From the IMG/VR virus record IMGVR_UViG_3300035180_000536, positions 1 to 41,755 of that record: a stretch of DNA of 41,755 bases; one strand, 5' to 3'. A model generated the notes under the pieces. That model saw only the letters and a program-made list of their open reading frames with translations, did no database searches and was not told the origin of the DNA. Below, one piece after another: positions 1 to 41,755 of the stretch. The translations under genes and the position numbers were made by a program. Origin of the DNA: a virus. Position 1 is the stretch's first letter. Every line of letters begins with the position of its first letter.

Positions 1-127
1 CGGGCAATGGACTGGGACGGCCACGGTATCGGCGCTCAACGGCAGCATGGCAAGCTATTTAGGCTACTCTACGGACGGCTCTACATGGACATACGCACTT
101 GGTCTAAGCCAGAAGGTAAACGCCAGA
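1..127. repeat. Terminal overlap, left copy (circle junction)
   Basis: These 127 bases are identical to the last 127 bases (41629-41755). The tail-tip reading frame is continuous across the join, so the two copies are the same genomic stretch read twice. A length of exactly 127 is a common largest k-mer of short-read assemblers, which suggests closure of a circular assembly graph rather than a biological terminal repeat. That origin is inference. Confidence 0.95.
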
Positions 128-448
128 TTCGCCAGGCTCAAGCATGAGGCATTGACGACATCGACGATGCTGGCTGTAATCCCAACGCAGTCGATTCGCG
201 TTGACGCGATACCGCGTGAGGAAGTTGGCAGCGGCACAAGCAGCGCGTCCGGCCCGGTTACAATTACGTTATCCGGGCAATATGTGGCGCTGAAGAAGAT
301 CACGATTACGCCGCAAGGCAACACTGCACGCTCGGCGACGTTCGACAATGTGGTGCTTGGCAACCCGACCAGGTTCGACGTTTATGTGTTCGGCAACAAT
401 GGTGACAAGATCGCGAGTCCGTTCCAGTATACATTCCAGGGGGTTTGA
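2..448 (+). CDS. Tail tip / host-specificity protein, C-terminal part
   Basis: This is the 3' end of the gene that starts at 39500. Its frame enters at base 2 and ends in TGA at 446-448. Joined across the circle (39500-41755 then 128-448) the protein is 858 residues. This portion is beta-rich, with alternating small, polar and hydrophobic residues and no cysteine cluster, as expected for a distal receptor-facing or fibre-attachment region of a tail tip protein. There is an internal ATG at 47, but it is not a gene start because the frame is already open from the end of the window. The next gene begins at 448 with a TGATG overlap. Confidence 0.85.
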   Translation, partial: GQWTGTATVSALNGSMASYLGYSTDGSTWTYALGLSQKVNARFARLKHEALTTSTMLAVIPTQSIRVDAIPREEVGSGTSSASGPVTITLSGQYVALKKITITPQGNTARSATFDNVVLGNPTRFDVYVFGNNGDKIASPFQYTFQGV

Positions 449-816
449 TGGCGTACGCACAGTTTGATCCAACAAAGCCAGACGCGGCAACGCAGAATGG
501 GACAGCATTTGCACAAAGCGCGCGCGACAACCTCAAGGCGATTCGTGACGCTGCGATCATGGGCGGCGGGTTCTATGGGTGGAGCATGGCCGCGTCTGGC
601 GGCACAGCAGATCAACCGGCGACGATCACCTACAGCAAAGGCACGGAGCGCGTCAAAGCCGACCTGACATGGGGAACGTCTGGCGGACAAGCCGGTAGCG
701 TCACCGTCGCGGTGTACAGCTACAGCAGCGACAGCGGCACGTCATGGGCCACCATCGGCACCAAGACAATCACCTATGATGCGTCTGGCAACGTAACAAA
801 TACCTCGTGGTCGTGA
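448..816 (+). CDS. Small tail-associated protein, unknown function
   Basis: A 122-residue protein starting at the ATG that overlaps the stop of the tail-tip gene (TGATG), with a purine-rich GGGGG stretch just upstream. The N-terminal half has an FDPTKPDAATQ...FAQSARDNL segment resembling a short helical linker. The C-terminal half is rich in Ser, Thr and Gly, with alternating hydrophobic residues (VTVAVYSYSSD, TITYDASGNV) that suggest a beta-sandwich. No signal peptide or membrane segment is visible. Lying between the tail tip and a fibre-like protein, it is most likely a virion or tail-fibre component. I recognise no named family. Confidence 0.75.
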   Translation: MAYAQFDPTKPDAATQNGTAFAQSARDNLKAIRDAAIMGGGFYGWSMAASGGTADQPATITYSKGTERVKADLTWGTSGGQAGSVTVAVYSYSSDSGTSWATIGTKTITYDASGNVTNTSWS

Positions 817-828
817 TGGAGATAAGCA

Positions 829-1482
829 ATGATTGACTTCCTACTCGGAGTACCCGGCAAGCTCAAGACGTTGACTGATCTACTGACGGCCGCATGGGCC
901 GCCAAGCTCGACACACTGCATGATTCGCGCATCACCGCAACGCGCGCCGGGTATCTCGACAAGCTCAATCTGTCCGGCAAGGCCACTGATGATGCTGTGT
1001 GGACTAACGCACGCGCCGGGTATCTCGACAAGATCAACATCGACCCGACGCGAGACGCGCCTATTGCAGCCAATTTCCCGACGCCGCTTACAGATGGTGC
1101 AGGAAGCAACGCACCGTATATCAATAACTTTGATTACCGCATGGTCATGGGGTGTGTTCAGGCAACGACAACAAGCGCAGCGCTTGTCGATGTGGTGAAC
1201 ATCACCGGCTCAGGCGTGTTGAATTTTGTCGTTACTGGCTCTGGCGGTGGCTATCCACAAATCCAGATCATTATTGATGGCGTGACGGTTGTGGATTTGA
1301 CAGGAACATTATCTGCCGCCACCGCAAGAGTCATTGTGGGCGCTGTTTTCGGTTCAACGACCGCGCCGACGTGCATTACATTCGATCAGATACCATTCAA
1401 ATCATCGCTTGTGATTAGGCACCGTAACACAATAAGCGGATCACAGACGATCACATACTACAAACTGCGCCGCACGTCATGA
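829..1482 (+). CDS. Fibre-like tail protein with RAGYLDK repeats
   Basis: 217 residues; the ATG at 829 has GGAG a few bases upstream. The N-terminal third contains two copies of a TRAGYLDKLN-type motif (about residues 38-47 and 61-70), encoded by an exact 21-bp direct repeat at 943-963 and 1012-1032. Motifs of the form RAGYLDNL are common in the shafts of phage tail fibres. The C-terminal two thirds is a predicted beta-rich domain (VDVVNITGSGVLNFVV, YPQIQIIIDGVTVVDL) suggestive of a receptor-facing head domain. Its position after the tail tip and before a DUF4376-like protein supports a host-binding fibre or its adaptor. Confidence 0.75.
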   Translation: MIDFLLGVPGKLKTLTDLLTAAWAAKLDTLHDSRITATRAGYLDKLNLSGKATDDAVWTNARAGYLDKINIDPTRDAPIAANFPTPLTDGAGSNAPYINNFDYRMVMGCVQATTTSAALVDVVNITGSGVLNFVVTGSGGGYPQIQIIIDGVTVVDLTGTLSAATARVIVGAVFGSTTAPTCITFDQIPFKSSLVIRHRNTISGSQTITYYKLRRTS

Positions 1483-1967
1483 GCTATCGTCTCGAACAAG
1501 TAGGCGTCACCAGGTTGTCTGACAACTTACACATCACGCGCGACATGCCAGAGTGGGATGTGTACCGAGCGTGGATAATGGCTGGCAACAGTCCGCTACC
1601 GATGGACGTGCCACCGATGCCGCTGGCCACAGTGAAGGAAGCCAAGATCGCCGAGATCGAGGAAGCCTACCAGCAGGCCATCCAGCAACCGCTTGCCTAC
1701 ATGGGGCATGTGTTCCAGGCGGACAGCGGATCGCAGGACATACTCACCAAGACATTGACAAGCCTGAACGCAGTCGGCGCTGTGCCGGATGGCTTTGCGT
1801 GGTGGGACATTTCCAATGCGCCAGTGACGATGACGCTCGCCCAGCTGAACGGGCTGGCATTTGCCATGCTGGCGCGCGGGTGGGGAGCATTCCAGCACAA
1901 GCAGGCGCTCAAGGACACCGTACGCAGTGCTCAGACAGTCGATGACGTGGAGGCAGTGGCATGGTAA
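1479..1967 (+). CDS. DUF4376-like tail fibre assembly/chaperone protein
   Basis: 162 residues, starting with an ATGA overlap on the fibre gene. The middle contains VKEAKIAEIEEAYQQAIQQP, the helical start typical of DUF4376-type phage proteins. It continues with a WWDISNAPVTMTLAQLNGLA segment and a C-terminal helix with alternating Ala and Gln. In that family the domain sits directly after fibre genes and is thought to help fibre assembly or to form part of the fibre tip. The N-terminal 40 residues (LHITRDMPEWDVYRAWIMAGN) also resemble tail fibre assembly proteins, where positions of residues are tied to a preceding codon index. Assignment is by motif pattern and position. Confidence 0.7.
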   Translation: MSYRLEQVGVTRLSDNLHITRDMPEWDVYRAWIMAGNSPLPMDVPPMPLATVKEAKIAEIEEAYQQAIQQPLAYMGHVFQADSGSQDILTKTLTSLNAVGAVPDGFAWWDISNAPVTMTLAQLNGLAFAMLARGWGAFQHKQALKDTVRSAQTVDDVEAVAW

Positions 1968-2287
1968 GGGAAGATGTACTTGCAGAGGAAAAGATCGGCT
2001 CTCTTGCGAACGATATTCAGCACATCCGGGCAGACCAGAACGCCATGCGCGCAGCAATTGAGCGCATGAGCGAAGCAGTGACTAGGCTTGCGCTCATCGA
2101 GGAACGGCAATCATCAGCGTCTCACGCCATCGAGCGTATCATCGGAATGCTCAGCAAGCTGGAAGAGCGTGTGCGCAATCTGGAAATCTCGGAGCCGTTC
2201 CAGCAAAAGAGCAGCGAGTGGATAGACAAGGCTCTGTGGGCGGCATTGACTGGTGCGATTGCATTCATTATCGGGAAGGGATTGTAA
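1961..2287 (+). CDS. Holin/XhlA-like membrane-anchored coiled-coil protein
   Basis: 108 residues, overlapping the previous gene by 7 bases. Residues about 5-75 form a heptad-rich coiled coil (IRADQNAMRAAIERM, IEERQSSASHAIERI, LSKLEERVRNLE). The last 20 residues are one hydrophobic segment (ALWAALTGAIAFIIGKGL) ending right at the C-terminus. A long coiled coil followed by a single C-terminal transmembrane helix is the layout of XhlA-type phage lysis accessory proteins, which act at the inner membrane with a holin. It heads the lysis block and is followed by two further small membrane proteins and the endolysin. It could also be a spacer or membrane-tethering protein without holin activity. Confidence 0.7.
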   Translation: MVREDVLAEEKIGSLANDIQHIRADQNAMRAAIERMSEAVTRLALIEERQSSASHAIERIIGMLSKLEERVRNLEISEPFQQKSSEWIDKALWAALTGAIAFIIGKGL

Positions 2288-2385
2288 TGTGCTGGCTGGC
2301 ATTCTGGATTGGCGCAGCAGTTGGCGTGCTGATCGGAATGTGTGTTGTGGCGATACTTGGAGGAAGTGATGGCGGACAAAGCTGA
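2287..2385 (+). CDS. Tiny single-span membrane peptide
   Basis: A 32-residue reading frame whose ATG overlaps the last base of the preceding stop codon (TAATG). Residues 3-26 are almost entirely hydrophobic (WLAFWIGAAVGVLIGMCVVAIL), which makes one transmembrane helix, followed by a short Gly/Ser tail. The frame overlaps the start of the zinc-ribbon gene at 2369. Similar very short one-helix proteins are common in phage lysis cassettes; their role is usually unknown. The overlap with both neighbours and the clean membrane segment support it being translated, but there is no independent proof. Confidence 0.55.
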   Translation: MCWLAFWIGAAVGVLIGMCVVAILGGSDGGQS

Positions 2386-2578
2386 CCGCAGCGACAATGG
2401 CGAAGGAATGGCGCAATCTGAGATTGCCAGGATTCGCAAGCTGCTCGCGTCGCGTGAATTGCAGCCAAGCGGAGCGTGCCACTGGTGCAATGAGTATGTC
2501 AAAGGAGACAAGCTGTTTTGCTCAAGCGAGTGCGCCGAGGATTGGGAACGATACAGAAAGCAAGGGAATCGCCAATGA
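2369..2578 (+). CDS. Small zinc-ribbon protein (DUF2116-like)
   Basis: 69 residues. The ATG at 2369 is chosen over upstream alternatives because GGAGG lies five bases before it. The C-terminal half carries CHWCNEYV followed by FCSSECAEDWERY, a CxxC...CxxxC zinc site with the aromatic and charged tail typical of small zinc-ribbon proteins annotated DUF2116 or treble-clef-like in phages. The N-terminus is polar and probably helical. It sits among lysis genes and overlaps the endolysin start (ATGA), so it is co-translated with it. The actual job is unknown. Confidence 0.7.
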   Translation: MADKADRSDNGEGMAQSEIARIRKLLASRELQPSGACHWCNEYVKGDKLFCSSECAEDWERYRKQGNRQ

Positions 2579-3084
2579 GCATAGACAAGATCATTGACGA
2601 CATCATCCAGCGAGAGGGCGGATTCGTCGATAATCCAGCCGACCACGGCGGGACGACGAAGTACGGAATCACTCAGGCTACGCTTGCTGAGGCACGCGGG
2701 CATGTGGTGACCCGTGAGGATGTTGCGGTTCTCACCGTCGATGAGGCACGCAGCATTTACCGGCGGAAGTACATCGAGGAACCAGGCTTTTCCAACATTC
2801 CAGAGCCGCTGCTTGGTCTCGTTGTGGACACGGCCGTCCATAGCGGCGTCAAGTCGGCTGTGCGCATGTTGCAACAGGCTCTCGGAATTGTTCCTGTGGA
2901 TGGGGTTCTCGGGCCTGTGACGAAGGCCGCAATACAGAATTCCAATGCTGATTGGCTATACCGCAAGTTTCTTGCGGAGCGCATTCGCTATCTCGGTGAG
3001 GTCATCCGGTCGCGGCCAGCAAACGCGGTGTTCGCGGCCGGATGGATGAACCGGGTGGCGGATTTCGTGGACGGAACGGCATAA
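2575..3084 (+). CDS. Endolysin, glycoside hydrolase family 108
   Basis: 169 residues starting in an ATGA overlap with the zinc-ribbon gene. The N-terminus has the GH108 signature: REGGFVDNPADHGGTTKYGIT (about residues 12-32), where the Glu of REGG is the expected catalytic acid for cleaving the peptidoglycan glycan strand. The C-terminal half (LLGLVVDTAVHSG, VRMLQQALGI...DGVLGPVTKAAI) matches the peptidoglycan-binding helical domain that usually follows it (PF09374). There is no signal peptide, so release should depend on a holin, in line with the membrane proteins on both sides. Length is normal for the family. Confidence 0.93.
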   Translation: MSIDKIIDDIIQREGGFVDNPADHGGTTKYGITQATLAEARGHVVTREDVAVLTVDEARSIYRRKYIEEPGFSNIPEPLLGLVVDTAVHSGVKSAVRMLQQALGIVPVDGVLGPVTKAAIQNSNADWLYRKFLAERIRYLGEVIRSRPANAVFAAGWMNRVADFVDGTA

Positions 3085-3119
3085 TGCCGTGAATCAACCT
3101 TTTTGAAGGAGAGAAAATC

Positions 3120-3290
3120 ATGTTCCAAGCACTTCAAGGCAAGCGCACCTATATCGTTGCCATCGGCGCTGTAGTCTCGGCCATCGTGTCGTTCCTGACC
3201 GGCGAAATGACGCTCGGCGAGGCTGTCAATGCAGGGCTTATCGGCGCCGGTCTCGCGGCGCTGCGTGCTGGCGTCGAGTCTGTGAAATGA
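3120..3290 (+). CDS. Small hydrophobic protein, holin-like
   Basis: 56 residues, preceded by a strong AAGGAGAG ribosome site. The protein begins FQALQGKRTYIVAIG and has two hydrophobic stretches (about 11-26 and 36-49) separated by a TGEMTLGEA hinge. Short proteins with this KGKRTY start and two possible membrane segments occur next to phage endolysins and are generally taken as holins or holin-like. It lies immediately after the endolysin and overlaps the next lipoprotein by ATGA. It is the better candidate for the pore-forming holin here, with the coiled-coil protein at 1961 as accessory, but this division is inference. Confidence 0.7.
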   Translation: MFQALQGKRTYIVAIGAVVSAIVSFLTGEMTLGEAVNAGLIGAGLAALRAGVESVK

Positions 3291-3532
3291 AAGCGCTGTA
3301 TCTGGTGGCTGCCTGCGCGGCGCTCACTGGTTGCGCTGAATGGACGGCATTCAAAACGTCCGTTGCCGAGTACGGAGCAGTAACGGCTGATCAGGAACTC
3401 ATCGCGGCGCGATGGGCTACCTGTGAGGCGCCAACTGCGGGCGCGGTCCGTCGGCGCTTTGCGAACGACCCGGACGGGCTGAAGGCGTGGCAGGCGTATT
3501 GCTCGGTCAAGCAGGACGCTGTGGCCCCGTAA
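3287..3532 (+). CDS. Small lipoprotein of the lysis block (possible spanin part)
   Basis: 81 residues. The N-terminus MKALYLVAACAALTGC is a short lipoprotein signal with an LTGC lipobox, so the mature protein of about 66 residues should be anchored through Cys16. Two more cysteines (in the WATCEAP and AYCSVK segments) could form a disulphide, which fits a periplasmic location. Small lipoproteins beside endolysins are often outer-membrane spanins, but the Pro-rich stretch typical of Rz1 is absent and no overlapping Rz-type gene is seen, so the spanin role is only a suggestion. Confidence 0.7.
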   Translation: MKALYLVAACAALTGCAEWTAFKTSVAEYGAVTADQELIAARWATCEAPTAGAVRRRFANDPDGLKAWQAYCSVKQDAVAP

Positions 3533-3933
3533 TGCCGTTTCACACGCCGCTGCTGGTACAGCTGCTTGATGACCGTTCGGCATTCCCGTGGCTCACGGTT
3601 GCGCCGCTTGTGTATTCAAGCGATCTTACCGGCGACACCTACACCGTGCCAAAATGGTTTCGCACGGATGGCAGCTCAGTTCCGAAGGCGCTGATTGCTG
3701 TTCCGGTTGTCGGGCAGGCATTGGCGCTGCGGTTCATGGGCCAAGGGATATGGATGGGCTTCAAGCAGGGCGTGCTTCACGATTACTTGCGGCGCAAGGA
3801 CAAAGATGGCAAGACGCCGGTTCCGGCGAAGGTAGCGCATTTGATATTCCGCGAGGCACTGTATGATGCCGGATACCCGGATGATATGTGCGAGGCTTAC
3901 GTGGCGGCTGTGCGTACGTTCAATTCTGCTTGA
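3532..3933 (+). CDS. DUF1353 family protein
   Basis: 133 residues; the ATG at 3532 overlaps the preceding stop (TAATG). The centre has the DUF1353 pattern: WFRTDGSSVPKAL, then an aromatic and hydrophobic stretch, then VLHDYLRRK with conserved His-Asp. The family is common in phages of Gram-negative bacteria near lysis or tail genes and has no established function. The protein lacks a signal peptide. Several apolar segments (VGQALALRFMGQGIWMGF) could contact membrane, but none is long enough to be a clear helix. Confidence 0.8.
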   Translation: MPFHTPLLVQLLDDRSAFPWLTVAPLVYSSDLTGDTYTVPKWFRTDGSSVPKALIAVPVVGQALALRFMGQGIWMGFKQGVLHDYLRRKDKDGKTPVPAKVAHLIFREALYDAGYPDDMCEAYVAAVRTFNSA

Positions 3934-3946
3934 TTGGAGGAACACC

Positions 3947-4489
3947 ATGAAAACCATGCTTGCTGCCGCTGTGGTGCTTGCGCTTGGCGGCTGTGCCGTA
4001 ACATCTGACTACGGGCGCTATGCCGATATGCAGGCGCGGATTCACAAGGCACAGGCTGACGCGGACATCGCCAAGGCCAATGCGATCAAGGAGCTCGGCG
4101 CATCTGGCGGGGATGCCGCAAAGGTGGCTGCTGTCATGGCGCTCATGATCCCTGGCGCTGGGCAAAGCCAGCCGCAGATTGCCGCGCCACGCTCCACGGC
4201 CGACGAAATCCGTGACTGGTTCGCAATCATTGTTCCGTCGATTGTGCAGGGCTATGGCATACGCGCCAACCAGCGCATTGCCATCACGCAAAGCAACAAC
4301 AGCCGCGACGTGGCTGTGTCAACGAATGGCGCATTCGTGGACATCGCCGGGCAGATTCAGGCGCCTGGCGATACCGTGACCACGACCACGACAACCACGG
4401 ACAACCACGCGATCAGCGGAAGCTACAACCCGTCAGACAACCACACCCAAAACAACCCGTCAGTCACATGCACTACCGGCCCCTGCTGA
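3947..4489 (+). CDS. Lipoprotein with Thr-rich tail
   Basis: 180 residues; ATG at 3947 with TTGGAGG upstream. MKTMLAAAVVLALGGC is a lipoprotein signal with lipobox LGGC and acylation expected at Cys16. Residues about 25-60 are an Ala/Lys/Asp helix (HKAQADADIAKANAIKE) likely to be coiled coil. The C-terminal part has a run of seven or eight threonines and many Asn and Ser, ending in CTTGPC. The last 22 bases overlap the next gene. Its position in the lysis block suggests an envelope role such as spanin or superinfection-exclusion lipoprotein. I do not recognise a family. Confidence 0.75.
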   Translation: MKTMLAAAVVLALGGCAVTSDYGRYADMQARIHKAQADADIAKANAIKELGASGGDAAKVAAVMALMIPGAGQSQPQIAAPRSTADEIRDWFAIIVPSIVQGYGIRANQRIAITQSNNSRDVAVSTNGAFVDIAGQIQAPGDTVTTTTTTTDNHAISGSYNPSDNHTQNNPSVTCTTGPC

Positions 4490-4971
4490 TCCTGCTGTGC
4501 GTCTCTGCAGCGGCCTTTGCAGGGCCGTTGCCTGATCCTGAGCTCACCCCAGGCGTGACGCGCGACCTAACGCTTGATCAGGTGTGCAACACAAGATGGG
4601 GGCGAGACCGCCGCGCTGTGACGGCAAGCATGAAGACGCAAGTCTATGCCAGGTATCACATGACGCCGTATCGCGGGGAGTGCGCATTGTCGCCGCGTGG
4701 CTGCGAGATCGACCATCTGATTTCGCGTGAGCTTGGCGGTGCGGACGACGTTCGGAACTTGTGGCCGCAACCATACGGCGGGCCGTGCAACGCCGTGGAC
4801 AAGGACCAGCTGGAAAACCGGCTACACAAGATGGTGTGCGCCGGTGAGATGTCGCTTGAGGATGCGCAGCGCGCTATAGCTACGGATTGGGTGGCTGCGC
4901 ACCGCACCTATATCGGTACGCTGAAAAGCACGAAAACGCTCGGCGAATGCACGGCTAAAGCACAGCGGTGA
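4468..4971 (+). CDS. Secreted HNH-type nuclease
   Basis: 167 residues. MHYRPLLILLCVSAAAFA is a cleavable signal peptide, so the mature enzyme should act in the periplasm or outside the cell. The core CEIDHLISRELGGADDVRNLWPQ is an HNH/beta-beta-alpha-metal motif in which the DH pair and the downstream Asn are the expected metal and catalytic residues. GPCNAVDKDQLENRLHKMVC continues it. Several paired cysteines fit an exported, disulphide-bonded protein. It is the last gene of the rightward block, facing the early operon. It may degrade host or competitor DNA, but the substrate cannot be read from sequence. Confidence 0.8.
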   Translation: MHYRPLLILLCVSAAAFAGPLPDPELTPGVTRDLTLDQVCNTRWGRDRRAVTASMKTQVYARYHMTPYRGECALSPRGCEIDHLISRELGGADDVRNLWPQPYGGPCNAVDKDQLENRLHKMVCAGEMSLEDAQRAIATDWVAAHRTYIGTLKSTKTLGECTAKAQR

Positions 4972-5000
4972 CGCCGTACACCTGGTGGTTTTGGCAGCAA

Positions 5001-5219
5001 TCAGCCGTCCTGCCCGTCGCCGCATACCTTCTCGATCACCTTTGCGGCATTCTTGACTCGGCGCACTGCGTCGTTAACCCCTTGCGGCGACAATCCGACC
5101 TTACGCGCTGCATCACACGGGCGCATACCCTCGACCAGCACAAGGCGAGCTGCCTCTTGAGACTGTCCGCCACGCATGCGGATAAGGCTGGCAAGCGCCG
5201 AAAATTGATCTGGTGTCAC
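5001..5219 (-). CDS. TrfB/KorA-like DNA-binding regulator
   Basis: 72 residues starting at a GTG with AGGAGG upstream. The sequence FSALASLIRMRGGQSQEAARLVLVEG followed by DAARKVGLSPQGVNDAVRRVK is the helix-turn-helix layout of the TrfB/KorA family (PF16509), whose plasmid member KorA represses replication and transfer promoters. The recognition-helix segment LSPQGVNDAVRR is intact. It is the last gene of the leftward early block and could regulate that block or the promoter at 6608-6635. This is a family known mainly from broad-host-range plasmids, so its use in a phage is notable. Confidence 0.82.
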   Translation of the reverse strand: MTPDQFSALASLIRMRGGQSQEAARLVLVEGMRPCDAARKVGLSPQGVNDAVRRVKNAAKVIEKVCGDGQDG

Positions 5220-5222
5220 GAT

Positions 5223-5411
5223 CTAGTCCTCCTGGTAAAGATCATTCAGTAGCCGAGTCGCGCGGTTTGCGAAATCCTCATCGTCGCAGAACAGTGACAC
5301 CTCATGGACAAACAGCCGCAGCGTCGATAGCGCGGCCATCACACGCTCAACCTCTCGGCAATCGTCCACGGTCGTTGTGCCGTTGGCGATGCGCTCGAAA
5401 ATGTCATCCAT
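5223..5411 (-). CDS. Small acidic protein, unknown
   Basis: 62 residues with a strong GGAGG site before the ATG. It is acidic, mostly helical by composition (VDDCREVERVMAALSTLRLFVHEVSLF, DFANRATRLLNDLYQED), with no signal or membrane segment. It lies directly upstream of the TrfB/KorA-like gene with only three bases between stop and GTG start, so the two are co-translated; a partner or modulator role is possible but not shown. Confidence 0.65.
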   Translation of the reverse strand: MDDIFERIANGTTTVDDCREVERVMAALSTLRLFVHEVSLFCDDEDFANRATRLLNDLYQED

Positions 5412-5487
5412 TGCCTACCTCCGTCTTGTTGATCTGCGGCCGCATCGGCGCAACGGTTGACGTAAGGGCGATCTGCCTCTTTGCCAT
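5404..5487 (-). CDS. Possible 27-residue leader peptide
   Basis: A short frame fills the otherwise empty gap between the ParB-like gene and the acidic small gene. It starts MAKRQIALTSTVAPM, is basic, and its stop overlaps the next gene's start (ATGGATGA), as most genuine neighbours here do. The ribosome site is weak. It may be a real tiny gene that couples translation or just a chance frame. Confidence 0.3.
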   Translation of the reverse strand: MAKRQIALTSTVAPMRPQINKTEVGNG

Positions 5488-5517
5488 TGCGTCATGCTCG
5501 ACCGCGTGCTTATGTTC

Positions 5518-6318
5518 TTAGAATACAGAGTTGCGCAGCACAGAGCGCACAAGTTCAACCGATGCATCCATGTCGGAGTCGCTAATCTGAATCTTGCTGA
5601 TACCGTGCCTGTCTTTGTCGAAAACCCGGAACCCTCTCGCCAGCACTTCGCGGGTATCGTAGGCACGTGTTTTCCCGCTATCAACCTGCCGGACCAGCGC
5701 CTGCGCTGACTTCGACATCGCATCGAAATCAAGGCTGCACATCGCTCGGTATTGATGCAACACGAAGTCAGCGTCTCCCCCGTTCATGATCGTGATGCAG
5801 GCAGCCAGTTTCATCGGTGCAGACGAGTAGTATTTCCGCTTCGATCCGCAAAACTCGATCAATGACTGCGCTGCGTCTCCGAATCCTGCTCCAATGATCG
5901 GGCGCATCTGGTCTATTGTCGGTCTCGGCGTGCCAAGCGCGTACTGGCAGCCAAGCCGCAGCACATCGGCAACTGCGCGGTCTTTACCAAGTCGGTCAGC
6001 ATAGGTGCGCACCATGCCCGTGTCGGTCACTTCGTAGGCGTCTGGTCTCATTCCAAGAACCACAACGGACTGAAACGTAACACCTGACTGAATGCAAGCA
6101 TTCAGCCTGTGGTGAGCGTCACGCAGCCTGCCGTTTACATCAAAGCCAATCCCCTGGCTTGTGACACGCCACTCTCCGCGCTTCATCGCGGCGGAGAGCA
6201 TGTCTACGTACCATCCGCGCAATCGTCTATTTCCTGGGCTGGTTGCAAGCATTTCTTTTGCCGTCTCCGGGGTTATATCCATCACGGTTGCTTCCGGCTT
6301 TTGCCTTGCAAACTTCAT
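5518..6318 (-). CDS. ParB/Srx-like phage protein
   Basis: 266 residues. I chose the second ATG (6318) because GGAG lies six bases before it and directly abuts the first. The segment VNGRLRDAHHRLNACIQSG is a variant of the ParB/sulfiredoxin-fold signature usually written DGQHRLxAxxxxG; here the first Gly-Gln of the usual motif is replaced by Ala-His. The remainder is helical and resembles phage proteins of this group often found in early regions. Some family members are nucleases or NTP-binding proteins; no activity can be assigned here. It is the main gene of the leftward operon behind the 6608-6635 promoter. Confidence 0.65.
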   Translation of the reverse strand: MKFARQKPEATVMDITPETAKEMLATSPGNRRLRGWYVDMLSAAMKRGEWRVTSQGIGFDVNGRLRDAHHRLNACIQSGVTFQSVVVLGMRPDAYEVTDTGMVRTYADRLGKDRAVADVLRLGCQYALGTPRPTIDQMRPIIGAGFGDAAQSLIEFCGSKRKYYSSAPMKLAACITIMNGGDADFVLHQYRAMCSLDFDAMSKSAQALVRQVDSGKTRAYDTREVLARGFRVFDKDRHGISKIQISDSDMDASVELVRSVLRNSVF

Positions 6319-6320
6319 CG

Positions 6321-6575
6321 TCATCTCCTTTCTTTTTCAGAATTGCAAATCATCTTCGAGAGCGCAACCAGCCGCGCAATCGCCTCATCAAGCGTGGCAA
6401 TCGCTCCGGCAAGCTGGTCGCCAATGGCAGCAAGCTCGCACTCACGCGCGGCCGCCGCTTCGGCGAACGATTGCTGTTGAAGCTCAGATTCCTGCACCTG
6501 CCAGTAATCCGGGCCCCCATCATCTGCCCCGCACCCCGATTCGTAATCGGGACAGCAATCAACTAGGTCGCGCAT
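6321..6575 (-). CDS. Small coiled-coil protein, unknown
   Basis: 84 residues, ATG with AAAGGGG upstream; first gene after the strong leftward promoter at 6608-6635. The N-terminal 35 residues are acidic and contain a CCPDY...GCG cluster, while the rest is a clear heptad-like helix (IGDQLAGAIATLDEAIARLVAL). Its stop runs into the ParB-like gene's ribosome site. No family recognised. Confidence 0.65.
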   Translation of the reverse strand: MRDLVDCCPDYESGCGADDGGPDYWQVQESELQQQSFAEAAAARECELAAIGDQLAGAIATLDEAIARLVALSKMICNSEKERR

Positions 6576-6607
6576 CGTAATCCCCTTTCTGCTATCTATT
6601 AGGTATA

Positions 6608-6635
6608 ACTATACGCGCATAAGCGAGAGTGTCAA
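6608..6635 (-). promoter_or_regulatory. Strong sigma70-type leftward promoter with small operator
   Basis: On the minus strand there is TTGACA (6630-6635), 16 bases, then TATAGT (6608-6613): near-consensus -35 and -10 boxes about 35 bases before the start at 6575. A GTATA-AC-TATAC inverted repeat (6603-6614) overlaps the -10 box and is a good position for a repressor. The promoter lies directly outside the right end of the tnpB element, so it gives the last leftward operon its own expression. Confidence 0.75.
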
Positions 6636-6640
6636 GCATT

Positions 6641-8080
6641 ACGTCAACAACCCCACCCTAAGGGGTGGAGCTTGCATCTAGGCTCCACCGCAGTTCCGCA
6701 TATCTCGAAAGACGTGCGGCTTTGGCTTCGTCGCCTGATGCTTCAGGGGCGGCTGACAATCGCCCCGTCCTCGCCCAGTCTTGCCGGACAAGGAGCGTTC
6801 GCATGCTGATGTTCCTTGCAGCCACTAAATCGGCATGGAGTGTGTGTCCGCAATGCGCGCACGCGAACAGCAAGCCATGATGGGGCCTATTCTCCCGCTC
6901 GACGTGCCCGCAAACAGGGCACGCCTGGCTGGTGTAATCCGCATCGACCCAAATTGGCACTCCACCAGACAATCTTGTCTTGTACGCGATTTTGGTCTGC
7001 ACATCCGCAAAATTCCAACTGCTCACTTTGCGGTTGGACTTGCGCAGCTTCACTGAAGCCGTCCGCGTATGACGACGCTCGGTCCGGTTGCGGATGTCTT
7101 TCAGCCACTCCATCCCCACCATTGCGTGTGGCTCCGCAATGGATTTGCTCACGCAGTGCGCTGTATTCGCGTTCAGCCGTCTTTCTCGCAGAGCCAGTTT
7201 TCTCAAAACCACTTTGGCTCCGCGAGTGCCCTTCGCTTGCAACGCACTGCGTGTCCTGGCGACACGTTCGGCCAGATGCCGCTCCGGCCCGCCATGATAA
7301 AAACGACACCGGCCACTGGTATCGGATTCGACCGCGATGTTACGGCGATTTAGATCAACGCCCTTGACAGTGGTGATGGCGTCCAGCGGGTTCTGTTCCA
7401 GCGCCTTGTCGATGGACACCATCAGATACCATGTCTTACTCACCTGGTCTTGCCAGAGCTTGGCAGCACCCATGGTCACACCATGTTCATGTGACGCCTT
7501 CAGCCACTCCAGATGCCGGTTCCATCCTTCGTATCGGCACCGGATACGCCCGTCCAGCGTTCCTATGCTGACCGTCTGTTCCTTGCCCAGGGACCAGTCC
7601 CTGCGATGGTTCAATGTGACGGTCAGGGATGTGAACTTCGGTGCTTTGTCGAGTCCTCTGTAGCGCCGCTTCGCCCAGCCCTTTGCATTGTGCGTGGCGT
7701 TGGCCTTCGCTCGCGCCCACAGCGTCTTGTACGCTGCGGCGACTTGCCGTGGCACATTGCAGGCCATCTGGGATGGCAGCTTGAATCGCTCACGCAAGTC
7801 CTGATACACCATCGTCTGCAACTTCATGCCCTGCGACATTTTGCCGTGGGCAAAAGCCACAGCAGACGCATGGTTCAATGCGTCACGATAGGCCAACGCC
7901 GTGCGCCGAACCGCATCTTCCTGCTCTTTGCTGAGCAGGAGCTTGAGCTTGCAGGTCAGCGACTGGGTTGTCGGAAACGTATCCATGTTCACAAGGATAA
8001 ACGATTGTTCGTCTTTTGTGAAGTCTCGTCGCCGTGATATGGCTGCGCTATCCATCCCAGCCTTGAAGGACGGGGACTCA
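6641..8080 (-). mobile_element. IS605-type element 1: tnpB only, no tnpA
   Basis: The tnpB gene is flanked by hairpins. At its 3' side a 6-bp stem (6653-6658 with 6663-6668, loop TAAG) spans the tnpB stop codon, the place where the IS605 right end and the guide RNA scaffold lie. On the 5' side, minus-strand bases 8077-8058 match the right-end hairpin of element 2 at 17 of 20 positions, so they may be a left-end hairpin or a relic. No TnpA transposase gene is present. Boundaries are approximate. A TnpB guide would read the bases just beyond the right end, near 6650-6620, which is the promoter. Confidence 0.5.
6658..7986 (-). CDS. tnpB: TnpB, RNA-guided RuvC nuclease of IS605 type
   Basis: 442 residues from the ATG at 7986; the frame is open further upstream, but family similarity starts with TQSLTCKLKLLLSKEQ. 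The RuvC-like nuclease is complete: Asp211 in KGVDLNRRNIAV, Glu293 in VGMEWLKDI, Asp386 in HADLVAARNI, with a zinc finger CPVC...CAHC at about 356-379 between the last two. TnpB proteins use an RNA from the element's right end to cut matching DNA, which favours spread of the element. All catalytic residues are present, so this is not one of the inactivated TnpB-derived repressors. No strong ribosome site is visible. It interrupts the early operon between ssb and the promoter at 6608. Confidence 0.88.
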   Translation of the reverse strand: MDTFPTTQSLTCKLKLLLSKEQEDAVRRTALAYRDALNHASAVAFAHGKMSQGMKLQTMVYQDLRERFKLPSQMACNVPRQVAAAYKTLWARAKANATHNAKGWAKRRYRGLDKAPKFTSLTVTLNHRRDWSLGKEQTVSIGTLDGRIRCRYEGWNRHLEWLKASHEHGVTMGAAKLWQDQVSKTWYLMVSIDKALEQNPLDAITTVKGVDLNRRNIAVESDTSGRCRFYHGGPERHLAERVARTRSALQAKGTRGAKVVLRKLALRERRLNANTAHCVSKSIAEPHAMVGMEWLKDIRNRTERRHTRTASVKLRKSNRKVSSWNFADVQTKIAYKTRLSGGVPIWVDADYTSQACPVCGHVERENRPHHGLLFACAHCGHTLHADLVAARNISMRTLLVRQDWARTGRLSAAPEASGDEAKAARLSRYAELRWSLDASSTP

Positions 8081-8120
8081 CGCGCGGCAAGTTGAGCGCA
8101 GCGGCTAGCGTGTTTATCGG

Positions 8121-8558
8121 CTACCAAGGGATGTCATCGTCCATGTCATCGAAGCTCGGCGATGGCGGCTTCTGAACATCACGCCTGGCCTCCGTCCGCT
8201 TCGCCGGGCGTTCGTCTCCGTCACCACTGGAACCGCCAAGCATCTTCATGCGACTACCCTTGATCTCGGTCGTGTAACGCTCGATGCCTTCCTTGTCCGT
8301 GTATTTGCGCGTACGGATACTGCCCTCGATGTAAACCAAGCTGCCCTTGCGCAGATACTTGCCACATACCTCGGCGGTACTGCCGAAGAAGCTCACACGG
8401 TGCCATTCCGTTGTCTCGACAAGCTGACCAGACTTGTCCTTGTATTTCTCGCTTGTCGCAACAGACAGGTTCACAACAGCATCGCCATTCGGTAGGTACT
8501 TGAGCTCCGGGTCTGCGCCCAAGTGCCCAACGATGATTGCCAGATTCACGCTTGCCAT
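8121..8558 (-). CDS. ssb: Single-stranded DNA-binding protein
   Basis: 145 residues; the ATG at 8558 follows GGAG and begins [21 protein letters not shown], the classic SSB OB-fold start. The core includes [23 protein letters not shown] and [16 protein letters not shown]. The acidic tail ends DDMDDDIPW, the docking tip for replication and repair proteins, with a terminal Trp in place of the usual Phe. It works with the phage DnaB helicase and the ERF/YqaJ recombination pair encoded upstream. The start lies one base after the MazG stop. Confidence 0.96.
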
Positions 8559-8559
8559 T

Positions 8560-8856
8560 TCAGTCTCCATCCTTGATAAACACACCGTTCAACATCACAC
8601 CCTTGCGATCCTTGATCTCCTCCCACGCTGCGTCTATGCAGTCCTCGACCAGCACGCCCACTTGCGAAGCAAGGATGGTCAACACCACGATTGCGTCGCC
8701 TATGCCGTCGATAACGGCAAGACGATTGCCCTTTGCCAGTCCTGCCGCCAGTTCGCCCACTTCCTCCGACAGCTTGAGAAATTGCCGGTCTGGCGTGCTG
8801 CCGTCGATCAGTTTGCGGGCATGCGCCCATGCTCGAATGTCGTCGAATCTGTTCAT
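8560..8856 (-). CDS. MazG-like nucleotide pyrophosphohydrolase
   Basis: 98 residues from the ATG at 8856. [10 protein letters not shown] (31-40) and [14 protein letters not shown] (50-63) supply the Glu and Asp residues that bind magnesium in all-alpha NTP pyrophosphohydrolases of the MazG fold. The enzyme would hydrolyse (d)NTPs or (p)ppGpp-like nucleotides, so it can alter nucleotide pools or dampen host starvation signals during infection. Upstream in-frame codons are ignored because they belong to the overlapping winged-helix gene, with which it shares an ATGA junction. Confidence 0.88.
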
Positions 8857-9218
8857 TGATTGTTGATCCTCAAAAGTTGGTTGATTGATTGCCGCGCCTT
8901 TTGACGCTGTTGGTATTCTTCCCCGTAATACCCGACCCGCTCCTTCCACCGCTTGCTTACTTCTGCGTCAGAGTACGGCTTCGGCTTACGCTTGTTTGGG
9001 CCAGGGGTGAATGAATAGATCGGCGTTGGAGAACCTGGAAAATTGCGCTGCCAGTCTGAAATGCGGATCAGCCCAGCTTCGCGCAATGCGGTTAGAACGC
9101 CACTTGAAACCAGTGTGCGCTCAGAAACGTGTGCCACTTCTGCGATTTCCCGCGCCGACATATCACCATGCCTGTCTAGCGCGATCATGACGCGGCGCAT
9201 TGATGGTGTGATCTTCAT
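8853..9218 (-). CDS. Winged-helix DNA-binding protein
   Basis: 121 residues. Residues 1-70 read MRRVMIALDRHGDMSAREIAEVAHVSERTLVSSGVLTALREAGLIRIS-like, the layout of a winged helix-turn-helix with a recognition helix at SERTLVSSGVLTALRE (only part quoted). The C-terminal third is basic (GPNKRKPKPYSD, KRWKERVGYYG). It probably binds DNA as a transcription regulator or a replication accessory. It overlaps the MazG gene by ATGA. The ribosome site is weak (GGTAAG). Confidence 0.7.
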   Translation of the reverse strand: MKITPSMRRVMIALDRHGDMSAREIAEVAHVSERTLVSSGVLTALREAGLIRISDWQRNFPGSPTPIYSFTPGPNKRKPKPYSDAEVSKRWKERVGYYGEEYQQRQKARQSINQLLRINNQ

Positions 9219-9236
9219 GGCTTACCAATGGACGTT

Positions 9237-9458
9237 CTATAGAAGTTTTGACAGTGCAGATTGCACAGCGGTCTTCGTGCTACAAACGCCATCATCGTGT
9301 CCTGCACGGTACGCATCCGACAGCGCCATGTGCACAAGGTTGGCAGACCGGAAGTTGGGTAGCCGTAGCGAGTAGCTTGACTTGCCGATTTCGTAAACGG
9401 CAATCCCGGCTTCACTATCGACAGACCCCTCCCATCGAAATTTAACTAGGTCTTTCAT
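9237..9458 (-). CDS. Conserved-looking small protein, unknown
   Basis: 73 residues starting in an ATGA overlap with the gene upstream. The sequence mixes beta-like (VKFRWEGSVDSEAGIAVYEI) and helical (LVHMALSDAYRAGHDDG) segments, giving a small folded domain without signal or membrane parts. No family is recognised. It is co-translated with the 9455-9907 protein between the deaminase and the winged-helix gene. Confidence 0.6.
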   Translation of the reverse strand: MKDLVKFRWEGSVDSEAGIAVYEIGKSSYSLRLPNFRSANLVHMALSDAYRAGHDDGVCSTKTAVQSALSKLL

Positions 9459-9907
9459 TGCGGTTCCTTATTCGCTGCCGCTTGTTTTGCCACGGCCTCG
9501 ACTTCTGCCGCCTCGGCAGGGGAAAGGTGCCTTAACTTGGTGCCGTCATGCCCCCACAGTTCACCTGTCTCAAGGTCAACAAACGCCCATTTAGCCGGAC
9601 AGTTTGTGTCCACCGTGATTTTGCATGAATCGTCTTTGAAGGTCGCCACCTCTCGGCCAGACAACAGCCGGAGAGTATCCCCAGCAACAGCGGGATCAGG
9701 TATTTCCTCAATGGCCTTGGCCCTGAAATAGTGAACCCACTGAGTCCCAGTGAGTCGTCCACCTCGCTTTTTGCCGTCGGCGTATTCCCACCTAACCCTG
9801 GTATTGAAGCCTGAGCCAACTGGCTTGGCAAATTCGATAACACGGCGCGGCCCGTTTTTGAACCTGAAAACCGCCCCCGGCCTTATCTGCTCGATTGCTA
9901 CAGCCAT
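9455..9907 (-). CDS. Unknown early protein with basic beta-rich N-terminus
   Basis: 150 residues; the ATG at 9907 is preceded by AAGGAG, so the upstream in-frame codons are not used. The N-terminal half (IRPGAVFRFKNGPRRVIEF, TRVRWEYADGKKRGGRL) looks like a small beta barrel of the SH3 or KOW kind. The C-terminal half has CKITVDTNCPAKWAFVDLETGELWGHDG followed by an Ala/Glu helix. It lies in the nucleotide-metabolism stretch next to the deaminase. Function not recognised. Confidence 0.65.
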   Translation of the reverse strand: MAVAIEQIRPGAVFRFKNGPRRVIEFAKPVGSGFNTRVRWEYADGKKRGGRLTGTQWVHYFRAKAIEEIPDPAVAGDTLRLLSGREVATFKDDSCKITVDTNCPAKWAFVDLETGELWGHDGTKLRHLSPAEAAEVEAVAKQAAANKEPQ

Positions 9908-9929
9908 TTCAAACTCCTTGTCGTCTCTC

Positions 9930-10529
9930 TCAGTCCTCGGCGTACAGGATTGTCCCGTCCGGCAGCAATGGCGGACTGACAGTTGGGTCAAGCGAAACCG
10001 CGTGCCACGCTATCCCGGCGTTTCCGCCGATTGTTTGCACTTTAGCCATAGCCACAGGGCGAAAGGTTTTGTGCCCATCCGTTGCCCGCGCTGGTTCTCT
10101 ATCCGTCAACATGAACACAACCCCAGCCTCCGCGAACATCGCGGACGCACTGCGCATATCCGCTTCCCAGCGGCCGCAGAACATTTCATCGGGGATTTGC
10201 GCAACCACACGGGCAATGCCTGACTGGATGATCTTTGCCGCGCATCGTGCGCATGGCAGGTGCGTCACGTACATGGTGCAGCCCTCCACCGATCGGCTGG
10301 AAAACAGCAATGCGTTTTCCTCGGCGTGGATGGTTCGGCGCAGCTTCTCATCGCGCTCGAACAGCATTTCGTCTGAATCGACCACACCCATCGGAAACCC
10401 GTTGAAGCCAAGCGAAACAACCCGGTTCTTAGCATCAACGATCACGGCCCCTACTCCGGTGCTCGGGTCTTTGCTCCATGTAGAAACCAGATTCGCCAAG
10501 TTCGACATACGATCGTCCCATTTACTCAT
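9930..10529 (-). CDS. Deoxycytidylate (dCMP) deaminase-type protein
   Basis: 199 residues from ATG 10529, which has GGAG eight bases upstream; a GTG nine bases earlier is a less likely start. [20 protein letters not shown] and DPSTGVGAVI are typical of phage dCMP deaminases. The zinc site is His68-Ala-Glu70 with PCARC (Cys93, Cys96). dCMP deaminase converts dCMP to dUMP for thymidylate synthesis. The protein is longer than the basic domain, with a C-terminal extension after about residue 150. It overlaps the end of the methyltransferase gene (ATGA). Its first residues resemble a vestige at 12019-12063. Confidence 0.92.
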   Translation of the reverse strand: MSKWDDRMSNLANLVSTWSKDPSTGVGAVIVDAKNRVVSLGFNGFPMGVVDSDEMLFERDEKLRRTIHAEENALLFSSRSVEGCTMYVTHLPCARCAAKIIQSGIARVVAQIPDEMFCGRWEADMRSASAMFAEAGVVFMLTDREPARATDGHKTFRPVAMAKVQTIGGNAGIAWHAVSLDPTVSPPLLPDGTILYAED

Positions 10530-11449
10530 GGTATACACTCCATGTAAGCAGCTATGAACTCGCGCGCGACTTCCGAGACAATCGCGTTTCCGTAGGCGCG
10601 CAGTCGTCCCACTCTGGCGGTAGCCCTATCAACCAGCGGGAATGAGCGGGGTTCAACTGGCCGCCACTTTCCATCCCGGCACAAGAGCCAGTCAGCATCT
10701 CTCCAGAAGCCGTTAGTCGGGTAGGCTGCGCAAGATTCGCCTGTCCAGGAAGTTTCAGATACTCCACACGCGTCCCGTCCGACCTCTTCGGCCCGTAACA
10801 ATGCGTGCTCCCGGTCGCGTCGTTCGCCATTGGCGTCGTCCATGCCGCCAGCCACGCTACGCGCCCAAGCAGAGCGTTCATTGGAACTGCCATGCATTCC
10901 GCCCCGTCCTTCCAGTCGCGCGCCGTCGGCGTCGGCCACGAAGAATATCCGATGGCGGATGTGCGGCGCACCGACGCCCGCAGCAGGTAAAACAACCGGC
11001 CCGACGGCGTAGTCTGCTGCTTCCAAGTCAGTTTGAACAAGGTCGAGCCAAGCATAGCCGTCCTGGCTTGCAACCTGCTCGCCAAAGATGACTGGAGGGC
11101 GACACTGCTCAATGAGGTGAAACCATGCGGGCCATAGGTGCCGCTCATCAGTAAACCCAGCTCCTTTGCCTGCCGTGCTGAAAGGCTGGCAAGGGCATGA
11201 TCCCGTCCATATTTTGTTTCGTCCCCATTCGGCCTGGTTGAGTGCGTAATCCCACACTCCAACACCGGCAAAGAAATGCAGTCTGTCATACCCGGTAAGG
11301 TCGCTTGGCCGTACGTCTTCAATGCTTCGTTCATCCACATCACCCTTAGTAATCCAGCCTTCTTCCATCAGATTACGTAACCACTGCGCAGCATATGGGT
11401 CAACCTCATTGTAGTAAGCTCGCAGGGTTTTTTCTGCTTTGGTGGGCAT
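10526..11449 (-). CDS. DNA (cytosine-5) methyltransferase
   Basis: 307 residues from the ATG at 11449 (GAGG upstream); a TTG 12 bases earlier is possible. Motif I is [13 protein letters not shown] (58-70). Motif IV is GSCPCQPFS with catalytic Cys87. Motif VI is the variant FGEQVAS where most enzymes have ENV, as seen in this phage group. Motif VIII is IRHRIFF and motif [11 protein letters not shown]. It would methylate cytosines in the phage genome, probably to escape host restriction; the recognition site is not readable. The N-terminus overlaps the HNH gene by 44 bases and is duplicated upstream at 11912-12022. Confidence 0.92.
10552..11340 (-). CDS. Long overlapping reading frame inside the methyltransferase gene
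   Basis: A 262-residue frame lies wholly inside the methyltransferase gene, same strand, shifted by one base. It contains ordered motifs: [63 protein letters not shown] and [18 protein letters not shown]. From memory, proteins with this same string of motifs are annotated in many phage genomes, and the motifs correspond to the conserved methyltransferase motifs read one base out of frame. Either this is a true overprinted gene or conservation of the methyltransferase carries the second frame along. A weak AAGG site precedes the start. Confidence 0.35.
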
Positions 11450-11912
11450 AAATCCTCGCAATCAACCTAAAGAATGTTTCTTTATCCATATCTCGTTTTG
11501 CATAATTGCAGTCTGCGCAGCATGGCTCGCAGTTCTCTACAGAATAGCCAAGTGAGCTATCAATCCTATCAACGCCAATGCGTTCATTGGTTCCACAATA
11601 AATGCAGGCCTTGCTAACTAGGGAAGAGAAGACTTCTAATGAGATGCCAAAAGCAATTCCTCTTCGTTTTGCATTTTGCTTGTACATAGAGTATTTTTCG
11701 TGAATTTCCCTTTCTTCATCAGATAATTTTCGTCGAGTTTCTGCTCCACGTTTAGCCGCTGCTATTTTTGCGCAATCGGCACACATCGTTACAATCACTC
11801 TCCGTAATCTAGTTGTGCGGACTACACGCTCTTTTCCGCAGTCACAAACACATCTAGTTGTTGGATGTTTGTTCTTTGCACCTTTGAAGCTCTCAATTAT
11901 TGTCAGCGCCAC
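11406..11912 (-). CDS. HNH homing-type endonuclease
   Basis: 168 residues starting at a GTG with AAGGA upstream and overlapping the stop of the split methyltransferase fragment. The C-terminal half has the HNH zinc-finger pattern CIYCG...GVDRIDSSLGYSVENC...CCADCNYAKRDM, as in free-standing phage homing endonucleases. The N-terminal part carries CVCDCGKE...CADCAK, a second zinc-binding DNA contact region. The gene is visibly more AT-rich than its neighbours, with codons such as ATA, TTA and AGA, which points to separate ancestry. It is bounded on both sides by copies of the methyltransferase 5' end, as expected if it entered by homing. Confidence 0.88.
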   Translation of the reverse strand: MALTIIESFKGAKNKHPTTRCVCDCGKERVVRTTRLRRVIVTMCADCAKIAAAKRGAETRRKLSDEEREIHEKYSMYKQNAKRRGIAFGISLEVFSSLVSKACIYCGTNERIGVDRIDSSLGYSVENCEPCCADCNYAKRDMDKETFFRLIARIYAHQSRKNPASLLQ

Positions 11913-12022
11913 TAGATAATCCTTTCATCTACGTCTACTGGTGCAATACGACCAGCCGCAATCAGGTTGCGCAGCCATTGGGCCGCGTATGGGTCAATCT
12001 CGTTGTAATAGGAGGCTGTCAC
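11912..12022 (-). pseudogene. Severed 5' end of a methyltransferase gene
   Basis: GTG start with GGAGG seven bases before it. The 36-residue product reads [17 protein letters not shown] and PVDVDERII, then stops at TAG. It matches the start of the intact enzyme ([16 protein letters not shown]...GDVDERSI) almost residue for residue, yet differs at many codon third positions, so it is a diverged copy rather than a recent duplication. It ends exactly where the HNH gene begins. The simplest reading is that the resident gene was cut after codon 35 and a donor copy of the rest, with its own 5' end, came in with the HNH gene. It may still be translated and couple ribosomes to the HNH gene. Confidence 0.8.
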
Positions 12023-12063
12023 TGTCTAACCTCCACGTACATACGTTGATCCCATTTACCCAT
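12019..12063 (-). pseudogene. Possible vestige of a dCMP deaminase start
   Basis: A 14-codon frame begins MGKWDQRM, close to the deaminase start MSKWDDRM at 10529, and ends in a stop that overlaps the GTG of the severed methyltransferase fragment. It overlaps the end of the YqaJ gene. KWDQRF/M is a usual beginning of phage dCMP deaminases, so this may be a leftover from an earlier gene order. The match is only about eight residues and could be chance. Confidence 0.35.
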
Positions 12064-13729
12064 GATCGTCTCCTTCTGTTGCTCCATTTCCAGCCTCACG
12101 GCTGCGCAACTGATCTACAATTGCATCAAGTTCTTCCCCGCCAGGGAACATCGGCCCAATACCGTAATCGTCATACGGCAACTCCATAAGGCCGCCGTCA
12201 CGAAGCCAGCGGTAGCGTTCGGAGTCCGCTCGCATCCTTGCTATTTCTCCATCCATATCCTCTGCTTTGCTGACTTTTTCCTCTCGATGCCACGTCGTTG
12301 CCAAAACACTCTTGAGACGCTCAAGACGCGCCTCAAGGCTTTTTCGCTCGATCAAGTTGCCACCCGGAATTGACTTTAGCAAAGCATCGATTTCTGCGAT
12401 CTCAGATGCTATGCAAATATTGCCATCGACCATAAGAGCCTCGCCGATCTGGATCGGTTGGCTACCGGCCAGCGGTTCCTTGGGGATTGCCGTCGCGCTC
12501 GGCTCTACGTGCGTCGCTTCGCTGGGCTTCGCCTGTTGATCTGTTACTGCTGATTGCAGAATGTCCAGGATAGTGTGGGCGCTTTCAGTTGCCTCGATCT
12601 TGGCTTCCGCGAGCGCCAAGTCCAACTTGTCGCGCATCGAGTCAATCGACTTCAACCCCTTGATAGCCTCGGCAAAGCGCGAATGCACATTAGTCGGCGC
12701 AACCAATTCCGAGCCAAGGCTTGCGTTCAGTGCCCGGACGTGTGCATCGAACTTGGCTTTCGCCTCCTCGATGAGCTCCTGCTTGCGCCTGTCCTTCTCA
12801 TGCTTCACCGGCTTTTCGAGTGCTAGGCGCTTGGCCCTCATTTGCTCCTTGATCGTGTCAATGGCGCTGAACAGCTTGTAAAGGCTTGCCGTCTGCTCCA
12901 ACGCCTGCCGCTTCGCATATTCCAGCTTTTCCTCGCCGTCCTTGAGGAACTTGACCATCTTCTCGGCGTCCGCGAAGTCCTGGTCTGTCACAAGGTCGTC
13001 TTTGACGCTGTTGAGGAAGGCTCGCGCGGCAGACTGGAAGGCGTCCAGGTTGGAAGCAATCACCTTGCCCTCTACCTGCACGAATAGCGCGGGTAGCGAC
13101 TTGATGTCGGCAGCTATGAGCGCCGGCTCGGCCTCGGTGTGAACATAGTTCGCCACGTCATCGAGAAACTGCTTGCACACCGCGATGATGCGCCGCCGCA
13201 ATTCCGGCTGCGATTCGTACCAGTAATGACGCACTGTTTTCGGGTCTCCGCCCCGCGACGCCATGAACAGACATCTGGTCGCACCGGACACCATCAGGCC
13301 GGCCTCGCATTGCGGGTGGTATTCTTCCGGCAGGTAGCCAGCGTCTAGCGCCTCGGCCAACGAAGCGTTCAACAGCTTATGCTCGAACGTTGTCTCGAAG
13401 TCCTGCGTCACGCCGTCAAGGCTCACGGACAACAGCACGCCGTCGATTGTGTCGGACATGACCAGCGGGGACAGGTCGTCTCCGACGATTTCCTCCGCAA
13501 TCGGGCGGGCTAGTTCCTCCGCATCATGGCCTTCGGCAAAGCGCGCACGCGCGGCAGCGTCATATTCCGGCTTGATCCCGGTGGCCTTGCGCCGAACCAT
13601 TTCTGCCCTGCTCACATAGCTGGACAGGCCCATGATCGCAGCAAGCTCGCTGCCGTTGATCTGGTTCGGCGTCTCTCGATGGGCGTGCCATTCCTTGCTG
13701 CCCTGCTTGATGAAGTGTATGCGCGCCAT
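12056..13729 (-). CDS. YqaJ-type recombination exonuclease with long coiled-coil tail
   Basis: 557 residues from the ATG in a TGATG overlap with the ERF gene. Residues 1-230 form the YqaJ viral recombinase domain (PF09588): FIKQGSKEWHAHRETPNQINGSE... and the catalytic stretch SVSLDGV...TFEHK with Asp, Glu and Lys. Such enzymes resect double-strand ends and feed single strands to an annealing protein. Residues about 240-400 are coiled coil (DAEKMVKFLKDGEEKLEYAK). The C-terminus has the SERYRWLRDGGL and ELDAIVDQL motifs often found as an appended phage domain. The family is usually 200-350 residues, so this is an extended, multi-part version. Confidence 0.88.
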   Translation of the reverse strand: MARIHFIKQGSKEWHAHRETPNQINGSELAAIMGLSSYVSRAEMVRRKATGIKPEYDAAARARFAEGHDAEELARPIAEEIVGDDLSPLVMSDTIDGVLLSVSLDGVTQDFETTFEHKLLNASLAEALDAGYLPEEYHPQCEAGLMVSGATRCLFMASRGGDPKTVRHYWYESQPELRRRIIAVCKQFLDDVANYVHTEAEPALIAADIKSLPALFVQVEGKVIASNLDAFQSAARAFLNSVKDDLVTDQDFADAEKMVKFLKDGEEKLEYAKRQALEQTASLYKLFSAIDTIKEQMRAKRLALEKPVKHEKDRRKQELIEEAKAKFDAHVRALNASLGSELVAPTNVHSRFAEAIKGLKSIDSMRDKLDLALAEAKIEATESAHTILDILQSAVTDQQAKPSEATHVEPSATAIPKEPLAGSQPIQIGEALMVDGNICIASEIAEIDALLKSIPGGNLIERKSLEARLERLKSVLATTWHREEKVSKAEDMDGEIARMRADSERYRWLRDGGLMELPYDDYGIGPMFPGGEELDAIVDQLRSREAGNGATEGDDHG

Positions 13730-14439
13730 CACCCATCCTCACCGGGCTGACGCTCTGCGGACTCCATCTCAGCCACAAATCCGGCTACATCGGCCGCCGA
13801 CTTCTTTTCCAGCGACGAAACAAAGGCTTCGATGCGCCGCTTTTGCGCATCCGTGAGCGCGTATCGCGCGGACGCGAACGGCATCAGATCGGCGGCCCTG
13901 GCCTTGCCTTCGAGGACGTTCTGGAACCACCTTTCGATCTTGGCGTCGGGGCACGGCGGCAACTGTTGGCGCGCCGGCTGTGCTGCCGGCTGGGCCGGCG
14001 TCACCTCCGGCGAGTGCGCATCGGCGTCGTTGTCGCCCTCGGTCGGGATGGCAAACGCCTGTATGACAGCGTACTTGTACGCCGCGCTCATGGCCTTGTT
14101 TGTGGCCTTGTCGGCGCTGTCCATCGCTTCCCCGAAGGTCTTGATGGTGTGACGGCTGCCGTCTTTGGAGCTTACGAAGTCGAACTCGACCTCAACAACA
14201 ACAGAAAACAGCACTCCACCCTTGATTGTTGCCCGCTCCGTCTGTTGTCGGGACAGCACGCGCGGCAAGATACACAAGCCGGCCTCGGCCAGCATCGGGG
14301 AAACGACGTTGTAGATTTCGTCGATCCCACGGAACTGATAGCCTTGCTGCTGATTTCGCCTGCTCTTGCTTATACCGACGGCGGCAAGCTGCGCCTGCAC
14401 GTCGTTGATGGCCTTGTAAACCTCGATGCTGTTTGTCAT
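13729..14439 (-). CDS. erf: ERF-family single-strand annealing protein
   Basis: 236 residues. The N-terminal 150 residues carry the ERF signature: YKAINDVQAQLAAVGI, NQQQGYQFRGIDEIYNVVSP, and DSADKATNKAMSAAYKYA. ERF proteins anneal complementary single strands in phage recombination and can circularise or repair replicating DNA. An Ala/Pro/Gln linker separates a C-terminal helical domain (KIERWFQNVLEGKARAADL). Directly followed by the YqaJ exonuclease, it forms the phage's annealing-exonuclease pair, equivalent in role to lambda Beta and Exo. Start and stop overlap both neighbours. Confidence 0.93.
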   Translation of the reverse strand: MTNSIEVYKAINDVQAQLAAVGISKSRRNQQQGYQFRGIDEIYNVVSPMLAEAGLCILPRVLSRQQTERATIKGGVLFSVVVEVEFDFVSSKDGSRHTIKTFGEAMDSADKATNKAMSAAYKYAVIQAFAIPTEGDNDADAHSPEVTPAQPAAQPARQQLPPCPDAKIERWFQNVLEGKARAADLMPFASARYALTDAQKRRIEAFVSSLEKKSAADVAGFVAEMESAERQPGEDG

Positions 14440-14753
14440 TTTGATGTCCTTTTCAGGAAGTCGAAAAATGCCTCAAGTTTCGTGTCGGCCAAGATGTCCG
14501 ACTCGTCGAACAGCGTATCGATTTCTTCCTGCGATAAGCACAGTGCATCCATTGCGATTGACATAAATTCAGATGTCACGCAATGCACGGCATCAATGGC
14601 GACAGGTGACACCTTGCTCTTAGCCATCACAATCTCTAGCACCTTTACATCAGTAACCGATACCGTGAGGTTGTTCAGCAGTTCGGCCCTCTTGTCTGTG
14701 CCGATTACTACCGTCTTGTTGGGCTGCTGTACGACCTTCTTCAACTCATCCAT
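14436..14753 (-). CDS. Unknown protein preceding ERF
   Basis: 105 residues; the ATG at 14753 follows GGAGGG, and upstream in-frame codons overlap another gene. It starts DELKKVVQQPNKTVVIGTDK and continues with mixed beta and helix, including LCLSQEEIDTLFDESDILADTKLEAF, an acidic helical end. No signal or membrane segment. It lies in the recombination operon just downstream of the 14995-15023 promoter; a role in recombination control is possible but not evident. Confidence 0.65.
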   Translation of the reverse strand: MDELKKVVQQPNKTVVIGTDKRAELLNNLTVSVTDVKVLEIVMAKSKVSPVAIDAVHCVTSEFMSIAMDALCLSQEEIDTLFDESDILADTKLEAFFDFLKRTSK

Positions 14754-14946
14754 GGAATTTTCCCTCCCTGATAATCCGCTCAAGGTGATCCAACCGCTCA
14801 AACGGCGTCGGATCGTAGTAGTTGCGATAGAGCCTCCTGCGCTCGCGGTATTCGCGGGCGCTCTTGAGGATTGATATGCGATGCTTGATTGATCCACTAC
14901 CGAATCGGTAGCGATACTGCGAAGGTGGGGCGTGCTGTGTTTGCAT
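14746..14946 (-). CDS. Small basic Arg/Tyr-rich protein, first gene of the recombination operon
   Basis: 66 residues; the second ATG (14946) is preferred because AAGGAG lies just before it, while the first ATG at 14967 has none. The protein is strongly basic and aromatic (SQYRYRFGSGSIKHRISIL, REYRERRRLYRNYYDP), ending in a short charged helix. It may bind nucleic acid. It follows the operator-bearing promoter at 14995-15023 and overlaps the next gene. Confidence 0.6.
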   Translation of the reverse strand: MQTQHAPPSQYRYRFGSGSIKHRISILKSAREYRERRRLYRNYYDPTPFERLDHLERIIREGKFHG

Positions 14947-14994
14947 GGTTCTCTCCTTGTTAGTCATTGTTGGTGTCCTTGCTTGGACACTTCT

Positions 14995-15023
14995 ATTACA
15001 CCAAATTGGTGTGCACTTGTCAA
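14995..15023 (-). promoter_or_regulatory. Leftward promoter with perfect operator palindrome
   Basis: Minus strand: TTGACA (15018-15023), 17 bases, TGTAAT (14995-15000). A perfect 15-base palindrome, ACACCAA-A-TTGGTGT (14998-15012), covers the -10 box and half the spacer, so a bound repressor would block polymerase. A second inverted repeat (GTGTCC at 14973-14978 with GGACAC at 14985-14990) lies at the start of the transcript. The operator core resembles sites in the promoters at 20377-20405 and 21034-21062. Confidence 0.8.
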
Positions 15024-15042
15024 GAGCTAGGCGCGTATTTTT

Positions 15043-15435
15043 TTACTTGGCACCCAGCACCTCGCGCGCAACCGCTGCCCATGCTTCTACCGAAGATTCA
15101 CAGGTCATGCCATAGTCCGCGACCATATCGCTCGGCTGTCCAAGCAAGACTGCCAACGGCCACACGGCGCGCCAGCCACGGCGCGGCACCTTGTATAACA
15201 ACAAAGGGTATTGGTTGACACGGGCCGCCTGCTGCGTGGTCTGTCTCCACCACGCCATGACTTCCAGCTTGGCGCAATTCTTGACCTCAACGCACCAGTG
15301 CGGCACGCCCTCAAGGTCTGACTCGCCTTCAAGATTTCGCACCTTGCGCTTTACGTCCCAGCCGGTGATGTCGTAAATGATCCGCGCGACCTCGCGCTCG
15401 CCGCTCTGCCCCTTAGATCTGCTAAACGCACCCAT
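15043..15435 (-). CDS. PDDEXK nuclease, Holliday-junction-resolvase-like
   Basis: 130 residues. The catalytic signature is GESDLEGV (Asp40) followed by HWCVEVKNC (Glu50, Lys52), with SGEREVARII as the first helix, the order seen in archaeal-type Hjc and related phage nucleases. KAxKLEVMAWWRQTTQQA-like residues after the ExK continue the family pattern. It would cut branched DNA produced in replication or recombination before packaging. The start abuts the stop of the gene upstream, and its 3' end is near the 15018 promoter, so the recombination operon begins anew just after it. Confidence 0.82.
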   Translation of the reverse strand: MGAFSRSKGQSGEREVARIIYDITGWDVKRKVRNLEGESDLEGVPHWCVEVKNCAKLEVMAWWRQTTQQAARVNQYPLLLYKVPRRGWRAVWPLAVLLGQPSDMVADYGMTCESSVEAWAAVAREVLGAK

Positions 15436-15618
15436 CTATCGCTTGTCCTTTCCCTTGTGTTGTCTCAACATCTCGGCTTCCAGCTTCGCCCGCCGTCCTT
15501 TTACCGGCTTGCTCTCCAAGTACGCGCGGCGCTGTTCCTTTGTCATGGTCTTGAGCAGCCATCGCGCTTCGCACTCAAGCATGTAAGCCATTGTCCGCTC
15601 GCGCGTGTCGTCGTTCAC
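15436..15618 (-). CDS. Small charged protein (DUF7696-like)
   Basis: 60 residues with ATGA overlap upstream and its stop adjoining the next ATG. RERTMAYMLECEARWLLKTM and EQRRAYLESKPVKGRRAKLEAEML form two basic helices. The pattern CEARWLL...RRAYL resembles small phage proteins listed as DUF7696, of unknown function. It is always in early gene blocks in the cases I recall, in keeping with its position here. Confidence 0.65.
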   Translation of the reverse strand: MNDDTRERTMAYMLECEARWLLKTMTKEQRRAYLESKPVKGRRAKLEAEMLRQHKGKDKR

Positions 15619-16109
15619 GATCCAGCCTGATAGTTCGCGTACGGAATGCGTATCAACCGGTGGAATCGCGTTGATGCTTCATGGTTGCTGTCGATCTCCG
15701 CACGTGATTCAACGCCGCATAGGCTGCGAATGACGATTGCGGCCGCTTCTTCCTTGTTCCCATGCGATTCCGCCATGGCGGCCTCGAACGCGGACGGGAA
15801 GGCATTCCACAACCACGCACGGAAAACCGACTGCTGGCACAATTGACCGGCCAGCTTGGCAAGCGGCCCGCCCTTGGGCGGGTGATGGGTCTCGGGCTCG
15901 GCCGTTGGAGTAGCCTCGGCTGTTGGCGCAACTGTGGCTGTGCCAGTCTCAAGGCGGGCTATGGCGATAGGGCTACCCGGCATGCCGAGAATCTTGAACG
16001 CGGCTTCTGCGTCTGCCGGCTCAATGTCGATCTTGACGCGCAGCGTGCCGTCAGCAAGTGTCGCCATGACGCCGCGCGACACTGCGGCGATGATGTCCTT
16101 GGTGCTCAT
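15615..16109 (-). CDS. Conserved phage early protein, unknown function
   Basis: 164 residues, ATG 16109 with GGAG about ten bases upstream. An N-terminal alpha/beta segment (RVKIDIEPADAEAAFKIL) is followed by an Ala/Thr/Pro linker and a C-terminal domain with KGGPLAKLAGQLCQ, AIVIRSLCGVESRAEID and FHRLIR. This C-terminal pattern recurs in phages of Proteobacteria in the replication region but has no assigned function. It is the first leftward gene past the inserted tnpB element 2, which now separates it from dnaB. Confidence 0.7.
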   Translation of the reverse strand: MSTKDIIAAVSRGVMATLADGTLRVKIDIEPADAEAAFKILGMPGSPIAIARLETGTATVAPTAEATPTAEPETHHPPKGGPLAKLAGQLCQQSVFRAWLWNAFPSAFEAAMAESHGNKEEAAAIVIRSLCGVESRAEIDSNHEASTRFHRLIRIPYANYQAGS

Positions 16110-16180
16110 CAGATTTTGCTCCGAGAAACCACGTTCTTTAGGGCGTTGAGTTTAAGGATCGCAACCGCATGTTGCTGTTC

Positions 16181-16209
16181 TTGACTTTCATCTAAATTGC
16201 GCATATTCT
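16181..16209 (+). promoter_or_regulatory. Promoter of tnpB element 2
   Basis: TTGACT (16181-16186), 17 bases, TATTCT (16204-16209). Transcription would begin at about 16216, directly at the tnpB start codon 16217, so the message could be leaderless, which fits the absence of a ribosome site before that ATG. An ATG at 16223 is the alternative start. Confidence 0.55.
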
Positions 16210-16216
16210 TTCATAT

Positions 16217-17374
16217 ATGATAATGCGAACCGTATCACTCAAGCTGGTTGCTACGCCCGAACAGGCGATGGCGCTGTCTGCTCTTGCTGATACATTTGCC
16301 AAAGCATGCAACGCTATCGTGCCGCTCGCTGTAGAGCACCGATGCTGGAACCGTGTAGCCCTGCATCACTTGGCCTATTACCCGGTGCGCGAGAAACTTC
16401 CGGAGCTTGGTAGCCAGATGGTGTGCCAAGCCGTCCATCGGGTCGCTGATGCTTACAAGACGCTCAAATCCAAAAAAGGGATCGCCAAGGGCAAACCCGT
16501 TCCGTCTATCAACTTCAAGCCCACGTCTGTCGACTTTGACAAGCGCACCTACTCGATCAAGGGTGACACGCTTTCGTTGTTTACGCTCGCTGGCCGCACC
16601 AAGATTCCTTTCCTTTGCGGCAATCATCAAAGCAACCTGCTTGCCAGTGGCGTACCCAAAGAAGCCAATCTGATCGTCCGCAAGGGAATCTGGTATTTCA
16701 ACCTTGTTATCGATATTCCCGATGCTGCCCCTGTTTCCTGTGGCTGCGTTTGCGGGATTGACATTGGCGAAAACAACCTCGCAGCTTCCAGCACTGGCAA
16801 GGTCTGGGGCGGAGGCAAACTCCGGCATGACCGGAGCATTTACCTTGCCCATCGTCGTCGTCTCCAATCCAACGGTAGTCGGGCTGCCAAACGCAAGCTT
16901 CGCGCTATCTCTGGTCGTGAACGGCGGCATGTGAAGCACGTCAACCACGAAGTAAGCAAGTCCATCGTCGCAGAAGCCGTTCGTTCCGGCGCTAGTGAAA
17001 TTCGCCTGGAAGACCTGACAAACATCCGTGCCAACATCAAGGCCGGGAAGCGTGTCAGGGCGCGACTGCATGGATGGGCGTTTCGTCAATTGCAGGACTT
17101 CGTCGCTTACAAGGCAGAAGCCGCTGGATTGGCCGTGGTGTTCGTTAATCCCGCCTACACGTCCCAAACGTGTAGCGTATGCGGGGAACTTGGAAAGCGG
17201 GTGAAGCATAGCTTCTCCTGTTCGTGCGGAACTCGGCGGCATAGTGACGTTAACGCGGCACTGAACATAGCTGGGTTTGCGGAGCCTGTCGGCATCGCAA
17301 GGGGCGGAAAAGTAACCCGTCCTAAATTCGCGCATCGTGGTCTCCATGATGTAGTGGAAAGCCCCGTCCTTTAG
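16217..17374 (+). CDS. tnpB: TnpB, RNA-guided RuvC nuclease of IS605 type
   Basis: 385 residues. RTVSLKLVATPEQ is the usual beginning of the family. The RuvC nuclease has Asp182 in GIDIGENNLA, Glu265 in IRLEDLTNI and Asp344 in RHSDVNAALNI, with a zinc finger CSVC...CSC at 319-337. All three acidic residues are present, so cleavage activity is expected. It shares only family-level similarity with the tnpB at 6658, so the two came separately. The gene is transcribed against dnaB and the early block from its own promoter. The guide RNA should span the 3' end of this gene and the first bases beyond 17390. Confidence 0.9.
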   Translation: MIMRTVSLKLVATPEQAMALSALADTFAKACNAIVPLAVEHRCWNRVALHHLAYYPVREKLPELGSQMVCQAVHRVADAYKTLKSKKGIAKGKPVPSINFKPTSVDFDKRTYSIKGDTLSLFTLAGRTKIPFLCGNHQSNLLASGVPKEANLIVRKGIWYFNLVIDIPDAAPVSCGCVCGIDIGENNLAASSTGKVWGGGKLRHDRSIYLAHRRRLQSNGSRAAKRKLRAISGRERRHVKHVNHEVSKSIVAEAVRSGASEIRLEDLTNIRANIKAGKRVRARLHGWAFRQLQDFVAYKAEAAGLAVVFVNPAYTSQTCSVCGELGKRVKHSFSCSCGTRRHSDVNAALNIAGFAEPVGIARGGKVTRPKFAHRGLHDVVESPVL

Positions 17375-17386
17375 GGCGGGGAACAG

Positions 17387-18760
17387 TTACAGGAATCCCC
17401 TTTTGCTCTGCGTCTTGGCGGCCGCACGCGATTCTGGATCGTAGTGGCCGAAGTAGTTGCCGAACCGGGCAGTCTCGGCATTGAACGCCAGCGGAATCCT
17501 GCCAGTAGGGCCGTTGCGCTGCTTGCCGATGATGCACTCGGCCACGCCCTTGTATTCGCTGTCTGGATCGTAGTAATCATCGCGGTGCAGCAGCAGTATG
17601 AGATCGGCGTCCTGCTCGATTGCGCCAGACTCGCGCAGATCGGACAGCAGCGGACGCTTGTCGGTGCGACCTGTGACCTGACGGTTTAGCTGGCTCAGGA
17701 CGATTACCGGTACGGAAAGCTCGCGCGCCATCGCTTTCAAGCTCCGGCTCACGGATGCAAGCGCAACAGCCCGATTCTCGCCATGTGCATCAATCAGGCC
17801 AATGTAGTCGATGACGACCAGGCCAAGGCCATGCTTGCGCTTTGTCTGCCGCGCACGGGCACGAATTTGCGCAACAGTCAGGCTCGACCTATCGTCGATG
17901 TACAGGCTCCTGTTGTTGAGCTTTCCAACGGCGTAGGTCAGGTTTCCCCATTCGTCTCCGGCAAGCGATCCTGTGCGCAGTTTCAGCAGGTCGATTTTGC
18001 CAGCGCCGGCCGCCATCCTCATCGCAAGCATGCTCGCGCTCATTTCCAGGCTGAACACCTGCACGGGCACGGTTTCGCTTACGTGCTCCGCGATTTGCAT
18101 TGCCAGTGCGGTTTTCCCCATGCTGGGCCGGCCGGCGACGATGATCAGGTCACCGGGCTCTAGGCCGACAATCGCGGCGTCAAGGTCTGCGAACCCGGTC
18201 TTGAGCGGCTGGTATGTGCCGTTGAAGGCGGCATCAACGCGCTCAACCATGGCCCGCAGTGCGTCGCGTATGCTCACGGACTCCTGCGACGCCTCGGTCA
18301 CGTCAAGCTCCATGACGGCTTGCTGAGCTTCGGTAACGGCCTTGGCTGCGTCGCCGCCAGCGTATCCAAGATCGGAAATGCGCACGCCGATCTCGATGAG
18401 CCGACGCATCACTGCGCGCGAACGGACTGCCTTGGCGTAGCTGCGAATGTTGGCGGCAGATGGCGTTTGTGCTGCCAGCGCGGCGATGTAGGACAGCCCG
18501 CCAGCGCGCTCAAGGTCTCCACTGGCCTGCAATGCCTCGGCGACGGTAACAACGTCCGCAGGTTTGCCAGCGTCGATGAGGCTGACAATCGCGCGCCAGA
18601 TGCGGCGGTGATCGTCGCCGTAGAAGTCATGCTCGGATATCTCGACCCGGTCAAGCGCGGTGTTGTCGATCAGCAAGCCACCAAGGACGGACTGCTCGGA
18701 CTCATCGTGATGCGGCGGTAAGCGTGGTGTGCTGTCAACGGCAGCCACGCGTGCAGTCAT
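17387..18760 (-). CDS. dnaB: Replicative DNA helicase, DnaB family
   Basis: 457 residues. The N-terminal domain is complete (SEQSVLGGLLIDNTALDRV). The RecA-like helicase has Walker A GRPSMGKT (210-217), Walker B LVVIDYIGLI (about 314-323), the H3 region VIVLSQLNR and the H4 region ESGAIEQDADLILLLHR. It unwinds the fork during phage replication and probably replaces host DnaB, loaded by the upstream winged-helix initiator with which it overlaps by ATGA. The C-terminus ends next to the right end of tnpB element 2. No other replisome protein is encoded except SSB, so host polymerase III must be used. Confidence 0.96.
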   Translation of the reverse strand: MTARVAAVDSTPRLPPHHDESEQSVLGGLLIDNTALDRVEISEHDFYGDDHRRIWRAIVSLIDAGKPADVVTVAEALQASGDLERAGGLSYIAALAAQTPSAANIRSYAKAVRSRAVMRRLIEIGVRISDLGYAGGDAAKAVTEAQQAVMELDVTEASQESVSIRDALRAMVERVDAAFNGTYQPLKTGFADLDAAIVGLEPGDLIIVAGRPSMGKTALAMQIAEHVSETVPVQVFSLEMSASMLAMRMAAGAGKIDLLKLRTGSLAGDEWGNLTYAVGKLNNRSLYIDDRSSLTVAQIRARARQTKRKHGLGLVVIDYIGLIDAHGENRAVALASVSRSLKAMARELSVPVIVLSQLNRQVTGRTDKRPLLSDLRESGAIEQDADLILLLHRDDYYDPDSEYKGVAECIIGKQRNGPTGRIPLAFNAETARFGNYFGHYDPESRAAAKTQSKRGFL

Positions 18761-19761
18761 GCAGCCTCCCTGTGGCGGTGACGCAGCTTGGCAGCATGGC
18801 CGTTGCTGGTAAGCGTGACCGTGCCATCGGCGCTTGTGTACCAGAGCCGATACCAGTTACCGCGAACGGCATTGCGGAACGTTGCTCGCCAGTCGGCCTG
18901 TCGCTTGGAAGATCGGATCGTCATGTGTTGATCCTTGAACTCAAGCCAGCAGAGGTGGAGGAAATCCAACGGCAAGTTTTCACGTTCCGCCTGAGCAAAG
19001 ATCGGGTCGCCCTCGGGAATCGGCATTTCACCTTTTCGCTCGCATTCCTCGATGAACGTTTTCAGCGTGACCTGCGGTTTCTTCTTCCGGCCTTGAGGGG
19101 CCGCCTGCGGATTTTCTGCTGGCGGCTTTTCTTTAGATTCATTCTTACAGGTTCTACTTACATATTCGTCTAGTGTCCAAGCCACCCCTAGGTCTCCGCT
19201 TGGGTTGACCCTCTCCGGTTGGCTTGAGTGGACACCTAGGGCTTCGCTTGAAGCGGGTGACATGCTTGAAGGGGATGGGCTTGAAGCGGGGGACATGCTT
19301 GAAGTTGGGCTATCCTGCGATGGTTGTGCGTGCAGGAATTGTTCGGGTGCGTTTTGTGAAGCTACCGATTCGTCAACAGGGTTGTTGGCGTCAACGGTGT
19401 TGGTTTGCTGGCTGTCGTCCCCGATGTCGTCCTTATCGTCCTCAATGAGTGACTTGATGCTCGGGAGTTGCTCGATCCGGTCACGGATGACGCGGAACAG
19501 ATTGCTGGTTTGCCTTCCTTTGCGTGCAAACCGCTGGTGTATTTCGATGTATCCGTGCCCTTCTAGGCGCTGTAGTGACCGGCGCAACGCTTCCTCGGAT
19601 AGCGATGTCTGTAGCGTAAGGTAGCGCATGCTGGGCCACGTATAGCCTTCGTTGTTGGCGCGCTGGCAAAGCGCGGACAGGACATGGCGGTCAATCGCTG
19701 AAAACCGTGGGCCTGTTGAGAACGCTCGGCTGAAAAGTAGAGTAGAAAGCTCGAAGCTCAT
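18757..19761 (-). CDS. Winged-helix replication initiator-like protein
   Basis: 334 residues; AAGGGG precedes the ATG. Residues 1-95 are a winged helix of the kind in lambda O-like and DnaT/GntR-like phage replication proteins (FSAIDRHVLSALCQRAN, LTLQTSLSEEALRRSLQRLE, GYIEIHQRF). A long, low-complexity Ser/Pro linker follows, with a duplicated SSMSPASS motif from a 26-bp near-perfect direct repeat (19246-19271, 19279-19304). The C-terminal domain (DFLHLCWLEFKDQHM, KRQADWRATFRNAVRGNW) resembles the helicase-contact end of DnaT-like proteins. Being immediately upstream of dnaB, it is the likely origin binder or helicase loader. Confidence 0.8.
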   Translation of the reverse strand: MSFELSTLLFSRAFSTGPRFSAIDRHVLSALCQRANNEGYTWPSMRYLTLQTSLSEEALRRSLQRLEGHGYIEIHQRFARKGRQTSNLFRVIRDRIEQLPSIKSLIEDDKDDIGDDSQQTNTVDANNPVDESVASQNAPEQFLHAQPSQDSPTSSMSPASSPSPSSMSPASSEALGVHSSQPERVNPSGDLGVAWTLDEYVSRTCKNESKEKPPAENPQAAPQGRKKKPQVTLKTFIEECERKGEMPIPEGDPIFAQAERENLPLDFLHLCWLEFKDQHMTIRSSKRQADWRATFRNAVRGNWYRLWYTSADGTVTLTSNGHAAKLRHRHREAA

Positions 19762-19770
19762 TGCTGCCCC

Positions 19771-20238
19771 TTAGCAGTGGAAAAGCGAAACGCGCTTCGA
19801 TTCCTCGATGCGCGATCTGTTGATGATGTAGGCATTGGCTGATCGCCCTCCGTCGCCCCTAAATCCGACGGAGACCCGAATGTAACCGGCGTCCGCGAGC
19901 CGTTTCAGGGATCGGCGCAGGGTGTCCTCGCCAATTTCGCACTTTTCGGCGAGAAAGGCGACAGTAGGACGGGCGATGCCGTTGCTGTCGGCACAGTCTG
20001 CCAATTGACCAAGTACTAGCTTGTCCGTGGCCGCAACCATTGGATCAGTTTCCATGCGGCGCGAGGATACGAGCTCGCAAAGGTATTGCCTCATCTGCGC
20101 TACTCCTTTCGTTTCTCGAAGTTTCAGAAGGCCGAGGTACACCCTCCCGCTTTCAATGAGCTGGATGGCGTCGTCGATGATGTGGGTGGCGACTTCTACG
20201 CCGCCCGTGGGTGGTTTGTTTTGCGGTTTGTGTGACAT
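19771..20238 (-). CDS. Winged-helix regulator or replication accessory under a structured leader
   Basis: 155 residues, ATG 20236-20238. The C-terminal 90 residues are a winged helix (VLGQLADCADSNGI, PTVAFLAEKCEIGEDTLRRSLKRLADAGYIRVS), alike in layout to the first domain of the next protein, so one may derive from the other. The N-terminal 60 residues are helical. Its ribosome site GGAG (20247-20250) lies inside a long RNA stem formed by the leader 20239-20342, and a second long pairing would free it; translation is therefore probably regulated. It could act as a repressor, an initiator, or both. Confidence 0.75.
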   Translation of the reverse strand: MSHKPQNKPPTGGVEVATHIIDDAIQLIESGRVYLGLLKLRETKGVAQMRQYLCELVSSRRMETDPMVAATDKLVLGQLADCADSNGIARPTVAFLAEKCEIGEDTLRRSLKRLADAGYIRVSVGFRGDGGRSANAYIINRSRIEESKRVSLFHC

Positions 20239-20370
20239 CGTGCAATCTCCATTGGCGCTGATCTACCGGTGGAAATTCCGGCGAGAACGCGCCCATTGCG
20301 GGCTAGATACGGCCAGTAGACCAGCCCAATGGAGACTGCACGTTCTCGCTTTGCGCTTTCCACGGCGCTT
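20239..20370 (-). promoter_or_regulatory. Two-state RNA leader controlling the downstream start
   Basis: On the minus-strand transcript, helix A pairs 20239-20266 with 20316-20342: 24 standard pairs, two U.G pairs and one bulge. It encloses the GGAG site of the gene at 20238. Helix B pairs 20281-20289 with 20341-20349 (nine perfect pairs) and 20266-20275 with 20357-20365 (nine pairs, one bulge). A and B cross each other and share their edges, so both cannot form fully at once; B leaves the ribosome site free. A small hairpin (20291-20294 with 20300-20303) lies in the loop. Both A mismatches become wobble pairs only on the minus strand, which supports a leftward RNA. A DNA-level origin structure is an alternative reading. 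Confidence 0.65.
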
Positions 20371-20376
20371 GGTCAA

Positions 20377-20405
20377 AGTGTGCAGACCGTTGACCAAAAA
20401 GTCAA
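20377..20405 (-). promoter_or_regulatory. Leftward promoter for the leader RNA
   Basis: Minus strand: TTGACT (20400-20405), 17 bases, CACACT (20377-20382), predicting a start near 20370, at the very edge of helix B. An inverted repeat TTGAC-CAAAAA-GTCAA (20389-20405 approximately) covers the -35 box, and a wider pair TTGGTCAA/TTGACCAA flanks the -10 box. The overlapping repeats point to repressor control. The -10 box is weak, so activation is possible. Confidence 0.6.
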
Positions 20406-20695
20406 GAGGATTTTCTGCTACGTGTCCGCAGTTTGTCCATCGGCACAAGCAGAGCATCGAGCGTCATGATGGTTCCGGGCGTGACTTGCTCAGACGCCTT
20501 GATGAGACGCCGCGCCAGGTCAGGCCCCGGGCGCTTGTGGCCGGTCACGAAGTGCTGCCAGTAGCGCCATGTCGTCCCGGCCATATCGACGACCTTGCGC
20601 GCAGCGTCTTTGCCGACTGCGTTTTGGTATTGCTTCGCGTTCAAATTGTGTTCCCTCAGGTTACGTGTTAGTATTGGCATGTCCTGTGTGGTCAC
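20402..20695 (-). CDS. Cro/repressor-like small DNA-binding protein
   Basis: 97 residues if it starts at the GTG 20695 that shares a GTGA overlap with the gene upstream, or 92 from the ATG at 20680, whose AGGA site is too close. NAKQYQNAVGKDAARKVVDMAGTT and RYWQHFVTGHKRPGPDLARRLIKAS follow the small XRE/Cro-like pattern in which a helix-turn-helix is followed by GxxRPxxxLAxRL. It sits between two leftward promoters with related operator-like repeats and is the best candidate to bind them. No larger CI-type repressor with a peptidase or dimer domain is present. Confidence 0.72.
   Translation of the reverse strand: MTTQDMPILTRNLREHNLNAKQYQNAVGKDAARKVVDMAGTTWRYWQHFVTGHKRPGPDLARRLIKASEQVTPGTIMTLDALLVPMDKLRTRSRKSS
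20646..20674 (+). promoter_or_regulatory. Candidate rightward promoter inside the Cro-like gene
   Basis: TTGTGT (20646-20651), 17 bases, TAGTAT (20669-20674). Spacing is ideal and the -10 box good; the -35 box matches at four of six bases. The predicted start is near 20681, facing an intrinsic terminator 50 bases on. Confidence 0.45.
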
Positions 20696-20759
20696 ATGCT
20701 ACGCATGACGGTGATCTCCTGTGTCGTGACTTGCCCGGCCTCTTGGCCGGGATTTTTTT
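20681..20759 (+). ncRNA. Candidate OOP-like antisense RNA
   Basis: A promoter-like sequence (20646-20674) and a strong intrinsic terminator (20734-20759) delimit a rightward RNA of about 75 bases. No rightward gene lies between, and it is complementary to the start codon and ribosome site of the Cro-like gene and to the end of the gene at 20692. Lambda OOP has the same layout: a short terminated RNA antisense to a regulator message. No expression evidence is available. Confidence 0.45.
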
Positions 20760-20874
20760 GCTCAGACAAAGGACGCCACCCGAACCGACGCCACGTTTCG
20801 GTGATGTCGGTCTTTTCTGCTTGAGTGTACGGATGGCCGCGCAGAAGTGACGGGCCTGAGTGCATGTTGTCCAT
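20692..20874 (-). CDS. Small early protein, unknown
   Basis: 60 residues, ATG 20874 with AAGGAG seven bases upstream. The N-terminal 40 residues (RGHPYTQAEKTDITETWRRFGW) follow a pattern (TDIxxTFxRxGW) seen in short early proteins of many proteobacterial phages. The C-terminal part is coded across the inverted repeat of the rightward terminator at 20734-20751. It ends in a GTGA overlap with the Cro-like gene. Confidence 0.6.
   Translation of the reverse strand: MDNMHSGPSLLRGHPYTQAEKTDITETWRRFGWRPLSEQKNPGQEAGQVTTQEITVMRSM
20734..20759 (+). terminator. Intrinsic terminator, rightward
   Basis: A perfect 7-bp stem, CCCGGCC (20734-20740) with GGCCGGG (20745-20751) and a TCTT loop, followed by A and seven T (20753-20759). 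It can work only rightward because the other side of the stem has no U-run. All annotated genes here run leftward, so it must end a rightward transcript that is not a known gene, and it also isolates the late block from upstream reading. Confidence 0.85.
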
Positions 20875-20875
20875 G

Positions 20876-20989
20876 TCAACGCTCCTTGAGGAAGTGGTAC
20901 GAAATCATTGCGGCCACTGCGAAGGCCACGATGACTACTGCAGATGCTTCTGCGAGCCAGGTCAATACTGCGAGCGTGTCTGCGTCCAT
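20876..20989 (-). CDS. Tiny membrane peptide, first early gene
   Basis: 37 residues, ATG 20989 with AAAGGAG upstream, directly after the strongest leftward promoter. Residues 5-30 are hydrophobic (LAVLTWLAEASAVVIVAF, then AVAAMI), giving one transmembrane helix, followed by the short basic tail YHFLKER. As the first gene expressed from the early promoter it may be a host-takeover or exclusion peptide; the sequence alone cannot tell. Its stop lies one base before the next ATG. Confidence 0.65.
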   Translation of the reverse strand: MDADTLAVLTWLAEASAVVIVAFAVAAMISYHFLKER

Positions 20990-21016
20990 GTGTCTCCTTT
21001 TTGTGCTAGGATAAAA

Positions 21017-21062
21017 ACTGCAATGCAAGTTGCAGTGTACCAAAAAGGTAGCTGGTTGTCAA
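21017..21062 (-). promoter_or_regulatory. Main leftward early promoter with operators
   Basis: Minus strand: TTGACA (21057-21062), 17 bases, TACACT (21034-21039). The spacer ends in TACC-TTTTT-GGTA, related to the operator at 14998-15012. A second inverted repeat, ACTGCAA/TTGCAGT (21017-21036), covers the start site. It drives the membrane peptide, the small early protein and the Cro-like gene. Divergent from the terminase gene at 21125. Confidence 0.8.
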
Positions 21063-21124
21063 GTGCTGGTTGCGTGGGGTCGGCATTCTCGCTTACTGAA
21101 TCAGGATAGGTAAAGGTTATAAAA

Positions 21125-21559
21125 TTGGAGGGGATCAAGCGTAAACGTGGGCAGCAGCCATTCTTGGCGACGGATGAGCAACGCAAAATGGTGCGGATGC
21201 TTGCTGGCCTGGGCACGCCGCACGAAGGCATACGCTTAATGATTAACGGCCCAAGAGGTGAGCCGATTAGCCCGTTGACGCTGTCGAAGCACTTCGCTCG
21301 AGAGCTTGAGGAAGGCCGCTATGAAGCGAACGCGAAGGTCGCGAAGTCGCTGTTCAAGCAGGCGACGGACGGCGAGAATGTGACTGCGATGATATTCTGG
21401 CTCAAGACGCGAGCAGGATGGCGAGAGCAGCAGCCAGATCAACCAGCAGCGACGCAACAGCAAACCGTTATGCTTGTGCCGTACTTTCAGACCAAGGACG
21501 AATGGGAATCAGCGGCAAGGGACGCGCAAGAGAAGCTGAAGCAAGCCGTCAAGGAGTGA
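21125..21559 (+). CDS. Terminase small subunit-like protein
   Basis: 144 residues starting at a TTG with AAAGG eight bases before it; no better start exists upstream, and a later ATG would remove the first helix. The N-terminal helix-turn-helix (ATDEQRKMVRMLAGLG, ISPLTLSKHFARELEEG) would bind the packaging site. ANAKVAKSLFKQATDG and VTAMIFWLKTRAGWRE are typical of small terminase proteins in this group. It overlaps the large subunit by GTGA. The U-start and lack of a clear rightward promoter suggest low or regulated expression; the packaging site may lie in the preceding 60 bases. Confidence 0.8.
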   Translation: MEGIKRKRGQQPFLATDEQRKMVRMLAGLGTPHEGIRLMINGPRGEPISPLTLSKHFARELEEGRYEANAKVAKSLFKQATDGENVTAMIFWLKTRAGWREQQPDQPAATQQQTVMLVPYFQTKDEWESAARDAQEKLKQAVKE

Positions 21560-23040
21560 GTCCTGACGTCGTTTGGCGTCCGCTTCCCGGGTCTCAAGCC
21601 CTTGCGCTCACATGTCCTGCGAATGACATCCTCTACGAAGGCACACGCGGCCCGGGCAAGACTGACGCGCAGCTCATGTACTTCAGAAAGCTAGTTGGAG
21701 CTGGTTATGGCTCATACTGGCGCGGGGTGATCTTCGACAAGGAATACAAACACCTTGATGATCTGGTGGTCAAGTCGAAGCGATGGTTTTCACGATTTAA
21801 CGATGATGCGAAGTTCTTGTCTGGCGGCCCTTATAAGTGGGTCTGGCCGACTGGCGAGGAACTGCTGTTTCGTGTGATTGCGAAAACTGACGATTACTGG
21901 AACTACCACGGCCATGAATACCCGTTCATCGGCTGGAACGAGTTATCCAAGTACGCGACGCCGGAAATCTATGACATGATGACGTCCTGCAACCGTAGTG
22001 CGTTCTTGCCGGAAGAACACAGCCAGCCAGGCAAGCTGTTGCCGGAAATCCCGCTGGTTGTATTCTCGACCAGTAACCCATTCGGTGCAGGTCATAACTG
22101 GATCAAGCGCCGCTTTATCGACCCAGCGCCACCGGGCGTGATGGTGCGAACGACCCGCGAAGTCTATAACCCGCGCACGCAGCAGAAGGAACAGATTACC
22201 CGCACGCAGGTTCGGCTGTTCGGGAGCTACAAAGAGAACAGATATCTGGCCCCTGAATATATCCTCGGCCTTGAGTCGATTACTGAGCCAAACAAACGCC
22301 GCGCGTGGCTGTACGGTGACTGGGACATCACTTCTGGCGGCATGCTAGATGATCTGTGGGACAGCGAAAAGCACATTGTCGAGCCGTTCGCAATCCCGCA
22401 ATCGTGGACGATTGACCGATCATTTGACTGGGGCAGCAGCAAGCCGTTCTCGGTGCTGTGGTGGGCCGAGTCGGATGGCAGCCCGGTAACTATCGTGGAT
22501 GGGACTCGCGAGAGACAGCGCCATTACCCGCGTGGGTCTGTGTTCCTGATCGGCGAGTGGTACGGCAGCACGGGCGAGCCGAACAAGGGCTTGATGATGG
22601 CGAGCCGCGACATTGCGAAGGGCATCATTGAGCGCGAGAAGTTCATGCGCCAGAACATCGCCCGCGGCCACAAGATCAATCCCGGCCCAGCAGACTCAAG
22701 CATCTATGATGAGGTGGACGCACACAGCATTGCGTCTGAGATGGCTGCCGAAGGTGTGCGGTGGATTCACGCTGATAAATCATCTGGCTCCCGCAAGCGC
22801 GGGGCACAACGAATCCGCGACATGCTCACGGCTGCGGCGTCGGATCATCCAGAAAGCCCTGGGCTGTGGGTGTTCCGAACATGCCAAGGTTGGCTATCGC
22901 GGGTGCCAGTGATTCCGCGCTCGGACAAAGACCCGGATGACGTTGACACCGAAACTGAAGATCACGATTATGACGCAACACGTTACCGGCTGATGCAGAA
23001 GGCGGTAATATCCAAGCAGACCAAGATCGGGGGGCTTTAA
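21556..23040 (+). CDS. terL: Terminase large subunit
   Basis: 494 residues from a GTG in a GTGA overlap with the small subunit; codons further upstream in this frame lie within the previous gene. Walker A is GTRGPGKT (29-36), Walker B is FIGWNELSKY (about 124-133), and the coupling stretch VVFSTSNPFGAGHNW follows. The RNase H-like nuclease has Asp in TIDRSFDWGSS (287, 291) and in GPADSSIYD (380). The motor cuts concatemers and pumps DNA into the prohead through the portal encoded next. All expected motifs are intact. Confidence 0.95.
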   Translation: MSPDVVWRPLPGSQALALTCPANDILYEGTRGPGKTDAQLMYFRKLVGAGYGSYWRGVIFDKEYKHLDDLVVKSKRWFSRFNDDAKFLSGGPYKWVWPTGEELLFRVIAKTDDYWNYHGHEYPFIGWNELSKYATPEIYDMMTSCNRSAFLPEEHSQPGKLLPEIPLVVFSTSNPFGAGHNWIKRRFIDPAPPGVMVRTTREVYNPRTQQKEQITRTQVRLFGSYKENRYLAPEYILGLESITEPNKRRAWLYGDWDITSGGMLDDLWDSEKHIVEPFAIPQSWTIDRSFDWGSSKPFSVLWWAESDGSPVTIVDGTRERQRHYPRGSVFLIGEWYGSTGEPNKGLMMASRDIAKGIIEREKFMRQNIARGHKINPGPADSSIYDEVDAHSIASEMAAEGVRWIHADKSSGSRKRGAQRIRDMLTAAASDHPESPGLWVFRTCQGWLSRVPVIPRSDKDPDDVDTETEDHDYDATRYRLMQKAVISKQTKIGGL

Positions 23041-23041
23041 T

Positions 23042-24376
23042 ATGCCTGTCAACAGCACGCACCAGGACTACGACAAACATCTTCCGATATGGGCAAGGTG
23101 CCGTGACGCAATCGCAGGCGAGGAAGCCATCAAGAAGCGCGGCGAGCTGTACTTGCCGAAGCTGGGCGGACAGGACGCCGGCGAATACAAAGCCTACCTG
23201 ACTCGCGCATACTACTACAACGCAGTCGGGCGCACGCATGAGGCGATGTTGGGTACGCTGTTCCGCATCGACCCGGCAATCGCGCCCGAGCCGACGAATA
23301 AGCGCCCTCTGGTGAGAATGGCGATACGCGCCGCGTCTGAGGTCATTGCTGTTGGACGCTGTGGCCTTCTGGTCGATGCGCCGGTCAACGGCGGCGCGCC
23401 GTACATTACGCTGTACGTGGCCGAGGACATCATCAACTGGCAGACTGCGCGGGTTGACGATAACGACGTGCTGCTTCGCGTGGTGTTGCGCGAGACTGTA
23501 CTGTCGGGCGATCCTAAAGACCCGTACATTATGGTAGCTGAGGATCAGTATCGAGAGCTGTATCTCGATGAGTTCGGGCGGTACGCCATGCAGTTGTGGG
23601 TTGATGGTGGCAAAGGCGAGTACGTCAAGGATGGCGATCCGGTCTATCCGACATCGGCTGGCAATGTTATCGAGTCGATCCCCTTTGTGTTCATCGCGCC
23701 CGACAACAACGAGTCTGGCATTGCTGATCCGCCGTTGCTTGACCTGGTTGCCGTCAACCTGTCGCACTATCGAAGCACAGCCGACCTTGAACACGGGCGG
23801 CATTACACGGCCTTGCCTACTGCGTGGGTCGCTGGCTTTGACACGGACAAGGAATTGACCATCGGCTCGGCCACCGCATGGGTGACGGATAACGTCAACG
23901 CGCGCGCCGGGTTTCTTGAGTTCACCGGCCAGGGTTTGGGCGCATTGGAGCGCGCCATCGATCAGAAGGAGTCGCAAATGGCGATGCTCGGCATGCAGCT
24001 CATGGCATCGTCAGGAAATACGGAGACCGCGACCGCCGCCAGGATTCACATGCAGCAGCAGACGGCTTCGCTTTCGTCAATTGCAGATGCCGTTAGCAAT
24101 GGCATGACAGTGGCATATCAGTATATGCTACAGATGATGCGCAGCGCGGAAACGGCATTGATTAGGATTTCCAAGGACTTCATGCCGGATACGATGGACG
24201 GCCCGACGCTGACGGCCTTGGTGAGCACATATCAGCAGGGCGCGATGTCGCTGGAGACGCTGTTGTGGAACATGAAGCAGGGAGAGTTGTTGCCGCCAGA
24301 TGTTTCTCCGGAGGATGAGCAGGCGCGGATCGCGGCTGGTATCGATAGGATGGCTGGCGCTGGTCTCGGCGGATAA
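23042..24376 (+). CDS. Portal protein, DUF4055 type
   Basis: 444 residues beginning one base after the terminase stop. YYNAVGRTHEAMLGTLFR near the start, then VGRCGLLVDAP, WQTARVDDNDV and LDLVAVNLSHYRSTADLE, is the order of motifs in DUF4055, a portal family of siphoviruses. The C-terminal part has the long crown helix (ALERAIDQKESQMAMLGMQL). Twelve copies form the DNA channel at one head vertex. Location between terminase and the minor head protein is standard. Confidence 0.93.
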   Translation: MPVNSTHQDYDKHLPIWARCRDAIAGEEAIKKRGELYLPKLGGQDAGEYKAYLTRAYYYNAVGRTHEAMLGTLFRIDPAIAPEPTNKRPLVRMAIRAASEVIAVGRCGLLVDAPVNGGAPYITLYVAEDIINWQTARVDDNDVLLRVVLRETVLSGDPKDPYIMVAEDQYRELYLDEFGRYAMQLWVDGGKGEYVKDGDPVYPTSAGNVIESIPFVFIAPDNNESGIADPPLLDLVAVNLSHYRSTADLEHGRHYTALPTAWVAGFDTDKELTIGSATAWVTDNVNARAGFLEFTGQGLGALERAIDQKESQMAMLGMQLMASSGNTETATAARIHMQQQTASLSSIADAVSNGMTVAYQYMLQMMRSAETALIRISKDFMPDTMDGPTLTALVSTYQQGAMSLETLLWNMKQGELLPPDVSPEDEQARIAAGIDRMAGAGLGG

Positions 24377-24379
24377 ACA

Positions 24380-25462
24380 GTGGACATACTCGAACAGCTA
24401 CAACAGGAAGCGGTGTCTGCGGCACTTGACGTGGTGCGCATGACTGCCGCTACTACAAAGAAGGTGCTTAAGCTGCTGTCTGCGCTTGAGGATGACATTA
24501 CGCAGGAACTTGTGACCGCTGACGTGATGGGCGTGCAGATGACGTTCTATCAACGGGCGCGGCTGAATGCGCTATTGAAGGATGTCAAGGCGCTGGCAAC
24601 GAAGGTGTACCGATCAGCGCAGAAGATGGTCAACCAGGACATGATTGACGCCGCCAGCGAGGTTGGAAAACAGTCCGTTGGTCTACTCAATGGCGTGATT
24701 GGCGTGGCGATTGCCAAGGCTAGTTTGCCGCCTTCGTTTCTAGAAAATCTGGTTAGCGATACGCTGGTCGAGGGCGCACCGTCTGCCGAATGGTGGGATC
24801 GACAGCCGCCGCAACTGGTGCAGAAATTCGCAGACCAGATGCGGCTCGGCATGGCGAAGGGTGAGACTGTTGACCAGTTGATTCAGCGTGTGCGAGGTGT
24901 GCCTGCGCGCAATGGGCAGATGGCAAAGGCCGGAATCATGGACGTGCAAAAGAACCAAGCGGCGGCGCTTGTGCGGACATCCATGCAGACCGTCACGAAT
25001 CAGACGCGGCTTGAGGCGTGGCGGCAGAACGCCGACATCGTGAAGGGTGTGCTGTGGGTGGCAACGCTCGACAACCGAACGACGCCGATATGCAGGTTCT
25101 TGGATGGCAAGGGCTGGGTGTGGGGCAGTAACGGAGAGCTTGTGCCTGAAGGTCACGATACACCGTTCCCCGGCCCGACAGCGCATTGGGGATGCCGAAG
25201 CATACAGGTGCCGTGGACGAAATCGTGGGCAGAATTGACTGCAGCTGCGGGCGGCGACAAGGAACTGGCGCGAAAGCTCGACCAGGTGCCGGGAACGACG
25301 CGCGCATCTATGGATGGGCCTGTGCCTAAAAGCCTGTCCTATAATGACTGGCTTAAGAGTTTGCCTGAATCGCAGGCAAAGAAGGCGCTAGGATCGAAGG
25401 CTAATTACGAATTGTGGAAAGCCGGGAAACTGACTGCGACGCCTGATCTTGTTGCGCATTGA
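24380..25462 (+). CDS. Minor head protein, SPP1 gp7/Mu F-like
   Basis: 360 residues from a GTG. The C-terminal half has the head-morphogenesis domain: AALVRTSMQTVTNQTRLEAW, ATLDNRTTPICRFLDGKGW and PTAHWGCRSIQVP, with the Cys and His expected in that fold. The N-terminal half is helical and rich in Leu, Lys and Ala. Proteins of this type are few per capsid, associate with the portal and help DNA exit. The very end has a KALGSKANYELWKAGKLT segment often seen in this family. Confidence 0.9.
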   Translation: MDILEQLQQEAVSAALDVVRMTAATTKKVLKLLSALEDDITQELVTADVMGVQMTFYQRARLNALLKDVKALATKVYRSAQKMVNQDMIDAASEVGKQSVGLLNGVIGVAIAKASLPPSFLENLVSDTLVEGAPSAEWWDRQPPQLVQKFADQMRLGMAKGETVDQLIQRVRGVPARNGQMAKAGIMDVQKNQAAALVRTSMQTVTNQTRLEAWRQNADIVKGVLWVATLDNRTTPICRFLDGKGWVWGSNGELVPEGHDTPFPGPTAHWGCRSIQVPWTKSWAELTAAAGGDKELARKLDQVPGTTRASMDGPVPKSLSYNDWLKSLPESQAKKALGSKANYELWKAGKLTATPDLVAH

Positions 25463-25487
25463 TTGACCGACCGAAGGGGAATAGAGA

Positions 25488-26243
25488 ATGGCATTGAAAT
25501 ACGAAGTGGAAAAATTGGACGACATTGACGAATCGCTGCGTCCTTTGTACACGGAGGCCAACGGCAAATACGTTCTTGGCGTTGATGGTGTTGTTCCGAA
25601 ACAGAAATTGGATGAGTTCAGGAACAACAACATCGCGCTTGCCAAGGAACGCGACGAATTGCTCCAGAAATACGGCGATGTCGATCCCGAGCTATACCGC
25701 AAGCTCGCCGAGGAGCATAACAAGCTAAAGGAGAAGAAGCTGATCGACGCTGGCAAGGTGGATGAATTGATCGAGGAGCGAATCAAAGCAATGCGCGCAA
25801 GCCTTGAGCAGGAACGCGACACCTATAAGGATCAATTGGGCACTGCGCGGCAGCGGCTCGAAAAAATGATGATCGACAACGAGGCGGCGCGTCTCGCTGT
25901 TGAAATGGGCTGCGTGGATACCGCGCTTGATGACATCGTGCTGCGAGCGCGTATGCAATTCAAGCTCGATGGTAACGACCGCGCGATTGCTGTCGATGGA
26001 GACAAAACCATTTACGGTGCTGACGGTGTGAGCCCCTTGACAATCAAGGAATGGATGTCTAGTCTTACGAAAAGTGCCCCGCATCTCTTTAAGCAGTCCA
26101 CTGGTGGCGGAGCTGCCGGTAGCAACAGGGGGGCGGGAACGACTGGCATTCGATCCAAGGCCGATTTCAAGTCGGTGGCGGACAAGGTGAAGTACATTGA
26201 GGAAAACGGGCAGGAGGCTTATCTGTCGCTACCTGCCAAGTGA
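25488..26243 (+). CDS. Scaffold-like head protein
   Basis: 251 residues. The middle is a long charged helix (ELYRKLAEEHNKLKEKKLID, RASLEQERDTYKDQLGTARQ), followed by an acidic region and a Gly/Ala/Ser-rich stretch with TGGGAAGSNRGAGTTG, ending with KVKYIEENGQEAYLSLP. Coiled-coil proteins located just before the major capsid gene act as internal scaffolds during prohead assembly and are lost later. No protease motif is seen in it or near it. Confidence 0.85.
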   Translation: MALKYEVEKLDDIDESLRPLYTEANGKYVLGVDGVVPKQKLDEFRNNNIALAKERDELLQKYGDVDPELYRKLAEEHNKLKEKKLIDAGKVDELIEERIKAMRASLEQERDTYKDQLGTARQRLEKMMIDNEAARLAVEMGCVDTALDDIVLRARMQFKLDGNDRAIAVDGDKTIYGADGVSPLTIKEWMSSLTKSAPHLFKQSTGGGAAGSNRGAGTTGIRSKADFKSVADKVKYIEENGQEAYLSLPAK

Positions 26244-26248
26244 CTCAA

Positions 26249-26310
26249 GCTCCGGTGGAGCGATAAAGCTGGTTGAATCCTTCCGGGGGAAGGAAAGTTT
26301 GAACTTCTAA
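26249..26310 (+). promoter_or_regulatory. Structured leader of the major capsid gene
   Basis: The 86-base gap before the capsid gene holds GCTCC/GGAGC (26249-26253, 26257-26261), TCCTTCC/GGAAGGA (26278-26284, 26288-26294) and the short palindrome AAGTT-TG-AACTT. None has a T-run, so they are not terminators. Such hairpins can mark RNA processing or protect the 5' end of a highly expressed message. Gaps elsewhere in the late block are only a few bases, so this is an exception. Confidence 0.5.
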
Positions 26311-26329
26311 CCCCACGGAGGGATTTATC

Positions 26330-27313
26330 ATGGCAATCGGAACCAAAACCGGATTCAAGATTTACGATGAGCAGTTTTTCGGCGGCATGATCGAAGTGAT
26401 CGAGCAGAACGCCGACGCATTCAACGCCGCTTCTGGCAACACGATCCAGTTGCAGGCCGCCCGCATGATTGGCGACTTCAACAAGGAATCGTTCATTCAG
26501 AACATTTCCAGCCTCATCACCCGCCGCGACATCACGTCCGTCGCTGCCGCTACCGACCTGGCAATCCAGCAAGGCGAGAATGCCAGCGTCAAGATCAACC
26601 GCAAGATTGGCCCTGTGGCGCAGACCATCGACTCCTTCCGCAAGATCGGGCAGGTCATCAACAACCAGGAGCTTTCGTTCCTGCTTGGCGCTCAGGTTGG
26701 CAAGGCCATCACGGTCGATTACATCAACACTGCCGTCAATGCTGCTGTTGCTGCGCTGTCCGGTCAAGCCAACGCGACTCACGACTACTCTGCCACTGGC
26801 ACCATCACTCATGCTGCGATGGTGACGGCTATGGGCAAGCGTGGTGACCGCGCTGGTGATCTGGCGGCATGGGTCATGCACTCGAAGGTGTATTTCGACC
26901 TCATGGGCCAAGCCATCGCTGACAAGGTGTTTGACGTTGCAAGCGCGACGATCTACAACGGCACCGTTGCGACCTTTGGCCGCCCGACTGTTGTCATTGA
27001 TGCGCCTTCGATGCTTGTGACTGGTACTCCAAACAAGTATTGGTCGATGGCGCTTGTGCCTGGTGGCGTGACTGTTCAGGAGTCCGAACAGCGCGACATC
27101 ATCAATGACGTGGTGACCGGCCTTGAGAACCTGGTCATTCGGATGCAAGGCGAGTACGCCTTCAACCTGGGCATCAAGGGCTTCACGTGGGATGTCACCA
27201 ACGGCGGCGCGAACCCGACCGACACCGCAATCGGCACGTCTAGCAATTGGGACAAGACCTCAACCGATTCCGGTGCGAAGGGCCTCGCTGGCGTTATCCT
27301 CCGCACGCAGTAA
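26330..27313 (+). CDS. Major capsid protein
   Basis: 327 residues; ribosome site GGAGGG. AIGTKTGFKIYDEQFFGG at the N-terminus, IQNISSLITRRDITS, then SFRKIGQVINNQELSFLLG and AWVMHSKVYFDLMGQ are characteristic of one HK97-fold capsid branch found with DUF4055 portals. AVVMHS-type segments form the P-domain helix and the C-terminal third (YWSMALVPGGVTVQES) the beta strands of the A-domain. Codon choice is regular and the gene has its own structured leader and a terminator directly after, both in keeping with very high expression. Confidence 0.9.
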   Translation: MAIGTKTGFKIYDEQFFGGMIEVIEQNADAFNAASGNTIQLQAARMIGDFNKESFIQNISSLITRRDITSVAAATDLAIQQGENASVKINRKIGPVAQTIDSFRKIGQVINNQELSFLLGAQVGKAITVDYINTAVNAAVAALSGQANATHDYSATGTITHAAMVTAMGKRGDRAGDLAAWVMHSKVYFDLMGQAIADKVFDVASATIYNGTVATFGRPTVVIDAPSMLVTGTPNKYWSMALVPGGVTVQESEQRDIINDVVTGLENLVIRMQGEYAFNLGIKGFTWDVTNGGANPTDTAIGTSSNWDKTSTDSGAKGLAGVILRTQ

Positions 27314-27330
27314 ACACTCCCTGCCGGTAT

Positions 27331-27355
27331 TCCCTCCTTTCGGGGAGGGATTTTT
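27331..27355 (+). terminator. Intrinsic terminator after the major capsid gene
   Basis: TCCCTCC (27331-27337) pairs with GGAGGGA (27344-27350) around a six-base loop, followed by five T (27351-27355). Partial termination here would make capsid message more abundant than that of the downstream genes. Read-through must occur, since no promoter is evident before the next gene. Confidence 0.8.
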
Positions 27356-27369
27356 GAGGAGGATGTCGC

Positions 27370-27696
27370 ATGGTGGTTATTTACTACACCGAAGGTGGCG
27401 CGCAGGAGGCTATCGCACTCCGCGATAGGCTGCGCAAGGCGGACATTCCTGCGTTTGTTCGCAATGGATCGGCATTCAATCCGGCCAATGATTTCGAGCG
27501 TTGCGACGCTGTGCTCGCCATTGGCTGCCAGGACGTTGAGGCCGCCTATGAGGCGCGCAATGTGGCAATCCGCGAGGCTGAGGCAGAAGGTCGCGCTTGG
27601 CTGAAGCCTGTCACGATCATCAAGTCCATTGATGATCTCATTGAGCCCGAACAGCCGGCCAAGCGCACGCGCAAGTCAAAGGAGGGCGACGAATGA
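27370..27696 (+). CDS. Unknown head-region protein
   Basis: 108 residues with GAGGAGG upstream. The first 75 residues are alternately beta and helix (VVIYYTEGGAQEAIALRDRL, CDAVLAIGCQDVEAAYEARN), like a small Rossmann-type or flavodoxin-like fold. The tail is charged (KRTRKSKEGDE). It is the first gene after the capsid terminator and overlaps the next by ATGA. No known virion family is recognised. Confidence 0.7.
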   Translation: MVVIYYTEGGAQEAIALRDRLRKADIPAFVRNGSAFNPANDFERCDAVLAIGCQDVEAAYEARNVAIREAEAEGRAWLKPVTIIKSIDDLIEPEQPAKRTRKSKEGDE

Positions 27697-27896
27697 CTGA
27701 TGCTCCGCTTATCCACACCATCAAGGGAAACCTTCCGATCGCTGATCTGCAATATGAGACGCGGTGGGAGGTCACCGACGATTACACCAAGCTCATCGAA
27801 ACGTACTCGCTCAACGGCGAGGTGGTGCGTCAATCGGCGCACGTGCTGGCGAAGCGCGGCCTGTTCGGCGATGCGTTGACGGCAACCATTCAGTAA
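27693..27896 (+). CDS. Small head-region protein, unknown
   Basis: 67 residues, ATGA overlap with the previous gene. It is a single small domain (LIHTIKGNLPIADLQYETRW, YSLNGEVVRQSAHVLAKRG) of mixed beta and helix. Probably translated with its neighbours as part of the head or decoration set. No family recognised. Confidence 0.65.
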   Translation: MTDAPLIHTIKGNLPIADLQYETRWEVTDDYTKLIETYSLNGEVVRQSAHVLAKRGLFGDALTATIQ

Positions 27897-27907
27897 AGGA
27901 CTGGAGC

Positions 27908-28330
27908 ATGGCTAACACTCAAGGAATCTCCGGCGCTGCTAAACAGGCTGCGCTGTCTGCAATCGTTGACGGCAAGGCGCTAAAGGCTGCGCTGTATCTG
28001 GCATCGGCAACGACCGGGCCGTCCAATGCGGCCTATACGGCGACGGGTGAAGTGTCCGGCACTGGCTATACCGCTGGTGGTGTGTCCGTCACTAACGGCA
28101 ACACAGCAGGGTTGACAGGCACCACGGCATTCTGGACGCCGAGCGCGAACATCGCATACACGTCCGTCACGCTATCGACATCGTTCGATTCGGTCATGAT
28201 CTACTCGACGACGGATGCAAACCGCAACATTGGCGTTTACACCTTCGGCGCAACGACGGTGACTGGCGGCAACTTCACGTTGACCATGCCGACGAATGAC
28301 TCAACGAACGGTCTTGTGCGGTTCGCGTGA
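27908..28330 (+). CDS. Probable virion decoration or structural protein
   Basis: 140 residues; ATG 27908 after AAAGGA. After an N-terminal helix (AAKQAALSAIVDGKALKAAL) the protein is a Thr/Ser/Gly-rich beta domain (GEVSGTGYTAGGVSVTNG, VTLSTSFDSVMIYSTTD). Proteins with GTGYxxGGxxL repeats of this sort are often capsid-surface or tail-associated beta proteins. It overlaps a tiny membrane peptide gene by TGATG. Confidence 0.7.
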   Translation: MANTQGISGAAKQAALSAIVDGKALKAALYLASATTGPSNAAYTATGEVSGTGYTAGGVSVTNGNTAGLTGTTAFWTPSANIAYTSVTLSTSFDSVMIYSTTDANRNIGVYTFGATTVTGGNFTLTMPTNDSTNGLVRFA

Positions 28331-28440
28331 TGTTGGCCTGGCTGATTGTTCCTGTGTTGTGTGTGCCGGTGGTTGTGGTGGAAGTGCGTGCACCTGTGAT
28401 GCCGCCAGCAGAAAAGCAAGTACGCACATGGGTGGCGTGA
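28330..28440 (+). CDS. Tiny membrane peptide in the structural block
   Basis: 36 residues in a TGATG overlap. LAWLIVPVLCVPVVVVEV (2-19) is one hydrophobic segment, followed by a short polar tail rich in Pro and charged residues. It is an odd presence among virion genes. Its overlap with the gene before and close fit to the one after support translation. Confidence 0.5.
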   Translation: MLAWLIVPVLCVPVVVVEVRAPVMPPAEKQVRTWVA

Positions 28441-28443
28441 TCC

Positions 28444-29325
28444 ATGCTGAGCAACTGGACTAAAGCCACCACAACCACTACTGGCACTGGCACGCTCACG
28501 CTGTCGGCTGTTGCTGGCTTCCCTCTCCCGTCCAACGTGTTTGGCGTGAACTCATACGTGCAGTATTCGCTGCTGGATGTGAACGGATCGAAGGAGTCAG
28601 GCCTTGGTACTGTAGGTGCATCCAATACGCTTGCACGCACCAGAATATTCTCGACATGGGATGGTACGACTTACAACGATGTCACTCCGTCGGCGTTGAA
28701 TCTGTCCGCAGGGACGCACCAGGTATTCATCACGCCATTGGTAGATGGCTTTTTTGAGCCACTTACTGCGCCGACTACTTTCGCTGCGGCTGGTGCGAAT
28801 AGATATGTGGCGAGCGCACATTTTTATGGTAGCTATGTTTCGACTTCCCTAGTGCTCGGAACGCTATACGGAGTGCCTTTTCGCCTTGACTGCGCTGGTG
28901 TGCTCACACACATGGGGGTATGGGTGAACACCGCCGGTGCGGGTTCGCAAATTCTGGTCGGGTTGTATGGTGTCAATCCTGACGGCAGCCCAGGAAAATT
29001 GCTTGCGACTACAAGCACTCCATTGGATAGCACCAGCACCGGTCTGAAGATGAACGCCATCGCAACGCAAATTAAGCTAAAACCTGGATGGTATTGGACA
29101 GGGGCTCTAGCACTGAACGGAACAGGCCCACAAATACAATTTGGCTATCCAGGCAACACGCCTTTTGGGAGTGGTGGTAGTTCGAACTTTAACCCGCTGA
29201 GCTATGTGTCGATTGGCAGCCAAACGAGCCTGACTGATCCATTTCCGACTTTGACAGGCACTAGCAACTGGTTAAGTATTTCAGACTCTATTCAATCACC
29301 AAGAATATATTTAAGGATGTCATAA
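28444..29325 (+). CDS. Beta-rich virion surface protein
   Basis: 293 residues. The N-terminal 95 residues (TGTGTLTLSAVAGFPLPSNV, SYVQYSLLDVNGSKESGLG, GASNTLARTRIF) match a domain common in phage virion proteins where a value plus units-like strand set is repeated. The C-terminal 190 residues form a jelly-roll-like or lectin-like domain (GVWVNTAGAGSQILVGLYG, WYWTGALALNGTGPQIQFGY). Such two-domain proteins may decorate heads or serve as extra receptor-binding parts. Its codon use is more AT-rich towards the C-terminal end, suggesting exchange of the binding domain. Confidence 0.65.
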   Translation: MLSNWTKATTTTTGTGTLTLSAVAGFPLPSNVFGVNSYVQYSLLDVNGSKESGLGTVGASNTLARTRIFSTWDGTTYNDVTPSALNLSAGTHQVFITPLVDGFFEPLTAPTTFAAAGANRYVASAHFYGSYVSTSLVLGTLYGVPFRLDCAGVLTHMGVWVNTAGAGSQILVGLYGVNPDGSPGKLLATTSTPLDSTSTGLKMNAIATQIKLKPGWYWTGALALNGTGPQIQFGYPGNTPFGSGGSSNFNPLSYVSIGSQTSLTDPFPTLTGTSNWLSISDSIQSPRIYLRMS

Positions 29326-29326
29326 C

Positions 29327-29842
29327 ATGATTACATTTCCTGACCCGACCGCCCTTCAGTGGGAGGATCTCAGCAACAAAATCCAGCAAGCCGGGTATCA
29401 GCTTGTGCAGACTGACGGCGTATGGATTGCGTATGGCCCATCTACCATGACGCAAGATCAGATTGACGCTGCCGTTCAGACGATCATCAACGGGTACAGC
29501 ATCCTCGCGTATGCCAAGAAAACCGGCATCCAGCAAGTGAACAAAGCCAAGACAGCGAACTACTACACGCTCTACACGCCAGCGTTCACGGCCATTGACC
29601 CGACGATTGAAGCCGAGTTTCAGGACAACTTCGGCAACGCCATCGACGCGATGCTTGACCTGTGGGCATCCATAAACGGCTCGGCGAAGTCCGCCACGAC
29701 CGCATGGCAGAAGGTGCTCAACACCCGCGCCGCCGCAAAGACTGCAATCGCGTCCATCAAGGCCGTGACCGATCAAGGCTCTGCGGCGGCTACGATGGCG
29801 GCTGTGCAATCCATCGTGAACGGAATCGTCTGGCCCGCGTAA
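29327..29842 (+). CDS. Unknown virion-region protein
   Basis: 171 residues, AAGGA nine bases before the ATG. Mostly helical, with QDQIDAAVQTIINGYSILAY, AIDAMLDLWASINGSAKSAT and a C-terminal Ala/Val-rich helix. No signal sequence. It lies between two proteins likely to be on the virion surface and may chaperone or attach them. No family recognised. Confidence 0.65.
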   Translation: MITFPDPTALQWEDLSNKIQQAGYQLVQTDGVWIAYGPSTMTQDQIDAAVQTIINGYSILAYAKKTGIQQVNKAKTANYYTLYTPAFTAIDPTIEAEFQDNFGNAIDAMLDLWASINGSAKSATTAWQKVLNTRAAAKTAIASIKAVTDQGSAAATMAAVQSIVNGIVWPA

Positions 29843-30772
29843 ATGAGCCTCGGTCTTGAGTCCCTCGGCCTACAATCGCTTGGGCTTGCGCCCGCGCAGC
29901 AAGCGGCCAGCAACGATGTCACTGTCGCCCTAACCGGCGCGACCGTCACAACGTCGATTGGCGCCGCTGTCCCGAGCGTCAGCGTAGCACTTGCCGGCCA
30001 AGCCGTTGCTGCACAAGCCGGCACGCTGTCGCCGTCTGTTGGCACCACGCAGGCGTTGACTGGCTCCGCCGTGACTGTCTCCGCTGGCACGGTCACGGCT
30101 GGCGTCAGCGTCGCTCTCACGGGGCAGCAGGTCGCCGCGCAGACCGGCACGGTTGCCACGGGCTCGGACACCTCGCGCGCGCTCACCGGCGCAGCGGTCA
30201 CAAGCTCCGCTGGATCGGTCACGGCGAACGTCAATCAGTCGCTCACCGGGCAGCAGGTGCAAGCACTTGCCGGGTCTGTAACGACTGGCGCAGACACCTC
30301 GCGCGCGCTGACCGGGCAGTCTGTTACGGCGTCTTCCGGTGCTGTGTCCGGGACGGTCACCGTTGCGCTGCTTGGATCGTCTGTCACGGCAAGCGCCGGC
30401 TCTGTTGGCGCGGGCTCGGACGTTGCGAGGGCGCTGTCTGGTGCTGCGGTGGCTACTGCTGCCGGCGCGCTCATCGCTGGCGTTTCCTGTGCGGCAATCG
30501 GGCAAGTGGCAACGGCGCAGGCTGGCTCTGTTGTGCCGCAGGTGTATGTGGGCCTTGCTGGCGAGCCGGTATCGGCCATCCCTGGCACCATGACGATGGC
30601 TGTTAGCTATGCGCTCGTTGGCGCTGGTGCTGTCGCGTACACCGGAGTGGTAGCCGCTGGCGAAGTTCAGAACATCGTCCGCAACGTGGTCGCGCGCAAT
30701 GCTTATGTCACGCGCACGAAGAATGCCGCAGCCGCAGTTACGCGCGGCAAGAATGCAACTGTGCGGCTATAA
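29843..30772 (+). CDS. Repetitive ALTG...SAGTV protein, probably beta-solenoid
   Basis: 309 residues. After SLGLESLGLQSLGLAPAQQA, about twelve tandem repeats of 20-22 residues follow (residues about 28-283, consensus xALTGxxVTxSAGTVTxGxS). Each carries two short strands and a turn, as expected for a stacked beta-solenoid or repeated beta-hairpin. The last 25 residues are basic (NVVARNAYVTRTKNAAAAV). Repeats of this sort occur in virion proteins of several siphoviruses. The arrays in the DNA are GC-rich and diverged, so they are old. It may form a fibre or a head whisker. Confidence 0.75.
   Translation: MSLGLESLGLQSLGLAPAQQAASNDVTVALTGATVTTSIGAAVPSVSVALAGQAVAAQAGTLSPSVGTTQALTGSAVTVSAGTVTAGVSVALTGQQVAAQTGTVATGSDTSRALTGAAVTSSAGSVTANVNQSLTGQQVQALAGSVTTGADTSRALTGQSVTASSGAVSGTVTVALLGSSVTASAGSVGAGSDVARALSGAAVATAAGALIAGVSCAAIGQVATAQAGSVVPQVYVGLAGEPVSAIPGTMTMAVSYALVGAGAVAYTGVVAAGEVQNIVRNVVARNAYVTRTKNAAAAVTRGKNATVRL
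29924..30690 (+). repeat. Coding tandem repeats, about 60-66 bp each
   Basis: About twelve diverged copies encode the ALTG...SAGTV units. Adjacent copies share runs such as GCGCTCACCGG and TCCGCTGG, and copies alternate between DTSRALTG and VSVALTG starts, which suggests that repeats multiplied as pairs. Edges are approximate. Confidence 0.7.
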
Positions 30773-30786
30773 GGAGTCGGCGACGC

Positions 30787-31098
30787 ATGAGCTATGACAT
30801 GGTAACCGGCGACACTGGATCAAAGCTGATCGTGACGATCACGGACAGCGACACTGGCGCGGCTGTTGATCTCACGTCATGCACTGTGCGCTTCAGGTGG
30901 GCGGATGCGACGGGCGCGATTGTGAACAGGGCAGCGACGATTCCGAACCCGGCCAATGGCAAGGCCGAGTATCAATTTGCCGCCGGCGAGATCATCGCGC
31001 CTGAGATGCAAATCGAGGTAGAGGTGACGGATGGCACTGGCGCAATTGTCACTGGCACCGAGCTTATCAAATTGAGTGTGCGCGAGGAACTTGGCTGA
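30787..31098 (+). CDS. BppU-N-like immunoglobulin-type virion protein
   Basis: 103 residues; GGAG upstream of the ATG. SKLIVTITDSDTGAAVDLTSCTV and RFRWADATGAIVNR, then KAEYQFAAGEI, follow the beta-sandwich pattern of the BppU N-terminal domain seen in baseplate and virion proteins. It directly follows the repeat protein and overlaps the connector gene, and may anchor the repeat fibre to the head or neck. Confidence 0.7.
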   Translation: MSYDMVTGDTGSKLIVTITDSDTGAAVDLTSCTVRFRWADATGAIVNRAATIPNPANGKAEYQFAAGEIIAPEMQIEVEVTDGTGAIVTGTELIKLSVREELG

Positions 31099-31628
31099 TG
31101 GCATCGACGATTGACGCTATGGTTGGCGGCGCGAGCGCGAACAGTTACGTCACGCTCCAAGAGGCGGTCACGTACTTTGGCGACCGGCTTCACAAGGACG
31201 CATGGGCGAATGCAAGCGCACCCGACAAGACTGCGGCCTTGATTTGGGCGACGAAGGTAATTGACTCGCGCATCGCATGGCTTGGCACGCGCGCAAGCAG
31301 CACGCAGGCAAGGGCATGGCCGCGTGCCTATGTGCGCAACCCTGATCCGTCAAACTCGACGGCTGACACCACATGCTGCTATCTGCCGGCTGATGCTATC
31401 CCGCAAGACATCAAGGATGCGCAATGTGAGATGGCGCTTGCTCTTCTGGCAAACGACATCACAGCGACGCCCGATAGCGCCGGAATCGGAAGCCTTGCGG
31501 TTGCGTCTCTCAAGATCGACTTTGCCGGTGCGCAACAGTCGAGCATCCCGAGACAAGTTGATGAAATTCTGTCACGATACGGTGTCGTGCGTGCGTCATC
31601 GTCCGCCCGCAAACTGGTGAGAGCATGA
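31098..31628 (+). CDS. Head-tail connector, DnaT-like adaptor type
   Basis: 176 residues, TGATG overlap. SANSYVTLQEAVTYFGDRLH, ALIWATKVIDSRIAWLG and RAWPRAYVR reproduce the pattern of the phage adaptor family listed as putative DnaT-like (DnaT_2). Despite that name, the position right after head genes marks it as the protein that binds beneath the portal. It ends in ATGA with the next connector gene. Confidence 0.82.
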   Translation: MASTIDAMVGGASANSYVTLQEAVTYFGDRLHKDAWANASAPDKTAALIWATKVIDSRIAWLGTRASSTQARAWPRAYVRNPDPSNSTADTTCCYLPADAIPQDIKDAQCEMALALLANDITATPDSAGIGSLAVASLKIDFAGAQQSSIPRQVDEILSRYGVVRASSSARKLVRA

Positions 31629-31981
31629 GTATCCAGAAGCTAGCAGCCGCGCAAGCATTGGCGAATATCGTCAAGTATGGGTCGCCCGTCACCGTGTCGC
31701 ACAAGTCCACGTCCTACGATCCGGCGTCCGGCGTGAACGCCGTGAACAAGACGGAGACGCCAACGCGCGCGGTTATCGACAAAGTGAGCGAGAACGTCGC
31801 CGTCAACGTCGCAAAGGCGAACCCGTTTGGCGTGGCAAAGTTTGTCATGCCGCCAGACGTAGAGATCGCACCAAGCGACACGATAACGGCGTCGGGAATT
31901 GCATACGTCGTTTTGTCTGTGTCGCCGGTGTTGTTCAGTGACGAAACGATCCTGATTGAGACATACGCGGAGCGCCAATGA
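31625..31981 (+). CDS. Head closure / stopper-like protein
   Basis: 118 residues. A helix (QKLAAAQALANIVKYG) precedes a beta-barrel-like domain (VTVSHKSTSYDPASGVNAV, DTITASGIAYVVLSVSPV). Size, fold pattern and order (adaptor, this gene, gp10-like, terminator-like) match the stopper that seals the filled head. ATGA overlaps on both sides. Confidence 0.75.
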   Translation: MSIQKLAAAQALANIVKYGSPVTVSHKSTSYDPASGVNAVNKTETPTRAVIDKVSENVAVNVAKANPFGVAKFVMPPDVEIAPSDTITASGIAYVVLSVSPVLFSDETILIETYAERQ

Positions 31982-32388
31982 TCCAGTACGATTTCAGCAA
32001 ACAGGTTCAAGAGATCGTCGAAAAGACGAAGTTGCGAATGGATGTTGTTGTGCGCAAGCTGTGCCTGGACATGTTTTCCGACATTATGATTGCGTCGCCT
32101 GTCCTTACTGGCGCATTCCGCGGCAACTGGATGCTTGGCGTTGGGCAGCCGGTATTCTCGGCGGATAAGAGCAAGACACTCAAGGAAGACAACGCGGCGC
32201 TTGAGGCTACCAATGCGGCCGTGGCTGGCATGGGCAAGGAAGCAATCGGTTCGGTCATTTACTGGACGAACAGCATGCCGTATGCGTATCGGCTTGAGCA
32301 TGGGTGGTCCAAGAAGGCACCGAACGGCATGGTCGCCGTTACGGTCGCGGCATGGCAGTCGCATCTTCAAAGGGCTTTGGGCGTATGA
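31978..32388 (+). CDS. HK97 gp10-like head-tail protein
   Basis: 136 residues. VRKLCLDMFSDIMIASPVLTG followed by FRGNWMLGVG and YAYRLEHGWSKKAPNGMV is the HK97 gp10 pattern (SPVxTGxxRxxW ... YAxxxExG). The family assists head-tail joining. ATGA overlaps with both neighbours. Confidence 0.88.
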   Translation: MIQYDFSKQVQEIVEKTKLRMDVVVRKLCLDMFSDIMIASPVLTGAFRGNWMLGVGQPVFSADKSKTLKEDNAALEATNAAVAGMGKEAIGSVIYWTNSMPYAYRLEHGWSKKAPNGMVAVTVAAWQSHLQRALGV

Positions 32389-32786
32389 GCGCATCGGCCA
32401 TCGAAGCGGCATTCCGCATCAAACTGTCCGAGATTGCGCTCGCGCCAGTGTGGTACGAAAACGCGCCGCCGCCAGCGACGAAGCCATACTTGGAGGCGCG
32501 TTTCATGCCTGCGGAGACATACACGCCGACTATCGGGCCGGATGGTATCCGCCAGTATGTCGGTCTGTACCACATCAACGTTGTTACTGACGCAGGAATT
32601 GGCAGCGGGGCTGCCGGAGCGCTCGCCGATGCTGTTGTCGCCGCGTTCCCGCGCGCGTCACAGATCGTCGCGCAAAACTGGCTCGTCGTGACGATTGATA
32701 AGTCTTGGCGGTCGGTGGCAATGGAGGGTGAAGGGCGGTACGTCGTTCCCGTCAACATCAGGTATTACTCGTTTAGCAATCAATAG
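32385..32786 (+). CDS. Tail terminator, DUF4128-like
   Basis: 133 residues; ATG 32385 in an ATGA overlap. SAIEAAFRIKLSEIALAPVW, then YLEARFMPAE, YVGLYHINVVTD and RYVVPVNIRYYS, match DUF4128-type proteins that cap the tail tube at the head end. Position before the tube gene agrees. Confidence 0.82.
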   Translation: MSASAIEAAFRIKLSEIALAPVWYENAPPPATKPYLEARFMPAETYTPTIGPDGIRQYVGLYHINVVTDAGIGSGAAGALADAVVAAFPRASQIVAQNWLVVTIDKSWRSVAMEGEGRYVVPVNIRYYSFSNQ

Positions 32787-32797
32787 GAGGCAGCATC

Positions 32798-34027
32798 ATG
32801 GCGACTATCGCAACTGGCGTTTTCAAGAAGCTCTCGTACAAAAAGCAGACCGACCTTGTCACCAAGGCGTCCGGCACTGGCGCGAAGTATCTGCGCCGGG
32901 TTACGTCAACCCTCAACCTTAAGAAGGCTACCTACGAATCGCAGGAAATTCGCCCGTCGATGATGCGCGCGGACATGCGGCACGGCATGCGCTCAGTTGA
33001 TGGCGCAATCAACGGTGAGCTGTCGGTCGGTACGTACTCTGACTTCATGGCATCCGTGCTTCGCAGCGCATGGGCAACCGCTGCTACGTCTGGCGCGCAG
33101 ACCAACATCACCGCAGCAGTCACTACGTCGCCCGATGGCACGTTCACGCGCGGTGCCGGCAGCTGGATTACGGACGGATTCAAGCTCGGCGACGTGGTGC
33201 GCTGCACTGGCTGGTCGGCTCCCGCGACGGCCAACAACAGCCACAACTTCCTGATCTACGGGCTGACCGCTACCGTCATGACGGTGACGCCTCTTGATGG
33301 TGTGCCGATTGTCGCCAAGGCCGCAGGTGATAGCGTCACCATCACGCAGGCCGGGAAGAAGGTGCAGGTGCCGACCAGCGGGCAGGTGCGCGACTACTAC
33401 ACCATCGAGCATTGGTATTCGGATGTGCTGCTGTCTGAGCAGTTCAAGGGCTGCGCCATTGACACCATGGCCGTCAAGCTGCCGCCGACTGGCATGGCGA
33501 CCGTTGACTTCAGCATCAAGGGCATCGACATGGACACGTCCACGTCGAGCGAGTATTTCACCACGCCGACTGCCGCATCGTCTGGCGCTGTGCTGGCTGC
33601 GGCCAATGGCGCGGTCTACGTTGGCGGCACCAAGGTCGGGTACATCACCGGCCTCGACTTCACCGTCAACGGCAACATGAGCACGCCTAGCGGCGTAGTT
33701 GGCAGCAACGTTGCACCTGACGTGTTCCCGGGAGTGCTGACTGTTGATGGCACGATGTCGGTGCTGTTCACGGATGCGACGATGCGCGACTACTTCCTCA
33801 ATGAGACCGAAGTCGGCATCACCGCTGCATTCGTTGGCGGTTCGACGCCGAGTGCTGACTTCGTTGCGTTCGCATTGCCGCGCGTCAAGCTCAGCAGCGC
33901 CGAGAAGGATGACGGCGAAAAAGGGCTGACGCTGACGGCGAAGTTCACCGCGCTGGAAAACGTCAATGGCGGCACTGGCACGAATACCGCCAACAGCGTC
34001 ATCACCATCATGGACAGTCTTGCGTAA
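32798..34027 (+). CDS. Major tail tube protein
   Basis: 409 residues; GGAGG upstream. ATGVFKKLSYKKQTDLVTKA, TLNLKKATYESQEIRPSMM and the C-terminal part with VDGTMSVLFTDATMRDYFLN are typical of one large tail-tube family of siphoviruses. There are repeated beta segments with Gly/Thr/Ser, and an apparently duplicated Ig-like insert in the middle (SGAVLAAANGAVYVGGTKVG). Hexamers of it stack to form the tail. Confidence 0.85.
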   Translation: MATIATGVFKKLSYKKQTDLVTKASGTGAKYLRRVTSTLNLKKATYESQEIRPSMMRADMRHGMRSVDGAINGELSVGTYSDFMASVLRSAWATAATSGAQTNITAAVTTSPDGTFTRGAGSWITDGFKLGDVVRCTGWSAPATANNSHNFLIYGLTATVMTVTPLDGVPIVAKAAGDSVTITQAGKKVQVPTSGQVRDYYTIEHWYSDVLLSEQFKGCAIDTMAVKLPPTGMATVDFSIKGIDMDTSTSSEYFTTPTAASSGAVLAAANGAVYVGGTKVGYITGLDFTVNGNMSTPSGVVGSNVAPDVFPGVLTVDGTMSVLFTDATMRDYFLNETEVGITAAFVGGSTPSADFVAFALPRVKLSSAEKDDGEKGLTLTAKFTALENVNGGTGTNTANSVITIMDSLA

Positions 34028-34042
34028 TAAGGAGGGGAACAA

Positions 34043-34465
34043 GTGAGCAACAAGAAGTTTGACATCGCTGAGCTGGATACGACCAAGGCGTGCGACAAGG
34101 GCGCTGAGATGGAGCTTGTGCACCCTGTCACGGGCGAGCCGCTTGGAATCTTCATCACGATTCTCGGCAAGGATTCGACTGTGTTCCGTGAGCATATCCG
34201 CGAGGCAGTCAATGACAGGCTGCGGCGCGAGCAGCTTGCACGCAAGCGCGGCAAAGACCTAGAGCCGGAGACCGTCGAGAAGTCTGAGGCGGAATCCATC
34301 GAATTGCTGACGCTGTGCACGAAGGGCTGGCGCAATATGGTGATGGGCGGGCATGAGTTGGAGTTCACGCCAGCAAACGTGCGCAAGGTTTACAGTGAGT
34401 ACCCGTGGATTCGCAAACAGGTTGACGAAGGGATTGCCAACCTGGAGCTTTTTATGGGGAACTGA
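34043..34465 (+). CDS. Tail assembly chaperone, unshifted product (gpG-like)
   Basis: 140 residues from a GTG with GGAGG. KKFDIAELDTTKACDKGAEM and the charged middle helix match phage tail chaperones. Its stop lies just after a possible slip site, and an open -1 frame continues for 120 codons. As in lambda G and GT, the short form and the shifted long form should bind the tape measure during tail assembly. Confidence 0.82.
   Translation: MSNKKFDIAELDTTKACDKGAEMELVHPVTGEPLGIFITILGKDSTVFREHIREAVNDRLRREQLARKRGKDLEPETVEKSEAESIELLTLCTKGWRNMVMGGHELEFTPANVRKVYSEYPWIRKQVDEGIANLELFMGN
34448..34462 (+). other. Candidate -1 ribosomal frameshift site
   Basis: CTT TTT ATG GGG AAC lies directly before the TGA of the chaperone gene. 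A tRNA on TTT or on GGG could slip back one base and re-pair fully (T5 and G4 runs), giving LELFY-GELIGG or LELFMG-ELIGG. Neither is a textbook X XXY YYZ heptamer, so which is used is open. Confidence 0.55.
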
Positions 34466-34812
34466 TCGGCGGGCTGGTTGTGTTCGCCGCATCAGAGTTT
34501 AGGCTTTCAAAGAGGCGCAAGGATGGCACAACCCTACGGGATCACCTGCTGGCAGCATATCGGCAAAGCGGAATCATGCCGCAGGAGCTCGCTGACGCCC
34601 CTACGTGCCCACAAACGGCAAGCCATGTGTGGAGGTGGTTCTTGGAACTGAGCTCCGCACGCCAGAACAGCGGATTTTCGGTGTCGCCTATCAGTTATGG
34701 CGAGATCGAGGCGTGGTCGCGCCTGACCGGCACGATTACCGAGCCGTGGGAAGTGACGGCAATCCGCGCGATTGACCTTGAGTTTGTCAAGGTAATGGGG
34801 GCCACAGAATGA
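34453..34812 (+). CDS. Tail assembly chaperone, frameshift extension (gpT-like)
   Basis: A -1 extension of up to 120 codons, ending in an ATGA overlap with the tape measure gene. FAASEFRLSKRRKDGTTLRD and ISYGEIEAWSRLTGTITEP are the usual features of T-domains, which recruit the tail tube. There is a GTG at 34480 but no ribosome site before it, so a fused product is more likely than a separate protein. Confidence 0.78.
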   Translation, partial: YGELIGGLVVFAASEFRLSKRRKDGTTLRDHLLAAYRQSGIMPQELADAPTCPQTASHVWRWFLELSSARQNSGFSVSPISYGEIEAWSRLTGTITEPWEVTAIRAIDLEFVKVMGATE

Positions 34813-37800
34813 GCTCAGACATCGCAACGATTGGCCTTGCCGTCGATACCACTGGCCTGAAGGATGGTCAACAAGAGCTAGACAAGCTGGCGCAAGGCGC
34901 ACAGAAGGCCGAGCAGACTGCTGGTGGTCTCCGCAGCGCATTCGCGGGGATAGGGGATGCGTTCAAGGAGGGCGTGCAGTCTGGCATGGATGCAGCCATG
35001 CGCGAAATGCAGAGTGCAGCATTATTTGTCGAGAGTGCTCGCAAAGAACTCGGTATCAGAGGCAACCAAGAAATCACCGACGCGATAGAAAGGACTCGAC
35101 AGGCGTATGAAACCCTGAAGGCGAGCGGGCTTGCCACGACCAGCGAATTGAACCGTGCGCATGAGGCGATGGTCAGCAAGATAAAAGAGCTGCGCGAAGA
35201 AATGGAAGGTGCGTCAAAGGAAACAAAGGGCCTCGGTGCTACCACATTAGACTTGGCAAGTTCTATCAGACTGGCCGCGGCCGCGTTTGGCCTATACAAA
35301 CTCGGATCGCTGATCTCTGAAGCCGCACAAATGAATGCGCGATTCGAAACAATGGGCATCGTCATGCGGGTTGCCGGGTACAACGCTGGATATTCTGCTG
35401 ATGAGATGCTGCAATACGAAATGGCCCTTCGCAAGACAGGCATTTCAATGATCGAGGCGCGCGAAACCATCACCAGGATGGCGCAAGCTCAGCTAGACCT
35501 TAGCCATAGCGCGGAGCTTGCGCGAGTCGCACAAGACGCGGCGGTTATCGCCGGTATCAATTCGTCACAGGCGTTCGAGAGCTTGGTACACGGCATCCAG
35601 TCCGGGAACGTAGAGATTCTGCGCACCATCGGTATCAACGTCAACTTCGAGGAAAGCTACAAGAGGCTCGCACATCAACTTGGCGTAAACAAGGATCAGC
35701 TTACAGAAGCACAAAAAGCTCAAGCCCGCATGGACGAAGTGCTCGAATACAGCACGCGCATTGCCGGGATATACGGTGAGGCAATGCTCACCGCTGGTAA
35801 GCAGATCACCTCGATGAAACGCTATGTCGATGACCTTAAGGTCAAGTTTGGGGAGACGTTCAACGAAACGCTAACTGACGTTGTGTTTGCGCTGGTGCAT
35901 GGGTTCAAGGAGGCAGACCAGAGCTTAGATAAGCTATCCGCAAATGACAGCCTGCGGGAATGGGGAAAATCAATTCGGGAAATTCTTGTCGGCGTAGCAG
36001 AAATGCTAAATTCGTTAAACACTGGCGCGACAAAATTTGTTATCGACATGCGGCACATTGCAACGTTGAATAGCATAGACCGTGATTTCAATATCAAGAA
36101 GATGGAGTTGGACAAAAATGCCGGGCCCGATTACGGACTTCGGCTAAAGCAGCTTATGGCTGAAAGCGACGCCATGCGTGATAAAGAGAATCAAGTCTAT
36201 AAGGAGATTGTTGATACCAACAACAAAGGGTATGGCGCTGTTCTTGATGCAGCAGCAAAAGCCGAGGCGGCGCGCGATAAAATACGGCAAGGAAGCCTTG
36301 AACGAGAAAGGAAATACCTTGAATCGCTTTCCGAGATCAGAAAGCAATACGCCGACCAAGACATAAAGACTCAGCAAGCTGCTATTAAGAAGTTGACTGA
36401 GTACTACTATCCAGAGTCGGTTCCTGGGCCAAAGCCAAAAAGTCAGGAAATCACGTCGGACAAAGCTGAAAAGGAGTACGAAAAGAGGGTCAAGGCTGCA
36501 AAGGAGTTTGCCGATAAGCTGCACGATGAGACTGAGGAAATCGGACTCAACAATGTGCAGGTGAAGATGATGGCGGCGGCGCGTGCCGCTGCCAAAGCGC
36601 CTACTGACGATCTTGCGAAGTCGATCATGAAGAATGCTCAAGCTTACAATGTTGCTTCGCTGGCACAGGAGGAAGCTGATGAGCAAATGAAGAAAGAAGA
36701 TGAACAGCTAAAGCGGGCGCAGCAGGATCGCAAGAAGTATATCGAAGAACTGAACCATCATGCGAAGAGCATAGAAGAAGAAGTAGAAAAGACGCAAATG
36801 GAGGTTGAGGCCACAGAGCTTGCTGAAAAGACGCACACCAGCCTCGCGGTGGCTCTTAACGAGGTCAACATAAAGCGCCTAGAAGAGATGGTTATCATCA
36901 AACAGCGATACGGAGACGATGAGGCCGTCAGGGCGTTACAGCGAGAGATTGACGCGCGCAAGGAACTTACTACATGGCTTGAGAGAAAAGACACGCTTGA
37001 TGCTGAAACAAAGGCTGCAAAAGAGGCTGAAAAGGAATGGAAAAAGACAGCCGAAGAAATCGAACGCAGCCTCACCGACGCACTAATGCGCGGCTTTGAG
37101 GGCGGAAAGAATTTCGCGCAGAACTTCGCGGCCACGCTCAAGAATATGTTCGCCACTCTTGTGCTGCGGCCGATTATCCAGCCAATTGCGCAGAACATGG
37201 CTAGCTTTACGACTGGATTGTTTGGCATCGGAGCAAGCGGCAATGCCGCTGCTGGTGGCTTGTCTTTGCCCAGCAGTGCCGGACAGGCCATATTTGGCAT
37301 GGGCAGCTTGGGCACGATGTCTAGTTACGGGTTGGCTGCTGGCACTGGTGGGCTACTTGCTGGCGCAACACAAGGCGGAATGCTGGCGGCGCAAACTGCC
37401 GAGTTCGGTCTCTTCGGTGCATCGTCTACGGCGTCTGCTTTGGGCGGTGCTGCTGCGGCAGGCGCAGGCTTGTTGGGGACTGTCGCGGCTGCCCTTCCGT
37501 GGGTTGCCGGAATTATTGCTATCGGGTCGATGTTCGGCCTGTTCGGCGGCAAGCCAAGCAACAAAGCTGCGGGCGGGTCAGTGGACCTGTCCACCGGCGC
37601 GCTCGATGGCCTGTGGAACATGACCGGAAGCAAGCAGGCATCGCAACAGACCATGGATGCGCGCACGGCCATCCTGCAAGGCGTCGGCGGGTTCGGGCAA
37701 ACACTTACGCACCTCGGAGGCACGCCAAGCGTGACGAAGGTCGGCGTCGATGTCGGTGAGCGTGACGGTATTCAGTTCGACCTTGGGCAAGGTATGAAGC

Positions 37801-38663
37801 GCTACGGTTCTAACTCAGACCTGGCGCTCAAGCAACTGTTCAAGGACATCGTGGCTGGCACATCTGGGCTTGAGGAATCCGTCAAGAATCTGCTGCTTAC
37901 GTTCAAGGGCACTGGCGCCGAAATGGCGCAGTTCGCCACGGCGCTGACTGTGCTGCACGACTACATGAAGGCCAATGTTGTCGCGGACGGAATGAAAGCT
38001 ATCGCCGATGCAAGCATGACGCTGTTCCAGAAGTGGCAGAAAGGCGAGCAGAATGTTCGCGACCTTTCAGCGTCATTCGACGGGTCTTTGGCGTCCGCGC
38101 AGAAACTCGGAACCGCAGTACAACAGCAGTATCAGATGGAGCTGCAACTGGTGCAGCAAATCCAGCAAGCTCTGGCGAATACGCAAGCAATGTTCGGCCA
38201 GAGCATCGAGCAGGTCAAGCTCTCGGTGATGGACAATCAGCATCAGTACGAATACTGGAGCTCCGAAGCGGACAAGGCAAAGGTCCAGTTGATAAACGCG
38301 GTAGACCCGGCAGAGATCGAGCGCGCATCGCAGCGATTCAACCAGGCGACGATGGCTGCGTATAACCTGCTCAGTCCAGATCAGAAGGCGGCCGTAGCCA
38401 ATGACTTCGCAGCCGCGCTTGACGAAGCGGATAAAGCTGCCAGCGACCGATTGATGGCGGCTCAGGATCAGATCATCCAGAGCCACAAAGATATTGCGGA
38501 CGTGATACAAGGGGCGCTGGCCGACGCGGCGAGCAAAATGCAAGCAGCAGCGCAGACTCAGCTTGATGCAGCAAACACACCAGTGAAGGTGAATGTGATC
38601 GTTGACATGCTAGGTGGACCTGGAGATAGCGGGCTTACTCAATCTGTGGAGGTCGGGCCATGA
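34809..38663 (+). CDS. Tape measure protein
   Basis: 1284 residues. TIGLAVDTTGLKDGQQELDKLA at the start is typical of siphovirus tape measures. Long coiled coils fill 30-130 and 500-760. A hydrophobic, Gly/Ala-rich region (about 815-925) holds several potential membrane helices used for DNA passage into the host. The C-terminal part has more coiled coil (KVQLINAVDPAEIERASQRF). At roughly 1.5 angstrom per residue the tail should be about 190 nm long (estimate by rule of thumb). Parts of 36000-36500 are more AT-rich than neighbours. Confidence 0.92.
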   Translation: MSSDIATIGLAVDTTGLKDGQQELDKLAQGAQKAEQTAGGLRSAFAGIGDAFKEGVQSGMDAAMREMQSAALFVESARKELGIRGNQEITDAIERTRQAYETLKASGLATTSELNRAHEAMVSKIKELREEMEGASKETKGLGATTLDLASSIRLAAAAFGLYKLGSLISEAAQMNARFETMGIVMRVAGYNAGYSADEMLQYEMALRKTGISMIEARETITRMAQAQLDLSHSAELARVAQDAAVIAGINSSQAFESLVHGIQSGNVEILRTIGINVNFEESYKRLAHQLGVNKDQLTEAQKAQARMDEVLEYSTRIAGIYGEAMLTAGKQITSMKRYVDDLKVKFGETFNETLTDVVFALVHGFKEADQSLDKLSANDSLREWGKSIREILVGVAEMLNSLNTGATKFVIDMRHIATLNSIDRDFNIKKMELDKNAGPDYGLRLKQLMAESDAMRDKENQVYKEIVDTNNKGYGAVLDAAAKAEAARDKIRQGSLERERKYLESLSEIRKQYADQDIKTQQAAIKKLTEYYYPESVPGPKPKSQEITSDKAEKEYEKRVKAAKEFADKLHDETEEIGLNNVQVKMMAAARAAAKAPTDDLAKSIMKNAQAYNVASLAQEEADEQMKKEDEQLKRAQQDRKKYIEELNHHAKSIEEEVEKTQMEVEATELAEKTHTSLAVALNEVNIKRLEEMVIIKQRYGDDEAVRALQREIDARKELTTWLERKDTLDAETKAAKEAEKEWKKTAEEIERSLTDALMRGFEGGKNFAQNFAATLKNMFATLVLRPIIQPIAQNMASFTTGLFGIGASGNAAAGGLSLPSSAGQAIFGMGSLGTMSSYGLAAGTGGLLAGATQGGMLAAQTAEFGLFGASSTASALGGAAAAGAGLLGTVAAALPWVAGIIAIGSMFGLFGGKPSNKAAGGSVDLSTGALDGLWNMTGSKQASQQTMDARTAILQGVGGFGQTLTHLGGTPSVTKVGVDVGERDGIQFDLGQGMKRYGSNSDLALKQLFKDIVAGTSGLEESVKNLLLTFKGTGAEMAQFATALTVLHDYMKANVVADGMKAIADASMTLFQKWQKGEQNVRDLSASFDGSLASAQKLGTAVQQQYQMELQLVQQIQQALANTQAMFGQSIEQVKLSVMDNQHQYEYWSSEADKAKVQLINAVDPAEIERASQRFNQATMAAYNLLSPDQKAAVANDFAAALDEADKAASDRLMAAQDQIIQSHKDIADVIQGALADAASKMQAAAQTQLDAANTPVKVNVIVDMLGGPGDSGLTQSVEVGP

Positions 38664-39172
38664 GGTCGCTGACATCGGCACAGCAGGCGGCCGTGTCGGC
38701 TACCGTCACGACGCCCGGATACCTTGTTGAGATCGCATTCTCAACCGTCCTGCGGCTATCGTCTCGCGGCGACCAAACTTGGGGCGGGTACACCTGGACA
38801 GGCGGCAGGCTTGGCAGAACGTCCGGCCTGACGGCTGACGCGCGCGGCGAGCAGAAGGGACGCGTCGAGCTCATCAACTCAGACCTTGCCTACTCCGCGC
38901 TGGTGCTGTCCGAGGGCGTGTCGGATCGTGGGTGCAGAATATGGCAGTTCTATGGCGACAACCCGACCGACGCAACGCTTGTGCTGGACGGCGTTGTCAA
39001 TGACGCAGACATCGCACCGGATCGCGTCACTCTGAACATTGTCAGCGAGAATTTGCGCACATCCGTGTTCCCGCGCCGCATCATCGGGCCTGGGGCTGGA
39101 TTCAATCACCTTCGGCCGTCCGGGACGAAGATCACATGGGGCGGGCAGACTTACGTGCTGACGAGGGGTTAA
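38660..39172 (+). CDS. Tail protein, DUF2163-like hub component
   Basis: 170 residues, ATGA overlap. YLVEIAFSTVLRLSSRGDQTW, then GRVELINSDLAYSALVLSEG and ATLVLDGVVNDADIAPDRVT, match DUF2163-type distal tail or hub proteins, which have a beta-barrel. The order tape measure, this gene, small tail protein, tail tip is standard for this type of tail. Confidence 0.78.
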   Translation: MRSLTSAQQAAVSATVTTPGYLVEIAFSTVLRLSSRGDQTWGGYTWTGGRLGRTSGLTADARGEQKGRVELINSDLAYSALVLSEGVSDRGCRIWQFYGDNPTDATLVLDGVVNDADIAPDRVTLNIVSENLRTSVFPRRIIGPGAGFNHLRPSGTKITWGGQTYVLTRG

Positions 39173-39173
39173 C

Positions 39174-39503
39174 GTGGCCGCGTATCCGACATTACCGACA
39201 AGCTATCAGTCAGACCCTAAGCCGATCAAGAGCACGGCCATTGACCGAGCGGAAGATGGCACCGCGCGCGTGCGCAGCTACTTTGCATCCGACAGGGTGT
39301 CCTTCTCGATCAAGCACGAATGGCTGTCGGCATCGCAGAAGGACACTCTTGATGCCTTCTACGCAGCCAACAGGCTGCTGACGTTTGACTACACGTCGCC
39401 CGCAGACTCGGTGACGCGCACTTGTGTGTTCGCGGCGCCAATCGCTTACACGCGGCGGCCCGGCAACTATTGGGACGCAACCGTGGAGATTGAGCAGGTA
39501 TGA
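39174..39503 (+). CDS. Small distal tail protein
   Basis: 109 residues from a GTG (GAGGGG upstream). AYPTLPTSYQSDPKPIKSTA and RVSFSIKHEWLSASQKDTLD with FYAANRLLTFDY fit the small tail protein seen before the tail tip gene in related siphoviruses (tail baseplate hub/DUF2460-like neighbours). It joins the tip gene by ATGA. Confidence 0.78.
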   Translation: MAAYPTLPTSYQSDPKPIKSTAIDRAEDGTARVRSYFASDRVSFSIKHEWLSASQKDTLDAFYAANRLLTFDYTSPADSVTRTCVFAAPIAYTRRPGNYWDATVEIEQV

Positions 39504-41755
39504 GCCTCCCGGCATACCCTGGCGGCACATCCAACCAGTCATACATCAACTGGTACTTGCAGCTTGGTGGGCAGCCACAAGGTGTTGTTGCGCCGCGCGA
39601 CAACATCAACGAAACGGCCAGCACGCCAGAAGAAAGTCAGCAACAGATCGCCGCCGAGGGTGCGCCGCTGCGTGTGCTGTACGGGTCGGTATCAGTCGGT
39701 GCGCAGATCGCGGATGCTCTTGTGTATCAAGACAACCTGATCGTTGTCGCTGTGTGGGGCGAGGGTGAGATTGCTGGCATCGACTCGCTGTTGATGGACG
39801 ACAAGCCGTTGCCGGACAGCGTTGTTGTGACGCACTATCTTGGCACGCAAAGCCAGACGGTGAATGCTACTCTTGTGGCTGCCTATGCCGCGTCGAACAT
39901 CAGCTACGCTGACGCCCTGCCGGGCATCGCGTACTCGGTAATCAAGGTTCCAAATGGCGCAAGCAATGGCTTCCCTAGCTTTGTAGCACGCATCAGCGGC
40001 CGTAAGCTATACGATCCGCGCACATCCACCACAGCATACTCAGACAACCCGGCCCTTGCGCTTGCGGATTACCTGTCGAACAACACATATGGACTCGGCA
40101 AGACGGTTGATTGGTCGAGTGTGGTCGGTGTGGCGAATGATTGCGATGCGCTTGTCGGCGGCGAGAAACGCAGGCTGATCGGTCTGGTCTGCGACAATGT
40201 GGCTGGTGCGCGCGAGTGGGCGGATACGCTGCGCACATACGCAAGCGCGTTTATTGTGCAGGGTAATTCCGGCGTGCGGCTGATCTCAGATCGGCCAGGC
40301 AACAGCGTCGCCAGCTTCACAGCATCGAACATCGCGGCGAACTCGATGCGCCTGCGCAAGCTCGGCATCCAGCAGGTGCCGACAGTCATGCGCATCAACT
40401 ACACAAACACGACCAAGACGCCATGGGCGCAGGATTATGCCGAGGTGCGTGCTGCCGGCGTAGATTCTGGACTTGTCCCGCGCCGCGAGAGCACAGTGCA
40501 GTTGCCTGGCGTTCAGCGTTACTCACAGGCGTATCGCGAGGCCATCGAACGGCTCAACAAGCTCACGCTTGGCGACCTGACAATCGACTTTGATACGTTC
40601 GACGAAGCCATTGCTGTAGAGGTTGGCGACATCATCACAGTTACGCATCCTATCGGCCTGTCCTCGAAGCTCGCACGTGTTACGTCGTGCAATGCGACAA
40701 CTCCGGGCCGCTGGCATATCTCGGCTGTCGAGTATGACCCGGCCATGTATTCCGATGTTGTCGTTGCTGAACCGACCTATGCTGATACAGACTTGCCAAG
40801 CCCTGCAGCGCCGCCTGCGGTGTCTGGCGTCACGATTGTCGAGGAAGTCTATCAGCAGCAGGACGGAACATGGTCGAGTCGTTGGCGCGTCAAATGGACG
40901 GCACAAGCGTATCCGTATCTGGCCTACTACCGAGTTGAACTGTGGGCTGGGCAGACATTGATCGCAGCATCATCGGCATTTACGGCCGAGTGGGTGAGTG
41001 GCCCGATACAGGAAGGCGTGCAATACACAGTCAAGGTTGCTTCTGTGACCACGATTGGCGGCGTTGGCAACTATGCGACACAATCAGGAACGGCGCTGGG
41101 CAAGCAACTGGTGCCGGGGAACGTGCCAAGCGTGTCCGCATTCGAGGCTGGTGGGCGGGTGTATATGAGCTGGCAACCGGCCATTGACATCGACATCTGG
41201 CGCTATGAGGTGCGGTATGGCAACACGTCCGCCACATGGGACAGCGCAAAGCTCATCGACCGCGTGGACGCGCTGCGGATGACATCCGACCAAATACCAG
41301 TCGGTACATGGCGGCTGTTCGTCAAGGCGTTGGATTCGGTCGGCCAATACAGCGCAAACTCCGCGACTGTTGACGTGACTGTGACCAGCGACGCCAACTC
41401 GTTCCTGGTCGATACCTATGAGCACACGTCACCGACGCTGACCAACATGGTCGAGTATAACCTTGGCCCTACGGACGCCAGCCGCTATTTCGTGACAGAG
41501 GATGGCGTGGCGTTCGGGACGAAGTTTTCGTCTGCGCTCGGCACGTACAGCAATGCGCTTGCGACGTACCACAACAGCCTCACATCAACATGGCTTGGCG
41601 AGCCCGAGGATTTTGGGCTGTTGTTGGGCGGGCAATGGACTGGGACGGCCACGGTATCGGCGCTCAACGGCAGCATGGCAAGCTATTTAGGCTACTCTAC
41701 GGACGGCTCTACATGGACATACGCACTTGGTCTAAGCCAGAAGGTAAACGCCAGA
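39500..41755 (+). CDS. Tail tip / host-specificity protein, N-terminal and central part
   Basis: 752 codons lie here and 107 more after the circle junction (128-448). IAAEGAPLRVLYGSVSVGAQ and LVYQDNLIVVAVWGEGEI form the beginning of the tail-tip domain; FDTFDEAIAVEVGDIITVTH and LARVTSCNATTPGRWHISAV the middle hub domain. At about 440-630 two fibronectin type III-like domains follow (RWRVKWTAQAYPYLAYYRVE, YMSWQPAIDIDIWRYEVRYG). The end is a beta-rich domain. Such proteins close the tail and often decide the host. The open end at 41755 is due to linear display of a circular genome, not to truncation. Confidence 0.9.
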   Translation, partial: MSLPAYPGGTSNQSYINWYLQLGGQPQGVVAPRDNINETASTPEESQQQIAAEGAPLRVLYGSVSVGAQIADALVYQDNLIVVAVWGEGEIAGIDSLLMDDKPLPDSVVVTHYLGTQSQTVNATLVAAYAASNISYADALPGIAYSVIKVPNGASNGFPSFVARISGRKLYDPRTSTTAYSDNPALALADYLSNNTYGLGKTVDWSSVVGVANDCDALVGGEKRRLIGLVCDNVAGAREWADTLRTYASAFIVQGNSGVRLISDRPGNSVASFTASNIAANSMRLRKLGIQQVPTVMRINYTNTTKTPWAQDYAEVRAAGVDSGLVPRRESTVQLPGVQRYSQAYREAIERLNKLTLGDLTIDFDTFDEAIAVEVGDIITVTHPIGLSSKLARVTSCNATTPGRWHISAVEYDPAMYSDVVVAEPTYADTDLPSPAAPPAVSGVTIVEEVYQQQDGTWSSRWRVKWTAQAYPYLAYYRVELWAGQTLIAASSAFTAEWVSGPIQEGVQYTVKVASVTTIGGVGNYATQSGTALGKQLVPGNVPSVSAFEAGGRVYMSWQPAIDIDIWRYEVRYGNTSATWDSAKLIDRVDALRMTSDQIPVGTWRLFVKALDSVGQYSANSATVDVTVTSDANSFLVDTYEHTSPTLTNMVEYNLGPTDASRYFVTEDGVAFGTKFSSALGTYSNALATYHNSLTSTWLGEPEDFGLLLGGQWTGTATVSALNGSMASYLGYSTDGSTWTYALGLSQKVNAR
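41629..41755. repeat. Terminal overlap, right copy (circle junction)
   Basis: Second copy of bases 1-127, without any mismatch. It sits inside the tail-tip gene, in the same frame as the first copy. Confidence 0.95.

Follow-up and report, generated by a model that had tools for sequence, protein, structure and literature searches.

A conserved phage RNA leader with competing, covarying helices ahead of replication genes

The locus and its leader

The window analyzed here, i.e., the whole stretch of DNA under study, is a 41,755-base virus record (IMG/VR IMGVR_UViG_3300035180_000536) in which terminase, portal and major capsid genes lie on the strand opposite to that of the leader described below (Table 1). 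On the minus strand, a winged-helix gene whose 155-aa product resembles phage replication-initiation proteins is followed by a second HTH_36 gene and a DnaB helicase gene, which agrees with the initial annotation of a DNA-binding gene at the head of the replication genes. The gene upstream of the leader has no family match, and elsewhere this phage genome encodes a TnpB/Cas12f-like protein. A promoter read directly from the sequence (TTGACT-17-CACACT) predicts an RNA 5' end at ca. 20370, the same transcript start that had been proposed before. Overlapping the -10 region of this promoter, the inverted repeat TTGGTCAA ... TTGACCAA might serve as the operator of a repressor.

Throughout the family the parts of the leader follow one another, from 5' to 3', as H1, X, A5', Y, P4, Z, H2 and A3' with the Shine-Dalgarno (SD) sequence, the latter mostly ca. 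5-8 nt from the start codon. Over six to seven bases, the 8-nt loops of the two small hairpins H1 and H2 complement each other (helix K), and strand X pairs with Z (helix P2) or, in most relatives, with Y (helix P3), the latter pairing being absent from the window. A further pairing of CCATTGGGCT with AGCCCGCAATGG, seen in folds of window prefixes, was dropped as it is not kept in relatives, and the conserved feature at that site is the hairpin P4.

Table 1 Positions of the leader, its parts and neighboring genes in the window, and of related or comparable leaders in other viral contigs
Feature	Sequence	Position	Strand	Description
DnaB helicase gene	Window	17387-18760	-	After second HTH_36 gene; the pair spans 17387..19761
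Second HTH_36 gene	Window	18757-19761	-	Replication-initiator-like protein, next after controlled gene
Controlled gene	Window	19771..20238	-	155 aa, HTH_36 (Pfam 2.6e-12), winged-helix domain
Start codon	Window	20238-20236	-	ATG
Whole structured leader	Window	20239..20368	-	130 nt; covariance model R1, 114 bits, E 5e-30
A3'	Window	20239..20269	-	3' strand of helix A; holds SD GGAG 20250-20247
H2	Window	20266..20281	-	Hairpin CCGG-AATTTCCA-CCGG; loop 20275-20269 is 3' side of K
Z	Window	20281..20289	-	3' strand of P2, CGTTCTCGC
P4	Window	20291..20303	-	Hairpin GCCC-GCAAT-GGGC
A5'	Window	20313..20342	-	5' (anti-SD) strand of helix A; family core CAGTC...GGGCTGGTC
X	Window	20341..20349	-	5' strand of P2 (inner helix B), GCGAGAACG
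H1	Window	20353..20368	-	Hairpin GCGC / 8-nt loop CGTGGAAA / GCGC; 5' end of RNA
K, 5' side	Window	20357..20363	-	H1 loop GTGGAAA; kissing helix with 20275-20269
Promoter	Window	20377..20405	-	-35 TTGACT 20405-20400; 17-nt spacer; weak -10 CACACT 20382-20377
Inverted repeat	Window	20369-20397		TTGGTCAA ... TTGACCAA
Upstream gene	Window	20402-20695		No family match
TnpB/Cas12f-like gene	Window	6658-8127	-	Cas12f1-like_TNB, 5e-18
Family member	L203	494-624	+	SD shifted or changed
Family member	L140	5189-5320	+	SD shifted or changed
Family member	L018	4445-4588		In tandem with int-alpA RNA
int-alpA RNA	L018	4370-4436		Ends 8 nt upstream of family member
int-alpA RNA	L258	1410-1477		Rfam RF02996
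int-alpA RNA	L298	1404-1479		Rfam RF02996
int-alpA-like leader	L250, L253, L254, L280 and others			Similar to int-alpA RNA
Second leader type	L240	1383-1489	+	
Second leader type	L255	1386-1489	+	
Second leader type	L260	1385-1488	+	
Second leader type	L283	1385-1486	+	
Second leader type	L290	1385-1486	+	
Second leader type	L293	1384-1487	+	
Second leader type	L238		+	

The minimum-energy fold of the minus-strand sequence 20370-20230 is dominated by helix A, which joins 20342-20313 with 20239-20269 (30 pairs, 3 of them G-U, one bulge at 20256), and its energy of -75.5 kcal/mol lies far below that of shuffled sequences (-46.1 +/- 4.0 kcal/mol; z -7.3; 0 of 200). The initial annotation had described this helix as 20316-20342 paired with 20239-20266, containing the GGAG of the gene that starts at 20238; both the pairing with its two wobbles and the enclosed GGAG hold, but the 24 standard pairs counted then are 25 Watson-Crick pairs (27 pairs in total). 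Its competitor, helix B, is present as well: the inner part (20349-20341 with 20289-20281) forms the nine pairs of P2, and the outer part (20365-20357 with 20275-20266) is, in the light of the relatives' sequences, best seen as the loop-loop kissing helix K. As A and B cross without a spacer in the window, their full forms are mutually exclusive, just as had been claimed, although B and the upper part of A could be present together. The predicted order of formation, B first and A later, was reproduced by prefix folding, which favors a B-type fold for transcript ends from ca. 20280 to 20250 and helix A from 20245 onwards.

A family of relatives and its covariation

The window's own protein (P0001) retrieved no relatives from viral contigs, and these were found instead by a DNA pattern, i.e., the 18-nt A5' core CTCCATTGGGCTGGTCTA, which occurs in eight viral contigs with identical layout. 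Further patterns, finally CAGTC, GGGCTG, GGAA and ACCG at loose spacing, widened the family to ca. 105 viral contigs (of 117 pattern matches, about eleven were discounted as falling in sequences without kinship or in the window itself), and 59 distinct relatives, situated ahead of differing replication-initiator-type genes, were aligned (alignment A2). Three more members (L289/L296 and L268) were found by the covariance model only, which scores H1, A and P4 and is thus blind to K, P2 and P3; these members retain K, P2, P3 and A with a sequence that is mostly new. Each phage record carries one copy (15 of the 15 larger records tested). Two relatives (L203 and L140) keep the pairing of helix A with an SD of altered position or sequence (GAGG, AAGG).

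The element appears to belong to no catalogued group. None of the 4227 models of Rfam 15 reached its gathering score in the window or over the relatives' elements, so that the earlier remark on the lack of a named class stands, and at relaxed E-values the only match to the element was MIR5998, with 20 bits against a gathering score of 180. Likewise, blastn searches with the element found no match in 50,697 annotated phage records (11-base words) or in 72,556 plasmids. Among the bacterial genomes of 84,980 species, searched with a strict pattern that diverged copies could escape, a single exact 20-mer match (L202) was obtained, and since the remaining element is missing there, no prophage copy was seen. 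A literature search, with subscription papers mostly outside its reach, found no description of the element.

The initial annotation made its case dependent on compensatory changes in related phages, and these turned out to be abundant. In the 59-sequence alignment, 97.6% of cells are paired, double changes occur in 27 pairs (14.7 in shuffled alignments), and double-change cells number 245 against 64.6 in shuffles (0 of 500), while shifting the pairing partner by 1-3 columns lowers pairing to 31-43%. Broken down by helix, paired cells amount to 99.3% in K (double changes in five of seven pairs), 92.9% in P2 (seven of seven), 99.2% in helix A (10 of its 24 family pairs) and 91.9% in P4. The stem of H1 also covaries (GCGC/GCGC, ACGC/GCGT, GCGT/ACGC, AGGT/ACCT), its 99% pairing being partly by construction, as A2 admitted only elements with a 4-bp H1 stem. 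When strands were swapped among 28 relatives less than 85% identical, the elements' own duplex energies beat 10,000 of 10,000 permutations, and this holds separately for K, P2 (X-Z), P3 (X-Y) and A (A5-A3). A chance inverted repeat is thus rejected on the strength of both shuffles and covariation.

Helix K was re-tested on a set selected without it, because the first alignment (A1) had been partly chosen on K complementarity. It alternates many times between GTGGAAA/TTTCCAC and GTGAGAA/TTCTCAC, with ca. 27 changes on the tree, and one pair of sister elements (L010 and L016) differs only by four compensated bases in K; a single member (L076) has K broken. Diversifying selection on K was considered and rejected: its two central pairs vary at the rate of unpaired spacer columns, and therefore we claim complementarity alone and no positive selection.

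Two further observations bear on the molecule that is under selection. G-U pairs far outnumber A-C combinations (230 vs. 11 cells) and the covariance model gives the minus strand 114 bits and the plus strand 25, which together designate an RNA of the minus strand. Moreover, of 63 distinct upstream sequences, 51 have their best -10-like hexamer 6-9 nt ahead of H1 (8 nt in the window), counted from the end of the hexamer, and thus H1 marks the 5' end of the RNA. Given the G-U excess and this fixed spacing, the element is a transcribed 5' leader; in many contigs it starts within ca. 20 nt of the end of the upstream open reading frame. The reading of the repeat as a DNA-level feature (an origin, a recombination or protein site) or as chance can point to the adjoining replication genes and to the inverted repeat TTGGTCAA/TTGACCAA overlapping the promoter, but both tests to which it was put, the symmetry of G-U and A-C cells and the spacing to promoter and start codon, went against it, as do the covariation and the position fixed relative to -10 box, SD and start codon, and we regard it as extremely improbable.

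A probable translational switch

We consider that this leader is probably a cis-acting, default-off translational switch that heads the phage replication module. What had been termed the plan of a switch is supported by the covariation of both competing helices, by the leader's own promoter and by the location of the SD in one of the two, from which we infer the switching itself. The conflict between the helices would serve as the switch, with P2 plus K as the ON form. As the RNA emerges, H1 would form first, X would then pair with Z (P2), in most relatives possibly with Y beforehand (P3), and the loops of H1 and H2 would kiss (K). This combination of P2 and K would hold the anti-SD strand A5' in a loop, so that the SD, made later, would stay free (ON), until A3' emerges and zips with A5' into helix A, which would hide the GGAG (OFF). 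The real contest would then be between P2 plus K and the lower (SD) half of helix A, its upper half being compatible with P2 plus K. X ends ca. 0-8 nt before the start of A5', and by geometry P2 should therefore be incompatible with a zipped SD half of A.

The same strands could be accommodated in a single static pseudoknotted fold, with all helices formed together as a stability or ribosome-recruitment element, and all of them are indeed conserved in nearly all members. Yet most members have X pairing with Y as well as with Z, and across a gap of ca. 0-8 nt a P2 of 7-9 bp should not be able to span a helix A of 24-30 bp, and thus we deem a static fold quite unlikely.

In nested folding of 28 relatives, helix A is favored by ca. 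24 kcal/mol over folds without it, which contain P2 or P3, and at equilibrium all 28 have a paired SD (fully in 26), which argues for OFF as the default state; with A so far ahead, the ON state should require a pseudoknotted form, kinetics or a ligand. Summed helix energies, with pseudoknot loop costs ignored, place K plus P2 minus the lower half of A at -1.5 +/- 4 kcal/mol over the 28 relatives; P2 of the window was misaligned in that comparison, and its true value of -19.0 kcal/mol gives a balance of ca. -6.6 kcal/mol. By this estimate, P2 plus K and the SD half of A would be near balance, as a switch needs. Simple thermal melting of the SD helix, i.e., an RNA thermometer, appears unlikely for a helix A of 24-30 bp and a computed mean fold energy of -61 kcal/mol.

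A long and near-perfect duplex such as helix A might also be cut by RNase III, which would set the fate of the mRNA or free the ribosome site, and lambda N provides an example of a phage leader under RNase III control. Such cleavage leaves the conservation of K, P2 and P3, all competing with A, unexplained, and we find it decidedly improbable.

If the leader is a switch, a signal tied to the stage of infection (a metabolite, a protein or time) would tip it. The genes behind the leader of the relatives encode mostly DUF1376 proteins and otherwise HTH_36, Lin1244_N, unnamed replication-type and short proteins, and as these products have no kinship to one another, a simple feedback of each product on its own leader is unlikely. 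In five contigs (L077, L056, L089, L011 and L098) an HNH or GIY-YIG nuclease gene lies between the leader and the replication genes and, being directly 3' of the leader, would use its SD.

Such unrelated downstream genes make a shared signal likelier than product autoregulation and are consistent with a ligand-binding riboswitch, a special case of the translational switch, in which invariant bases (CAGTC, GGGCTG, GACCG, CGGAA and a bulged purine in AGCRCC) would form a pocket whose ligand stabilizes either the P2 plus K form or helix A. There are 35 invariant columns over the 59 sequences, several of them beyond the needs of pairing, and a terminator-type leader (see below) stands before the same gene family (DUF1376). 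However, part of the invariance (CAGTC, GGGCTG, GGAA and ACCG) was a search condition, contacts with a protein or the requirements of two folds would account for the invariant strands equally well, the ligand is hypothetical and the leader is not associated with any metabolic gene; a riboswitch is thus possible but somewhat doubtful. Helix A itself, partly invariant beyond pairing needs, may have a further role.

Time could act without any ligand if P2 plus K, formed during transcription, allowed (or held off) a burst of translation until the RNA refolds into helix A, with refolding setting the timing of replication-gene expression. Prefix folds favor the P2 form until A3' is out and A thereafter, and Y and Z contest X in turn while A5' awaits A3', both as a kinetic timer would have it. 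On the other hand, a timer has no need for strong invariance beyond pairing, and with the SD inside A3' it would have little time between the emergence of the SD and the formation of A, and we hold it to be plausible but unlikely.

Known bistable RNAs and other leaders of replication genes

While the RNA class appears to be new, the principle of a bistable leader is already known. The mRNA leader of the phage early gene lambda cIII adopts two alternative structures, one of which hides the ribosome site. The present leader would resemble it in a putative bistable control of access to the ribosome site, for which covariation and folding speak, but no sequence or structural kinship between the two was seen, blastn having matched the element to none of the 50,697 phage records, we know of no kissing loop in the cIII leader, and the present leader belongs to a large family conserved ahead of replication genes. 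In hok mRNA, hairpins that form early and transiently are superseded by a stable long-range fold, which is akin to the replacement of metastable early hairpins proposed here; nevertheless, hok involves 3'-end processing and a toxin, whereas the present case is one of strand exchange within a 5' leader. With translational riboswitches and orphan riboswitch candidates the family shares a structured mRNA leader that is conserved, mutually exclusive pairings that covary and may control expression, an SD within one of the two helices (A) and invariant positions beyond pairing; a further likeness is the other leader type, ending in a terminator, before the same gene family. It differs from these in targeting phage replication genes, in its hypothetical ligand and in matching no Rfam family.

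Genes of the DUF1376 type are preceded by other structured leaders as well. A second leader type, seen in L240, L255 and others (Table 1), bears a 5' hairpin whose loop, TTGGCGG, is complementary to a downstream CCGCCAA, and this pairing covaries (TTGGCAG/CTGCCAA, TTGACGG/CCGTCAA). An intrinsic terminator takes the place of helix A, with its T run just before the ATG, and no match was found in Rfam 15. We claim no kinship, and the order of parts differs, but by analogy its same logic lends independent support to the switch reading. Many phage contigs carry int-alpA RNA (RF02996), or an RNA resembling it, immediately ahead of a DUF1376 gene, which suggests that int-alpA may also be a leader of replication genes. 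Such a placement (in L258 and L298) is reminiscent of the present leader, but RF02996 does not match the window or the relatives' elements. In one contig (L018) the two occur in tandem, and because they are adjacent, 8 nt apart, they are separate elements.

Leaders of DUF1376-type replication genes thus represent a hot spot of structured RNAs, with at least three kinds, two of them outside Rfam. To our knowledge, few conserved cis-regulatory RNAs of phages have been catalogued and almost none that control entry into DNA replication. With its own promoter, a single copy per phage, strong covariation in the helices that compete and invariant bases that are candidate contacts, the leader family can now be taken to reporter assays, probing of its structure and searches for ligands. 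We tentatively propose, as a reading with an appreciable chance although short of even, an RNA switch class that senses a signal of the infection state (a host metabolite, a phage protein or its own RNA by intermolecular loop-loop kissing) and governs when or how much phage DNA is replicated by means of a kissing loop and an exchangeable strand X. If this sensing reading is true, the family would join the terminator-type leaders among several leader switches of phages whose output modules can be exchanged.
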